Assembly (NCBI GenBank): GCA_947561395.2
Contig: OX387183.1
Location: 2,117,883-2,181,882, forward strand
Origin: Buxus sempervirens
Taxonomy: Eukaryota; Streptophyta; Magnoliopsida; Buxales; Buxaceae
Length of the DNA: 64,000 bases
Reading direction: 5' to 3'
Position 1 is the first letter of the stretch, and each line of letters opens with the position of its first letter. The notes beneath the pieces were generated by a model, which was not told the origin of the DNA, searched no databases, and was given only the letters and a program-made list of their open reading frames with translations. A program made the position numbers and the translations under genes. Shown here piece by piece: positions 1-64,000 of the stretch.

Positions 1-45
1 TGAATAAAAATTGAGAGAGGATGAGATCGAAGAAGGTAAACTCAC

Positions 46-2199
<2,154 letters not shown>

Positions 2200-2645
2200 T
2201 CTTTCTGACCTTCTGTACTCTAATACAAAACAGAGGATAATTCAAGAAACAAAATGGCTTCTTCTTTTTTCTTTTTTTTTTGTCTTGCCTTCACTAAGCT
2301 CTTACCATTGATAGAACTGATCGGGGGTTATGTACTTCATCAGATGCAGAATTTCTCTTTCGTTAACTCAGAACTGGAGATTAATGTTCGAGTAAGAGAG
2401 AGAGCAGGGAGAGGGAGAGGGAGAGATAGAGATAGGCTTATCCGAAAAGGCTAATGGAAGGGAGGAGCAGAGCCGCAGGTACCCCATCAAAGATCGAGTC
2501 AGTTCGTTTAAGGCGGCTGCGGTTTAGATGAGAAGTTCCAAGACTATGCATCTGCAGATATGCTTGTGGTGTTCGCTATTGTTCCTCCGTCCACTCGTGA
2601 GAAAGAATCCGGTTTTCTTTTTTCTTTTTTTCTGTGGCTTCAAAG
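2200..2645. promoter_or_regulatory. Upstream region of the WCRKC gene with a GA-rich tract
   Basis: Immediately upstream of the WCRKC start codon (gene reads leftwards). A purine-rich GAGAGA/GGGAGA tract lies at about 2393-2435, a motif common in plant core promoters and 5' leaders. No convincing TATA box was fixed. The region ends at the start of the composite element at 2646. Confidence 0.4.
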
Positions 2646-3045
2646 TACGGGGTGCAATTCGGTTCGGTTTGGTCCGGGTCAGTTGAACCCAAGACCAAAC
2701 CAAATATATTGAACACTAACTCTAAACCGAACCGAACCGAAACAAAAACCGATCAAGTTAAACTGAAAACCGAACCAATACAAAACATAAAACCCTAGAA
2801 CCAAACCGAACCGATACAAAACATAAAACCCTAGAACCGAACCAAATGTTCAGTTCAGTTTTGGTCTTTGTTTCACTTTTATCTAGAGTAATTAATTAAA
2901 CATATATTTATTAAAATCGATTTAACCAACCATGCGCATTGGCTAGCCACACTATGACTTAGCCGTTAAATGGATCACCATGGGATGATAAACAAGAGAT
3001 GCGCCATCACCCAGAGATGCAAGTATTACTTGGCCAATGTGGGAC

Positions 3046-3140
3046 TAAGCTGTAGATGGATGTGCTTGCTGTTGAGAGAAGGGGTAGAACCTGGGCTTCA
3101 TAAGGGAAAAGGCCGTAGTTCTCGGAGTGGGAGTGGCAGC
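3046..3140 (-). pseudogene. Captured fragment of HD-Zip II (HAT14-like) terminal exon, 3' part
   Basis: By eye this 95 bp matches 55408-55502, the last coding stretch of the HAT14-like gene, with about six or seven mismatches. It encodes the equivalent of [17 protein letters not shown] followed by QAHPSTA, then a TAG stop slightly offset from the TGA of the intact gene. The homology continues at 6143 on the far side of the 3.0 kb insert. There is no homeodomain or zipper, so the fragment is non-functional as a factor. Confidence 0.9.
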
Positions 3141-4259
3141 TGTGCGCACCCGGACTTCGGTCGCAAGGCGAGGCGCATGCAAAACGATGCGTGCCTCGGG
3201 TTTTTGTTTGGAGTCGCCACTGCCTGACGGGGTGCAGGCAGACACCTGGGTGCCTAAGTTCTTCTACTAGGGCTTTTGGTCTGCGGCTTGGAGATTCTAA
3301 GTAGGGGCTCGGTTGCGGTCTGGGGAAGTCCGTAGACACCCCAATCCACCCCGTCAAGTGACGGGTCCCGTAGGTTTCCCTGGTTTGAGTCAATTCTGGT
3401 CTCTCACTCACCCGATTCCTATTCCAGCATGAAATTTGATTAAGTCTGGCGGGACCGCCAAAGTGGTGTGGGTCCCTTTACCTGATTTTATCTTTTTAAT
3501 TAGGATGATCTGGGTCTGGTGGGGTGGGCCCCATTGGAAGGCCCACGGTATCCCTTGGTGGACCAAGTGTGGCCCGCATGTTCCTTGGTGGGCCAAGTGT
3601 GGCCCTTTGGACTTTGGCTCACTTTGAATTGATTTTATTTTAGAGTTTAGATTTGATTATTTAGTGATTTCCATGCAAAGTGGGTCGGATTGCATTTCGG
3701 GCCCCTGGGTGGGCCCCACAGTTGGTTGCCAAGTGGTTTTGATTATTTTGCTTATTTGTGCCAAAATGTCCAAGTGTTGGGCTTGGGGCCTTTTACCTGG
3801 GCTTGGGCTTGAAAACCCAAGACTTCCTGAGTTGGGGTTTTTGAAACCCTAAGTTGGTTGGGTTCGTGGGCTTAGTGGGCCCGATAGGCCCTACCCGTGG
3901 TCTCGGCCAAACCACATCCTACTTTAATCATGCATGGCCCAATTAGGGCTTGGGTGGGCCTCAAGTGGTTTGACCCACTCAAATCTTTTATTATCTTACC
4001 TAAGCAAAATGAATTGGTCGGGCTTGGTGGGCCCCGTTGGAAGGCCCACTGGAAACCAAGTTGGACCAAGGGTCCAAGCCCCATGTTGGGTTTCCGGGTG
4101 ACCTGGAAACCCTATTGGTTCATCCGGTTCGGTTTGGAAATAAAACCCACATTCAACAATAATCACATAAGAAAATACACAAGATTGACACTCTATCAAG
4201 AAAAATTGGCTCATTGTGTTTTTGGAATTTTTCAAAAATATATCAATTCGTCATGTTTT

Positions 4260-4560
4260 AGGGGTAGGCGCCGACCTCAGGTAGTAGGCGCGAGGTCGGC
4301 GCGAAATGGGCGGATCGAAAACAGCGAAAAAACACGAAAACTGGAGTGGGCGCGAGGTGGGCGCTAGGTGGGCGCGAGCTAGGCGCCAGGTGGGCGCGAG
4401 CTCGGCGCCAAGTGGGCGCGAGCTAGGCGCCAGGTGGGCGCGAGCTCAGCGCACCCAAAGAAGTGGGTGCGAGGTGGGCGCGAGCTCGGCGCGAAGTGGG
4501 CGGACCCAAGCTAGGTGAGCGCGAGCTCAGCACGAGGTGAGCGCGAGCTCAGCGCAGACC
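4260..4560. repeat. GC-rich minisatellite inside the LTR-like insert
   Basis: Repeats of roughly 10-20 bp built on GGTGGGCGCGAGCTCGGCGC variants, strikingly GC-rich in an AT-rich window. The open frame through it (4306-4518) is an Arg/Ala/Gly repeat artefact. Confidence 0.85.
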
Positions 4561-5655
4561 CTGACTCTCTGTTTTTTCTCTCCAAACTCCAATTCCGACT
4601 GGTTTTTAGGGTTTTTTGGTCTCTGTAACTGATTTCTGGGGATCGTTAGACTCCCAGAAGACACCTGAACCCACTTCAAAATTAATCTAACCTAACTTGT
4701 GAGAATCAAATCTCTTTGCAAACCTATGAGCCCGAAAACCAAACACTAACAGAACATGCATTAACATAACATGAATAATCAAGAAGGGAACCAAGGGCTT
4801 TATCGGGATACAACAGAGATGGATAACTCATGGGGGAACATGCTCCCCCTTCGAATCAATCAAGCACAAACAGCAAATAAATTAGCACACCCAGGAGACA
4901 CCCTAGTCATGCTTGAAAGCTTGAAATGAGCTCATTTATTAAACATGGAACATTACCTTGTTTTAATCCCTTGCAGGGTATGCCGGAGGGTTCCTTGGAG
5001 CGCACGAGCAGTCGCTGGAGCACTACCTCTCCTCACCAACTGGTCGTCTTCTTGGTCTCACCCACTGGTCGTCTTCTCGGTTGTGAGGTAATCGGAGAGG
5101 AAGAAGGGAGGGTTCTTTTAACTCAGGCCAAGCAAGGAGGACTAGTTCTCCGTGGGGAGACCCAACCCTGGAGAGAACCAGGGAGTGAGAACTCTCTGCC
5201 CCGGAAAGAATTTCGCCAGAGACGAAAGCCGGCCCCTAAAATCCCGAACCCCAAAGCTCTCCAACGAAAATTTTTCCAACCCCCTGGAAATGAAACCTTG
5301 CGCGGCTTTTATAGAAGAGGACAGAGGGTATCCGCCGAGTTTGGCGCCCACCTCAAGGTGAGCGCATACCCCCTGCCACGTTCGCGCAAGCGACCGAATG
5401 ATTAAAAAACCATTAATGCGGCCGCTCGTTTGGTCGGAAAATCCGAATTTTCGGATTTAGTCCCTGGTTATTTTCAATTTAATCCGATATTCTTGGATTT
5501 TTACAGATTTAGTCCCTGGGATATTTTGAATGTTTGGATATTTATGGATTTGATCCCCGAGATATTTTCCTGCGCAACTCGCCACGTGTGCAGCTCTCTG
5601 CCACGTGCGTAGTTTGCCGGTTTTGCTGCTCGGGAATTTTGTCGGCTCATATTTT

Positions 5656-6096
5656 CTTCATCCGGGCTCCGATCTGGGCAAACTCAGTGGCGTTAGAATC
5701 GTATCGGAGCCCCCTGTCCCATGACCTAGAGGTAAGCACCTGGATCGGATTTTGGCAGAAAGTCAACTTTTGGCTTCGCCCAAGTTTGACCGCCCGCAGA
5801 ACCTTCATCCGGACTCCGATTCCTGCAAACTCAGTTGCGTTGGAATCGTGTCGAGATTCTCTATCCAATGGTATAAAGCAAGGCCTCTGGATCGGATTTT
5901 GGCAGAAAGTCAACTTTTGGCTTCGCCCAAGTTTGACTGCCCGCAGAACCTTCATCCAGACTCCGATTCCTACAAACTCAGTTGCGTTGGAATCGTGTCG
6001 AGATTCTCTATCCAATGATATTAAGCAAGGTGGCCAAATATCACTTAATCAAAAAGTCAACTTTTTGTCCCCTCGGGGTTTGACTTTCTGCTAAGG
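5656..6096. repeat. Three tandem copies of a 147 bp unit
   Basis: Units start at 5656, 5803 and 5950, each opening cttcatcc. The first two share a long block ending in ttggcttcgcccaagtttga; the third diverges in its second half. The spacing is exactly 147 bp both times. The array lies at the downstream end of the LTR-like insert. The overlapping open frames on both strands are repeat artefacts. Confidence 0.9.
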
Positions 6097-6142
6097 TTTT
6101 CATTTTCAGCAATTCCAGGGATGCAAAAATAAGGTGCTTACA

Positions 6143-6209
6143 ACAGCATCAGCGTTGATGGTGGTGGTGGTGGCAGAGGCGGACAGTTAGGTGGTGGAAT
6201 TGGTGGCGA
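6143..6209 (-). pseudogene. Captured HD-Zip II fragment, upstream part (continues 3046-3140)
   Basis: This stretch matches about 55498-55564 of the HAT14-like terminal exon, including the GTGGTGGTGGTGG run and gaattggtggcga. With 3046-3140 it rebuilds about 160 bp of that exon. Homology stops at 6209. The next 140 bp are unassigned. Confidence 0.85.
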
Positions 6210-6349
6210 GCAATGAACACGGTTCATTGAGATTGAGATTACAATGACCACACGATCACATAGAAGCAGAGCAAACCAGTAAAATACAATACTCAAGATA
6301 AGGAGAGATCTATGGCTGACGGATTTTGAGAAAGGCGTGTAAGATAAGG

Positions 6350-7034
6350 AGAGATCATTGAAGGAAGAGAGACGAAAATCCTGACATATTCTCCTTAGCT
6401 TTCATGATCTTTTGGTATTTTCTTCTTCTGGGAGATTCAAACAAGTTAAAGGAGATCTCTGTAAGTTATGAAGAGTCCGATTTAGAGGAAATTTTATTGG
6501 GATTGTCTGGATTCTAGTTTGAGTTGGGTGTTGTTTCTTTGCTTCTTTTGGCAGATAGGAAACTACGAAGTTGAATCTGCTTGGGATTTTAGCCGTGTTT
6601 GATGAATCTTTTTTTGTTTTTTCGGTTTGTACTATTTTAGCTTTTGAAAGCTAGTTCGGCTAGTGTAATTAAGGTATTTCTAAGACTGTGGGAGATTCCC
6701 AGTTTGTTTCTTTGAATTTAGATGCAAATGATGTCTGGAGAAGGGCTTTCAATTCCCTCTACAATTAGAGGGTTTTCTCTCAAGAACCTAATTCAGGCCC
6801 TAACCCTAACCAGAATAGTACTAATCCAGTGGCGAAGAAGAAGAGAATCCTACCGGGAACACCAGGCAAGAAAATTTCATCTTCTTAATTTTTTTATACT
6901 TCGTACCCTTTTTTTTTGGATTTTGCTGTTGCTTCTGTTCCGAAGCCCTTGGTTTCTTAATGTGGTTTCACGTTTTTGCAGATCCGGATGCGAAGGTGAT
7001 TGCTCTATCCCCAAAACTCTCATGGCAACAAACA
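6350..7034 (+). pseudogene. Captured 5' part of an INDETERMINATE-DOMAIN (IDD/BIRD) C2H2 zinc-finger gene
   Basis: From 6722 the frame reads MQMMSGEGLSIPSTIRGF. After a 2 bp frameshift it continues QEPNSGPNPNQNSTNPVAKK then KRILPGTP. An intron follows (from about 6863, with a GC-type donor) ending at 6981. The next exon reads DPDAKVIALSPKTLMATN. In IDD proteins this block directly precedes the first zinc finger. Here homology stops at about 7034, before any finger. 6350-6721 looks like the 5' leader with a possible leader intron. Retained introns show genomic rather than mRNA capture. Confidence 0.9.
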
Positions 7035-7040
7035 TATTCT

Positions 7041-7362
7041 ATGGTTGTAGCCGTAATGGGTGCTCGAGCTTTTGAGTACCTGGCGACGAGCACAGCATCC
7101 TTTGACTGTTTGTTAATGGCTGTTGGGGGGATGAGAATCTTCAAGACAAGATCTATGCCCTTGTGGAAGGTGCAGAACCTTCGAATTTCACATGGAATTA
7201 TGCCATTTTCTAGCAGATTTCTAAGTCTAAATCTGGGGATTTCATTCTTGGTTGGGGGGGATGGGCTTTGCAGAGAGCCAAAGGAAGGGGAAGAAACTGA
7301 AGCTAAGTAGCGTGCCGAAGATGAAACCAACAGAAGATGAGGAAGAGGGTCCTTCAGAAGCT
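7041..7362 (+). pseudogene. Captured N-terminal bHLH-MYC_N fragment (JAM/bHLH13/17-like)
   Basis: Starting at 7041 the plus strand reads MVVAVMGARAFEYLATSTAS. After a frameshift in a G run near 7127 it reads DENLQDKIYALVEG, then PSNFTWNYAIF, a TAG stop, QISKSKSGDFILGW, a second G-run frameshift, and DGLCREPKEGEETEAK followed by TAG, ending near RKRVLQK. This is the MYC/JAM-type bHLH N-terminal domain, which in the family contacts JAZ/MED25 partners. At least two frameshifts and several stops make it a pseudogene. It abuts the IDD fragment on the left, out of frame, and the element's right arm at 7363. Confidence 0.9.
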
Positions 7363-7582
7363 AATTCGGTTCTGTTTCGGTTCGGTTCGGTCTTGATAAA
7401 TATACTAATTCGGTTCGGTTCGGTTTAACTGAACATCTAATCCAAAACCAAACTGATCTAATTTGGGTTAGTGTTTTATAAACCAAAATCGAACCGAACT
7501 TAAAAAAAACCGAACCAAACCGAACCGAAGTCGGTTTGGTTCGGGTTAGTTTCGGGTTTACCCAGACCGAGTTGCAGCCCTA

Positions 7583-8189
7583 TGAATCAAAAGAATCCTT
7601 CCTTTCCAACATTTTTTTTTTGAAGACCATCCTTCCTTTCCAACATTGATGAAAATAAGGTATTGTAGTCGAAATAAATGTACCCCAAAAAAAATAAAGA
7701 TAATGATGCAAATTGTTTTTTATTTATATTTTTGTACAAACCAAATTTCTTTTAATTTATCAAGTTTATTTACATCTCGTTTTTTAATTCTAATAATAAG
7801 AAAATTAGCCATACATTGGATGATGCGACCTCCTAAAGCATGTGCCATGAGTCATGCTGTTGTGGCCCTTTAGAATGCATTTCCTCTAGTGCTAGAATTT
7901 GGTGGTTCTGTGATACCCCCAGTTGGGATGGAGTTTGGATGTTTGGGGTCCCCTCCTGACATGAGCATCCATTTGTGCGTTTCACACTAGTCTCATTGAG
8001 TGATACTAGATGGAACACTCTCGGACCTTTAGGGTTTAGGCATGGCTTATACCAACATTGGGTCATATCATGCTTCACTTATTGCACGCAATAGGCATGG
8101 CCCAACTTTGTTCGGGCCGTGACGCTTGGCCTGTTTGACATCTATACTATTATATAAAGACAACTCCTTGTTTTATATACAACATTCTA
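7583..8189. other. Intergenic; contains one copy of a dispersed repeat
   Basis: No gene. The segment 7905-8025 is similar, in opposite orientation, to 15620-15760 (shared stretches around gagtttggatgt and cctcctgacatg), so both are copies of an unnamed dispersed repeat. Confidence 0.6.
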
Positions 8190-8199
8190 TACATAAAAT

Positions 8200-8557
8200 G
8201 GGGAAATTGGTTTTTAGTGATGCTTTTTAAAAAAAAATCAGTTTCAGTCGGCCAATTCTTAATAATTGACTTTTAGTGATACTTTTTTAATATAATTGAT
8301 AATTGGTGTCATTTTACTGTTCTTTAAGAATTTCTTCCTAAAATGCCCTCAAAAGATTTAAAAACCTTTTCATTCATTTTGTTACAAGTGTAGTTTGCAG
8401 GTCTTTTTGAGGGCATTTTCGGAAAACTTTTTAATGAATAGTAAAATGACATTGATTCTCAATTATATAAAAAAGTATCACTAAAAACCAATTACCAAGA
8501 ATTAGCTGATTGAATTTGAATTATTTGGAAAAAGCATCACTAAAAACCAATTTTTCC
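8200..8557. mobile_element. Mutator-like foldback MITE, copy 1 (358 bp)
   Basis: Perfect 10 bp target duplication tacataaaat at 8190-8199 and 8558-8567. The termini are near-identical inverted repeats containing ATTGGTTTTTAGTGATGC, and the arms continue to pair far inward (foldback). No coding. A 9-11 bp target duplication is characteristic of Mutator-like elements. A longer relative lies at 11698-12838. Confidence 0.9.
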
Positions 8558-8567
8558 TACATAAAAT

Positions 8568-9179
8568 ACCCTTCATATTTTTTCAAATTTACTCCAATAT
8601 CAGGTTTGTTGAGCCATGTGTATCAGTAATTAATTGCCCATGTACCCCTCTTTGTATCTGCCCATATACCCACTCTTTGTTTCTAATTCTTTTGCTAGGT
8701 GCATAGTGCATGCATTCCTCTCGTATCTAGAAATGGTGAGTTCCTTAGATGCACTTTTTGTTTGGATCAGCTTTGCCAAGTGTATTTTAAACAATTACAG
8801 TTAAACCACTCTAGGTTTCACATCCTTGGTTTTTTAGTACATATGGCATGATCTCCAAATAAAATTTCACATAAGTGCTCCACAAGATCTTAAATAGTAG
8901 AAAAGGTGGAAAAGAAAATCAATTGAGATCCTGTAGGGCCTTTATCCATAATCTTATTTGCAGCCTGCATTGCGATCATGCCATGTGTACAGTGAATGGT
9001 ATAACTGTAAATTTTTAAGCAATCGTATGAAAAACTGCAAATAAGATCGTAGATAAAGGCTTTACAGGATGTAAACTCAAAGACAATTGTCAAACGCGGT
9101 AACCACTGTTTTTGATTGGCAAGTGACGCTTTCTTTTCCACTTGCTACTTTTCTCTAATAATAATAGGGCATTTATTTA
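8568..9179. other. Intergenic, no feature recognised
   Basis: AT-rich sequence between two elements. The 83-codon minus-strand frame at 8890-9141 has no recognisable domain. Nothing else was seen. Confidence 0.5.
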
Positions 9180-11392
9180 GGCCACGTTTGGCGTTCATTT
9201 TGTGAATTCATTCCAAGCCTTAGAATGAGTTCCTAGGCCTAGAATGAGTTTTGATGGCTATACCAACGTTTGGTAATTTTGCCAAAACTCGTTCGCTCAA
9301 AACGATAATGAGAAAAACTATTGTTTTGTAGAATCGCCTGCGACCCCGTTTTTTTTGAAATCTGCGAATGAGTTTTGCGTTTTTACGGTGGCAAACTTGT
9401 AAAATTAGATGAAGTTTTTGACGGTGGCATAAAACGTAAATATATCCTTCTAATTTTGCTCTTCGTCTTCGTTGAAAACGCCAACTTGGGCACCAAGAGC
9501 AATAGCTGAAGCAACAAGATGGATTCCCTGGTCCTTCTTCAGTTCCCTGCTGTTCTCACAAACGAACGAAAACCAACAGAAGGGGGAAAAGAGGGATCGG
9601 TCTCTCCATAAATTTGGTCGAGCGATCTGGGAGCAAGTTCTGCAATCGATCTCTTCTTCCATTTCAGTAGGTAGAGTTCTCTGTTTTGGTGAAATCAAAG
9701 CGAGGAGGTTTTTGAATCCATGGCGAGTTTAAACCTGAAGGGGGGAATTTATGTAGTATTCATGGGTTGGCTTGCATTGATGATGACAGATTTGAGGATC
9801 TCCGTTAGTGCAAGATCTGACAAAAAGACTAGGGAAAGGTTTTATGGCAACTTTACGTTGGACGCATCGCCTCCTGATTCAGGAGAGGGAAGCATTGCGA
9901 AGATGTTTGATCGTGTGCTTGAGAAGGAATTTCGGAGAATGACCAATCTGAAGGACCTGATCGAAACAGTTTCAACAGTAGTGTTGCAGATCAGCAAGCT
10001 GTCTTGGAGACTGTAGCTAAAATCACTCACGAGAAGGTGAAGAGAAATGATACCCAAGAGGAAAATGGCACTGGCACTAGACCATTTCAATTTCAAGATC
10101 TTTTTTCACTGGAAAATGAAGATTCTGATGACATGACAACTTTGATAGACAAGATGGATAACGTATTTGTGATGTCAAACAAGAAGTCGAAATATCCAGT
10201 GCTTCAAGTTGATTTAAGGTTAATTTCAGATTTGGTAGTGGTTATTGTTTCTGCAGCAATTGGTGGAATTACATTTTCCTGTTTGAGACAACCGGTCAGT
10301 GTTGGTTATCTTCTTGCTGGTTCTCTCATTAGACCGGGGGGTTTGAATTTCATTAGTGAAATGGTCCAGGTTGAGACTGTTGCACAATTTGGTGTTGTCT
10401 TTCTTCTTTTCGCTTTGGGGCTTGAGTTTTCTTTGACAAAGTTAAGAGTTGTGGGACCTGTTGCTGTTCTTGGAGGGCTGCTTCAAATTATCATATTCAT
10501 GTGCTTGTGTGGTGTAACTGCTTTGATTTGTGGTGCAAATTTATCAGAGGGTGTATTTGTTGGTTCCTTCTTATCAATGTCATCAACTGCAGTGGTGATA
10601 AAGTTTCTGGTAGAAAGCAATAGTAACAATGCTCTTCATGGTCAAGTCACAATTAGAACTCTTATTTTTCAGGATTGTGTTGTTGGCTTACTGTTTGCGT
10701 TGCTCCCAGTCTTGGGTGGTAGCAATGGCCTTTTGCAAGGAATAATATCAATGGCAAAGCTGTTAATGGTGTTATCCTTATTCCTCACTGCTACATCTAT
10801 ATTGTCTTGGTCATTTGTTCCCCGCTTTTTGAAGTTAATGATACAATTATCATCTCAAACAAATGAACTTTATCAGCTGGCTGTTGTGGCATTTTGCTTA
10901 CTATCAGCTTGGTGCAGTGATAAGCTGGGCCTGAGTCTTGAATTAGGATCATTTGTTGCCGGAGTTATGATATCTACAACTGACTTTGCCCAACATACTT
11001 TGGACCAGGTGGAGCCAATTCGTAACATCTTTGCAATTGAAAACATTGTTTTTATGTGTTATATATTTGAATTATTTGTATCCAAATATATTTATAAGAC
11101 AGTTTAAATTTTCTTTTTTCGTTTTCATTTCTTAGGTGTTTCAAGTTTTATCTTTCAAGGATCAACCAGTTTCTTATAATTATTCATAGAAAAAGAAAAA
11201 AGAATAATGGAAAAAAATTTCGTGGAACTCATTTTATTACTTGTTAACCAAACAATTTTTTGGGTGAAAATTCATTCTGCTACGTGTTAACCAAACGCAA
11301 TTAGAAAGACTTCAAAATTAATTTGCAAAATGAGTTTTAAGAACTTATTCTCGGAATGAATTCCTAATCCAGAATGAAAGCCAAACGAGGCC
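9180..11392. mobile_element. PIF/Harbinger-like TIR element carrying a KEA gene copy (2.2 kb)
   Basis: Ends are GGCCACGTTTGGCGTTCATT on the left and, reverse-complemented on the right, GGCCTCGTTTGGCTTTCATT. Both are flanked by TTA (9177-9179 and 11393-11395). GGCC...GTTTGG ends with a TTA duplication are typical of PIF/Harbinger MITEs. No transposase is present; the interior is mostly the KEA copy. Alternative: a retrocopy that landed inside an existing MITE. Confidence 0.75.
9720..11107 (+). pseudogene. Intronless, truncated KEA4/5/6-type K+/H+ antiporter copy
   Basis: The start at 9720 opens with a hydrophobic signal-like segment. A 1 bp deletion near 9932 breaks the frame; the continuing frame reads ENDQ...NSFNSSVADQQAVLETVAKITHEK and then a CPA2 exchanger domain with many membrane segments (VETVAQFGVVFLLFALGLEF, SEGVFVGSFLSMSSTAVVIK, SSQTNELYQLAVVAFCLL, LGLSLELGSFVAGVMISTTD). 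Homology stops at EPIRNIFA, so the last membrane segments are missing. Genomic KEA genes are known to be split by many introns; here about 1.3 kb of coding is continuous, so an mRNA intermediate is inferred. The second frame (10004-11107, 367 codons) is unusually well preserved. Confidence 0.88.
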
Positions 11393-11697
11393 TTACTATT
11401 TTGGATAAGGTTTAAAACCTCTTCACTTCTCATGATTCTTTGAACATGTCTTGCCAAGCATGGCCACATGGTCTTGATATCTTAATTGAATAAACAATAA
11501 TTAATAATAAGAAAATGTCATTTTTCTATGCTAATCATGATTAAAAGAGTCTTTAACCTTGTCACTTAGTGTTTGTTGCCAAGCATTCATGGCCATCTTT
11601 TCTAGTTATCTTCATGGAATAAAAAAACATACAAAGTAAGATTAAAAACATGTCCCTTTTCCAGTCCTTGTGTTAGTAGGACTACAAGAATCTTTAA

Positions 11698-12838
11698 GGG
11701 AAAATTAATTTTTAGTGATACTTTTTAAAATAATTAAGATTCAGTCAGCAAAATTTAACTTTTAATAAACCTTTATCAAAATAATTAATTTTTAGTGCCT
11801 TTTTACTATTACAAATCAACTCTTCCAAGAATGGCCTTACACAACTTATCCAGATAGTTTGTACAAGTTACTCACTCAAGGTACAAGTCATTTTATTGAT
11901 TTGTACAAGCCAATTTATTGATTTGTACAAATCATTTTATTGTTTATATAAGTCTAAAATGGCTTGTATAAGTCAATTTATTGCATGTACAAGTCCTGGA
12001 AGTGAGTTGTATAAGGGTATTTTTGGGCGAATTTATCTGTGACATTGAAATATAAAGGTGGCAATGGGTCGGGTTGATGTAGGGGCTTAATAAGCCGAGG
12101 CTCAACCCGAACCCCACCCGTTTAATAAACGGGTTGGAATATCCCAACCCTAACCAACCCGCTCTAACCTGCTAACCCGTTTAAATAATTTAAATTACTA
12201 CTAAAAATTAAAAATTTTAATTCATTCTAATATCAAAGTCTATGCAAATTCTATTTTTTAATTCATTCTAATATCAAAGCACACCTAACAAGCATAATAA
12301 CATAACAATCATTAAGATAAAACTAAAATAACATAAAGAAAATAACTAAAACGTAATAATAAAGTCTTAAAAGACTTTACTTGTCATCAAGGTCTTAATT
12401 TATATTAATAGAGGGTAAGAAATTTGAAATATATATATGTAGAAAGTCTTTCTTCACTTTATCCGTTGTCATTATTTATATGAAAAGAGAAAAGGTTGAG
12501 TAGCCACAACTATTGTTAGTACAATGTTCCAAATTTCTATTGAACAAAAAAATAATCGAGTTGTAAATGGGTCATTTCGGGTTGAGAGGTCAAACCCTAA
12601 CCCAACTCATTTATAATCGGGTTGAGAATTCATGACCCAAACCTAACCTGCGGGTTGAAACAGTTAACCCAAACCTGCCTAAGACTAGGCGGGTTGGCGG
12701 GTCATAATTGTGACCTTTGTTGAAGATGGCACTAAAAATTAATTATTTTGATAAAGGTTCATTAAAAGTTAAAAGTCAAAACTTTATTGATTGAATCTCA
12801 ATTATGTTGAAAAAGTATCATTAGAAGTTAATTTTCCC
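11698..12838. mobile_element. Mutator-like foldback MITE, copy 2, with nested insert
   Basis: Perfect 9 bp target duplication aatctttaa at 11689-11697 and 12839-12847. The inverted ends contain GGGAAAATTAATTTTTAGTG on the left and a close match on the right; arms of roughly 110 bp pair. Related to copy 1 (8200-8557). The interior has a short tandem series around 11859-11998 built on ttgtacaagtcaatttattg and a nested element at 12057-12715. Confidence 0.9.
12057..12715. mobile_element. Nested GGGTTGG/CCAACCC-rich TIR element
   Basis: It lies inside Mutator-like copy 2. It starts GGTGGCAATGGGTCGGGTTG and ends with a partly inverted counterpart (GGTCACAATTATGACCCGCC on the reverse strand). Palindromic GGGTT/AACCC blocks sit at both ends around an AT-rich middle. 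No target duplication was identified. A looser relative interrupted by a Helitron copy may occupy 62110-62630. Confidence 0.6.
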
Positions 12839-12847
12839 AATCTTTAA

Positions 12848-13506
12848 GCATGTTATTGATTCCTTGACACCCAGAGAAACAGTAAGAGACAAAGGGATGA
12901 GATATAAAACTGGTAAGATTTTTCAGGAAGAACTCGTCAGGGATGGGCTTCTCTTTTGAAAGGCATAAATCTCGGAACTTTTTGAATTGTCTGTGCCTTT
13001 GTCCTTCCCTATTAATGGACTAGTCCTAACCTGCTACTTTTCATTTTTGAAATTTCAGAAGCAATAAACCCAGAAGCCAATCAATGGACAAGTCCTAACC
13101 CACTTGCTCTCCCTTGAGCTTTGTTTCATCTTTTGGCTACTCTCTGTGTGTCCTCATATGGGTCTCAACTATGATAACCCAACGTACACGCAAAATCATT
13201 CCTTAGATTTAATTCCAGCAGTCTCCTTTTCAATCACTGAACTACAAGTGGTCCTAAAGCCAGATCATCTTGCCTTTTGATTTTGGATGTTGAATATAAT
13301 AGCTAGTGTTGAGGTTTGATGGACTTGAATGGAAGGAAATCTTCTCCAATGCTTTATTGCAATGTAGAATAGTGTGGTAGTAAGATACTGTCATGTGAAG
13401 CATGGCTAACGTTTTTTTAAGTTTCGGGCCCACTTGAAAAACACTGACCGTAAGATGCTTGATATATATAACATTAATGGAGACACTTTCATCCCGTGAT
13501 GGTAGT
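12848..13506. other. Intergenic, no gene recognised
   Basis: Unremarkable AT-rich sequence. Fragments around 13380-13450 resemble the foldback family at 63866-64000 (GTCATGTGAAGCAT then ACTGACCGTAAGATGC), but ends are unclear. Confidence 0.4.
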
Positions 13507-13782
13507 CAGTGGCGGAACCACCTTATAGCTATGGGGGGGCAAAGCTTTTACTTTTTAATTTAAAAAAATATTTTTATATGTTTTAATTAAAATTTATGTT
13601 TTGCCCCCTCTAAAATTTCTGGTTTGTTCTCTCAACTCATTGAAATTTCTATATTTCATGAGAACCCCCTCTAAAATTTCTGGTTTGTCCCCTCAACTCA
13701 TTGAAATTTCTATATTTCATAAGAAGTGTTAATTGAAAATTTTTTTTGCCCCCTCAGATTTGAAGTCCTGTTTCCGCCACTG
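13507..13782. mobile_element. hAT-type MITE with CAGTGGCGGA ends (276 bp)
   Basis: The left end reads CAGTGGCGGAACCACC; the right end, reverse-complemented, CAGTGGCGGAAACAGG. The flanks atggtagt (13499-13506) and gtggtagt (13783-13790) are an 8 bp duplication with one mismatch, as expected for hAT. The interior holds two tandem copies of about 61 bp starting ccccctctaaaatttctggt. Confidence 0.88.
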
Positions 13783-14340
13783 GTGGTAGTGTGACACTAG
13801 CAAGAAATACTAGAGAAAAGCAAGCTACTAAAACTAGGTTATGATTCTTGGTATCACATCGCCTTCACATTGATTGGGTCTGCTTACTATTGAGGTAACA
13901 TTTGCCTTGGGTCACAGCATCTCTTTTTGGAACAAAATGGGATTTTTCTTGAACAACCATTCTCTAAAGGGGTGAACCAGTTACAATGTAACCTTGCTGA
14001 TGTATTATGTATGGGCCCACATCTATACCAAATGCGCATGGTAGGATGATCACCTACTCCATGACCCACTTACTCCATGAACATAGTACGTGGGTCATGG
14101 AGTTCTTTGCTACACGCAAATATTAATCCCAAGAAATACCCACTATCCACAACTAGCTCCTTGGAGAGTGTGTGGTGTTAACTCTTGTCCTAGAAATAGA
14201 ATTTGTGAATGTTTTTATTTTTCTTCTCTCTTAATCATACATCATATGTACGAAATGACAACGAGGCATGTTGGGAGAAGAACATATCAGCTGGAGCCTA
14301 TGCCGGAAAATTTGTTGGTCCAATAATGAGTGGGGTGTAC

Positions 14341-15070
14341 ACATCAGCGTCATTCACATGCGTGTACGCCACTCACTATTGCATGTTGGACTAGCAGATC
14401 TTCCAACAAACAGCTCCAGTCAATTTTAAAGGTTTTTACAAATCCTAATCCACCCTTATAAGTTTGTTAGTATCCAAATGCAATTTGGGTGTTTGGAGAG
14501 AAAAAAAGACTAAAATCACCAATGGACACATCAACGTCATTCACATATGTGTACGCCCCATTCACTGTTGGACCAGCAGATCTTCCAATAAACGGCTTCA
14601 GTCAATTTTAAAGGTTTTTACAAATCCTAATCCACCCCTATAGGTCTGTTAGTATCCAAATGCAATTTGGGTGTTTGGAGAGAAAAAGACTAAAATCATC
14701 AATGGACACATTAGCGTCATTCACATACGTGTACGCCCTACTCGCTGTTGGACCAGCAGATCTTCTAGGAAACGGTTCCAGTCAATTTTAGAGGTTTTTA
14801 CAAATCCTAATCCCCACCTCTACAAGTTTGGTAGTATCAAAATGCAATTTGGGTGCTTGGAGAGAAAAAGACTAAAATCATCAATGTACACATCATCGTC
14901 ATTCACATACGTGTACGCCCCACTCGCTGTTGGGCCAGCAGATCTTCCAACAAACGGTTCTAGTCAATTTTAAAGGTTTTTACAAATCCTAATCCCCACC
15001 TCTACAAGTTTGGTAGTATCCAAATGCAATTTGGGTGTTTGGAGAGAAAAAGACTAAAATCATCAATGGA
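14341..15070. repeat. Four tandem copies of a ~181 bp unit
   Basis: Units open at 14341, 14528, 14708 and 14890 (acatcagcgtcattcacat and variants), spacings 187, 180 and 182. Each contains ctgttggaccagcagatctt, a block ending ggtttttacaaatcctaatc, and caatttgggtgtttggagag. Divergence between units is modest. No coding potential is conserved between them. Confidence 0.92.
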
Positions 15071-15349
15071 CAAGATCGTAAAGGGCTTGTAGCTTGTCAA
15101 TAATTGTTATGTGGTCAATCACGTTCATGTATATATTGTTCAAATGGTTTGAATGATTGAAATTGGTCTTTCAAACCATTTGATGATAATATCCCAAGAG
15201 GGAGAAAGGAGAGGAGAGTCTTTTACCTTGTCTCTGATCCATCTTTCAGTCACACCATCTACACGACGCCTCTATTCGCCCTTTTCCCTTCAAACAAGCT
15301 TCATCCATCATACGACACGCATTCGTCTACTTTCCGTTAAGAGAAAGGA

Positions 15350-15990
15350 AGAGTAAATTATACTTACCTAACTTCTTGTTTCTGACAACGGTAGGTATTA
15401 TCTCTAAGGTTTTTGAAATTAACACTATCTCCTTTTTCAAATTTATGAAGTGTAATTGAACTATTTTATCTCAAGATTGAAAGTCTTTATGGGTGTGCTC
15501 GTCTGTATCTTATAAGTGATTAACACATTGAGATTTAATGATCGAATCACTCAAACCATTTGAAATCCTGTACTTATAGGATGTAGACGAGCACCTTTTA
15601 CGGGCTCTATAAAAGATGAGAGCGTTTCACCTGATGCCACTCAGTGGTGTCAGTATGAAACACACGGATGGATGCCCATGTCAGGAGGGACCCGATACAT
15701 CCAAACTCTATTCTAGCTAGCTGGCGGTTTCACGGAACCACTCGGATTTTGGTTCTATAAGAAATGCTTTCATAAAGGAATAAAACCCTTTATCTCTTAT
15801 CAATTTCTTATTTGAAATAAGCAAATTTTAAAAAATAAATCCATGACTTTTAATTGGTTATTAAGACTTTAAACCTTTAACAAATTACATTTTTATCATA
15901 AAAAAATCCCAAAATCTTTAAATTTTAATAAACTTTGTAAGAAGGGAGGGATATGAAGTGGTCCAAAAAATAGAATAGAAGTGATATTTG
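15350..15990. mobile_element. Degraded copy of the ACCTCCC-ended MITE, interrupted by a foldback
   Basis: The left part (15350-15475) and right part (15790-15960) match the better-preserved element at 34251-34672 (shared ttatttgaaataagcaaatt-type and ggttattaagactt blocks). The interruption contains an inverted repeat, GGTGTGCTCGTCTGTA near 15495 facing TGTAGACGAGCACC near 15585-15598, and the dispersed repeat shared with 7905-8025. Confidence 0.55.
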
Positions 15991-16535
15991 AGAGTCACAT
16001 ATGCAACTTTGAGAACCAGATTTCTAAAAGGGCAAAAAACATGTTTGGTTTAGTCCAAGTACGGAAACCGGAAATGGAATCTTTTTTTTCTAGAGTATTC
16101 TGAGATGACAGCGAGGACTTTATGTCCTTTTACTTTTGGGGCTTTAAAATCATTATTTTTATTATTATTATTCTTACTTAAAATTTATACTGAAAATAGA
16201 AAATTTAAGTGAAATAGGAAATGCATTCTCGATTAGAAATTACCTAAGCGACCAACGACGACTACTACGTCTCACGTGCTTCCAGAAAGACAAAAAGGTC
16301 CGGTGTCGCGTGACAAAGACTAACGTCCTGAATGACCAAAATGTCCTCACCCATAAACTTTAATTACAGTTATAAAAATTTTTCGAAATTTTTTTATTTT
16401 TATTTTTATTTTTTGAAGAGAAAGAGGTCGGAGGAAGAGAAAATCCGGTGAAGTGAGATATAAAACGAACAAAACAGAAGAGATCGATCATGTATGAAGC
16501 ATCATTTCAACTGTAAACATGAAATTTTCATATTA

Positions 16536-18345
16536 TCAAAGTTTCAGTAGATGGTTGATGGGGGTTACCGTTGGTTCATGAAGACTTTGACCGAGTAAGC
16601 TGCTTATAGATCTTGCCTTCACCATACCAATCTTCTTTCTCTTGTTCGCAACCTTTAATGGCTTCTCCTCATCATCCTCATCAGCTTGTTCGTTTGCTTC
16701 TTCTAAAGATGTCGACGATAACGATAATCCAGGTTCGACCTTATTATTCTCAGGTTCAATGGTGGGTGAAGGTGAAGCTGCACGGCTTCTAACACTGCTC
16801 ATGCTCCTCAGTCTTCCCTTGCCCAGGTGATGCTCACACAAAGAATAACCGACAAGTGTCTGCTGACAACATCTCCATCCTCTGCCATTAACGCGACTGC
16901 ACCTCGAACCCTCCATCACCACACCATCGCCTCCTCTTCCTCTCTTCTTCACTCCATTACAACCAATTCCATCATCTTCCTCACCAACCCTTTTCTTGTT
17001 CGGCTTCGGTTGCACCTGAGTCTTCATCTTCTTCTCTTTCTCCATTATCGTCACATTGTTCGCTTTCCCCTCGATGTTCCCTTTTCTCTTCTTCAATGGA
17101 ACCGCTCTCTCTTCTTCACACCACCTCCTGGCCGGTACTTCTCAATGATCCAGAACAATAAGATTAGATATAAAATCAAAACACCCAGATCGTAAAGGAA
17201 CTTAATTATAATAATGTCGATCAGTGAGTCAGTGACTCATGGTCTCACTCTCATGCATACCTTGATGAGAAGAAGACGAAGGTTGAACCAAGTTCAATCC
17301 AGACGGCGCTGCACCATTCATGTTGCTTTCGTTCCTGCGTACACAATGCACAAGGCGCATTACAGCTGGGATGCCCATCTCGGTGCTAATGTGCAACCTC
17401 TTGAAGGTTTTGTTACTTGACAGGCAAAGAAGAACCCTATCTAATAATATTTCTGCCTTATTTAATAATAATCAGTAAAAAAAAAAACAAAAATCGGAAA
17501 AAGAGTGGGCATGGATGCAAGTACGGCTTGGATGGATGATGAAAGACATGGGACCATGGCATGGGTCATGATGGGCAACAAGCAAGCATAAACATAAAGC
17601 ATCAAGCATGCAAGAATGCAACATTACTGGCTACAAACCAGAAATAGCATACGAGGAAATGGCGAGTTCACCTGAGATTACTTGAAGCAAATCGCTTCTC
17701 CTCGGCCACAGCCGCTGCTGCTTCTTCTTCTTCTCCGATTCTTTCCTCCTACGGTGCATAACGCGTGAAATTAGCCGGGGGTGCACGATTAATTGTTGCA
17801 CCAAGTCGGTGCAAAAAAATAAAAATAAAAATAATAGAGCGGGGGAATTAGCTAACGTGCGCTAGGTCAATACCGAATACGATCGAAAGCAAAAGATAAC
17901 AGACAGATACCAGAGATTAAACAGACACATTGGAGGAATTCCACTACATGTAGTGCAATTCCTAAAAATAACAATAATTTGAGGAACAAAGCGAGAAGAA
18001 ATAAGAGAAAAATTGAGAGGAATCATGAGATGGTTTAATGGCCTCCACCTGTTTGTGACTTCGGTGCATGCAATCAACCCCCTCCGTCTGCTTCTTCTGC
18101 TTCCCCTCATGCTTTCCCCCGTCGCCGTTGGTCTCTCCGGCAACGGTGAGTTGCAGATCCGACCGATGCGGATCCTCTTCTTGTTGAGGGAGGTATTGAT
18201 GATTCGGTGCAGCCCGCAGAAGGGGACGGCGTGTTTTGTCTTCAGACGAGGTGGGGTGCAACGCCGATGATTCCGAAGATGCTCCGACTGAAGAAACTGG
18301 TGGATATTGTGACGGAAGTGGAGGCCATCTCTTCCGGATCCTCAT
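16536..18345 (-). CDS. WRC-domain protein, four exons, 350 residues
   Basis: Exons on the minus strand: 18345-18049, 17748-17672, 17334-17261 and 17140-16536. The reading frame passes cleanly through all joins. Exon 1 opens MRIRKRWPP and is Pro/Ser-rich. Exon 2 is acidic and Ala-rich (GEEEEAAAAVAEEKR). Exon 3 is Asn/Ser-rich. Exon 4 begins EVPARRWCEEERAVPLKKRK, a basic nuclear-targeting-like patch, then the WRC domain with a C-x9-C-x10-C-x2-H zinc ligand set (RCSRVNGRGWRC ... SLCEHH). The tail is acidic and ends ISSLLGQSLHEPT...HLLKL. WRC domains occur in growth-regulating factors and mediate nuclear targeting/DNA binding; there is no QLQ domain here, so this is a WRC-only protein. The exon 1 donor (CAG|GTGGAG) is the weakest join. 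Confidence 0.85.
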
Positions 18346-19063
18346 CGATGAACGGAGCGATTCAGATGTAGAGAAGAAGAGATGAGATGGGGGCTTCCGG
18401 AGAAGAAGACCACTGAGAGTGCAAGACAGAACTAAAACGCCTCTTTAATGGCAGAAGAGAGAGCCGCCTCTCTCTCTACCTCTCTCCTCTTTCTAGGCTT
18501 TCTATCAATATTTTCCGCTCTTATGGGGTTCGGTAGCCGAGTCTGGTTTTGGTTCTATGCATCTTTTTTATGTGCGTTGCGCCACACATTGCACACGTAC
18601 AAACACGCGACGCGCGTGCAGGGAGGGTTTTGGTCGCGGTCAAGGTTAGCACGTGTGGAGGGGCACCGGTTACCAGCTGAGGCGGTGGAAGGGGGTGGGA
18701 ATGATAACGGTGGGTGGAGGTGGGGAAGGGGGTTAGTTACTTTTTTTATTGATGGGAGCGGTGGTTGTCGGGCCCAGGAGGACGACATGCACGTCCGAGG
18801 TCCTTTATTTGTAGGACACTGGTGGTGGCAGTGGTCCTCGTCTCTTCCCATGCTCAACGGCGCACGCTCTATTTTGGTCTCCGTTTAGCTGCTTTTCCTT
18901 CCTTTTTAAATTTTTTTTTAAAATTTTTGGATAAATTAGAGAAACCTCCCTTAAAAGATGAGGTTTTGATAAAATTACAAATATCTCTTTTTATATTTTT
19001 AAATAAATAACATTATACCACTCTATTACCCAATGACAATTATAATTACCCTGGTTGGGTTTA
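18346..19063. promoter_or_regulatory. Upstream region of the WRC gene
   Basis: A CT-rich run (18466-18485) that reads GA-rich in the gene's direction lies about 130 bp upstream of the start. The plus-strand open frame at 18448-18888 falls in this GC-richer promoter zone and has no recognisable domain. A short stretch at 18931-19020 resembles the ACCTCCC MITE family. Confidence 0.4.
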
Positions 19064-19234
19064 GGACTGGAAATGGGTCGAATATATATCTACAGTATAT
19101 AAATTCGGTTTCGAATTCAGATTCATGTATAAAATATTCTTCGGATTTCGGATTGAATTTGGATATCGGATTTTTATTTTCGATTCGGATTCAGATCATG
19201 GTAGATCCATACCATATTCGACCCATTGCCAGCC
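19064..19234. mobile_element. Small TTA-flanked inverted-repeat element (171 bp)
   Basis: The left end reads GGACTGGAAATGGGTCGAAT; the right end, reverse-complemented, GGCTGGCAATGGGTCGAATA. TTA flanks both sides (19061-19063, 19235-19237). Non-coding, with TTCGGATT-type AT-rich interior. A MITE, probably Harbinger-like by target duplication. Confidence 0.65.
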
Positions 19235-21212
19235 TTAGTTGGGTTTGGATAACAAGAAACTTTGTTATGAGCATGGTTTCTCACGGTGCAGTTTCTTTCA
19301 GTTTCAGACTTCTCGAGTCGAATGGAAAATAACAAGAAACTGTGTTATGAGCATAGAAACCTCTAAAGTAGGATGAAAAACAGGCTTACTTTTCATACAG
19401 TATTTTCTTAGTTGCTAGTCTCACAACAAATTTTTTTTTCCAATATCCAAATGCAACCTTAGTGAACAAAATAAGTTTTGTTACTAAATAGAATTAGAAT
19501 GAATTTCTTTAGTTTTAGATCATTTTATTGTATAAAGTTAATAGTTTATTTTTTTTTTCTGGTAAGATAAAATATAGTAAAGATTAGGAACGCCTTATAG
19601 AATGACCCAAAATTTTTTAAAGTTCCAAGTTTAGGTATGTGATAATTTATTGTTATTAAAAAAATTTTAAATTTCTTATGTATCTCTATATAAGTTGAAT
19701 TATTATATTTGTCTTGGTTCTAAAAATTCTTAAAATTTTGGTATAAGGTAAAAAAAAATTTATTTCTTAAAAAAAGTTAATTTTGTGAGGTTAATTAAAA
19801 CAATATCAGTTAGTAAAACATAAAAGGGAATAGGAGGGTGGTGAATGTTAGCTTGAAATTAAGAAAAAGGAGGTATTTGTAATATTATTAGACAAAATGT
19901 ACATTGGCCCTTTAAAATTGAAATATCCAAACGGAATATTTATCATGTGTCCCCACACCAATCAGCACACGGCATTGATTTTGTAAGTGTTGGCCCACCA
20001 CCCATGGTCACTGTCATGCCTCATACAAGCAAGCACCAAAAGTATTAAGACTTGATTTAGTTTACATGGCTGTTAATCCATTAATATAATAGAATAAAGT
20101 CAGGATCCAAGGTTGCGACTTAATTAAGAAGCGATTATATAAACTCTTAGATTTTGACATGTGTATTAAAAAATTCCCCCTCATGGAATGTTGGGCCAAA
20201 GTCGGCATCTTGCTAATAGTATAAGGAAATAAAGTCTAGTGGTAAGCGCTTGATCTTAACTTGATAAGCAATTTTATTGGTTTCATTTTGTTAAATTATT
20301 TTTGTTGTTTAAAATAATATAATATTATCCATGGAGTGCAGCCACTTTGTATAACAAGTGCTAAAAAAGGACTTATATTTTCAACTCTAATGCTCTTAAT
20401 TAAGACCTAGATTTCATTGAAATAAACAAAAAATATTTTATACTTGGTAGTATTAAATATTACTTTTTAAAGATAAGATCTGAAATTTCGGCAAGGATTA
20501 GGAAAGTCTTAATCCAAAACAATACTTGCCAATTTTAAAGGGTAAATATTGTCCAATTGAAAAGGTTTTTTACATGGTGATTATTTTTTAAGTGGGGCTA
20601 TTCCTCAATGTATCATAGTCTTCCCCCACTTGTTCCATGTTAGATTTTGATGCTTAAGGATATTTTTAGATGCTTGAGCCTCACATTCAAAATATTTCCA
20701 TTTCTAGGGTTTTTGTATGGGGTCATGTCTTTCTTTGTTAAGAAGAGACTTATCATTGTCATATTAATTATTGAAAAGTGTGAGACCATAAGTGATGATC
20801 CCACCACTAGGGCTATCCTTAAATCAAAAGATTCCTATACAAGCATGATGAAACCGCTAGAGCTTCTAACAAGCAATGACAAATTGTGATAGAGCATACT
20901 TCATGGTACCATGAAAAGTTGATTAGTTCCATTTGTTTTTGGTAAGAAAGTTGATTAGTTCCATGATTCACTTGGTTAGAGGTAGTTGCATTTATTGCCT
21001 AATAGTGGTCCACTGCAACAAATATTTGAAAGTACTATAAGCATCTGGCAAAAGAAAAATATGGTTCGCATGGGGTGAAAGAATTCTAATATTTAGATGA
21101 AAATTAATTAAAAACAAAGAAAATAAAGTAAAAGGAAAACTCTAGACTTTTACCTATTTTTGGATATATTTGTTGCGAGCACTACCCGCATGGCCATAAC
21201 TATTATACACAC
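19235..21212. other. Intergenic, no gene recognised
   Basis: About 2 kb of AT-rich sequence with poly-T and poly-A tracts. The 80-codon frame at 20647-20889 has no known domain. Nothing is supported here. Confidence 0.5.
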
Positions 21213-21957
21213 TAGGGTTACAATTCAGTGCGGTTTGGTTCGGGTTGGCCTCAATCTAAGATCAAACCAAGGTTACTGATGGTTGGCTCAAAACCGAACC
21301 GAACCGACCTTAGAACTGAAATACCCAAACTAAAAACCGAATCGATTATTTAAAGAAAACCCATAACCCAACCCAAACCGAATCGAATTGCAAAGTTCGG
21401 TTTGGGTCATTTTCCCATACTTAAAACTTGTTATCAAGATAGAGATTTCCACTTTTGCCAAAAAAATACACTCAGCAAATATAAAAGGATCATCACTTAT
21501 ATGCGGTCTAATCCCTTAAGTAGTTCATATGCATACATAAGATGGAGCAAAGAGCTTAGAATCCCAAGTCATATGTTAATTGTTTTGGATCGTACTTTTG
21601 AGCTCATGAATCAATTTAATAATTAACTACAAAGATTTATAAAATAATAATCTTATTCATTATTTTATAACTTATAATTTATAAGTTATATTTTATTATT
21701 ACAACTTATTGTATATTTTATATATATTATCATATTTCAGCTTGGTTTGGTTCGGTTTTACACTTAAGAAATTCAGTTTGGTTTTCGGTTCGGTTTTGTT
21801 AACTAGAGCCTTCAACCCAAAACCAAACCAAATAAATTCGGTTCTCTATTTTTAGAACCAGAACCTACCCAAAGACTATATAACCCAAACCAAACCGACC
21901 TAAAGTCGGGTTGGACCAGTTCGGTATCGGTTTTAACCAACTCAAGTTGCAGCCCTA
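21213..21957. mobile_element. Complete GGTTCGG-family TIR element (745 bp)
   Basis: Ends are TAGGGTTACAATTCAG and, reverse-complemented, TAGGGCTGCAACTTGAG. Arms are dense in GGTTTGG/CCAAACC blocks around an AT-rich middle. The flanks share tacacac (a degenerate, slightly offset duplication). This copy shows the left-half/right-half layout used to interpret 2646-7582. Smaller relatives lie at 41680-42010 and 42315-42651. Confidence 0.75.
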
Positions 21958-23011
21958 AATTACACACACTTACCATACACTTACATTATGGGGAATGCAG
22001 CTTTAGAGGAGACTCACGGGCACACATGGCGACAAGTCAAGCAACTTAAAATATCTTAATCGGAGGTAAGCTATTGAGTACACATACTCTCTCTAATTTG
22101 GTTTCGAAACCAGGCCTTGGATATAAATATTATAAGGCTTCCATTGTCCTAAGTGTCTAGCCATTACCTTGATTTAAGTGTTTTAACATTGTTTCATGAG
22201 AATGAAATATGATAATTCGGAATGACATTGGAATATAAATTCTTAATGAAATCAAAATCACGATTAATATAGAGAAGAACATAAAATATAACCTCAACTT
22301 TTATACATATGCTACAAGAATCTTATAATATGAAGGATTTTATGTAAGCAATATATGAATGTTGATCCTTCTAGAGAAAATTCTAAAGAAAAAGAGAGGA
22401 ATGCTCTAGAGAAAAAATTTTAGAGATAGAATTTTAGAGAAAACCCTATAGAAACAAAATATTAGAGAGTGGAAAAACACTAGAAAGAAATTTTACAAAA
22501 AATCTTGATAGAGAAGGCTTTAAAGAGAGGAAAATGATATAGAGAGATAAAAATCTCTGAAGTGGATTGTAGATAGAGATCATATCAAGATAATTCTCAA
22601 GGAGTACACATAGATTGACGCGATGGTGAATGTTATTTTGATAAACCAATTGAAGCTTTTATATTTCCTTAACAACTTGTACTTAAGTGCATGGTTTTTT
22701 ATTTTATTCTAAGTTGGCAAACTTATCAAGCATATGGGTTTTGGTTTTAAGCTTATTGCATAAAAATGCATTTTATTATAATATTAGCGAAGAAGCAATT
22801 TTATCCTTTCAATGTTAGTAAAAATGTTTTTATACATTTCTAGAGTATAGCAAACATAAATCAAATAGTTTTGCATTATGAAAAGATCTTCAACGAAGCA
22901 AAAGTAATGAATTGCTGTTCTTGTTTTTTTTGCAGCAATTATTGAGAAGCAAACTCAAAATGTAGCCTAAGTTTAGTTTCTTTTTACGTTTGTCTTGTAA
23001 TTTTCCTTATA
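21958..23011. other. Intergenic; purine-rich AGAGA tract
   Basis: No gene. 22370-22560 is a low-complexity run of TAGAGAAAAA/TTTTAGAGA motifs. No element ends were identified. Confidence 0.5.
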
Positions 23012-23187
23012 CTAGGGGGCTGCACGTGCTACGCGCGTAGAAAACGTGGGCCAATTTTGATAAACAGCCAAGGTAGTTACAATAATGGGGGATTGTTTTA
23101 TTTGGGGAGGGTAATGTTTGAAAAAAGAAAAGGGGGGCCAGAATCTGAAGGGAATATTCCCCCTCTTCTCTTTATATATAGTATAGA
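23012..23187 (-). mobile_element. Helitron-like element, minus orientation
   Basis: Read on the minus strand it starts TCTATACTATATATAAAG and ends with a CACGTGCAGCCCCCTAG terminus followed by T. The ends sit between A and T as Helitrons do; a second TCTATACTA start at 23200 is possible. It has no protein. The 3' end carries the CACGTG-rich hairpin typical of this set (also 30907, 37371, 39445, 49452). Confidence 0.75.
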
Positions 23188-23201
23188 TATATAGTATAGA
23201 T

Positions 23202-25400
23202 AACAAGACCGATCTGATTGACTCTATTGAGTTCTTTTTATAGAGGGGGAGAAAAGAGTAAATACCGTCTCCAGTTTACGAGCTCGGCGTTTGAAATTTG
23301 AACTTTTTGCCGTTTAATGACTTTTTTCCGTCGGGAAAAAGACGTGTAAATAGCTTTTTGCCGTAGCCCCGTCCGCGATGGCCATCGCCTCTAACTCCTT
23401 TGAACCAAGCATCATCCATTCCTTCCCAAATCCATCACAGTTCCAAGTCCACTAACTTCTCCTCCTCCATCACCACGACGACCACCACCTCACCGCCACC
23501 TCCTAGCTCTCTTTCGCTTGCTGTTGATCCTGCTTAAACCTTCCCCCATCTTTACTGCCATTAAAACTCGAGCCCTCGGCCTCCCGCTCAGATGTCTAGG
23601 ATCAAAGCTCACCGCTCTCTCCGCCTCAAAGAATTATCTACCCGGTTATATCCTCTGTGAAGGGATTTGATCTCTCCAGAAAGGTATCGATCACAATTCG
23701 CTGATCAATTGTTCGCCGTTGCGAATCCGGCCTGCTTTCCTTCGCGGTCGATTCTGTTGTTTCCGAACAACCCCCTCCCCCGCGGGACTTACAAGTGACG
23801 ACAGATGGATGGCATTTCTTTGGGTCCGATCAACAGAAATCGATTCTCGCTTGCTCGACGGTTTGATTTTCTCTGCCTTCGAATATATGCACTTCCGGCT
23901 GGACTTCTGGGGTTCTTACATGATCGATAGACATCAAGCTCAATTTAAATGGGTTGATTTGCTTTTGTATATGTGTCAAATGTTCACATTAGGAAGCTAA
24001 ATGTGATTCAAGATATGCTTCCAAAGTTATATTGATGAGAAACATCTGGTTCCAGGAAATTTGATTTTTAATGTAGGCAGTATAATGAAAAATCTATACT
24101 ATTAAATGATGGCAACCCACAAGATTCTTGATTGCCATTGGATTCCAAAAGAAGCCTCCACTTTTGTTTATATTTACTTTAACCTCACAGTTTTTTATTG
24201 CAACGTTCTTATCAAAATCATAATTACTTGTGCAAGTTGATTGTTACAGACAAATCTTGAAACAAACTGTATTACATTACTTGGCCTTCTCTTTGTATTT
24301 ACCGTGCGATCTGCTTGGTATTTGACAAATTTCTGGAGACTCAAACCCCAAATTCCGACATCTCTATTTGCACATAAGTCGATATTTGCTCGGGGAGCCT
24401 TTGTCATTGCTACCTTTTTCTCTCTCTAAAGGTTTCTGCTTCTTCCAGGTGACAGGCTTTTATGTTTTTTTATTTTTGTGAGATTAATGCTTTATTTTTC
24501 TGTAGGTAGGTCTTGATTTCTACATGGGCTTTGTTGCTTTTATTCTTCTTCATATTTCTATTCACATTGTCTTATTTTGAGCCGAATTCAGCATCTGATT
24601 TTGCCATTATCTGATATCGTCTCTCATCTTTGACAAATCTTGGCTACAGAACAGGACTGGTAAATGATTAGAAGAGGTAAAAGGGGGAGCTTAACATATC
24701 AAGAGGTGGTAGACTTCTTCTGTCAAAGTTCCAAATGAACAAGGTTGATTGAGAGCTCGTAAGTTGCTATAGAATTAATACATTTGGGGCCAAACTTCAC
24801 AGGTATATTTCTTGAAATCACTTCATTTAGATTATCAAATTTACATGTCTGAAGTTGTGCTATGCACTTATGGGTGATCTTTGTTTAACAGAAATAAGTA
24901 ACTCACTCATAATGAGATTTTCAAAACTTAGGTATGCTTTAACACCTATTTTGAGGAATTTTAAATTCCAAGCCTCTTTGTCGTCCATTCTCTAGGATTC
25001 TGTTAAAAATAAAGTAGAATAGAGTAGCTGTTGCCTGCTATTGTTCGACAAAAATGATTAAAATAAAAGCTTTGGGGTTGTCTATTTTCAAAAGGAAATC
25101 AAAAGGGGTGGGAGTTTGATGGATGCATAGTTGATTACACTTATTCAAAGGCGGATCTTTCTCTTGGAAATCATGGACTGGCTTTCTTCTTGGTTTTGTA
25201 TGTGTATCCATAAATGAAGAGAAAAACAGAAGCCATAAAGCTGCATCTGTCTTCCCTGAGAATATGAGGAATGAGTTCGACTACATTAGCTCGTCTCATT
25301 AGCCCCTCTATGCAAGGGTTTGGATGGCATCAGCCAGACCTATATAAATGTGCATGATGATGTGTTAAATGTGTAAAAACTAAAGAAAAACAAATGGATC
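23202..25400. other. No gene recognised; GC-richer block and a duplicated fragment
   Basis: 23370-23980 is GC-richer with open frames but no recognisable protein; a 5' exon or leader of an unidentified transcript is possible. 24340-24410 (ACTCAAACCCCAAATTCC then CTCGGGGAGCC) recurs inverted at 26360-26440, so it belongs to a dispersed repeat or a duplicated gene remnant. Confidence 0.4.
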
Positions 25401-25401
25401 A

Positions 25402-25553
25402 TCATTTTAGTGTTAAATATAGTAAATAAGCTATGGATCAATATGATTATCCATATCTCATTAATGGTAAGAGTGAAGAGTTGCTCAACTATGAATAATC
25501 ATATTGATCCATAACATATATGCTTCATTTAACATTAAAATGATTGGCCAAAG
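25402..25553. repeat. Inverted repeat (~54 bp arms), MITE-like
   Basis: The left arm (25402-25455) includes CTATGGATCAATATGATTAT. The right arm (25491-25553) holds its reverse complement and continues to CATTAAAATG. A third, single-arm relative is at 27097-27155. Probably a short foldback element; target duplication not determined. Confidence 0.7.
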
Positions 25554-25653
25554 CAGCATACCTATGCAAAAATCAAAACCTACCTATGGAAAGATAATTC
25601 TCACATAATAATAAACAGAAAACCTTGTCGCCTGATGGAAGCAAAAACCTTTA

Positions 25654-26304
25654 GGCTGTGTTTGGAACCTTGGATTTGGGGAGAAAAGAAAAGAAAATGC
25701 TAAAATTTTCTTTTCTCTTATTTGGTTTAAATGAAAGAAAATGAGATTTTCTCTCCAAATTTTCTCTCCCTCATTCTCTCCAATGTAAAAAATTTTCTCT
25801 TCAAAAAGGTAGGAATTTTGAAAGAAAAGAAAATTTACCATCACTTATCACTATTCACACCACCCACCCATCCCACTACTAACACCATCCACCACTACCA
25901 TAACTCATCACCCACACCACCACAACCCACCATTGCCCACCACTACCGCTGACCACCACCACCCACCACCGCCACCACCACCACCACCACCACCACCAAC
26001 AACCGCCACCACCGTCCGCCGCCAACCACCACCACCCACTACCAACAACCACCACCACCACCAGCCGCCACCACTGCCCGTCACCACCACCACCCATTGC
26101 CATCCGCCGCCACCATCACCCACTGCCACCCGGCACCATCGCCCACCAACCCAACCCATCATCTTTACTAAAATATATATTTTTTCTTCTCATTTCTAAT
26201 CTCATCCAAACATAAGAAAAGAAAAGAAAATCAGTATTTTTCTTTTCTTTTCCTTTTTAGCTTTCTTTTCTTTTCTCCCCAAATCCAAGGTTCCAAACAC
26301 AGCC
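25654..26304. mobile_element. TTA-flanked MITE with long near-perfect ends (651 bp)
   Basis: Both ends read GGCTGTGTTTGGAACCTTGG inward and stay matched for about 44 bp. TTA flanks both sides (25651-25653, 26305-26307). PIF/Harbinger-like by ends and target duplication. End identity suggests recent activity. The centre (25850-26160) is a CCACCACC-type minisatellite that creates Trp/Gly/Val and Pro/Thr open frames on both strands; these are not genes. Confidence 0.9.
25850..26160. repeat. CCA/CCACC minisatellite inside the MITE
   Basis: Almost purely C and A on the plus strand with a CCACCA core, giving strong strand asymmetry. No conserved frame. Confidence 0.9.
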
Positions 26305-26305
26305 T

Positions 26306-26306
<1 letters not shown>

Positions 26307-26348
<42 letters not shown>
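26307..26348. repeat. (AG)n microsatellite
   Basis: About 21 uninterrupted AG dinucleotides directly adjoining the right end of the TTA-flanked MITE. Confidence 0.98.
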
Positions 26349-26350
<2 letters not shown>

Positions 26351-26410
26351 GGAAGCCAGCAATAATAGAGGCTCCCCACACAAATATGAACTTGTGCATG
26401 GATGAGGAAT

Positions 26411-26660
26411 TTGGAGTTTGGGGTTTGAGTCGTAGAACATTTGTAGGATACAATATGTTTACTTCATTTATTTGAAGATTTGTTTGCAAATATGAGCCGA
26501 TCGCACAATAAACACAAAAAGAAGGCAAAGTAGGGTTGGAGTTTGGGGTTTGAGTCATAGAACATTTGATGGATACAATATGTTTACTTCATTTATTTGA
26601 AGGTTTGTTTGCAAATATGAGCAGATCACACAATAAACACAAAAAGAAGGCAAAGTAGGG
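26411..26660. repeat. Two tandem copies of a 125 bp unit
   Basis: Units begin at 26411 and 26536 (ttggagtttggggtttgag). Both contain acaatatgtttacttcattt and cacaataaacacaaaaagaa with few differences. Part of the unit is the inverted relative of 24340-24410. Confidence 0.92.
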
Positions 26661-27719
26661 TTATGCAATTAAAAAGTTTGAAGATTTGTTTGCAACTTCC
26701 AACTTGTACATGTAGTTATAATATTGAAACTTGCGATAGCAAAATGGGAGATTAAAGTATATATGACTAATAGTGTAGAGCTCTTTGGGAATCCAATGTT
26801 AGTAAAGAATCTTAAAGGTTGCCTTTTGTTGGAAATGATAGTTCATATTTTGGGTCCAAGGTAAAGGGTATTTTTGGATTTCTGAAATATCGGGTTTAGG
26901 GTTGGTATATATACATTCATGTAACCCTAATTGACGTTTTTTGATAGTGGAAAATTTTGCCGTACACAAAGAACGCAGGCACATCACCGAACCACTTAAA
27001 TCTGTGTGTTCTTCTTCTTCTCTCTATTTTTTTTATTTTTTGTTTTTCTTTACTATTCCAATTGCACGATTCACAACACCTTTATATAACAGATAGATAT
27101 GGATAATTATATTGACCCATAGAATATTTACTTCATTTGACGTTAAGATGGTTGTCCAATTTTTTTCTTTTGTCTGTACGCATTTTACTCATTATCGTAC
27201 GCTTTGGTTCATGCCTTTCCACTAGTCCTGTTAAAGTGAAGTTTAAGTAGATGAGTAGAAGAAGGAAAAGGAAAGATAAAAGTGCAAATATAATGTTTCT
27301 ATTACTTATATATGTCAAAATTTAGTGGGATCTGTTGAATAAAGAATAAAATAGAGAGTGGTGGTCAAGACTCTCTAGTAGAAGCTGTTGGTTCAACCCT
27401 AGTACCAATCTCTTCGATAATGACTCACTTGTAGGCTGCTTTACGAAGATCATTTTACAGGTTTGATGGTCTTACTGCACCTGAAGTAAAATAATATATT
27501 TCCTTTCTTTTTTTTTTTTCAATCATTTGAGTTTTTTTTTTGTTTTGAACTTCTATTCTTCATATTTGCCAAACACACCTAAATGTTTATCATTTTGTTT
27601 GAATTTTTTTTAACGAAGATTTATAAGTTATCACCACGCTTAAGCATGTATTTTATTTCATTATTTTTGATAATTTAATTTGTTACATTTTAACTGATTT
27701 TTGATTCTTCATTGCATAA

Positions 27720-29850
27720 GTGAACCATAAAACTCACACATTATCACCATTATTCAACTACTCAGTGTTGAGAGGAAGAGTTGGTCGTCACTAGTCTCTT
27801 TTGAGATTATCAATATAGGGTTGCCTAATGAGGGTGTTTTCATGGTTCAGTAGACAAATTTTCCTTTAGGTTTATGATGCAAATATTTTTGAGTTTACTT
27901 ATGTGCTTGAATTTATTTTATGGCTGTTTAAATTTCAAAGGCGATTGTATATTATTACTTATTTGTTATCAAGATTCACTTGTTTATTCGAATTTTCATT
28001 CAAGAGACCGTATCATTGTATTTTTTTTAATGTTTGATCTTGTTTGAATTGTGAAGTTTTTGAGGTTTTACTACATTTAGATTTTTAATTTTATGCAAGT
28101 TTTACTCGATATTATTTCATGCTAATAAATTCTTTTGTTTTTTGTACTTTACTAATCAATGAAAAAAAAAACATTTGAGATGCCTTTAAACATGTGGTTC
28201 CCATGATTGTTTGTAATGTATCAGATCGGATACGTTTGTCTATTGGTATCTGTCATTGGGATTGCTTTATGTACTGCTCAAGTCTTTGCAACCATCAACT
28301 TCATTCACCAACTTGGTTAATGTGAAACGATTGGTCATCACTATCTCTTCAAAAATATGTTAAACATTGGATATGTGATGAAGATATTTTAATCGTATGA
28401 TGAGATTATGCACTTGGGAGTATGATAAAAATATTTGCTTTTTTATTTTTTTTTAAAGTTTTACATCATTCTGAACTTTTTATTTTTGTCCTTTCGTTTT
28501 CATATTTTACACTTCCATGGCTTAATATCTCAAATCTTGGTATTTTTAATCTTCTTTTTTTAATGTATGAGTTTCATTCTAGAAATGATATCCTCAGATT
28601 TCTAGTTCCTTTCATAAATTTTCTTTGATATATTTTTATTAAGTTTTGATTCTTCATCCAATCCTAATTGTTTAATGAAACATATATTTGCAACCATCAC
28701 CCTCATGTAGCTACTCAATTTTAGGAAGAATATTTGGCAGTCACTAATTTATAGTGGACTGATAACTGTTTATGGTTGCATCATGAGTGTGTTTTGATGA
28801 TTTGATGGTTCAGTAGGCTAACAAGGTAATTTTGTTACCCTTTTTTTCAAGATGTAAATGTAACTACTTTTGATGTTTACCAATAATTTATATTTATGGA
28901 TATGTGTATTTGTTTGCAGACTTTTGGTGGCCTTCTTGAATTTCATAGGCAACTGTACTTTATTAATAATTTTCCATTTAGATTAAATTCTTTTTTATGT
29001 GGGTTTCCTTTAGGAGACCATATTTTTGTATATTTTTTAAAACTTCATATTGTTTTACTACTGAAGTTCTTGGTTTTGTTTTACTTCATTTAGACTTTTA
29101 ATCTAATTTTTCTTTTTATTATTTAATACTGTTCCTAACTATTTTTAATTTTGATTTACCTAATTTTCTTTTTGTTATAAGAATAAAGATAATAAATATT
29201 TGAAATACGTTTAAATATGTGGCTCCCATTAACTTTTTAGTGCAGTGAAGTATTTACTCACCTTTGTTTCTTTTGATTTTACATCATTTGAAATTTTTTA
29301 TTTTGTCCATTGCTTATTCGTATTTTTTAATTCCACATCTCAATACTTCTAAGTTTGTCTTGTTTAACCTTCTTATTTTTGTTATATGAATTTCATTAGT
29401 AAAGATTTATGGTACTATTTTATATTTAGTTAGTTCCATTACTTTTGGTAATTTAAATTGATATCTCATTGTAATGTTTTAGTGAACCATGCAAGTTCGC
29501 AACCATCATCCTCATTCAACTACTTAAAGTTGGGAATAACAGATGGCAGTAACAGTTCACTTTCGGAATTATCAGTGTTTGGGATAGCATAATGAGGTCG
29601 TTTTGATGGTTTTCATTAGACTAAAGCTATAATGTTATTCCCCTCAAGATTGAGATGTAGATATTTTTGAGATTTGCCCAATAGTTTATATTTATAAATA
29701 TGTTTATGCATGTGCATTACTATTGTAGACTTTTTGAATTTTTAAGGTAAATGTACTTCATGATAAATTTTTTTTCAAATTTAATTGTTTTTTTGGTATC
29801 TCATATTTGATGCGATTGAAAGGCTTGGTTTGAAATTGTTTTAGTTTTTC
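27720..29850. repeat. Diverged long tandem series (~0.8-0.95 kb period)
   Basis: Recurring landmarks in the same order at about 27740, 28685 and 29485: gcaaccatca/tcattcaacta, then a block around atcaatatagggttg or its variants, ggttcagtagac/aggctaac, an ntgtaaatattttngag-like block, and a ggcaactgtactt-like block. A shorter partial copy starts near 28290. Very T-rich, no conserved frame. The divergence makes this an old duplication series or remnants of one transposon family. Confidence 0.65.
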
Positions 29851-29999
29851 ATTTTCTGTTGCCTTGTCTCCAAGCTTTTTTACTATTTTTCTATTTGATT
29901 TACTATTTGAATTGTTGATGTGTGGTATTGTGATTTGAATTTTCTTGTCTTCTATTGTTTGGTTTCAGATTTGAGCAGATATGTTGGCCTACATTCCTT

Positions 30000-30906
30000 A
30001 AATTTTTTTTTGTTCTTGAGATGAGCATTGCAAAGAAGTTGAGTACTAGGAGGACTACAGCAGGATGATATCAGCTATGGAATACTTGAAGTGGGTCTAT
30101 TCATGGGTCTTCACCAGATTGCTCATTATTTTACTGCACCAATTTCCCATGGTCTTACTGATTTCTCTAAGCAGTAAACTAAGTTTTTAGTGTATTCTTC
30201 CATTTTGCTTTCCAGATAGATGCACATTATCTTAAATTGATAATAGTAAATATACTTATAATTTTTTTTTTCAAAATTTGTTTCTTTGATAATTTTTCAT
30301 GCTATATTTCTTTACAGGATCACATTTTCCCTTTTTCTCATTTTCTGACGAGTGTAAATTTCTCCAAGTGATTTGAGCTCTAAGGTGTATATTATGTTAT
30401 TTCTTAACTAATTTTCAGTTTTTTTTTGCAATAAATAGTTTGTATGTTGCTTTTCAGTACCCTCCTCTTCCTTGCTGGATGGGGGGTTTCTACTGGATGG
30501 GACCCGTGTTTGCATGCCAATCAAATTATCAAAGTGTTCAATACCACAACACACACCTAACTGGAATGTATGGCTATATTTATTTAACTCCTTTTGTGAT
30601 TGATGTTTCTTGGAAATTTCTACAGTTAATTCTCCTAATATATTCTTCTTCCTATCATAATTATTTCATAATAGTGCCAATTTGGGAGAGCCCTGTGCAA
30701 TGACTTACAACGTTTTGCTTCTATTTTTTCACTGAGTTTCATTCTCAAAAATAATTTTGTTCATTTTTTGATGATACATGAATATGACGTATTTTCATTG
30801 TTATAGTATGGATTTCTGACCTAGCTATTCTTTTTATTACTAAAATCTGAGTTATATGTCATAATAATGTGTCCAAGCATGAATCTGGATTCTTCCTGTG
30901 TACATA
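30000..30906. other. Intergenic, no gene recognised
   Basis: T-rich sequence. The 87-codon frame at 30440-30703 (Trp/Tyr-rich) has no known domain. Splice-like signals are not consistent with a rebuilt protein. Confidence 0.45.
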
Positions 30907-31094
30907 CTAGGGGAGTGCACGTGCTATGGAGCTTAGCAAATTTTAAAAAGGAGGGTGTTTTTGGGCTGTTAGTTAGTCATACATGTGCCATTAACAAATG
31001 GGTGGAAGAGTTAAATTGAAAAAAAAATGGTGGGCATTTTAGGTATAAAATGTCAGTGAGAAAAGAGGGTATTGGCTTTATATAATAATATTGA
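30907..31094 (-). mobile_element. Helitron-like element, minus orientation (188 bp)
   Basis: On the minus strand it starts TCAATATTATTATATAAAG and ends ATAGCACGTGCACTCCCCTAG followed by T. Size and end structure match the copies at 23012 and 37371. Non-coding. Confidence 0.7.
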
Positions 31095-34000
31095 TGACGA
31101 TAAAGTCAACTGCAGAAAACCATGTAGGAAGTCTAATGCCCAGCTGAAAAAAGATGGAAGAAAGAAATTAATCTTTGAATTGTGCTTTGTAGCCTATTGA
31201 TTTGTGGTTCCTTCTTCCTCTATGCCTGATGAAGACAAATAGAATGAAGCTTCAACTTCTTTTTCTTTGCATTATCAGATGTTTCACTTTGCTTTATCCA
31301 TTTTATGTCATGACTTAGATGTGCCTGTTATTGTTGATGTTCTGCTTTATTTTTGCAAGGCTGAGATTGACCAACTACCAAATTTGGGCGAGTATCTATT
31401 TTCCTCTGTATATTTAACCTAACTTTTGTGGCTTTACTCAGGTTATATGTTCTGCTTTATTTAACCTAGGGCAAATATCTCATGCCTTCCAGTCTCTAGC
31501 ATGACTGATAAATCTATATGGATCTCTTACTAATATTGGCAATTCATTCTTGTCAAAATTCATCATCAACAGTTGATATTGAGAAAATAGATGATTGTTG
31601 ACAGCAACATAGTATGGCAAAAGACTGAAAAAAAAATTGCTTATTTTGCTGCTGGCTCTGTGATAGAGGCAATGTTTTCAGAATGTCTTGTGTTCTTTAT
31701 GGCACTCGCTTTTTCTGCTTTGGCAAGTACATAAATTGCATGTTTGAGTCTTTCTGATTCATTTTTGTCCAAGTTTATTTATTTATTTATTTTTATGAAT
31801 TTGTAACGAAAAAATATTCAGAACGTTGTACCTTAAATGAGGCTATAGTTTCATGGGAAGAGTTGCTATGTTTGTTCAAATAGAAAAAAAACCTAGTTCC
31901 ATATTGTCACATGCAAATCTGATATGGTCAGTCCAGACCGTGATCTTGTACTGAGGATGCTTGCATTAGAACTGTTTGCCAATTCTATTACCTGTGATCT
32001 CTGATTGTTGTATCTTCTCAAATTGTGATCCACGACAGAAGATTTTTTGTGTTATAATTTCATATTCCAATATACTAGCCACTTGTAAGAAAAAAAAAAG
32101 AAATTAAAAAAAGGGATGAATGATTAAGAATGTGTGGTAGCTCGAAGTGGTGGTGTAGGAATTTTCTGAGGAAAGAGGCATCTGTATTCTACTGTGGTAA
32201 CTTTAAATCCAAGGTCTGTTTCATCCCATGCCGTAGTTATTGAATATGGAACTACTGTTTCCCTCATTGATATTAATATGCACTGAACAATTGAGTTTAT
32301 TTTAGATCCATGTGGACACCTCAAACCAAAAAATGTTTGACATGTAAAACAATTTATGCTTCATCTGAGGTCCATCTTTACTTTTGTGATTTCTACATGA
32401 TGATTGTAGGCTTGTAGTTTTATTATTCCTTTCCTCTGTGTACAAGAACTTTGATGAAGAAATCACAAAAGTTTCTAACTTGTTCTATAGTTGGCATATG
32501 TTTCTTCTGTGTTAACTGCTGTTATTTCTGTCTCAACTTAAGCTAAAAACTTTGATAACTTTATTGCACCCCTCTACTAAATCTGGCCACATCTTCCAAC
32601 TTCAACATGATTTAGTCGATTTCCTGCTGAAAGGGTGATTGAAAATTGGTATTTTGATGTAAACAATCCATGGTTATATTTCAACACATGTGAAACTGCA
32701 AAGTACTTATTTTTGCTAAGGCTTATGCGTTAAACATGGACTTGGATTCAGGAGTGTTGTTTCCGTTTTACCTCTTTTCAATTAAGTTCAAAACATTGGA
32801 TCATTTTTTGTTTGCATTGAGGCGATCTTAATAAGATTCTGTTCTATTTTTTGACTCCCTCACAGAAATCATTTCTCCTCTTTTCTTTTTTCATCTTTGG
32901 TTATCTGCTTCAGGAACCTTTACCAAGCATTTTATAAGGTATGGAGAAAGAATAGATTCCGTGATAAAGAAGCAAAAATAGACTAGAAGACCACAGAGTT
33001 TTTGATTTGTAACAATTGCTGATCCAGCTGTTGTTGATAAGGTTTGGGATGATGATCATTTTCTCAATGGAAGGTAAGTTTTGGTATCCAACCTTATTTA
33101 TCAACCTTAGGTATGGGTAATTTGCAATTTTTCTTTTCTTTTCGATCAACTTACTTCTTTATTCACTGCGATCGATAACTTTTATTCAAGACTTCCTCAC
33201 TGAGTTGGACAGTGAGCTTATAATTGTGAATTTACCTTCATTTTTTTCCACTCTATCATCTTTATTGGAAAACTTGGTGAGGTATTAGGTATGGGTTTTG
33301 CATGCAGCAGCTTATTTGGTGATCCTCCCTTTGCTTGGTCTCCCAGAAGTAATTTCTTTCTTGTGAAGGAATTTTAAAAAAAAATAGTAATTTTTTTCTT
33401 GTGAAAAATTTAGGAATTTTATGACCACCGTTCCCCTTGATAAAATCTGTTACATAAATATGAATGGGGCTTGTATGGGTATATGGATTGAAATATAGTG
33501 AAATTTAGTCGCAGGGAACGCATCATCTTAGTTGGACAATTTGGATTGGCCATGTTATTGCTCCATGTGGCAGAAAAATCCATGACTTATCAGGCAACTA
33601 TGCCTAGGTATATTATTTATTTTGTGTTGGGATGATGGGTTTGATGTCTGGAGCAAGTTTGAGACTGTTTTTGCTTGCCCCTACGTGTGTGTGTTTTCCT
33701 TCCTTTTTCTTTTTCTAATTATAATTTTTTCCAGATTACCAAGAAAATAATGTTAATGACCATTGGTTGAAAGTTATATCTGTGGCTTCAGAAAGGAAGG
33801 TTAATAATAAATCCACTGCATTAACTGTTCACGCTTCCTAGATCTACAGATTCTTATTTGCTGAAATGGCCCATCAAATAATGAAAGTGAGCCATATGTC
33901 TAGAACAAGCGTGAGACTGTTCATTCAGTGTTCCTGTGCATGTCTGGTAAATCGTTGATTGCATAGCCATGAAACATTCAAACTCTCAGGGCCTTGTACA

Positions 34001-34250
34001 GTGCAAAATTTGCATTAACTACTACTACTAGGAACTAGGATAGCCTCAGCCTCAGATGAATACTGGAAGTTTTCGCATTTCTTCAATTTTAAATCTTAAT
34101 GTTAAGAGGATATAATCTTTTTAAGACATTTAATGTTGTCTTACTAATGTTCCAAGTTTCTGATCAGTATCCCATAATTTCTGACGGCCCAAAAGTTTGG
34201 TTGAGAAGAACAGAAAAACATCTTTATCTATTGGCGTAATTTTTTTGAGA
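31095..34250. other. 3.1 kb without a recognisable gene
   Basis: Scattered short frames (32124-32324 minus, 32910-33149 minus) carry no domain I can name. The stretch 33010-33071 reads IADPAVVDKVWDDDHFLNGR up to a GTAAG donor, which could be an exon of an unrecognised transcript, but no neighbouring exon could be joined to it. Confidence 0.4.
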
Positions 34251-34672
34251 GTAAGTTATGGTTACCTCCCTTATGGTTTCTGACAACTGCAGACACCTCC
34301 CTTGAGGTTTCTAAAATGACATTTACCTCCTTTGTGAGACTTATAAAATGTAATTTGACTATTTTATCCCTTGTCAATTTTTATTTGAAATAAGAAAAAT
34401 TTAAAAAATAAAATTACACATTATTTTAAATTGATTATTAAGACTTTTAAATCTTAAAAAAATTATTTTTAATTATAAAAATCTCAAAATCTTACACATT
34501 TTGTACTTAAAGAAGGGTAAATTCGTCAAATATATTTAAATTTTTATAAAATTTGTACAAAAGGGAAATATATGAAGTAGATAACAAAAACATAAGGGAG
34601 GGAAGTGTCATTTCAGGAACCTCAAAGGAGGTATCCATAGTTTTCAGGAACTAGAAGGGAGGTAAGTGTAAA
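34251..34672. mobile_element. ACCTCCC-ended MITE (~420 bp)
   Basis: Inverted ends: the left contains GGTTACCTCCCTTATGGTTT and the right, on the reverse strand, ACTTACCTCCCTTCTAGTTC. A second inner match follows (ACACCTCCCTTGAGGTTTCT against ATACCTCCTTTGAGGTTCCT). About 80 bp of paired arm around an AT-rich centre. Degraded relatives at 15350-15990 and 18931-19020. Confidence 0.75.
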
Positions 34673-34994
34673 TTTCTTTTTGCTTAAATGAAGGCAAAAT
34701 TTTAGACTCTGATTTTTAATGAGGTGATGTATATAAGAAAGTCAGCCATTAACTGGTTTAGATATTATTTTTGCAGTATAAGAGAAGAACAAGTAAACTG
34801 GCTTGCATGTTAAAAGTCTCCCCCCTCACCCCAGGTTGATATGAGATCTTTGACTGTTGCGCCATTGTTCTGATATTTTGTATTTATATTGTGTTTTCTT
34901 GCATCTTTCATGCCATAATTGTTAGTGCATGCTCAAAGTTTCATCTAGACGAGGAAGGAAAGGAAAAACAGATGGTTCACTGACTATGGTGGTT

Positions 34995-35252
34995 GGTATT
35001 TCTCACTCCTTTTTATTGCTTTATTGTTATCTTAAATCAATGGGATCCAGTCCCACCCTCATCAAGTGTATGTGAGTCCCGGTATTTCTCACTCCTTTTT
35101 ATTGCTTTATTGTTATCTTAAATCAATGGGATCCAGTCCCACCCTCATCAAGTGTACGTGAGTCCCGGTATTTCTCACTCCTTTTTATTGCTTTATTGTT
35201 ATCTTAAATCAATGGGATCCAGTCCCACCCTCATCAAGTGTATGTGAGTCTC
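34995..35252. repeat. Three tandem copies of an 86 bp unit
   Basis: Units start at 34995, 35081 and 35167 (ggtatttctcactccttttt) and are almost identical, indicating recent tandem duplication. Confidence 0.96.
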
Positions 35253-35620
35253 GGCTATGTGCCGGTCCCCCTGTCCCTCTAACCCAATAAAAGAAAAAAA
35301 AAAGCATGCAGGCCAGAAAAGATTGTCAGATTTAGCTCTGGGAGTTTGTTTAGCTGGTGTAAATGATAATAGTAAGATTGATTTAATAGTGAAAGGATAA
35401 ATTAGGTGATAATTTTCATTCCTCAGTAAAATCTACATTTCATTGTTCTTTGAATCTTATGTCAATTTATCTAAATTATTCCTTTTCACCTTTTTTGAGC
35501 TAGTAAAATTTAGAATACTTTCTCCCTTTTTTTGGGTTGTTTACACACTGCAGCTATAGATCCATCATGTTGGGCTAATATCAATGTGGAGTGATTTTGT
35601 TCCTGGCTTGCAGTTACATG

Positions 35621-35907
35621 TTCTTGTTGCATAAACTTTTGCATATTTTCTTTCTTTATTTTATTTTTTCATGATATAAGCATATAATATTTTTTCCATT
35701 TATGGTTATAAAGCATGTTCTTGTTGTGTTAACTTTTGCATATTTTCTTTTTTTGTTTTTTTCCTTTCATGATATAAGCATATAATATTTTTTTTTCCAT
35801 TTATGGTTCTAAAGCATATTCTTGTTGCGTAAACTTTTGCATATTTTCTTTCTCCTTTCATGATATAAGCATATAATATTTTTTCCACTTACGGTTCTAA
35901 AATTTGT
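35621..35907. repeat. Three tandem copies of a ~97-101 bp unit
   Basis: Units start at 35621, 35718 and 35819 (ttcttgttgc and variants). Each contains acttttgcatattttctttc and tcatgatataagcatataat. The short minus-strand frames here come from the repeat. Confidence 0.92.
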
Positions 35908-37370
35908 GTAGTTTGACTTATTAGTGTAAGCAAGCATATGAATTTTCTTAGCTAAGTCGTTTTCTGAGGCCTTAAATAGATAATGCCATCTTAGTTTAAA
36001 TTCCATCATATATTTATCATCTCATTACATGAGGAATGATTGCCATTAATTTACTTTATGCATCAAAGATGAACTCTTCCAATTCTGACTTTGATGGTGA
36101 CATGAGGATAAGGAAATGATGTCTTAACCAAGGATGGAAATTTCGTGAATATGAGAGGACAGTAGACTTAGTAATAAGCTATTGACTGCTGACTCTTATT
36201 GACAGAAAATGCTATTGGACATGGTAATATTTTCCTGGATTTCTCTGCCATAATTGGTTCTTCTGCTCTGCCTGTGGCCCATAATATCGAATTTCTTCTG
36301 ATCATCCATGTTTTGGGTCATGACCATCCACTCTGATTACACCAAATAGCATTACAAGTAAATCTATCATTACATGACATTATATTTATATTCATTGATG
36401 TTGATCTATCATTGTAGATTTGTATGTCTTTCTTGAGCTGTAGTCTGTGGGAATCATCTGTAGAATGCTAGCAATACATGGATGCACCATGTCCATGTGA
36501 TTTATTCTTGATCTATTTAACTTTAATCTGTACAAAAACAAACTAAAGTTTTATCATTGGAGTTGCTAACTATTTGTTTGGCTAGAGGGAAAAACAGTGG
36601 AAAGGAAAATTTTGAGAGCCTTTTAGTGGAAAATGGGATTCTTTTGGAAAAATACTTTCTGATGGGCCCACATTTTTCTTTGCTTTCTTATAGATTTCTT
36701 CTAACCAAACACCATATAAAGAAAATTGAGAATGAAAAGCCATACATTGTACTTCATTTTCATTCTATTTCTTCTACCAGCTTTTGGCTAAAAGGTACTT
36801 CCCTTTTGTTTTTTTATTTTTATATTTTTTTACATTTCAGGTTGGTATTATGATTCATTAAATAGTCACTTTTAACCTTAAGGCGACAGCTGAATTTTAT
36901 GAGAGTTCTTTGATTTCTGGGGACATCTACATTTTGAAGCACCACCCCTAAAAGGAGTTTTTCCTAATTCATATGAAATATTGCCCTGGTAAAATCAGCT
37001 CTCTAAAAATAACTTTCTAGCAAAATTTATGTGTTCAGATTATAAGAAAACGTTGGTTACACTAAAAAAAAAATTATAAGTGTTTATTTTTTTTACAAAA
37101 AGCCTCTCAAACTTTTATTCTTAAAATAAAGAGTAACCATTGGAAAAGAAAGAGAATTGCTGTATGATTTTTCCATTCCTTGAGCGTTTGGATATTAAGA
37201 AAGAAAAATTAAAAAAATGTGGAATCTAGCAAGTGAGAAAAAAGAAGCAGCTTATTTTGTCATTTTGATTGAGAATTGAGAGAAACCATATTGTGAGAAA
37301 TGCAATTTTTTTTAGTCAAAGTTACTAGCATGAGCAAAGTGCTCGGAGTGCACGTGCATTACAGCACATA
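35908..37370. other. Intergenic, no gene recognised
   Basis: AT-rich. The 98-codon frame at 36557-36853 has no known domain. At 37322-37340 a CTAG...CACGTGC motif in minus orientation may be a stray Helitron 3' end next to the element at 37371. Confidence 0.4.
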
Positions 37371-37557
37371 TCTATACTACATATAACGAGAATAGGCTAC
37401 CAAAAACTATGCGCAACTTCCCTGTAATGCCCTTACTTTTCGTTGATAAGGCATAATTAATATAAGGCTAAAATAGTTGAAACTTTGCCTATTTGTTTAA
37501 AATCTGGACAGTTGTTCCTTTTCTCTATGTGTAATATTGCACGTGCACCCCTATTAG
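37371..37557 (+). mobile_element. Helitron-like element, plus orientation (187 bp)
   Basis: It starts TCTATACTACATATAACG just after an A and ends TTGCACGTGCACCCCTATTAG just before a T. This fits a 5' TC, a CACGTGCA hairpin close to the 3' end and insertion between A and T. The 3' tetranucleotide is TTAG instead of CTAG. Non-coding. Confidence 0.72.
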
Positions 37558-38169
37558 TGTAGATTAAAATGGTTAGAATATCTAAGGGATGAAAATTTGT
37601 TGTGGGGTATATTTTGGAAAGTGAAAATTGGAGATTATTTTCGTAAAAGAAGTATTTGTTGACCATGCTTTCCAAAGGGTTTGTTAGTTTTACTACATGT
37701 ATGCAATTAATAAGAGTTTGGGACATGTAAGGGCTTAAAATTTTTTAAAGGGCTTTTTTTGAAAAGTAAAATAAAAGGATAAATCTACCCTTATGATATT
37801 ATAAGGTTGTTTCAAGAAAAAATTAATTAGTTTTGGCACTCTTCCAATCCAGTGTTCTCTTTGTATATTTTCATCAAAAAGTTCTCTTTATATATGCTAT
37901 AGATTTATCTTTGTATTTTTTGGTATATGGATAGCAGAACAGTAGGGCCTAGATAATGAATATACCTTAGATAAAGAAAGTGGTTATTGTCCGTTCATCA
38001 AAGCTTCCAAGCTATTTATTTATTTAAATAGAGGATAGCTACCCGAATTAAAGCTTCACGCGTGTTTTTGTTGTGTAATGGATGACAGTTTCACATGCCA
38101 TGTCCAGCATAAAGTGCGTATCATGCTCGTGTAAATGCATAAAAGAATAGCGTTGACACCAAAGCATCC

Positions 38170-38170
38170 A

Positions 38171-38203
<33 letters not shown>

Positions 38204-38285
38204 ATTATATTTCCTTCCCAAAAGTTCCTCCGTCTCTCTCTCTCTCTCTCTCTGTTTATTATATTTCCTTCCCAAAAGTTCCTCC
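38170..38285. repeat. (CT)n microsatellite within a ~66 bp tandem duplication
   Basis: Two copies of a CT run followed by gtttattatatttccttccc and aaaagttcctccg. The minus-strand Arg/Glu frames across it are repeat artefacts. Confidence 0.92.
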
Positions 38286-39444
38286 GAATATAATTCCTGA
38301 TCTTAGTCGGTGGCATGAGTTTAAGAGGATGTTAATAGAATGAGAGGCAAGAACCCTACTTAGAACCTGGAGCCATTCCTCTCAGATCTTCTATCAATAT
38401 ATTGTACAATCTCCAATGAGATTGATACACGTGTCCTTGAATTGGTTTAGAAATTTAAGATGCAAGGGAAGGTTTTGCAATTCAAAGGGTGTATGTATCA
38501 GTTTACCCAAAAAAAAAAGGGTATATGTATCAATCTCATTCGAGACTTATACGGTAAGAGGATGGAAGGTATGAGAGGCTTCTTTCACATATGCACAAAT
38601 AATTACAGAGTAAGTTCTAAATAAGTCAGCTAAGAAATAGTTTTTACCTAAAATGCCCTTTTAAGTTTTAACAAATAACTTACCTTATATATTGAATAGT
38701 GAAATATTCCTTTTGGAGAATGTTCAATAGAGGAAGTTAGAAATTTATTTTTGTTTAAACTTATTTAGTTTCATTAACTCTTAAATTTGAGTTATATGTT
38801 TTATGAGTTATATCGGATTTTAAATGAATTTAATCTCAAGGGATAGTTTGGTCTCTTCAATGTTCTTGTTAAACAAAAGAGAGCTTTCTGACCATTTGAG
38901 TGTATATGAAGGGAGGCTTTTGGTATTCTATAAATATTAGGGGGTTTATGTTATTATGTGCATAATTGACAAGCCTCAAAGGATTTAAGTGTTACTAGCT
39001 ATCCTTTTTTTTAATGGATTAGAATAAAATGAAAAATAAATAAATAAATAAAGCAAGAGCAAAGCCATGAAGTTATGTGGATTATTGACTCATGGGTCAT
39101 CTGGTTGGGACTCCAACCTCCTCATACCTACTACATCTTATTTGTCTTGATAGTATTGTTACCATATAATATAAGATGGGAAACCTCTAAGTCATCCTTT
39201 TCCATTATTAACATCTTTTTTGGGTCTTTAAAAATAGTTAATTTAAAGTTGAGGGACCATGTGTCTGTGGTCAAACCTCCAGATTATAGTGTCAAAGAAT
39301 AAACAAATTAAAAAGAAGAAAAAGGTCTATGGTCCGTAGAGTAATCAAAATGGATCCTCATTCTTGTCAACTCCATATGAGATTCCCAAGAATTTGTTTC
39401 TTGCCTTCTACCATATGTTCCTTCTTCAGTTCTTTTTCCTTTTA

Positions 39445-39699
39445 CTAGCAGGGTTGCACGTGCAAGACTGCACGTGGAGAGAGGGAATGGAGAGAGAGGA
39501 GAAGTGGGGAGAGAGGGAATGGAGAGAGAAGTGGGGGCAATTACAAACTAACTGTTTTTGAACGAAAATGGTGAGTTGAGATGGGTATAGCCCTGTATTA
39601 TTAAAACCAAACTATGCAGGGAATGGGCATTTTGGGAAAGTTGTAAATTGTTTTGGGCACGTTTCCCAAGGGGGTGCCTCATGTTATATATAGTATAGA
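39445..39699 (-). mobile_element. Helitron-like element, minus orientation (255 bp)
   Basis: On the minus strand it starts TCTATACTATATATAACA and ends GCACGTGCAACCCTGCTAG followed by T. It carries a GGGAGAGAGGGAATGGAGAG duplication internally. Non-coding. Confidence 0.75.
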
Positions 39700-40539
39700 T
39701 TGATTTTGGTTATCTAATAACAAAATCATAAATTAACTAAAGATTATATACTTTTTGACAGAATGTGATGGAGAGATAAGGTTCGTGCTGTCGACCCCAT
39801 TTTGATGGGAACTAACTTTTGATGATGACAATGACAACCAATAACTAATGATAGGATTAATTAAACATGATATTATTACTAAAGCTTTAAATAATTAGAT
39901 TAATCAAATAATACATGAAAAAAAATGTCATCAAAATATTGGAAAATTGATTTTGTTCTTAAAAGTTTAAATTTTCAGCTCTTGAAAACAAGGCTATATT
40001 TGAAATTTGTTTTTAGAATCAATTTGAAAATAGTACTTACCAAACATAATTTCAAGGTTTTTCTTATGAAAATCAGAAGACCTCTTCTTAAAGATGCTTC
40101 CTCACAACCCTAAATTTATAAGGATAAAACGATTTAAAATGAAGAAAAAAAAATAACATATTCACATAGGAGCCCTAATTGTTGCTTTTAAAAAAGGGGG
40201 TCAACATTATTGCAAAAATGTAAGAAAGGGTGTTTGTAATTTGACCAAACGAACTAGGGTTTGTACCTTTTTGTCCTTTCGGTGTGTCAAAAGCTGAGTC
40301 TATAAGACTACATTAGAAGATACATTAGACGACATATAAGTCACATAACCACCTAAAAGCTATTTGAAGGTTGGCGTTCAATCATGGTGACGACGTCCAC
40401 CGTGCAGATTCAATGCGTGCTCAAGTCGGACCCATTGAAAAGTAGATGTACTTCAAAATTCAAATATCTATATTAGACAATGGGCAACCGACAGTTATGA
40501 GTTGTGGATGGCTGGCACGCAATGACAATCATAATTTTA

Positions 40540-41214
40540 GAGGCCGTTTTGGTGGGCATTTTAGAATCTAGATTTTATTAGAATCTAATTCTGTAATTGC
40601 GTTTGTTTGGGATTTTGAGGTCTGATTCCACAATCTAATGTTATAATCGATCCCACAACATAATCTATCTTTTTGGTGAATATAAGGATTACAGGCATTG
40701 GGCTTAAATTTCCAAAATTAACGATTCTACAAATTAGATATTATATATATAAAATAAATAATAATATTATAAGTATTATAACATAATATTTTTTGTTATA
40801 TTATATATTATTGATACTATAATATAATATTATATTACGTTATAATATGTTGCAGATAATATATATTTTACAATATACGTACTGTATATATATAGTTTAT
40901 ATTATATTATATATAATATGCGTATTATTTAATAATAAATATCTTTAATAGCCTATATTGTTTTAAACAATATATTAATCAATATGCAATATAATATTTT
41001 TATATGCAATTTTTAATATAAAAACTCGAAATTCAATCTCAATTATCAACATCAATCAAATGAGATTTTGGATTTTAATCCTATAAATAAATTCTAAAAT
41101 CTATGGTATCCAGACAAGATTTTGGATTTTGAAAATCAGCGATTATAATCTAAATTATAAAAATCCATATTATAATTCATAAACCGCAATCCATAATCTC
41201 CACCAAACATGCCC
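40540..41214. mobile_element. TTA-flanked AT-rich MITE (675 bp)
   Basis: The left end reads GAGGCCGTTTTGGTGGGCAT; the right end, reverse-complemented, GGGCATGTTTGGTGGAGATT. TTA flanks both sides (40537-40539, 41215-41217). Inner arms pair through AGAATCTAGATTTT-like blocks; the centre is almost pure A/T. Harbinger/Tourist-like. Confidence 0.75.
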
Positions 41215-41679
41215 TTAATACCCGAAAATCGTACCTACATGGCTATATCCATATGAGCTAGATTTCCAACCGATATTCTAATGTAAATATAGATATTTAC
41301 TTGGATGAATGTAAGTACCAGAATGAGGGATGATATCTATTGCTACTTTATGCTACATTAGACTATGGTATTATAGTTAGATACTGTACGATGTTGCCAT
41401 GTGTAGCATTTGGTAGGTAGTATTTTTTTTCAAGTAGATCTCATGTGAAACATTTTCAACAAAAAAAAAAAAAAAAAAACACTACTTCGACAGCAGGGTT
41501 TAGTGCAGCAAATGTCATCCCCTAGAATTACTGGTATTTAATTATTCTAGTGTCACGCCAAGGTTGGATGGCATTAATACGTATTAGTTGGTATTGGCCG
41601 AGATTTAAAACCTTAACAAAAACAACCTACTTGCTAGAGGTAGAGTTAGGGGATTGTGGATATGGTCCAACTTGGTTCG

Positions 41680-41846
41680 GTTGAAATATAGAATCAACTA
41701 ACCCAAACCAATTTTGGCTTGAGTTTTAGAGCCTATGGTTTGGTTTTGGTTTTAAAATTTGTACATCGAATTAGTTTTGATTCAGTTTTGGGTTGATGTT
41801 TTGATTAAAAATTGAACCAAATCCAATATATATATATATATATATC

Positions 41847-41877
<31 letters not shown>

Positions 41878-42010
41878 GTTTAGTTTTCTGGATAGAATTA
41901 TCAGTTGATTTAGTTCTCAATTCAATTTTTTTGGTTTAGATTAACCGCCATAAACCTTGGTTTGATCTTGGGTTAATGTTAGTCCATATCAAACTAAACC
42001 GAGTTGCACT
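41680..42010. mobile_element. Diverged GGTTCGG-family element with AT/ATGT microsatellite
   Basis: Left TCCAACTTGGTTCGGTTG-type arm and right arm ending CCGAGTTGCACTCG, the mirror layout seen in the family. The centre holds an (AT)n(ATGT)n microsatellite at 41826-41878. Ends are blurred. Confidence 0.55.
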
Positions 42011-42314
42011 CGTGGCAGGGCCATGACCCTCCAAGTCTTTTTTAAATGTTATTATTATACGACAAATTAAAATAGATTGTTATTTTTATTAAATAATAAA
42101 TAAATAAGATGAGGGGCTTTTTGAAATTTACCCTCCTCCGCTTAACGGTTCCAGAAGATGACGTCGCGTCTCCGCTCCGTACAGACCAACGCGGAAATAG
42201 CCAATAACCGGTAAAAGGAAGATATGCGCGTGATTTGGGGACGAAAAAACTTGCGAAAACGTTAAAAGGGCATTGATTCATCGGAAAACACTCGAAACCA
42301 CAGATTTGCCACTG

Positions 42315-42651
42315 TTAGAATCGGGCGTGTAATTCGGTCGGGTTGGTTTGGTTTTTGTGTCAAACCTAAACGAAACCGAATTATGTTGATTCAAATCAAA
42401 AACCGAATTTAAGCTTAAGATTTTAAAACGATTTTTCTATATTTGGTTTCTTAAATGTATGGTTCGTTTCTTTTTGCAAATTTTCTATATATTTTGGTTT
42501 TCAGTTCAATTCAGATTTTTAAACACATAAACCGTAAACATAGTCAAACTAATTCGGTTTGTAGTTTTTCAAACCGAAACCAAACCAAACCAATTATTTT
42601 TGGTTTGATTCAATTGGTTTTTGGTTTAAGCTGAACCAATTGACACCCCTA
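42315..42651. mobile_element. Small GGTTCGG-family TIR element (~337 bp)
   Basis: It starts GGGCGTGTAATTCGGTCGGG; its right end reverse-complements to TAGGGGTGTCAATTGG. GGTTTGG/CCAAACC arms flank an AT-rich centre. No clear target duplication. Confidence 0.65.
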
Positions 42652-43426
42652 TTATTAGTGCTCTCTTTGAATAATTTCCTCAATTCCTCTTAGAAAGTGA
42701 TTCCTACGCCTAGAAGCACTTCAATAAAATATATTTAGTTTTTCAAAAATAAGTAAGTCCTGATTAAGTGCTTCATTGGGATTTTATTCTATTGAACTTG
42801 AAGTAGTTGATTCCAAAATTCCTAATATATCCATATTATACAGTGGGGACTTATACCCTTTCACCGCCTAATTCCTTGGTCTAAATTGGTACATAAGTCA
42901 TTCAGAAGAAGGAGAGGCTTATTAGGGTTGCCTCCTTATGTTAAAGAATTCATAAAAGGCTGTTTTTCTAACAAAAGATATAACTTAATAAGATATTTAT
43001 TATGAAATATATAATATGTATAAGATAATATTTTTAATATTTAATCATATTTTAATACATTAAGGGCGGACTCGGGCAGCTTACCCATTTAACCCACTCC
43101 ATTGCTATTCCTAAATAATTAGTCACTTAGCCATAAATACATTTGTCATCGAATAGAAAAAAATATTAATAATACAATTTTTCTTTCCTTTCTAGATGAA
43201 AATGGTTATTTTGATATATGCTGAAATCGTTTGTTGCAATGCAATTGAAGTTAGATGCTGCCATATGAAGTATCTCATGGTTAATGTTTTTCAACAATAA
43301 AAACCTTTCTGTATTTTTGAAAGCAAAAAATCAGCAACGTACCGTTGGATGCAATAGAGACTAGTGCAGTAAAACACACCAAACAATTTCGCACTAAACC
43401 GAGAAGCCATTCTCATCATTCATTTA

Positions 43427-43840
43427 GCCCTTATTTGGTAATAATTTGGATTGGTAGAACTCATTTCCAAATGAGTTTGTAGAAGTTGAAGAAAGGTTAA
43501 GTTTGCGTTGGTAAAGGTTGATTGATTCTTGCAAGATAGATTACAAATTTGCCATTATTTTAACTTAAGAGGAGTTTTCATAGATGACAAGTTTGTTCTT
43601 GTTATATTAATAAAAGACTTTAAAATAAATTTTAAGTATATCCTTCAGAATTTATAAGTATTATAGGTACGCAACTGTACTTTTGCAAAACTTATTTTAA
43701 AAATTTGTGTTGTGCTGGTTCATCTTTGAAATATATTTTTTAAAACTCATTCCCCAAATGGAACGAAACACCCACTTTATCCCCCAAAGTCCTTCTCAAC
43801 CTGAAGGAAGGAGTTCCCAAAATCAGCACCAAACCACACC
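43427..43840. mobile_element. TTA-flanked MITE (414 bp) upstream of TBR
   Basis: The left end reads GCCCTTATTTGGTAATAATT; the right end, reverse-complemented, GGTGTGGTTTGGTGCTGATT. TTA flanks both sides (43424-43426, 43841-43843). It lies 290 bp from the TBR start codon, so it forms part of that promoter region. Confidence 0.7.
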
Positions 43841-43919
43841 TTATTTTATTCGACCAGTCAGGGTTAAAAAGCAGTAAAAGTCGTGTGTGCAGTGGTACTT
43901 ACGTTATTCTCTAAAAAAT

Positions 43920-44131
43920 CAGGGCTATTTATAAGTTTGGACGCTCATGAACAACAGCGAGTAAAACTCAGTCCTCCCTGGTCACTCCTCTCTCTCTCGT
44001 GACCCCTGCCGCTATTTTTGTTTTCTTTCCTCTCTCACCTGCTCAATTTCGTCTCTATCTGTCTTTCCATTTTCGCTGTTTTACTGTTCTTATTGAGATC
44101 AGAAAAATCTGGGTTTTCTTAAAAGTTCGCC
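43920..44131 (+). promoter_or_regulatory. Core promoter and leader of the TBR-like gene
   Basis: A TATA-like box, CTATTTATAAG, lies at about 43925-43935, roughly 200 bp before the start codon. The leader is CT-rich (43988-43999). Transcription start not determined. Confidence 0.45.
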
Positions 44132-46587
44132 ATGGCGGATGCGGGAAAGCAATTCTCTACCGGCGGCAATATGATCTCCGACTTGAAGAACTTGTTCTCT
44201 GTTCTCAGAACAAGAAGAACCGCGGCCTTCGTTTACGGGTTTATGTTCGCTTTCGTTGCCTTTACTGCTTTCCTCATCTTTAATCCTTCTACGAGCTCTT
44301 CTTATCCTTCGCTCAACAACATTTTTAGCACTAGCAGTAGTTCAACAACAACAACCCCTTCTACTCCTTCCTCTTACAGATCTCAGTTCTCTTCAGTCTT
44401 CTCCTACTTCTTCCCCAGTTCATCTCAATCTGTTTATACTCGAACTCCATCTGTACAAAATAACCTAAATGTTTCCAGATCCCATAACAAAACATTCCAA
44501 TTTCCCGAGAAAAGAGATGGGAGAAACCATTCCGATATTACAGTGTCAGGAACCCCAAATCAAAAGTCTGTATCTTTTGGTAAAGGTGGAGGTTTGAAGT
44601 CGAATCAGACTGCGATCTCTGCTACCCCACCTCCGTCTCCTCGAGTGGAGAATCGGAGAGCGAATTCAACTTCAAAATCTACTCCTGTTTTGTCAAAAAA
44701 TGGGACTGAGAAAGGGATTGTGCAGAAGAGAGTGTCGTCGAACTTTACTGCTTCGTTGTCGAAGAAGCAGACTAATGGGACTAGTGGGGCTTCGTCTGTG
44801 AAGCAGAAGAAGGTGAACCTGTTGGGGTCTTTGATGAAGTGTGATATCTTTGATGGAAGATGGGTGAAGGATGGCTCGTATCCGCTCTACCCACCTGGGT
44901 CTTGTCCTCACATCGACGAGCCCTTTAATTGCTTTCTCAACGGAAGGCCTGATGGAGATTATCAGAAGCTCAGATGGCAACCTAAGGGTTGCAACATCCC
45001 AAGGTATGTCTCTCGAATTCCGAGAGAAAAATTTTACTCTTCTTTCCAAATTTTGATATTTGTTTCTGGGTTCTGTTCATCTGGGGTTTGGGACTGGTTT
45101 CGATCAATCTGGGTTTCTGGGGTTCTGATTTAATGGGATTGATGCAGGTTGAATGGGAAAGATATGTTGAAATTGTTGAGAGGGAAGCGCCTGGTTTTTG
45201 TCGGTGATTCACTTAATAGGAATATGTGGGAGTCTCTGCTTTGCATTCTTAAGAACTCAGTGAAAGATAAAACCAAGGTGTTTGAAGCTTCTGGTCGACA
45301 TGAATTCAGAACAGAAGGTTCTTACTCTTTTATTTTTGAAGTAGGTTGCTCCCCTCCTTTACCAGTAATTTATTTTTTTCTTGTTTATATTTTGTGATAC
45401 TTCTGGTTATGTTTGTTTAGTAAAGTTACTTTGGTTTTCGGTTCTTTGTTTTGATGGATCGATAGGATTATAACTGCTCTGTAGAGTACTTTCGATCTCC
45501 ATTCCTGGTTCAAGAATGGGAAATGCCCGACACGAATGGATCGAAGAAGGAAACACTTCGGCTCGACATAATTGAGAGAAAATCTGATAAATACAAAAGG
45601 GCAGACATCATCATCTTCAACACCGGACATTGGTGGACTCATGAGAAAACTTCCAAAGGGTATGTTTCTTTTGCCATCCTTGTTCTTAATTCTGATTTTC
45701 TGTCATTTCATTTCATGGATTTGAAGAGAAACTTGAACTGAATTTTTCTGTGGAAAAAAAATTAAGAAGAGAACTAAAATGAACCAACTACTTGCAGGAA
45801 GGATTACTACCAAGAGGGTAGCCATGTTTATGGAGAGTTGAATGTGGTTGAGGCATTTCGAAGAGCTTTAACGACGTGGGCACGATGGGTTGATGCCAAT
45901 GTAGATCCTAAGAAGACTTCGGTGTTTTTCCGGGGTTATTCTGCCTCCCATTTTAGGTATAAACTAAACAGAAAACAATAATTAATTCATCAATCCCCAT
46001 ATGATATTTTCTTCTATAGTCTTTAGTTTATGATCATCAGAACCATGAAACAACTCCCATTTTAGGTATAAACTAAACAGAAAACAATAATTAATTCATC
46101 AATCCCCATATGATATTTTCTTCTATAGTCTTCAGTTTATGATCATCAGAACCATGGAACAAGATGAATTAAAAACAAATTTGCCCTTATAATTTGTTTT
46201 GTCTTGTCTTCTTGTAGTGGGGGACGGTGGAATTCTGGTGGGCAATGCGACAATGAGACGGAGCCCATCAAGAATGAGACTTATCTGGCAATGTATCCAC
46301 CGAAAATGAGAGTATTGGAGTCGGTGATGAAAGGGATGAAAACACATGTTTACTATTTGAATATTACAAGGATGACTGATTACCGGAAGGATGCCCACCC
46401 ATCAATCTATCGGAAGCAGAGTTTGACCGAGGAGGAGAGGCGGTCGCCACTGAGGTTCCAGGATTGCAGCCATTGGTGCCTCCCCGGTGTACCTGACACG
46501 TGGAATGAGCTCCTCTATGCTCAGCTCATAATTGATCAAAACAAGAGGAAGCAGCAACAACATCAGCAGCAGCAGAAGAGACCATAG
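44132..46587 (+). CDS. TBR: TRICHOME BIREFRINGENCE-type (TBR/TBL) protein, five exons, 595 residues
   Basis: Exons 44132-45003, 45148-45340, 45466-45659, 45798-45956, 46218-46587; all joins keep frame. Residues 31-50 form one membrane anchor near the N terminus (type II, Golgi), followed by a Ser/Thr/Asn-rich stem to about residue 230. The PMR5N/TBL domain starts at [12 protein letters not shown] (residue 236). Catalytic-type motifs are GDS in [13 protein letters not shown] (310-312) and DCSH (555-558, the DxxH motif). TBL proteins O-acetylate wall polysaccharides; TBR itself affects cellulose and pectin esterification. The Gln-rich tail is a low-complexity extension. Intron 4 contains a tandem duplicate of the exon 4 end and donor. 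The Arabidopsis neighbour pattern supports the TBR assignment. Confidence 0.95.
45946..46163 (+). repeat. 109 bp tandem duplication spanning the exon 4 donor of TBR
   Basis: Copies at 45946-46054 and 46055-46163 differ at about three positions. The unit includes the last bases of exon 4 (CCCATTTTAG) and the GTATAAAC donor, so an identical donor occurs at 45956 and 46065. Using the second would add 109 bp and break the frame. Confidence 0.95.
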
Positions 46588-49451
46588 GTAAAAGAAAACA
46601 TAGATTATCAGATCATGTTTAATTAATTATTGAATCAATTTACAACTGTATTATAAGCTTTTCTATTGGGAAAGACAAATAAACAGGAGAAGATCCTGGA
46701 TGGTGTCTTTCCTTTATTTAACGAGAGAGAGAGAGAGAAAGAGGGAGTATATTATCAAAGTGGGAAATATCAGCTGTAGTATATCTATTTGTTTATGTGG
46801 ATGGGAGAGGGGAGATTGAGAAGGGATTTTGGTTTAGTGTATTAAGCCTTATGATAGGGGATCTTTATCTTCATCACCACCTCATATTCTTTTAGTACTG
46901 AGTCTTGAAGATTGTAAATCTCTTTCCACAGAGTTTGTTTATTCTAAGTAAAATAATGGCTTGTGAGCCTTTATAATTCAGGACTTAGTTTCTCTTCCCT
47001 TTTATATATATATTTTTTAAAAATTTTGTGATCATCTTTGTTTGTTCAGATTATCTTTTGATGGGTTGGCTATAAATTATCTGAATGTGTTGATGAAGAA
47101 TACTTAAGCAGATAAATCCAATAGTACATGACATTATTGACTGACTTTGATGTATGATCAAGTTATAATCTGGCTCTTGTTCCTATAGATCCCTGTGTTT
47201 TATTTGGGATCTTCATCTTCTGGTTTGAATGCAGATTTTTTTGGAAAGAGGAAGCTTTAGCCTGAAGTTAAGGGACTGTTTGGTTCTTTTGATGAGTAAA
47301 TGCACTATTTTAATTGATGATTCACCCTTTTGAGCTTTACTCATATGTTGTCACATGGGTTGCAAGGAATTTCAAATGCATGTTTTTGACCATATAAATT
47401 TAGTCCCACCCATGTTTGTGAGTTCTCATCTTTATGGCACATTCCTGGGGGAAAAGAGAGAAAAAGGAAAAAAAGAAGAAATACAAAAAAAAAAAGAGAG
47501 AGAAAGAGACACATTCAGAAGTTATTTTAACCAAGAATAATGCAACATATGATTTTTCATTATTTTTTCAACTTCTATGGCAGGAAATATGAGATATAAA
47601 GGCTAAGTTGGGCCAGTACTGGTTTTGGTTTCTTTAATTTAATTGGGCCGGGTTTGCACTTTAGGACCCATTTAACATAGGGATTTTTTATTTGACTTGT
47701 TCAAACTTCACCCAATATTTCTTTATCTTCATTAGGCGAATCAGACGGAGGTTTGAAGACGAATCAGACGGTGATTTCTTTAATTGGGTTGGAATCAGAC
47801 GGTGACTTCTTTAATTGGGTTGGTCTGGTCATTTCTTTACCTCAACGTTTAATCATTTTTAGGCCTAAACGTTCGGCTAAAATCAAAAATAAAATTTTTT
47901 TGTATGTTTGGTTCTATGCAGTTACTTGGATGGATTTACTAAGAAATGGTTATACATCACATAAACGAGTGTGCTGTTGTGTGTAAGTGTTCATGTTAGC
48001 ATATACGCGTGTGTATGTGAGAGTGCGCTTGTGTTCCTCCCAAATTGAACTTGGCTTGACACGTGGTGGTAGGGCGTGCCAGTATTTGTTGATACGTAAT
48101 TCAGGTTAGATCCTGAGCACCTGTTCCGGGTCTAAATTGAAATCGGTCTAGTTGTACTGCAAGTGACCTGTAACAAAATTTGTCAGATGAAAGAATAAAA
48201 ACTAGGGGTTTGGTCTTTGTTTGGGTTTTTATTCGTGTTTGAAAATGACAAATGGCAACAATGAAGTACTATATTCAGATATCGGTTGCTGAAAACACAA
48301 CCATTGATTACAACAAGCTTCCAAATAACTCAAAAGAAATAAAATAAAAGAAAATCAACAATGCTATCAGTACCGACCTCCCTTGGCTTTATAGCCGTGA
48401 TTAGAGTATAAGGTAGGGATATAGGGGGCATCTGTTAGTAAGGCTGATTTGGGGATTCACTCAAGAGTACTATTTAGCTGACACTCGACTACTCACCTGG
48501 CTTGACCAAAGATAGCTTCGGTACCGGTTACTCGTAATCCTGTAACCGTAGTTGGAGTACAGGATCAGGAAATAGGGGTGGCCTAGACTTCCTTGCCGGT
48601 GGTAAGATCTTCACTTTGATTGGAGTAAATAGTAGCCTGGAATATCATTGTGACAGGAAGCAATAAGAGGAGTCCTAAATTATCCCTTCTTGCTACAATG
48701 TGAGTGTAGGAGATTGGATAGTGATCACAGATGATTGGATTATAGTCATAATAACTGGTTACAACTGAGTAGATGTTGTCCTCGAGCACTTCATAGCTAT
48801 GCCTTTTATAGTCGAGCTTTGATAGTTGCTTACTGTCCCATGTTTGCACTATCATTATGGCAGTTTTTGGAGTTATCAATCTTCCCACTTCATTCTGGTT
48901 GAGCAACCGCTTGCCACGATCCCAACGACTGACTTCTTGATTTCCGTTGTTTGTTAGGATGGTTGGATTGCTATGCTTGGTTACAAATCCTGTGTTGATG
49001 ATGACGTCACTTCTCACACGTATGGAAATTGTTTTCTTGTTTCGGCACGTGCATATGCTTACGTGTCTTTGCCTGTGAGACTAGCCCACGTGGGCACCAC
49101 GTGACTCTTTCTTATTTGCCGAGCTATGGCGGGTGTAAATAGCTTGTAAAACACGAGCGTTATACACGTAGGAAAGGAAGTAAATAAATGTGGGCCATTA
49201 ATTGGGAGATGAAAGGGGAAAAAAAAGGAAATAAAAATGAAGTGCATTTTGGGCAATAGTAAGTATGTATATGCATAAGGAGATGAAAGTGAAAAGAAGT
49301 AAATGTGAATGTCGTTTTTTGGACAATAGGAGGTAGTTATCTACATATAAGTGATTAACTGGGGTGATAAAAGTGACTACAATAAAAATAAATAAATAAA
49401 TTGAGTAACAAATCCCAGTAGAGGATCTTAAGTGTTCAATTTATAATAATA
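46588..49451. other. TBR 3' flank and gene-poor stretch
   Basis: A GA run lies at 46724-46745 and a purine-rich run at 47450-47510. 47745-47822 carries a small direct repeat (gaatcagacggtgatttctt). The 144-codon minus frame at 48583-49017 matches no family I recognise; it lies in sequence whose style (gtaaccgtagttggagtaca and similar) suggests an old element remnant, without proof. Confidence 0.45.
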
Positions 49452-49690
49452 CTAGAGGACTACACGTGCGTAGAAAATTACAAACCCACCCATTTGTATT
49501 TGTGTGGGGCTCACTTAGGAAAATACTCCACGTTAGAAATAAGAGCCCAATTGCATGCCATTCCATTCAGGTTAGTTATGTTGACATGACGTAACAAATC
49601 TTTAAAATAAGAAAAAGCTAAAGGGCGATTTGGGCATGCAATGTTAGGCTCGAATCTTGCATTTTCGCTTTATGTATTAGTATAGGTAGA
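49452..49690 (-). mobile_element. Helitron-like element, minus orientation (~239 bp)
   Basis: On the minus strand the 3' end is TACGCACGTGTAGTCCTCTAG followed by T; the 5' end is TCTACCTATACTAATACA. Its interior is homologous to 62335-62530. Confidence 0.68.
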
Positions 49691-50951
49691 TGTTTAGATA
49701 AATGCTTTAGTCCTCAACTTATATGAAAGGGCGTATTTATTATAGAGATGCAATTCTCCACTTTCACTCAGAACTGTTACCAGATTGTTGGGGTTTATAC
49801 CTTTCCTGTTTCCTGGCTTCTTTTGCATCTAGGCTTTTATGGGTATTTTATCTATGTTTTCTGGCTTGTAGCCACAGCTCTTGTATCTCTATGTTCATTT
49901 AATGAAGAAAGAGCTTAGCTCGGCTTTCCATCAAAAAAAAAAAACAATAAACCAATCCTATGTCACATGCTAACTTAAAGATGGAGTTTAAATTTTCACA
50001 TGGTTGCAGGTACACATAATGATACCTGTGAGCCTCATAGGTTTCTATGACGAATGTCTAGGCCGCAAAAAGAACCAAGATGGAGTTAATTTGGGCTTGG
50101 AGGCCTATTTCAATTCGAGGATGCATGTAGTCTGAGCCTTTTTTAGTTTAGGCTTATGACGTTTTCGTGGAGCATGATGCATACAAAGGAGTCGGATTTG
50201 CAGCTCGAAAGCAGAAGTTTGGGCCTCCGATTGTCTTACACTCGGTGGGTATCATCAAACCCTTTTCAAGGACTGCAATGAACTTTCAAGGGAAAGGATA
50301 AAAAAGGTGGGAAAGGAGAAAGGAAGACGAACTGAAATTCTATCATAAGAAAAGATGCCGCGTGCCATAGCCGTAAGGTCCTGGGCTCGTCTTAGAGTAG
50401 ACGAGGGATCAACGCTTACCTTTAGTAAATAAAGGGAGAACGCTCAAGGGTCTACCTCCAACCCAAATAGGTGTTGATCGAGTTGCCGCACTCTGCAACT
50501 CATGCAGGTGCAACGCCGTTGTACTCCCCTCTGTAGGTAAGTTTTAGGGTGTGTGAGTTCCCCTTACCCCCAATATCCCACCCCACCCACCAACACCCAC
50601 CACCCCCACCCCCCAAATATATACACACACCAAAAAACCCAAATAAATAAAATAAACTTGCTTTTCAAAAGTATGTTTTTGTTTTTTGGTTTTAAAAGCA
50701 AAAAAAATATTTCAAAAAGCAAAGGCAATGTTCAATCATTTGTGAAGCAAAAAAAAAAAATTTTTTTTTGGGGCTTCAAATTTGCTAATTAATTCGAAGC
50801 AAAAAAGTAATTTTTTTATTTTGAGGATAAGCAATGACTCTTTACTTTTCTAATAAAAGCAAAAATTTATTTCTTTGCTTTCTTTTCAGGGATGTTAGAG
50901 AAAATATCATGTTCGCAATCTAACATCTAGCCTATATATGGTACGCAAGAG
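49691..50951. other. Intergenic, no gene recognised
   Basis: No supported gene. 50550-50640 is a C/A-rich run (cccaccaacacccacc) and 50690-50880 is a poly-A/poly-T rich stretch with recurring aaagcaaa. A possible poly(A)-tailed remnant ends near 49945. Confidence 0.4.
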
Positions 50952-52028
50952 TAGGGTTACTAATCGGGCCGGCACAGCACGGCCCACTCCCCTAGCTGTG
51001 CCTTGCCAAGCACTTAATAGTGGGCATGTGGCTCGTTAGGGCACGATTCGCTAGGCACATTGGCCCGTGCTGTGCCGGCCGCGTGCTAGCCGAGCGTGCC
51101 AGTTTGCTAGGCACACCAATGGCTAGTCGTTTTTCCCCCCAAAATGGTTTAAAAAGTTTTTCTTTTACAATTTTACACCCCCCCAACAGCCATATTAGGA
51201 GGGTATACTTGTAATTGACTGTAAATGACTATTTCTACCCTTTTAACAGCCAAATAACAGTCATATTTGAGGGTAGAAGTGATAAATGCCACTTTTTGTT
51301 TTTTATAAATAGGTCTAACCCTTCCCACTCCAAACCACACCTCTTCTCATCTCTTCTTACTTTCTTAGAGTCTTGTCTAAAGTTTTGGCCAATGGCCGGT
51401 AGACTCGGCAGAGTGCTCACATGGGGGGGGGGGGGTTCCCTAGGCTGCATATTGGCAAATCTTTTAATAAGATTCCAAGAAAGTTATGAATTTTTTTTTG
51501 TTTCCTTCATTTTCTTCGTAAAGTTATATATGTTTAGCAATTTTGCTAATGGCCAGTAAAGTCACAGTGCTTCTTGAACTTGACCGTTAGCAAATCACTA
51601 AACAAGCCTTTTCGTGTCTACATAGGAATTGCAAAAGTGTTACTTGCCTTGGTTATTGTTTGGATAACCAAGCAGTAATCAATGCAAGTAACACTTTTGC
51701 AATTCCTCATCTTGGCACGGTTCAAGAGGTAAGTAAACATATTTTTCATAATTTTTTTTTATGGTTTTTTACTATTTTCCTCATTTTTTCTTTTTTTTTT
51801 TTTACAAAAAAAAAAAAAAAAAAAAAACCCAAGCCCTCTTGGCTTGGTTCAACACGACATGGCCTAGCCCTAGTCGTGCCATGGGTTGGGCCGTGCCTGG
51901 GGTTTCGGCTCGTGGGTTGGCACGGCACGACCCATTTGCCAAGTGAACCGTGCTGTGCCCGGCCTGTGGCTCGCTAAGCATGAGCTAAACGGGCCGTGCC
52001 ATGCCGGGTCGCCCGTTTAGCAACCCTA
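50952..52028. mobile_element. TIR element rich in GGCACGGC/GCCGTGCC (1077 bp)
   Basis: The left end reads TAGGGTTACTAATCGGGCCG; the right end, reverse-complemented, TAGGGTTGCTAAACGGGCGA. Both arms are packed with palindromic CACGGCCC/GGGCCGTG words. The TAGGGTTNCTAA ends resemble those of the GGTTCGG family, suggesting a shared transposase source. The centre contains the perfect hairpin at 51625-51706 and a T18/A23-type run. No target duplication found. Confidence 0.72.
51625..51706. other. Perfect 23 bp stem plus inner 9 bp stem (miRNA-like hairpin)
   Basis: 51625-51647 (GGAATTGCAAAAGTGTTACT...) is the exact reverse complement of 51684-51706. Inside, CTTGGTTAT (51648-51656) pairs with ATAACCAAG (51664-51672), leaving a 7 nt loop and an 11 nt one-sided bulge. 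Size and perfection fit a transcribed hairpin or a young foldback within the larger TIR element. Confidence 0.9.
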
Positions 52029-52066
52029 CGGAGAGCTTACTTGTCCTTTCCTTACATGTATAGAAG

Positions 52067-52407
52067 ATCAGAGAACTGTCGCACTAATGGATATTTAAGG
52101 TCGTTTAATGGAGTGCAAGTATTGTTCATAGAAATCACTTCAGTTCCGTATCAGAGAACTGTCGTAGCACTAATGGATATTTAAGGTTGTTTAATGGAGT
52201 GAAAGTATTGTTCATAGAAATCACTTCAGTTCCGTATCAGAGAACTGTCGTAGCACTAATGGATATTTAAGGTCGTTTAATGGAGTGAAAGTATTGTTCA
52301 TAGAAATCACTTCAGTTCCGTATCAGAGAACTGTCGTAGCACTAATGGATATTTAAGGTCGTTTAATGGAGTGAAAGTATTGTTCATAGAAATCACTTCA
52401 GTTCCGT
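52067..52407. repeat. Four tandem copies of an 86 bp unit
   Basis: Units begin at 52067, 52150, 52236 and 52322 (atcagagaactgtcg). The first lacks three bases (spacing 83). All contain actaatggatatttaaggt and atagaaatcacttcagttcc with only one or two changes. Unrelated in sequence to the 86 bp array at 34995. Confidence 0.96.
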
Positions 52408-52503
52408 ACATTTAAAAGGACACCTTTGAATATAAACAATAAAGGATACTTTGGTTATATTCATACTATAACTAGCAAGTGGTTTACCAAAAAAAAAAAA
52501 AAA

Positions 52504-52685
52504 CTAGCAAGTGCAATATTGCAAGTACATAACTACAATTATGAACCTAATATTGTATATAAGACAATAATATGAGTCAGTAGCTATAAGGTGATATGGG
52601 GGTTATTCAAATTTTATAAGGGATATTCTTATTAAAACGATTGTGCGACCAGAATCTTTAAGGTTTTCTTTATATAATAGTATAG
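52504..52685 (-). mobile_element. Helitron-like element, minus orientation (182 bp)
   Basis: On the minus strand it starts TCTATACTATTATATAAAG and ends near TTGCAATATTGCACTTGCTAG followed by T. The 3' hairpin is TTGCAATATTGCAA-like instead of CACGTG. Another CTAGCAAGTG copy lies just outside at 52472, so the exact end is uncertain. Confidence 0.65.
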
Positions 52686-54062
52686 ATTAGATGTTGATTG
52701 ACATCCTTAAAATGGGAATGGACATCCTTAAAATCTAGGGCTTAATGCCTAAGAACCCAATGAAGTTATTGGGGATTGGAACCCACCTATAATGACTTCC
52801 ATCAATTAGGTCAAGTTTTTTTTTTTTTATATATATTTATTGACTCCTTCAATTTAAATAACCCGGTTTTTTAAATTGAACCAAAAATGTTTCAATTTAT
52901 AGTTTGGTAGTTAATTTATTTATTTATTTTTTTATATTTCAGATACTGGGGAGAGAAGGAACAGGAAAAGACAACTGAAAGGGTCTACACAAATTTTAAA
53001 AAATATATACAGGTGTCAGAACCACATCAACATGCAAGAATAATTGTTTTTTTGTGGGGAAAAATTCTTTTAATAAAAACTGAGGCTCTGTATGTTGTCA
53101 GTGCAGTATTTGAAGTCTCATTGCACAGCACTAATAAATATATATGATCAAAGAAAAAACAAAACAGGTGAAGAAGGATGTTGGGCAATCCAAATCAGAG
53201 TGGATAAAGCTCTGATGTCAAATGCAAACAAGCCAAATACAGAGCATGTTTGGTCAAAATTATAATATGTTAATCATGAATATAATAAGCTCAACAACTC
53301 CCCCCATGATTAGCTTTTTCTTGTTAATTATTCTTCTTTTTTCCATATTCAAAGGCTTGGAAAAAGATCTGTCTTTCTGTCTCTCTCTCTCCCTAATGTT
53401 TAATCTAGTCAAGAACCCTTTCTTTCCAAATTCAACTCCCCCCAGTTTTTACCCTCCCCAATCATTCAACCTTGCGTGTAGAAAAGGGAACCCTCAAAGC
53501 ATGTAATCATGCATGACTAGCTCCTTCCTTCCATTATCCAACATTCCACCACTCAGTCAAAATAATCCCAAGAGAATTATTTCCATGATGCATGCCCAGT
53601 GAAGATCTGTAAATGCAGAAACAAACAGACCCTTTAAGATCTTTCATTTTTGGTTATAACCATTGGATATATTAATGGAAAGATGAGAGTGTGTGGCTTA
53701 GCTTGGAGGCTATTCTTTACTGACTAAATCAATTCTAATTGCTGTTTTAATGTCTCTTGACAACTTGTGGGCATGAAAAGCCAATTTGTTAATTATAAAA
53801 GATGAAACAGAAATGCTTATGCCATCAGTGAATGGATTTATACTAAACCTCAAAGGCACAACAAATCATTGGGTGACATTTAATAATTGTGTTTAGACTT
53901 TCCACTTAGGTGATTGGGACATGTCATGTCTCACATTATTATTCTCAATTAGGATTCGAGAAGGGCCTTTGGTCGGTTATATTCTAATCATACAACATCA
54001 AGATCCTTATCACACCTTTCCCTCTCTTCATCAGCCTTCTCTCTCTCTTTTTCTCTCTCTAA
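52686..54062. other. Intergenic, no gene recognised
   Basis: AT-rich with CT runs (53379-53392, 54030-54060). Short open frames have no known domain. Confidence 0.45.
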
Positions 54063-54387
54063 ACCCTCTTCAACTCTCACTCTGCATGTTCTGTGGTAGG
54101 GTTTTGAAATTTTGTTTAGAGACCCCAGTTATCCAAATGCATCTTTATCTTTATCTGCACTCATGGTTTCATGGACCAAGCTTGATATTTCACCTTCATT
54201 AAATGAAATTTTATCTACTCTTGTACCCTCTTCAACTCTCCCTCTGCATGTTCTGTTGTAGGGTTTTGAAATTTTCTTTAGAGACCCCAGTTATCCAAAT
54301 GACATCTTTATCTTTATCTACACTCATAGTTTCATGGACTAAGCTTTGATATTTCACCTTCATTAAATGAAATTTTATCTACACTTG
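54063..54387. repeat. Two tandem copies of a 162 bp unit
   Basis: Units start at 54063 and 54225 (accctcttcaactctc) and share tagggttttgaaattt and gagaccccagttatccaaat with few differences. Confidence 0.93.
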
Positions 54388-54389
54388 TT

Positions 54390-54720
54390 GAATACCTTTC
54401 TATCCAAATTCAATACAAGATTAGAGCAAATACATGCAGCAGTAGGAAATTTTTTTCTTTCTGACATGAATCTCTCCTGTTCATTCTCCAGTTTTTGTAA
54501 TTCTGTCTTGGTCCCCACAACCCAAAAAAGAAGCAAATATACCCACCTGTAAGCCCTTCAACTGTAAAAGAAGCCATTAACAGAAAATAACCCCAAAAAA
54601 AAATAATAAGAAGGGGAAAAAATAAAAAGGATGAACTATTTACAAGTCAGACCAACAACCCACTAACAATCTCCAGTGCCCAACATGAGATGGATTGAGA
54701 ACTCTTAAACCTAGCTATCT
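54390..54720. repeat. Second, diverged copy of the HAT14 3' flank
   Basis: This stretch parallels 55085-55395, directly downstream of the HAT14-like stop codon: shared ctttctatccaaattcaata, aaatacatgca, tttctgacatgaatctct-like and aactatttacaa blocks in the same order and orientation. It is read as an old tandem duplication of the 3' UTR/flank. Confidence 0.75.
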
Positions 54721-55402
54721 CTCTCTCTCTCTCTTTCTTAGTCTTTGAGACTCCTGTCCAAGTCTCTCTCTCTAGGTTCTGATATATTGAGATTTGAGAG
54801 AGAAGGATGAGAAAAAGTATACACTCGCCGAGGATAATAACTTGATAAGGGTTGTCTTTAATGCTGCATTTCTTTGTCATGATTCGGTTGTATTATTGAG
54901 GTGTTGTTTGTACTTTTCCAATAGGTTTTGAAATTTTGTTCACAGCATCTAATCATCTTATCTCATGAATTAAGCTTCCTGCTTCTCCGTTTGAATCATT
55001 AATCTTACCAAAAAAGAGAAAAAAAAGGAAATGGAATCATTAAATGAACAAGAAAAAAGATCAAATGATATAAATATTTTCTGTACTTTCTATCCAAATT
55101 CAATACAGAACAAGACCAAATACATGCACCACTAGAAAATTTTTCTTTCTGATCTAAATCTCTACTGTTTCTTCTCAGTTTCTAAAACTGTCCTCCCCAA
55201 AAACCCAAGAAAGAGGTAAATATACCCAGGTCAAGCCCACGTACGCTATGAAACAACCCATTAACAGATGATATCAGAAAAAGAGAAAAAAAAAACTGAA
55301 AAAAATGAACTATTTACAACTCATACCTAAAACCCATCAACAATCTCTAGTCTCAAAACATGGGATGGAATGAGATCTCTTAACCCCAATCCCCTCTACC
55401 TC

Positions 55403-56769
55403 TCATGAAGCTGCAGATGGATGTGCCTGGGGTTGAGAGAAGGGGTAGAACCTGGGCTTCATAAGGGAAAAGGCAGTAGTTCTCGGAGCGGGAGTGGCAG
55501 CGTCAGCGTTGATGGTGGTGGTGGTGGCGGAGGTGGAAGGTTTGGTGGTGGAATTGGTGGCGACGCGCTCACAAGAGGGACACATGGTAAGAGTGGTGGC
55601 GGGGAGTTGCATGTAGAAAGGATGGGATGTCTTTAAAGCCCTTAGTTCCTGCAACTCCTTCTGCAGTCTCCTGTTCTCTTCCGTCAGTGTCTCGCAGCAT
55701 TTCTTCAAATATTCGCAATCCACCTCAGTTTGTTTCAGCTTTGTTCTGTAATTATTTGAACAATCATCCCATCAATCAAATTCTATTGAAAACCATTTCC
55801 AAATGAGAAGATTAAATGAATAAAAAAGATACCTTGCTCTTCGGTTCTGAAACCAGACCTCAACCTGGCGAGGACGGAGATTAAGCTGTTTTGCAAGAGC
55901 GAGCTTTTGTTTCTGCACGTTTCAGGAGACAAAGGAGTCAGATATGAGATTGTTTTAGTCCTCTCTCACTCTCTCTCTCTCTCATGGTTTTTTCACTTAC
56001 CGGGTTAAGGGTATTGTGCTCTTTGAAGCTTTCTTCAAGGAAGGCCGACTGCTCTTTAGAGAGTCTGAGTTTCTTCCTTGTAAGACCATTCTCTTCCTCG
56101 TCACTCGCTCTCGAAGATGCTCTCTCCGCATCAATTTCGATTCCAGCAGTTTCTAAATCTCTCTTGTTTCCACTTCCATGTCGGCCTCTATAAATGGAGA
56201 AATCCATCTGAAAAGAAGAAACCGTACTGTTTGGAGAAGAAACCGCCGCACCGTCATCAATCTCCTCGGCCGACGGCAACCGATTCACGTCGAACCCTCT
56301 CGCCGGTAGCCCCAAAAGTCCCGACGAACCCGCATCAGAACTCCCTTTAACAAACGACGCGAAATAAACCAAATAAGCAAAAAACTCACATCGTAAAAGC
56401 CATGAAATCAAATCCAAAGAAGAAGAAGGGGCTTTGACAATCTGGGTATTTACCATTTTCGGTCGGCCATGAAAAACCAATCTGAGAAGAAGCTGGATAT
56501 CGCGGAACAGGCACGAGAGGAAGAAGATCAAGCTGAACAGGCCGATCTGCAGAAGCCCTTTTCTCTTCTTCCCTTTCATCTCCATCTCCTATTCCATTAA
56601 CCTTTCCTTCTCCTCCTCCATCCTCATCTCCCTCCTCTTTCTCTCTCTGATTCAACCCAACCACTCCCAAACCCATGCAAAAACCTAAACCATCGTTATT
56701 GGCCTTGCGATTCTTCTCTACGAACCCAAGTGGCCTCGAAGCATCTCCCAAACTTAATCCCAAGTCCAT
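55403..56769 (-). CDS. HAT14: Class II HD-Zip transcription repressor, HAT14-like, four exons, 360 residues
   Basis: Exons on the minus strand: 56769-56454, 56344-56001, 55912-55833, 55745-55403; all joins keep frame. The start MDLGLSLGD contains an LxLxL (EAR) repressor motif. The middle is acidic and Ser-rich. The homeodomain spans about 193-252 ([17 protein letters not shown] ... [13 protein letters not shown]), split by an intron at NP|KQK and by another in the Arg codon ending NRRAR. The leucine zipper follows ([11 protein letters not shown]...ENRRLQ). CPSCE at 302-306 is the class II redox motif. The Met start at 56769 is preferred to 56811 because all family members begin at this motif. 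Class II HD-Zips act in shade and auxin responses and bind CAAT(C/G)ATTG. A broken copy of exon 4 lies at 3046-3140/6143-6209. Confidence 0.96.
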
Positions 56770-56865
56770 TAACACCACAGCAGAAGAAGCACAAAACCAG
56801 AAAAGTTGCAATCACAGACAAGAGAAGAGTGGATTGGACTCGAAGGAAAAAAAATCCCCCCAAAA

Positions 56866-56882
56866 GAGTCTTTATAGAGATC
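56866..56882 (-). promoter_or_regulatory. TATA box candidate of the HAT14-like gene
   Basis: TCTCTATAAAGAC on the minus strand, about 105 bp upstream of the start codon. Position and sequence suit a core promoter. Confidence 0.55.
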
Positions 56883-56999
56883 TCATCCTTCCTCTTAATA
56901 TAAACACACAAACCCCCAAACAGTCCTTTTCTTTTTGCCTTTGTGTGAAACAGGTTTGACCGACAAACCCAGGTTGACAAACACACGTGAAATCCCGAT

Positions 57000-58826
57000 A
57001 CATGTCTAAAACCCTTCTTTTACGAGAAAAAAAAAATTATTAAAAATAAAATAAAAAAGGACCCCCCCTTTTTTTTCTTTTCTCTACTTTAATTATTTTG
57101 TCGTTGTCCAAATCACCAGGTCATCATCCACGATAAATCAAACGGTCCTGGTCTCTCCATAAAGTTGACCGTTTGACTCATGCATTACCGGAGCTGCTTC
57201 CGAGATCCTACCAAGTAAATATCATGGAAAGACCGCTGACTCACCAACCAACACAAACTGCGTTAAACCGCCACCATGACACGTGTCCACCAACCATACG
57301 TTACGGAAGAACGGGCTTTGAAGTTTGGACCGAAGCGTGAAAATTTCAAACCTTGGAAAGGAGAATCAGAAGATTGGGCACGCAGATATGACCGCACCTG
57401 GTCCTCAATCCAAGGAAATATCCACTTTTACGAAGGGCAGTTTCGTCTCAAAACTCCAGTCGCGACGGGCAATAGCCGGTGGTGAGGTCACAAATGCCAT
57501 GCTTTTGGGATCATAACAATAATTGAAGCCATGCAAGGCTTTAATGATAAGATGAGAGGGGACATGAGAGAAGCATGAATTCCGGGGTGGAGGAAAGTGC
57601 CCCCCCTATCAAAGAAAAGGGCCCTCTCTCTCTCTCAAGTCTCTCTCCTCAACTCTCAACCACTTCCCACGCCCCCCACCCTCGTCACGCTTTTGACAAA
57701 GATAAGGTTCAATTACGTTTCTCTTGGGTCCCACACTCTTGTACACGTGGCATTCATGCAGATGAACAGTGGTGTGACCCTATTAAAAGGTCAATTAAGG
57801 AAAAAAAATATTTTGTTTCTTCTTCACGTTCAACGGTTACAATTCATTCACGAACGAAATTTAATTTCTGACATGGAGTCATAAATGAAGCAGGAGAGTG
57901 CGACATGGACCCCACAAAATAGTCCAGCCAGGTAGTGGGGCATATAGCCTGATCAGCCAGCCTATGGAGTCACATCTCTTAAAAGTAACGTAAATTACAC
58001 AGAAGATCTACTCCGAATCTAACTTGAGGTTAATGCAATTTTTATATTCTGAAATCGCGAGGGTGTTTCCGTAAATTCAGTCTCAGACGTCACGTCCGGT
58101 GTACTTGTCGCGGTTGCGACTGGGTATCCACGGTGTTGTCGTGGGGCGCGTTGCAGCAGATACGACCACGTGGGGGAGGCGTGGGAGGGAGGATCGGATT
58201 GGTGATACGGTGATGACGTGGAGATAACATAACAAGACTTGTGAACGGCGCGGGGAGTTTCAATGATGGCTGAAGCGGCGAAGGCGGAGACAGGTGCTCG
58301 GCTGAAGGGGACAAGTCTACAGCAGCAATGATTAGTACGGGGGACTCCTGCCCCGGCTTTTGTACCCCTGGTGGGGCCCACGCGTTTGCATTGCGCAATT
58401 ATTATGGGGTGATTGAATGGTCTGTCTTTGACGCTCCCCCCTCCCGGTTCTCATCATTACTAATCTCTTGTCCTTTTCACATCCCTCTGGACTGCGCGAG
58501 TGGCCGTTCGATCGGGATACTAAGTAGATTCTTGATGATTGCGTGGGGCCCATAGCTGAGTGTGAGTATTCGTTCTTTCGATGACTCAAGAGAGGAGAAG
58601 AGAACAAGCAAGCGGGTGTCACGTTCCGTCCATACCAGAAGAGAAGAAACCGTCTCTTCATTATTTTGGTCGTCATCCGATCAATAAAGACGTCGTGATT
58701 GTGTGGATGCCATTTGCTTGGACACCTGCGGCTGAGCAGGAGATACCGAAGCCCCATCTTGACCAATTTTCAAAAGTTTACGCTGCGTTTGGATAATGAA
58801 AGCAACTTCTTTTCTTTCGTGATACT
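57000..58826. other. Upstream intergenic region of HAT14, no second gene recognised
   Basis: A G-box-like CCACGTGG word occurs near 58166-58173 and other ACGTG words at 56989 and 57743. 58090-58560 is GC-richer and gives several overlapping frames on both strands without a known domain; these are treated as chance. Confidence 0.45.
57528..57536. promoter_or_regulatory. HD-Zip-type palindrome CAATAATTG upstream of HAT14
   Basis: A pseudo-palindrome of the CAAT(A/T)ATTG (class I) form about 760 bp upstream of the HAT14-like start. Feedback by HD-Zip factors is known in this family; here it is only a sequence match. Confidence 0.35.
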
Positions 58827-59061
58827 CAAGGTTTACAGTTTCGGTTTTTATGTTCCTAGCGATGTGTTTCGCTGGGAGAAATCGTCAATTTGCATCGTTG
58901 GCGAAACGAACCGAAATTTCGAGCGAAACGGGCAGCGTGCCGTCAAAATTTCGCTGAAATTCAAAAAAACATAATTTATTATTTTTTTTGCCCATTAAAA
59001 ATTTTCCGGCGTTTCGGTGCCCTGGGCGACACGCCCAGCGGCACCGAAACTTAAAACCTTG
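58827..59061. mobile_element. hAT-type MITE, CAAGGTTT family, copy 1 (235 bp)
   Basis: Perfect 8 bp duplication gtgatact at 58819-58826 and 59062-59069. Ends CAAGGTTTACAGTTTCGG and, reverse-complemented, CAAGGTTTTAAGTTTCGG. The interior is rich in GAAATTTCG/CGAAAC words. Confidence 0.93.
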
Positions 59062-59069
59062 GTGATACT

Positions 59070-60718
59070 ACAAGAAATAGATTTTTTTATTTATATTTTT
59101 TTATTCAACCCATCAGCATTTGGAGGGTGAAAAAGGAGAAAATAGACAGACTTCACTTATTAATTAATCAATGAAATAAAAAAAACAAACTTGTGTTTTC
59201 ATCCCATCAATAAGGTCAAGAAATTCAAGAGAATGAAAGATATTTCTTACAATATTCGCATTAATTTTCTTTTGCATGGAATGGGAAGTGTTACAGAGCC
59301 CTCAAATTGAATATTATGATTGGTGAATTTGATTTATCAAATCAATTCCTCTGCCTTTGAAATGATTTTTAAAAATAAACATGCTAGTCACAGCATCATT
59401 ATATATATGATAAATGCCTTTTTTTTATTTTTTATTTGATAGGCCAAAAATGGAGCTTATATTATCAACAGTATGTGCTTGTGATGCATCTTATGTCATC
59501 CATTACGTGAAGCCGTAGAGATACACATAAAAAAACAAATTTTTATTATATTTATAAAGCAAAATAGAAGAAACTGGTTAGTTTATGATAAGAGGTGCTT
59601 CCATCAATCGATTTCATGCAAGTACTTGTGGCACCAAATTGTTTAGGCCACAAGAGACATCAAACTTCAAACGGACAGCATTTATTTTTTTATAGATAAA
59701 ATGGGATCCACCAAATTGCTTCTAATTATCCGTTTTATTTTGTCTAACTATGTCCAAACGCACCCTTACGGGAGGAAACCTTGGGGACTGATCGTACAGT
59801 CACAGTGATCATCGTCAGTCCATCGACGGATGGGGGGGAAGACTTTTAGGGTTGCGGAGCTGGAGAGACGAAGCAGAGAGAAAGGTGACTCGTGTGTGGA
59901 ATGAATCAAAGCGGGTGTCAGACTCCACAGCGCGTGCGCGAGAGTCAAGCGTAATGATGGAGTTTTGGTTCACGTCGGACCAAAGAGTGCGTCTCCATCT
60001 CCTGACCCTTTTCATTCAAGCAACCCCCCTGCCTCCGCCTCGACTCGCGCTTCCACTTCCTCCGCCTAATAATGCTCCTAATTGAATTCGCCTTTCCAAC
60101 CAAATTTCCATAAAATCCCATTTTGTAAAAGCGAGACAAGTTGACCGGCAAAAAAAATCATGAAATTGAATTCTCGGAGTTGAAATTCGCTGCGAAGCTT
60201 CATGGATTCCCTTTTTGAACTTGAAATGGTCAGATTTTCTAGAAGAAAAATAAGTGGTTATACTGGGATCCAAAGTGCGGGGTCAGAATAAATTGTGGAT
60301 AATTACTGCCCAGTTTGATTCAATATCTAATGGAAATTCAAATTAGGTAGAAGCAAAAGAAGCATCTCAAGATTCGAGTTTATACATGTGGGCTCTACTT
60401 AAAACACAAACAATGAGATGCTTTACGTGGTAGCACCTCATAGTCTTAGCATGACCAATTCAGGTAAACATAATACACGATTTCAACCCAATGCAAGGAT
60501 ACATCATCCATTAATATGTACAACCTTTCTAGACTCTATTTGAAATCCTATCCAATTTTTTCATGCATTTATATACTCCATTTAAGGGAAATTCTGTTTC
60601 TCATAGCACTTTGTTGGAATTTTTTTTTGTTATAAATATATATTAGTTTTTATTGTGTAAAAAAAAAAAAAAAACCCACAACCGTTGAATATTACATGTT
60701 GCAGCATTTTGCCTCAAC
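59070..60718. other. Intergenic, no gene recognised
   Basis: AT-rich. 59760-60090 is GC-richer with several short frames on both strands but no recognisable protein. A poly-A run lies at 60659-60674. Confidence 0.45.
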
Positions 60719-61016
60719 CATGGTTTTCAGTTTCGCGGTGTGACGTTGAAAAATCGATTTTTTTGAAGTGTCGATGCATTTCGACACAAAAAAATCAGTT
60801 TTTTTTAAAAAAAATCGATCGCTTTTTTCGGCGTGTCGGTGAAAAATTGGCGGCATGTGACCCGCAACGGGCTGAAACGAGCAAAAAATTGATTTTTTAA
60901 ATTTTTCATCAGCAATTTTTTGCAGCAAGCTGCAGAAAAATCGACATAACCAAAAAAATCAAATTTTTTTTTATGCCGACATGCCATTTTTTCCAGCACC
61001 GAAATTGCAAACCTTG
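60719..61016. mobile_element. hAT-type MITE, CAAGGTTT family, copy 2 (298 bp)
   Basis: Flanks gcctcaac (60711-60718) and gcctaaac (61017-61024), an 8 bp duplication with one mismatch. Ends CATGGTTTTCAGTTTCG and, reverse-complemented, CAAGGTTTGCAATTTCGG. The interior has many AAAAATCGATTTTTT-like palindromic runs that produce spurious frames. Confidence 0.9.
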
Positions 61017-61024
61017 GCCTAAAC

Positions 61025-62005
61025 TGGTACAGACAAATGCAGGAAAAAATTGCACAACATCCACATATCTAAACAATGGAAAATTAGGTACAGATGACCG
61101 ATGCACCTTCTCTTACGCCGAACTAAAGTCAACTTCAACGGCCGTGATTTTCTTAAGTTATCATATCTACGGCCTTTCAAAATTTCCTCTCCGACTTTGG
61201 TCAACAGAAAGCACAGCCACCTGGATTGGATAAGATGGTTCGGCGCGGTAGATATTTACCGTGCATGAATTTGTTTAATACCAAAGAAATTCTAAAAAAA
61301 ACCTAAAAAGGTTTAAATTCTTTCTGATGTCGTGTAAGCTAGTAGGATGTTGACAGGTATCATCATTGATGACATGTGCATCTAAGCGGTTTAAACCGCT
61401 ATTATTATTATTATTATTTTCATTCATTCTCTATCATTTTGTATGATTGCAGAGATCGATGCTGAAGACATCAAGGCCTACATGTGTCATGTCCATGATT
61501 ATAAGATAAAACTTAAAAAGTGACACTCACTCCGCATGCAAACCCTAGAAAGCGACTGTCTCTGTTTGGGTCGACCGCATCCATCATTATGTTATTTGTC
61601 ATGGGGGCCATGGTCATCCCCGTCATCATCATCAACCAATTCCAGTCCTTGTTAGAATCTAATAATTATGTTGCCATGATTATAAAACTATATGAAGCAT
61701 GTATAAATTAAAAACCGAATGTGTTACAACTCAACCATACACACATATTCGATTTACTAATATAGTATACAAGATATTATATCCGTTTATTAATTTAAAT
61801 AAATAAAGTTTGATAAATTTATTTTTAAAGTATAGAGTTAGATTCTTTTATTTAAATAAAATATCTAAGGTTCATCCTCTTTCTTATGTGGCCAGGTTAT
61901 ACCTGCCAATAATCTATGTGCAATATAGCACGTGTACTTTGGAATTGGATTGGAAGTTTGGAACCCATTAATATAAATTATCAGGCCAACCCAAGTGGTT
62001 GCCTC
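61025..62005. other. Intergenic, no gene recognised
   Basis: A short (ATT)n run sits at 61401-61420. No domain is visible in the short open frames. Confidence 0.45.
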
Positions 62006-62101
62006 CATGGTTTTTTTAAGTATCAGCTGGTACGAGTCGTACCAGCCCACCATATTGGTTCCATGTTAAATAATGGAATTATACCAAGATTTTAAACCTT
62101 G
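62006..62101. mobile_element. hAT-type MITE, CAAGGTTT family, copy 3 (96 bp)
   Basis: Flanks gttgcctc (61998-62005) and gttgccac (62102-62109), 7 of 8 identical. Ends CATGGTTTTTTTAAG and, reverse-complemented, CAAGGTTTAAAATCTTGG. The interior has the palindrome GGTACGAGTCGTACC. The smallest member of the set. Confidence 0.82.
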
Positions 62102-62334
62102 GTTGCCACTAGGGATGACGATGAGGTGGGTTAATTGGGTAGGTAACTCTCATAAATCCTCTCCTAATGGTTAGGTTTTGATGAGCCCTGAATTAGTTAG
62201 GATTTAGCCTAACTCAACCCTAATCCGGCCGCCTCGAACCTCATCTCAGTACATTAAAATATATATTTTTCACGTATACCATATATAAAAATACATCTCT
62301 TATGAATAAATAGGTGGATTGCACAAAAACACTC

Positions 62335-62530
62335 ATTTGAAAATTTTTATGTGGGGCCCACTTAAGGAAAATATTTGAATGATCCATGTTAGAAGCAAGC
62401 GGATATATCGCATGCCATTCCATTCGTTTAATTATGTTGATATGGTGTAAAAAAAAATCTGTAAAATGAGAAAAACCTAATGGTGTTTTGGGTATGGAAT
62501 GTTAGGTCAGAATCTTGCTTCCTTGTTTTC
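62335..62530 (-). mobile_element. Truncated relative of the Helitron-like element at 49452
   Basis: Shares, in order, gtggggcccactta, a gcatgccattccattc block, gttgatatggtgtaa-like and gaatgttaggtcagaatctt-like blocks with 49500-49670. The CTAG terminus and TCTATACTA start are not intact. It lies within a GGGTTAG-rich element remnant (about 62110-62630). Confidence 0.65.
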
Positions 62531-62630
62531 TATTTTAACCTACCCTATTATAACGTTAGGAGCGAGTTTTATATGGGCTAAATCCCTGTTAAGGGCGGGT
62601 TAGGGTTTGTCAAAACGCGTCTCATTACCG

Positions 62631-63865
62631 GCCTTAGTTGTCAACACTAACTATAAATTAGAGTTTGAGTAAAAATGAGCTTTGACATTTGTAGCTGCCA
62701 ACCTAACTTACAAAATTATTACTAAAGCCATTTATGATTAAAACACTTAGTGAAGGATCAAGCTAGCTATAAGGCATTGGATGCTATGTTATGATTAAAA
62801 CTTGATGGCTTAATTCATATGTTAGCATTCATGCCCAAACATGCTCTTGTGTAGTCATTAATGACCTGTCATGATTGATCATGTGATGAAAGCAATGCAT
62901 GTACATAATATAGTGTACATGTGAGACATTCACACACCCTCAAGACACCATCAATTGCTCACATTTTCTCTACCATGTTTCAGTAAATTTGGAAAACCGT
63001 GGGACCTTTCATGTTCCTCTTGTGTAGGGAAGAGCTATAATAAATTAATAATAATAATAGTTAGTACTAAAGTCACGGGGAAGAAGGTCATGGTCAGTTG
63101 GTCTCATGGTCTCTCTGGTTGCAATCAAAGAAGGGGGGAAGGTGTTACATGTTACATGTATGTGGGGCCGGAAACATAATAATGAGGGCATGAATGGTGG
63201 CAATTCCGTGAAATTGGGGTATCGACAAGGCTGATACTGTCCACAATGTTGTAATGATCATAAAAGGGCCTTTTCATTTTGGTTGGTGGGGACCAAGATG
63301 GCTTGGGATATACGTCTCTCGTGTGGTCAATCATAACCTTTGAGTTGAACAATCATGACTCAGAGGGAGAGGACTGTGGCCCTTAAGGCTGCTTTCTTCA
63401 TGACCTTTATGTCAGACCTCATCATTACATATTATCATTCATCCCCTCATGGGGTATATACATTATACCCATATAACCATGGGGTACCCTTTAGTTTATT
63501 GGACAATATGCCTTGAGATTTGAGGATGTAAGGAGCTAAAGGGGAGACAACACCTGACCCTTAACTACAAGAGAGGTCTTTAACTGAGAACAGTGCACTC
63601 ATTTTAGTCTCTCTTAATAATATCAACTTGGCCTTTGATCCATGCACAGTGATCATTATGTTAGACCACACCATAATACCTGCCCACTCACAAATGAACT
63701 GATAAACATATCACAAATGAGGATCATCGAATGATTACTATCTAAAAAGCATGAAAATATTAAGGTCTTACATGCTTGCAATTTCCTTCAGATTGGGTTG
63801 AAATTTCCATAAAAAAAAAGATTGGGTTGAAATCGTTTGCCGCAAGCTGGTGCGACAGACATTTG
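62631..63865. other. Intergenic, no gene recognised
   Basis: No domain, repeat array or element end was identified. Confidence 0.45.
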
Positions 63866-64000
63866 CAGCCTCCGTTAGATATTGTCACATGTAACATCTC
63901 ACGGCCAGTGTCTTTTCACAGTTTTCAATGTGAAAAGACACTTTAACATGAAAAATACAGACCGTGAGATATTACACGTGGCAACATTTCATGGCGCTGC
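63866..64000. mobile_element. Foldback element reaching the right edge
   Basis: A perfect inner hairpin GTGTCTTTTCAC/GTGAAAAGACAC (about 63908-63941). Outer arms also pair: CACATGTAACATCTCACGG against CCGTGAGATATTACACGTGG. The right terminus may lie outside the window. Degenerate relatives near 13380-13450 and 41380-41450. Confidence 0.75.

Follow-up and report, generated by a model that had tools for sequence, protein, structure and literature searches.

A Pack-hAT element of Buxus sempervirens that carries fragments of three transcription-factor genes

At positions 2646 to 7582 of a 64,000-nucleotide stretch of the Buxus sempervirens genome (the window, which lies on contig C3), two arms of the GGTTCGG family enclose pieces of three transcription-factor genes. 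The locus raises the question of whether the arms and their contents are a single mobile element, as proposed in an earlier note on this DNA, and, if so, to which superfamily it belongs and by what route the genes were gathered. The window contains 25 GGTTCGG motifs where 2.97 would be expected, and none of 100 shuffles reaches 25. The host genome (676 Mb) was searched for copies, donors, and relatives, and the following features were delimited in the window.

2646..3051, plus strand: left end of the hAT element, with the terminal inverted repeat (TIR), GGTTCGG subterminal repeats, and backbone up to the half-palindrome GTGGGACTAAGCT
3047..3140, minus strand: 3' end of an HD-Zip gene, part 1 (donor, window 55408-55501, minus strand, 93.6%)
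3141..6142, no strand: repeat present in many copies, with LTR-like ends (TGTGCGCACC...GGTGCTTACA); the C1 copy lacks it
6143..6209, minus strand: HD-Zip piece, part 2 (6150-6209 matches window 55504-55563, 91.7%)
6210..6239, no strand: 30-bp filler at the HD-Zip/IDD joint
6240..7039, plus strand: 5' part of an IDD (BIRD) zinc-finger gene (donor, C3:55068403-55069237)
7040..7362 (match from about 7039), plus strand: bHLH-MYC N-terminal domain fragment (donor, C9:48015808-48016144)
7363..7582, plus strand: right end of the hAT element, terminating in GAGTTGCAGCCCTA and matched to the arms of 21213-21957
21213..21957, plus strand: another element, of greater divergence, whose ends are of the same type
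55406..56588, minus strand: HD-Zip donor gene or its closest paralogue (domains HD-ZIP_N and HALZ), 48 kb from the element

Each arm matches one end of the element at 21213-21957 (67 to 69%), and the left end up to the cargo joint is common to the window element and its relatives, the TIR of the window copy (TACGGGGTGCAATTCGG) having one extra C compared with that of the relatives (TAGGGGTGCAACTCGG). Two further copies with the same arms and cargo were identified, which places the composite at three places on three contigs (C3, C1, and C6). The C1 copy (C1:47338624-47340566; 1,943 bp) has both ends, all three gene pieces, and identical joints, and it is flanked on each side by CTTGGAAC, a perfect 8-bp target duplication. 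Since this copy combines the same two ends and the same cargo with one 8-bp target duplication, the arms belong to one element as its opposite ends, and two independent elements are ruled out. In the C6 copy, cargo and joints are identical, but a different insert interrupts the cargo; the flanks of this copy (GTAGAGAG / GTAGAGAG) are weak evidence of a duplication because they lie in a local tandem repeat. No clean 8-bp duplication was seen at the ends of the window copy, a point that, like the extra C in its left TIR, had escaped the earlier note. When the flanks of the C1 copy were joined, all 40 scored places (of 619 candidates) matched across the joint at 82 to 85%, and one of them (L073), aligned to the joined flanks, was gapless at the joint; another place (L074) aligned poorly on the given strand and was left out of this evidence.

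The proposal of one composite at 2646-7582 thus stands as regards a single non-autonomous hAT element, but not as regards 3141-6142, which is a later insertion of LTR type that splits the HD-Zip piece. The flanks of this insertion are GCAGC and ACAGC (5 bp, one mismatch), and the first 260 bp of the repeat match many places in the genome at 93 to 97%.

Intact donors were located in the host genome for all three pieces, the presence of which in one element had been claimed in the earlier note. Two of these donors share C3, where ~53 Mb separate them, and the third is on C9. The captured end of the HD-Zip gene matches its donor as described, but its orientation, antisense to the IDD and bHLH pieces, had been missed. 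The IDD piece comprises the 5' untranslated region (in which an intron appears to lie at about 6461-6554), exon 1, the intron noted before, and the first codons of exon 2. The bHLH donor contains the bHLH-MYC_N domain (PF14215). As previously described, the IDD-bHLH joint (7039-7040) is out of frame, the frames on its two sides being different, and the bHLH piece ends at 7362, with the right arm directly after it. The cargo search gave at least 11 matches, corresponding to the three element copies (four matches, as the C6 copy is split), the three donors, and four paralogues that are more distant; among the matches listed, the three fragments were juxtaposed inside these arms only and nowhere side by side without them.

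The element belongs to the hAT superfamily by its target duplication and its ends. A 28-base terminus, with up to three mismatches allowed, gave 549 and 527 matches in the genome and 0 in the control. Eleven relatives with both ends were examined, and seven of these, like the C1 copy, have a perfect 8-bp duplication, a feature that the window copy taken alone lacks; one has a single mismatch (L045), one has two mismatches (L046), and two have no duplication (L047 and L050). Short TIRs are present in the C1 copy (TAGGGGTGCAACTC / TAGGGCTGCAACTC) and are similar in the relatives. An uninterrupted site was found for L045 as well as for the C1 copy, the joined flanks of L045 aligning, joint included, with the repeat at window 5508-5883. 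The features of Pack-TYPE elements were also found: gene fragments with intact parents elsewhere, transposition of the composite itself (the same joints occur at C3, C1, and C6), and no transposase gene of its own, as judged on the C1 copy, the sequence of which is wholly covered by the ends, the three gene pieces, and the filler. Helitrons have neither TIRs nor target duplications, whereas both are present here. The relatives carry other cargo, namely, a chimera of NLR and PPR pieces in three copies (L035, L038, and L045), a piece overlapping a DUF7804 gene (L034 and L039), and NLR together with other pieces (L041).

A mobilizing transposase was sought with PF05699, for which the best 150 of 2,045 candidate places were scored; 148 were used, and two on small contigs were left out. 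No autonomous element with GGTTCGG ends was seen when 100 of the 1,076 termini were compared with these 148 places, the nearest distance being 3.45 kb. One locus (L071) has a 696-amino-acid open frame with a hAT dimerization domain and candidate ends TAGGCATGAGC.. and TAGGGGTGCGC.. with 8-bp flanks CCAACCAT; of three candidates at this locus, the one with TAG ends was chosen. No ends were recovered at another locus (L072).

The boundaries, donors, and common joints being established, we give a probability of roughly 0.85 to the reading of 2646-7582 as a Pack-hAT, a non-autonomous hAT element with fragments of three unlinked host genes, in which capture would have begun with a break in a palindrome. 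The cargo starts at the center of an imperfect subterminal palindrome of ~22 bp (consensus, GTGGGACTAAGCTTAGTCCCAC). A perfect 22-bp palindrome was rejected: it had been built from a composite string, the exact 22-bp consensus has 0 occurrences in the host genome, and the relatives carry imperfect versions, with longest perfect cores of 20 bp (L047) and 18 bp (L034) among those compared and, in four cases (L036, L037, L040, and L042), an extra A beside the center. Three relatives (L041, L043, and L044) likewise break inside the palindrome, and the cargo of L035, L038, and L045 begins beyond it; the central joint that supports the palindrome model is a single one. Microhomology amounts to 5 bp between backbone and HD-Zip (AAGCT, the first five bases of HD-Zip part 1), 1 bp between IDD and bHLH, and 5 bp between NLR and PPR, and 5 bp or more is expected at a random joint with a probability of 0.0046 in a simple simulation. 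The end of the filler (GAGATTGAGATTA, a 13-nucleotide match) is found again in the IDD donor, about 60 bp farther downstream. The filler may be partly templated, although this 13-mer is a repetitive sequence, a 12-mer portion of which is also present in the bHLH locus.

In the mechanism that we propose, a family member would break at the center of the palindrome, and the break would be repaired by copying of ectopic templates, entered by short microhomology such as AAGCT into HD-Zip. Filler DNA would be added during this template-switching repair, and a hAT transposase supplied in trans would then move the composite. Most probably, the cargo has no function as protein, and it may exert an effect by way of small RNAs that match the donors. 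Only tentatively do we extend this to a hAT family with a built-in weak point, in which breakage at the center of the ~22-bp imperfect palindrome and microhomology-led template switching between unlinked genes make a recurrent gene collector; if true, three regulatory genes were gathered in one lineage and NLR and PPR genes in another.

It is conceivable, if somewhat doubtful, that the pieces were captured where the window copy now lies or close by, near the HD-Zip gene, and that the window copy is the founder and the C1 and C6 copies its daughters. The HD-Zip donor lies only 48 kb away, a proximity with a chance probability of about 0.0004 for any of the three copies given the donor and of 0.0013 over the three donors (simple arithmetic), but a local hop would produce equal proximity. 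In addition, a clean target duplication is missing at the window copy, and the pairwise distances among the three copies are similar and therefore indicate no founder.

Fusion of neighboring hAT insertions, in which a flanking pair is mobilized as one with the DNA between, repeated for each gene, is published for Pack-TYPE elements, including hAT (PMC8903248, in the portion consulted). In its favor, two family members on C3 with the same orientation have left ends about 3.2 kb apart. We nevertheless consider it unlikely for the Buxus element, the donors of which are spread over two contigs and, on C3, over ~53 Mb, while the pieces measure only about 0.15 to 0.8 kb, occur in mixed orientations, and include filler at one joint; the C1 copy has no remnants of hAT ends between them.

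Selection of the composite as a functional chimeric regulatory gene, or as a source of small RNAs that would regulate the donors, appears improbable. The IDD 5' untranslated region is retained, its orientation agreeing with that of the bHLH piece, but the HD-Zip piece is antisense, and disabling frameshifts are common to the three copies in addition to copy-specific damage. In IDD, one base is lost in the C1 and window copies and the same frame change is found in C6, the window copy bearing frameshifts in this piece; the bHLH piece has three indels common to the other copies, plus stops. Since these frame-breaking indels are common to the three copies, the cargo was already dead when the composite spread, and a chimeric coding gene is ruled out.

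A Mutator-like (Pack-MULE) or CACTA origin is hardly credible, even though Pack-MULEs, which Jiang et al. are said to have described in 2004, are the best-known carriers of multiple genes, since C1 shows an 8-bp duplication, as do, without mismatch, 7 of the 11 relatives, the element ends start with TAGGG, and the locus with the hAT dimerization domain (L071) has related candidate ends and 8-bp flanks. Mutator elements, including Pack-MULEs, differ in having long TIRs and 9-bp duplications.

Pack-hAT is a known kind of element, although rarely named in the literature searched, which yielded no account of a hAT element combining three transcription-factor genes. The novelty claimed in the earlier note was nonetheless too strong: Pack-TYPE elements with genic DNA of several loci have been published, and those of maize often contain more than one locus (Gisby and Catoni 2022, PMC8903248), the portion consulted favoring fusion of neighboring insertions as the capture route. 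Pack-MULEs likewise take up pieces of a single gene or of several and amplify them, the results being for the most part pseudogenes (PMC13317346, in outline), and cut-and-paste transduplication in grapevine similarly involves gene fragments within elements of several superfamilies, no three-transcription-factor hAT composite being described in the portion of that article consulted (PMC2528002). The frog element Pack-hAT-N8_XT resembles ours as a multicopy hAT that has captured gene DNA and that shows distinct duplications, but it carries one 291-bp piece of one gene (PMC8277862, in part). The gap-filling and FoSTeST models discussed there also invoke breaks in the element at which microhomology guides a switch of template; the main text of that article contains neither the word hairpin nor the word palindrome. 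Dead transcription-factor and NLR pieces within such elements could be mistaken for genes in annotation. In this one genome, the family provides several captures whose donors are identified and whose joints can be read, so that tests can discriminate among fusion of neighboring insertions, gap filling, and template switching. The closest counterparts are the Pack-hATs of maize and rice, which are likewise non-autonomous, with hAT-type ends, 8-bp duplications, gene fragments, and multilocus Pack-TYPE cases; compared with these, as far as described in the portion of PMC8903248 consulted, the Buxus unit combines three regulatory-gene pieces in another plant with joints resolved to the base, and these joints display a palindrome center, microhomology, and filler.

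The element in the window is a real and well-delimited Pack-hAT that opens with TACGGGGTGCAATTCGG at 2646 and closes with GAGTTGCAGCCCTA at 7582, with the following parts.

2646-3051, left end with GGTTCGG repeats
3047-3140 and 6143-6209, 3' end of an HD-Zip gene, antisense
3141-6142, later LTR-type insertion
6210-6239, filler of 30 bp
6240-7039, 5' part of an IDD gene (5' UTR with an apparent intron, exon 1 with the intron that follows, opening codons of exon 2)
about 7040-7362, N-terminal domain of a bHLH-MYC gene
7363-7582, right end

The features that the earlier note described at 2646-7582 were borne out by sequence, repeat analysis, and BLAST inside the window. The ends and three gene pieces of its single composite stand, but the insertion at 3141-6142, 61% of the span, had been overlooked. 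This insertion is a high-copy repeat with LTR-like ends, containing an array of an 11-bp GC-rich unit at 4284-4558 and three 147-bp repeats at 5635-6075; related repeats also occur within the insertion that splits the C6 copy and in the surroundings of the family member L045.

Elsewhere in the window, an ORF at 1846-2241 on the minus strand reads away from the element, whose left end lies about 450 bp from the first ATG of this ORF; it resembles a thioredoxin-like protein, but a Pfam search of the fragment gave no match. An inverted-repeat element at 8204-8553 (86-nt arms, 85% complementary) is probably another small transposon, and additional BLAST matches to the GGTTCGG arms inside the window, on both strands at 41737-42589, are perhaps other family members.

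The window corresponds to G000:C3:2117883-2181882 of a 676.5-Mb genome, which its gene families show to be a plant's. A check of this genome for other copies with the same ends and cargo identified one on C1 and one on C6. The cargo gave at least 11 matches: four come from the three element copies, three from the donors, and four from paralogues that are more distant. The C1 copy (C1:47338624-47340566; 1,943 bp) has the ends and cargo of the window copy without the insertion and is flanked on both sides by CTTGGAAC. When its flanks were joined with one CTTGGAAC removed, all 40 scored places of 619 candidates in the genome matched at 82-85% identity, and L073, the one place aligned, runs through the joint without a gap. 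The same cargo recurs in the C6 copy, interrupted by a different insertion, and this copy is flanked by GTAGAGAG, but inside a short tandem repeat; at the flanks of the window copy, no clean target duplication was seen. Because the C1 copy combines the same ends and cargo with a flanking duplication and uninterrupted matches to its joined flanks, the window element is one mobile unit.

The donors are intact host genes.

C3:55068403-55069237, IDD donor: finger region open; PF22996 and PF22995
C9:48015808-48016144, bHLH donor: open frame; bHLH-MYC_N, HLH, and ACT-like domains
window 55406-56588, minus strand, HD-Zip donor: HD-ZIP_N and HALZ, a combination that marks class II HD-Zip

The C1 copy is 95.5% (HD-Zip), 94.3% (IDD), and 94.7% (bHLH) identical to them. 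The HD-Zip donor lies 48 kb from the window copy; by simple arithmetic, such proximity would arise by chance with a probability of about 0.0004 for any one given donor, or 0.0013 when all three are counted. The coding intron of the IDD donor apparently opens with GC (CCAG/GCAAG) rather than GT, as in the window copy.

Frame-breaking indels in the bHLH and IDD pieces are common to all three copies. Those in bHLH are GGGAGGGATG changed to GGGGGGATG, one G added in the GGTTGGGGGG run, and a base missing at AAGCCCAAC; in IDD exon 2, CCCCC is short of one C in the C1 and window copies, and C6 has the same frame change. The cargo had thus lost its coding sense before the copies spread. Substitutions are copy specific in 19 of 25 columns of the compared IDD part and 21 of 27 in bHLH. 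Pairwise differences in the first 300 bp of the IDD piece are 3.0-3.7% between copies and 6.1-7.1% between copy and donor, as would be expected of a shared history following one capture.

The GGTTCGG-ended hAT family is a collector of host genes. L035, L038, and L045 (about 1.42 kb each) are three copies of one composite, in which 227 bp match an NLR gene (NB-ARC and LRR) in a C15 cluster and 586 bp match, in antisense, a PPR gene on C4. L034 and L039 contain about 500 bp matching C21:33041-33544, which overlaps a DUF7804 gene, plus a high-copy repeat; the cargo of L041 comprises NLR pieces and others, and L036, L037, L040, L042, and L044 (877-924 bp) are alike over their full length. G000:C15:3404729-3408313 matches almost all of the L041 interior in two segments (query 1-1070 and 1052-1310) and is perhaps another interrupted copy or the source of L041.

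A perfect 8-bp duplication flanks 7 of the 11 relatives for which both ends were compared: L035 AGAATACC, L036 CCTGGAAC, L037 GTATGCAT, L038 GTGGGACC, L040 GGTGGAAC, L042 GTCTCTAC, and L044 CTACGCAC. The duplication differs by one base at L045 and by two at L046 (GTAGCGTG and GTAGTGCG), and none of 8 bp was found flanking L047 and L050. In L037 and L040, the right end closes on G rather than A. The terminus pattern TAGGGGTGCAACTCGGTTCGGTTTGGTC (≤3 mismatches) had 549 + 527 matches in the genome and its reversed control 0. A comparison of 100 listed termini with 148 transposase places brought up no autonomous element whose ends are of the GGTTCGG type. The transposase locus L071 (G000:C12:247600-252000) has a 696-amino-acid open frame with PF05699, candidate ends beginning TAGGCATGAGC and TAGGGGTGCGC that mismatch each other at 4 of 12 bases, and flanks CCAACCAT. 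Many listed places share this hAT frame length and an equal dimerization-domain score, which suggests a recently active autonomous hAT family with GC-rich subterminal repeats.

The left end has, at its inner margin, an imperfect palindromic stretch (consensus GTGGGACTAAGCTTAGTCCCAC) that was recognized by eye in 13 of 20 rows. The exact 22-mer consensus does not occur in the genome; among the elements measured, a perfect core reaches at most 20 bp, in L047, followed by 18 bp in L034, and L034, L038, L039, L047, and L048 extend to 22 bp if a single mismatched pair is allowed. An additional A stands next to the center in L036, L037, L040, and L042, L041, L043, and L044 are broken within the palindrome, and L050 is different. 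The three transcription factor copies, a single lineage, terminate the palindrome at its center, where the HD-Zip piece starts with a 5-bp microhomology (AAGCT). Microhomology is 5 bp (ATCGA) at the NLR/PPR joint and 1 bp at the IDD/bHLH joint. Near its end, the filler of the HD-Zip/IDD joint contains GAGATTGAGATTA, also present in the IDD donor some 60 bp downstream; this match of 13 within the captured span was reached by none of 2,000 mononucleotide shuffles. A 12-mer of the filler is present in the bHLH locus too.

Two models of capture were considered. Fusion of neighboring insertions, set out in PMC8903248, needs an arrangement like that at G000:C3:10662576-10667582, where two L034-type copies lie in one orientation with left ends about 3.2 kb apart. 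Capture would alternatively proceed via break repair with template switching, for which PMC8277862 argues in the case of animal Pack-TIRs. Owing to the microhomologies, the palindrome-center joint, and the filler, we infer that the joints agree better with template switching than with fusion. The joints of the window element are unusually readable. The earlier note knew of no description of three regulatory-gene pieces in one element with GGTTCGG arms; its claim of novelty goes too far, since multilocus Pack-TYPE elements are already reported in PMC8903248, and the window element is another case of a known kind.
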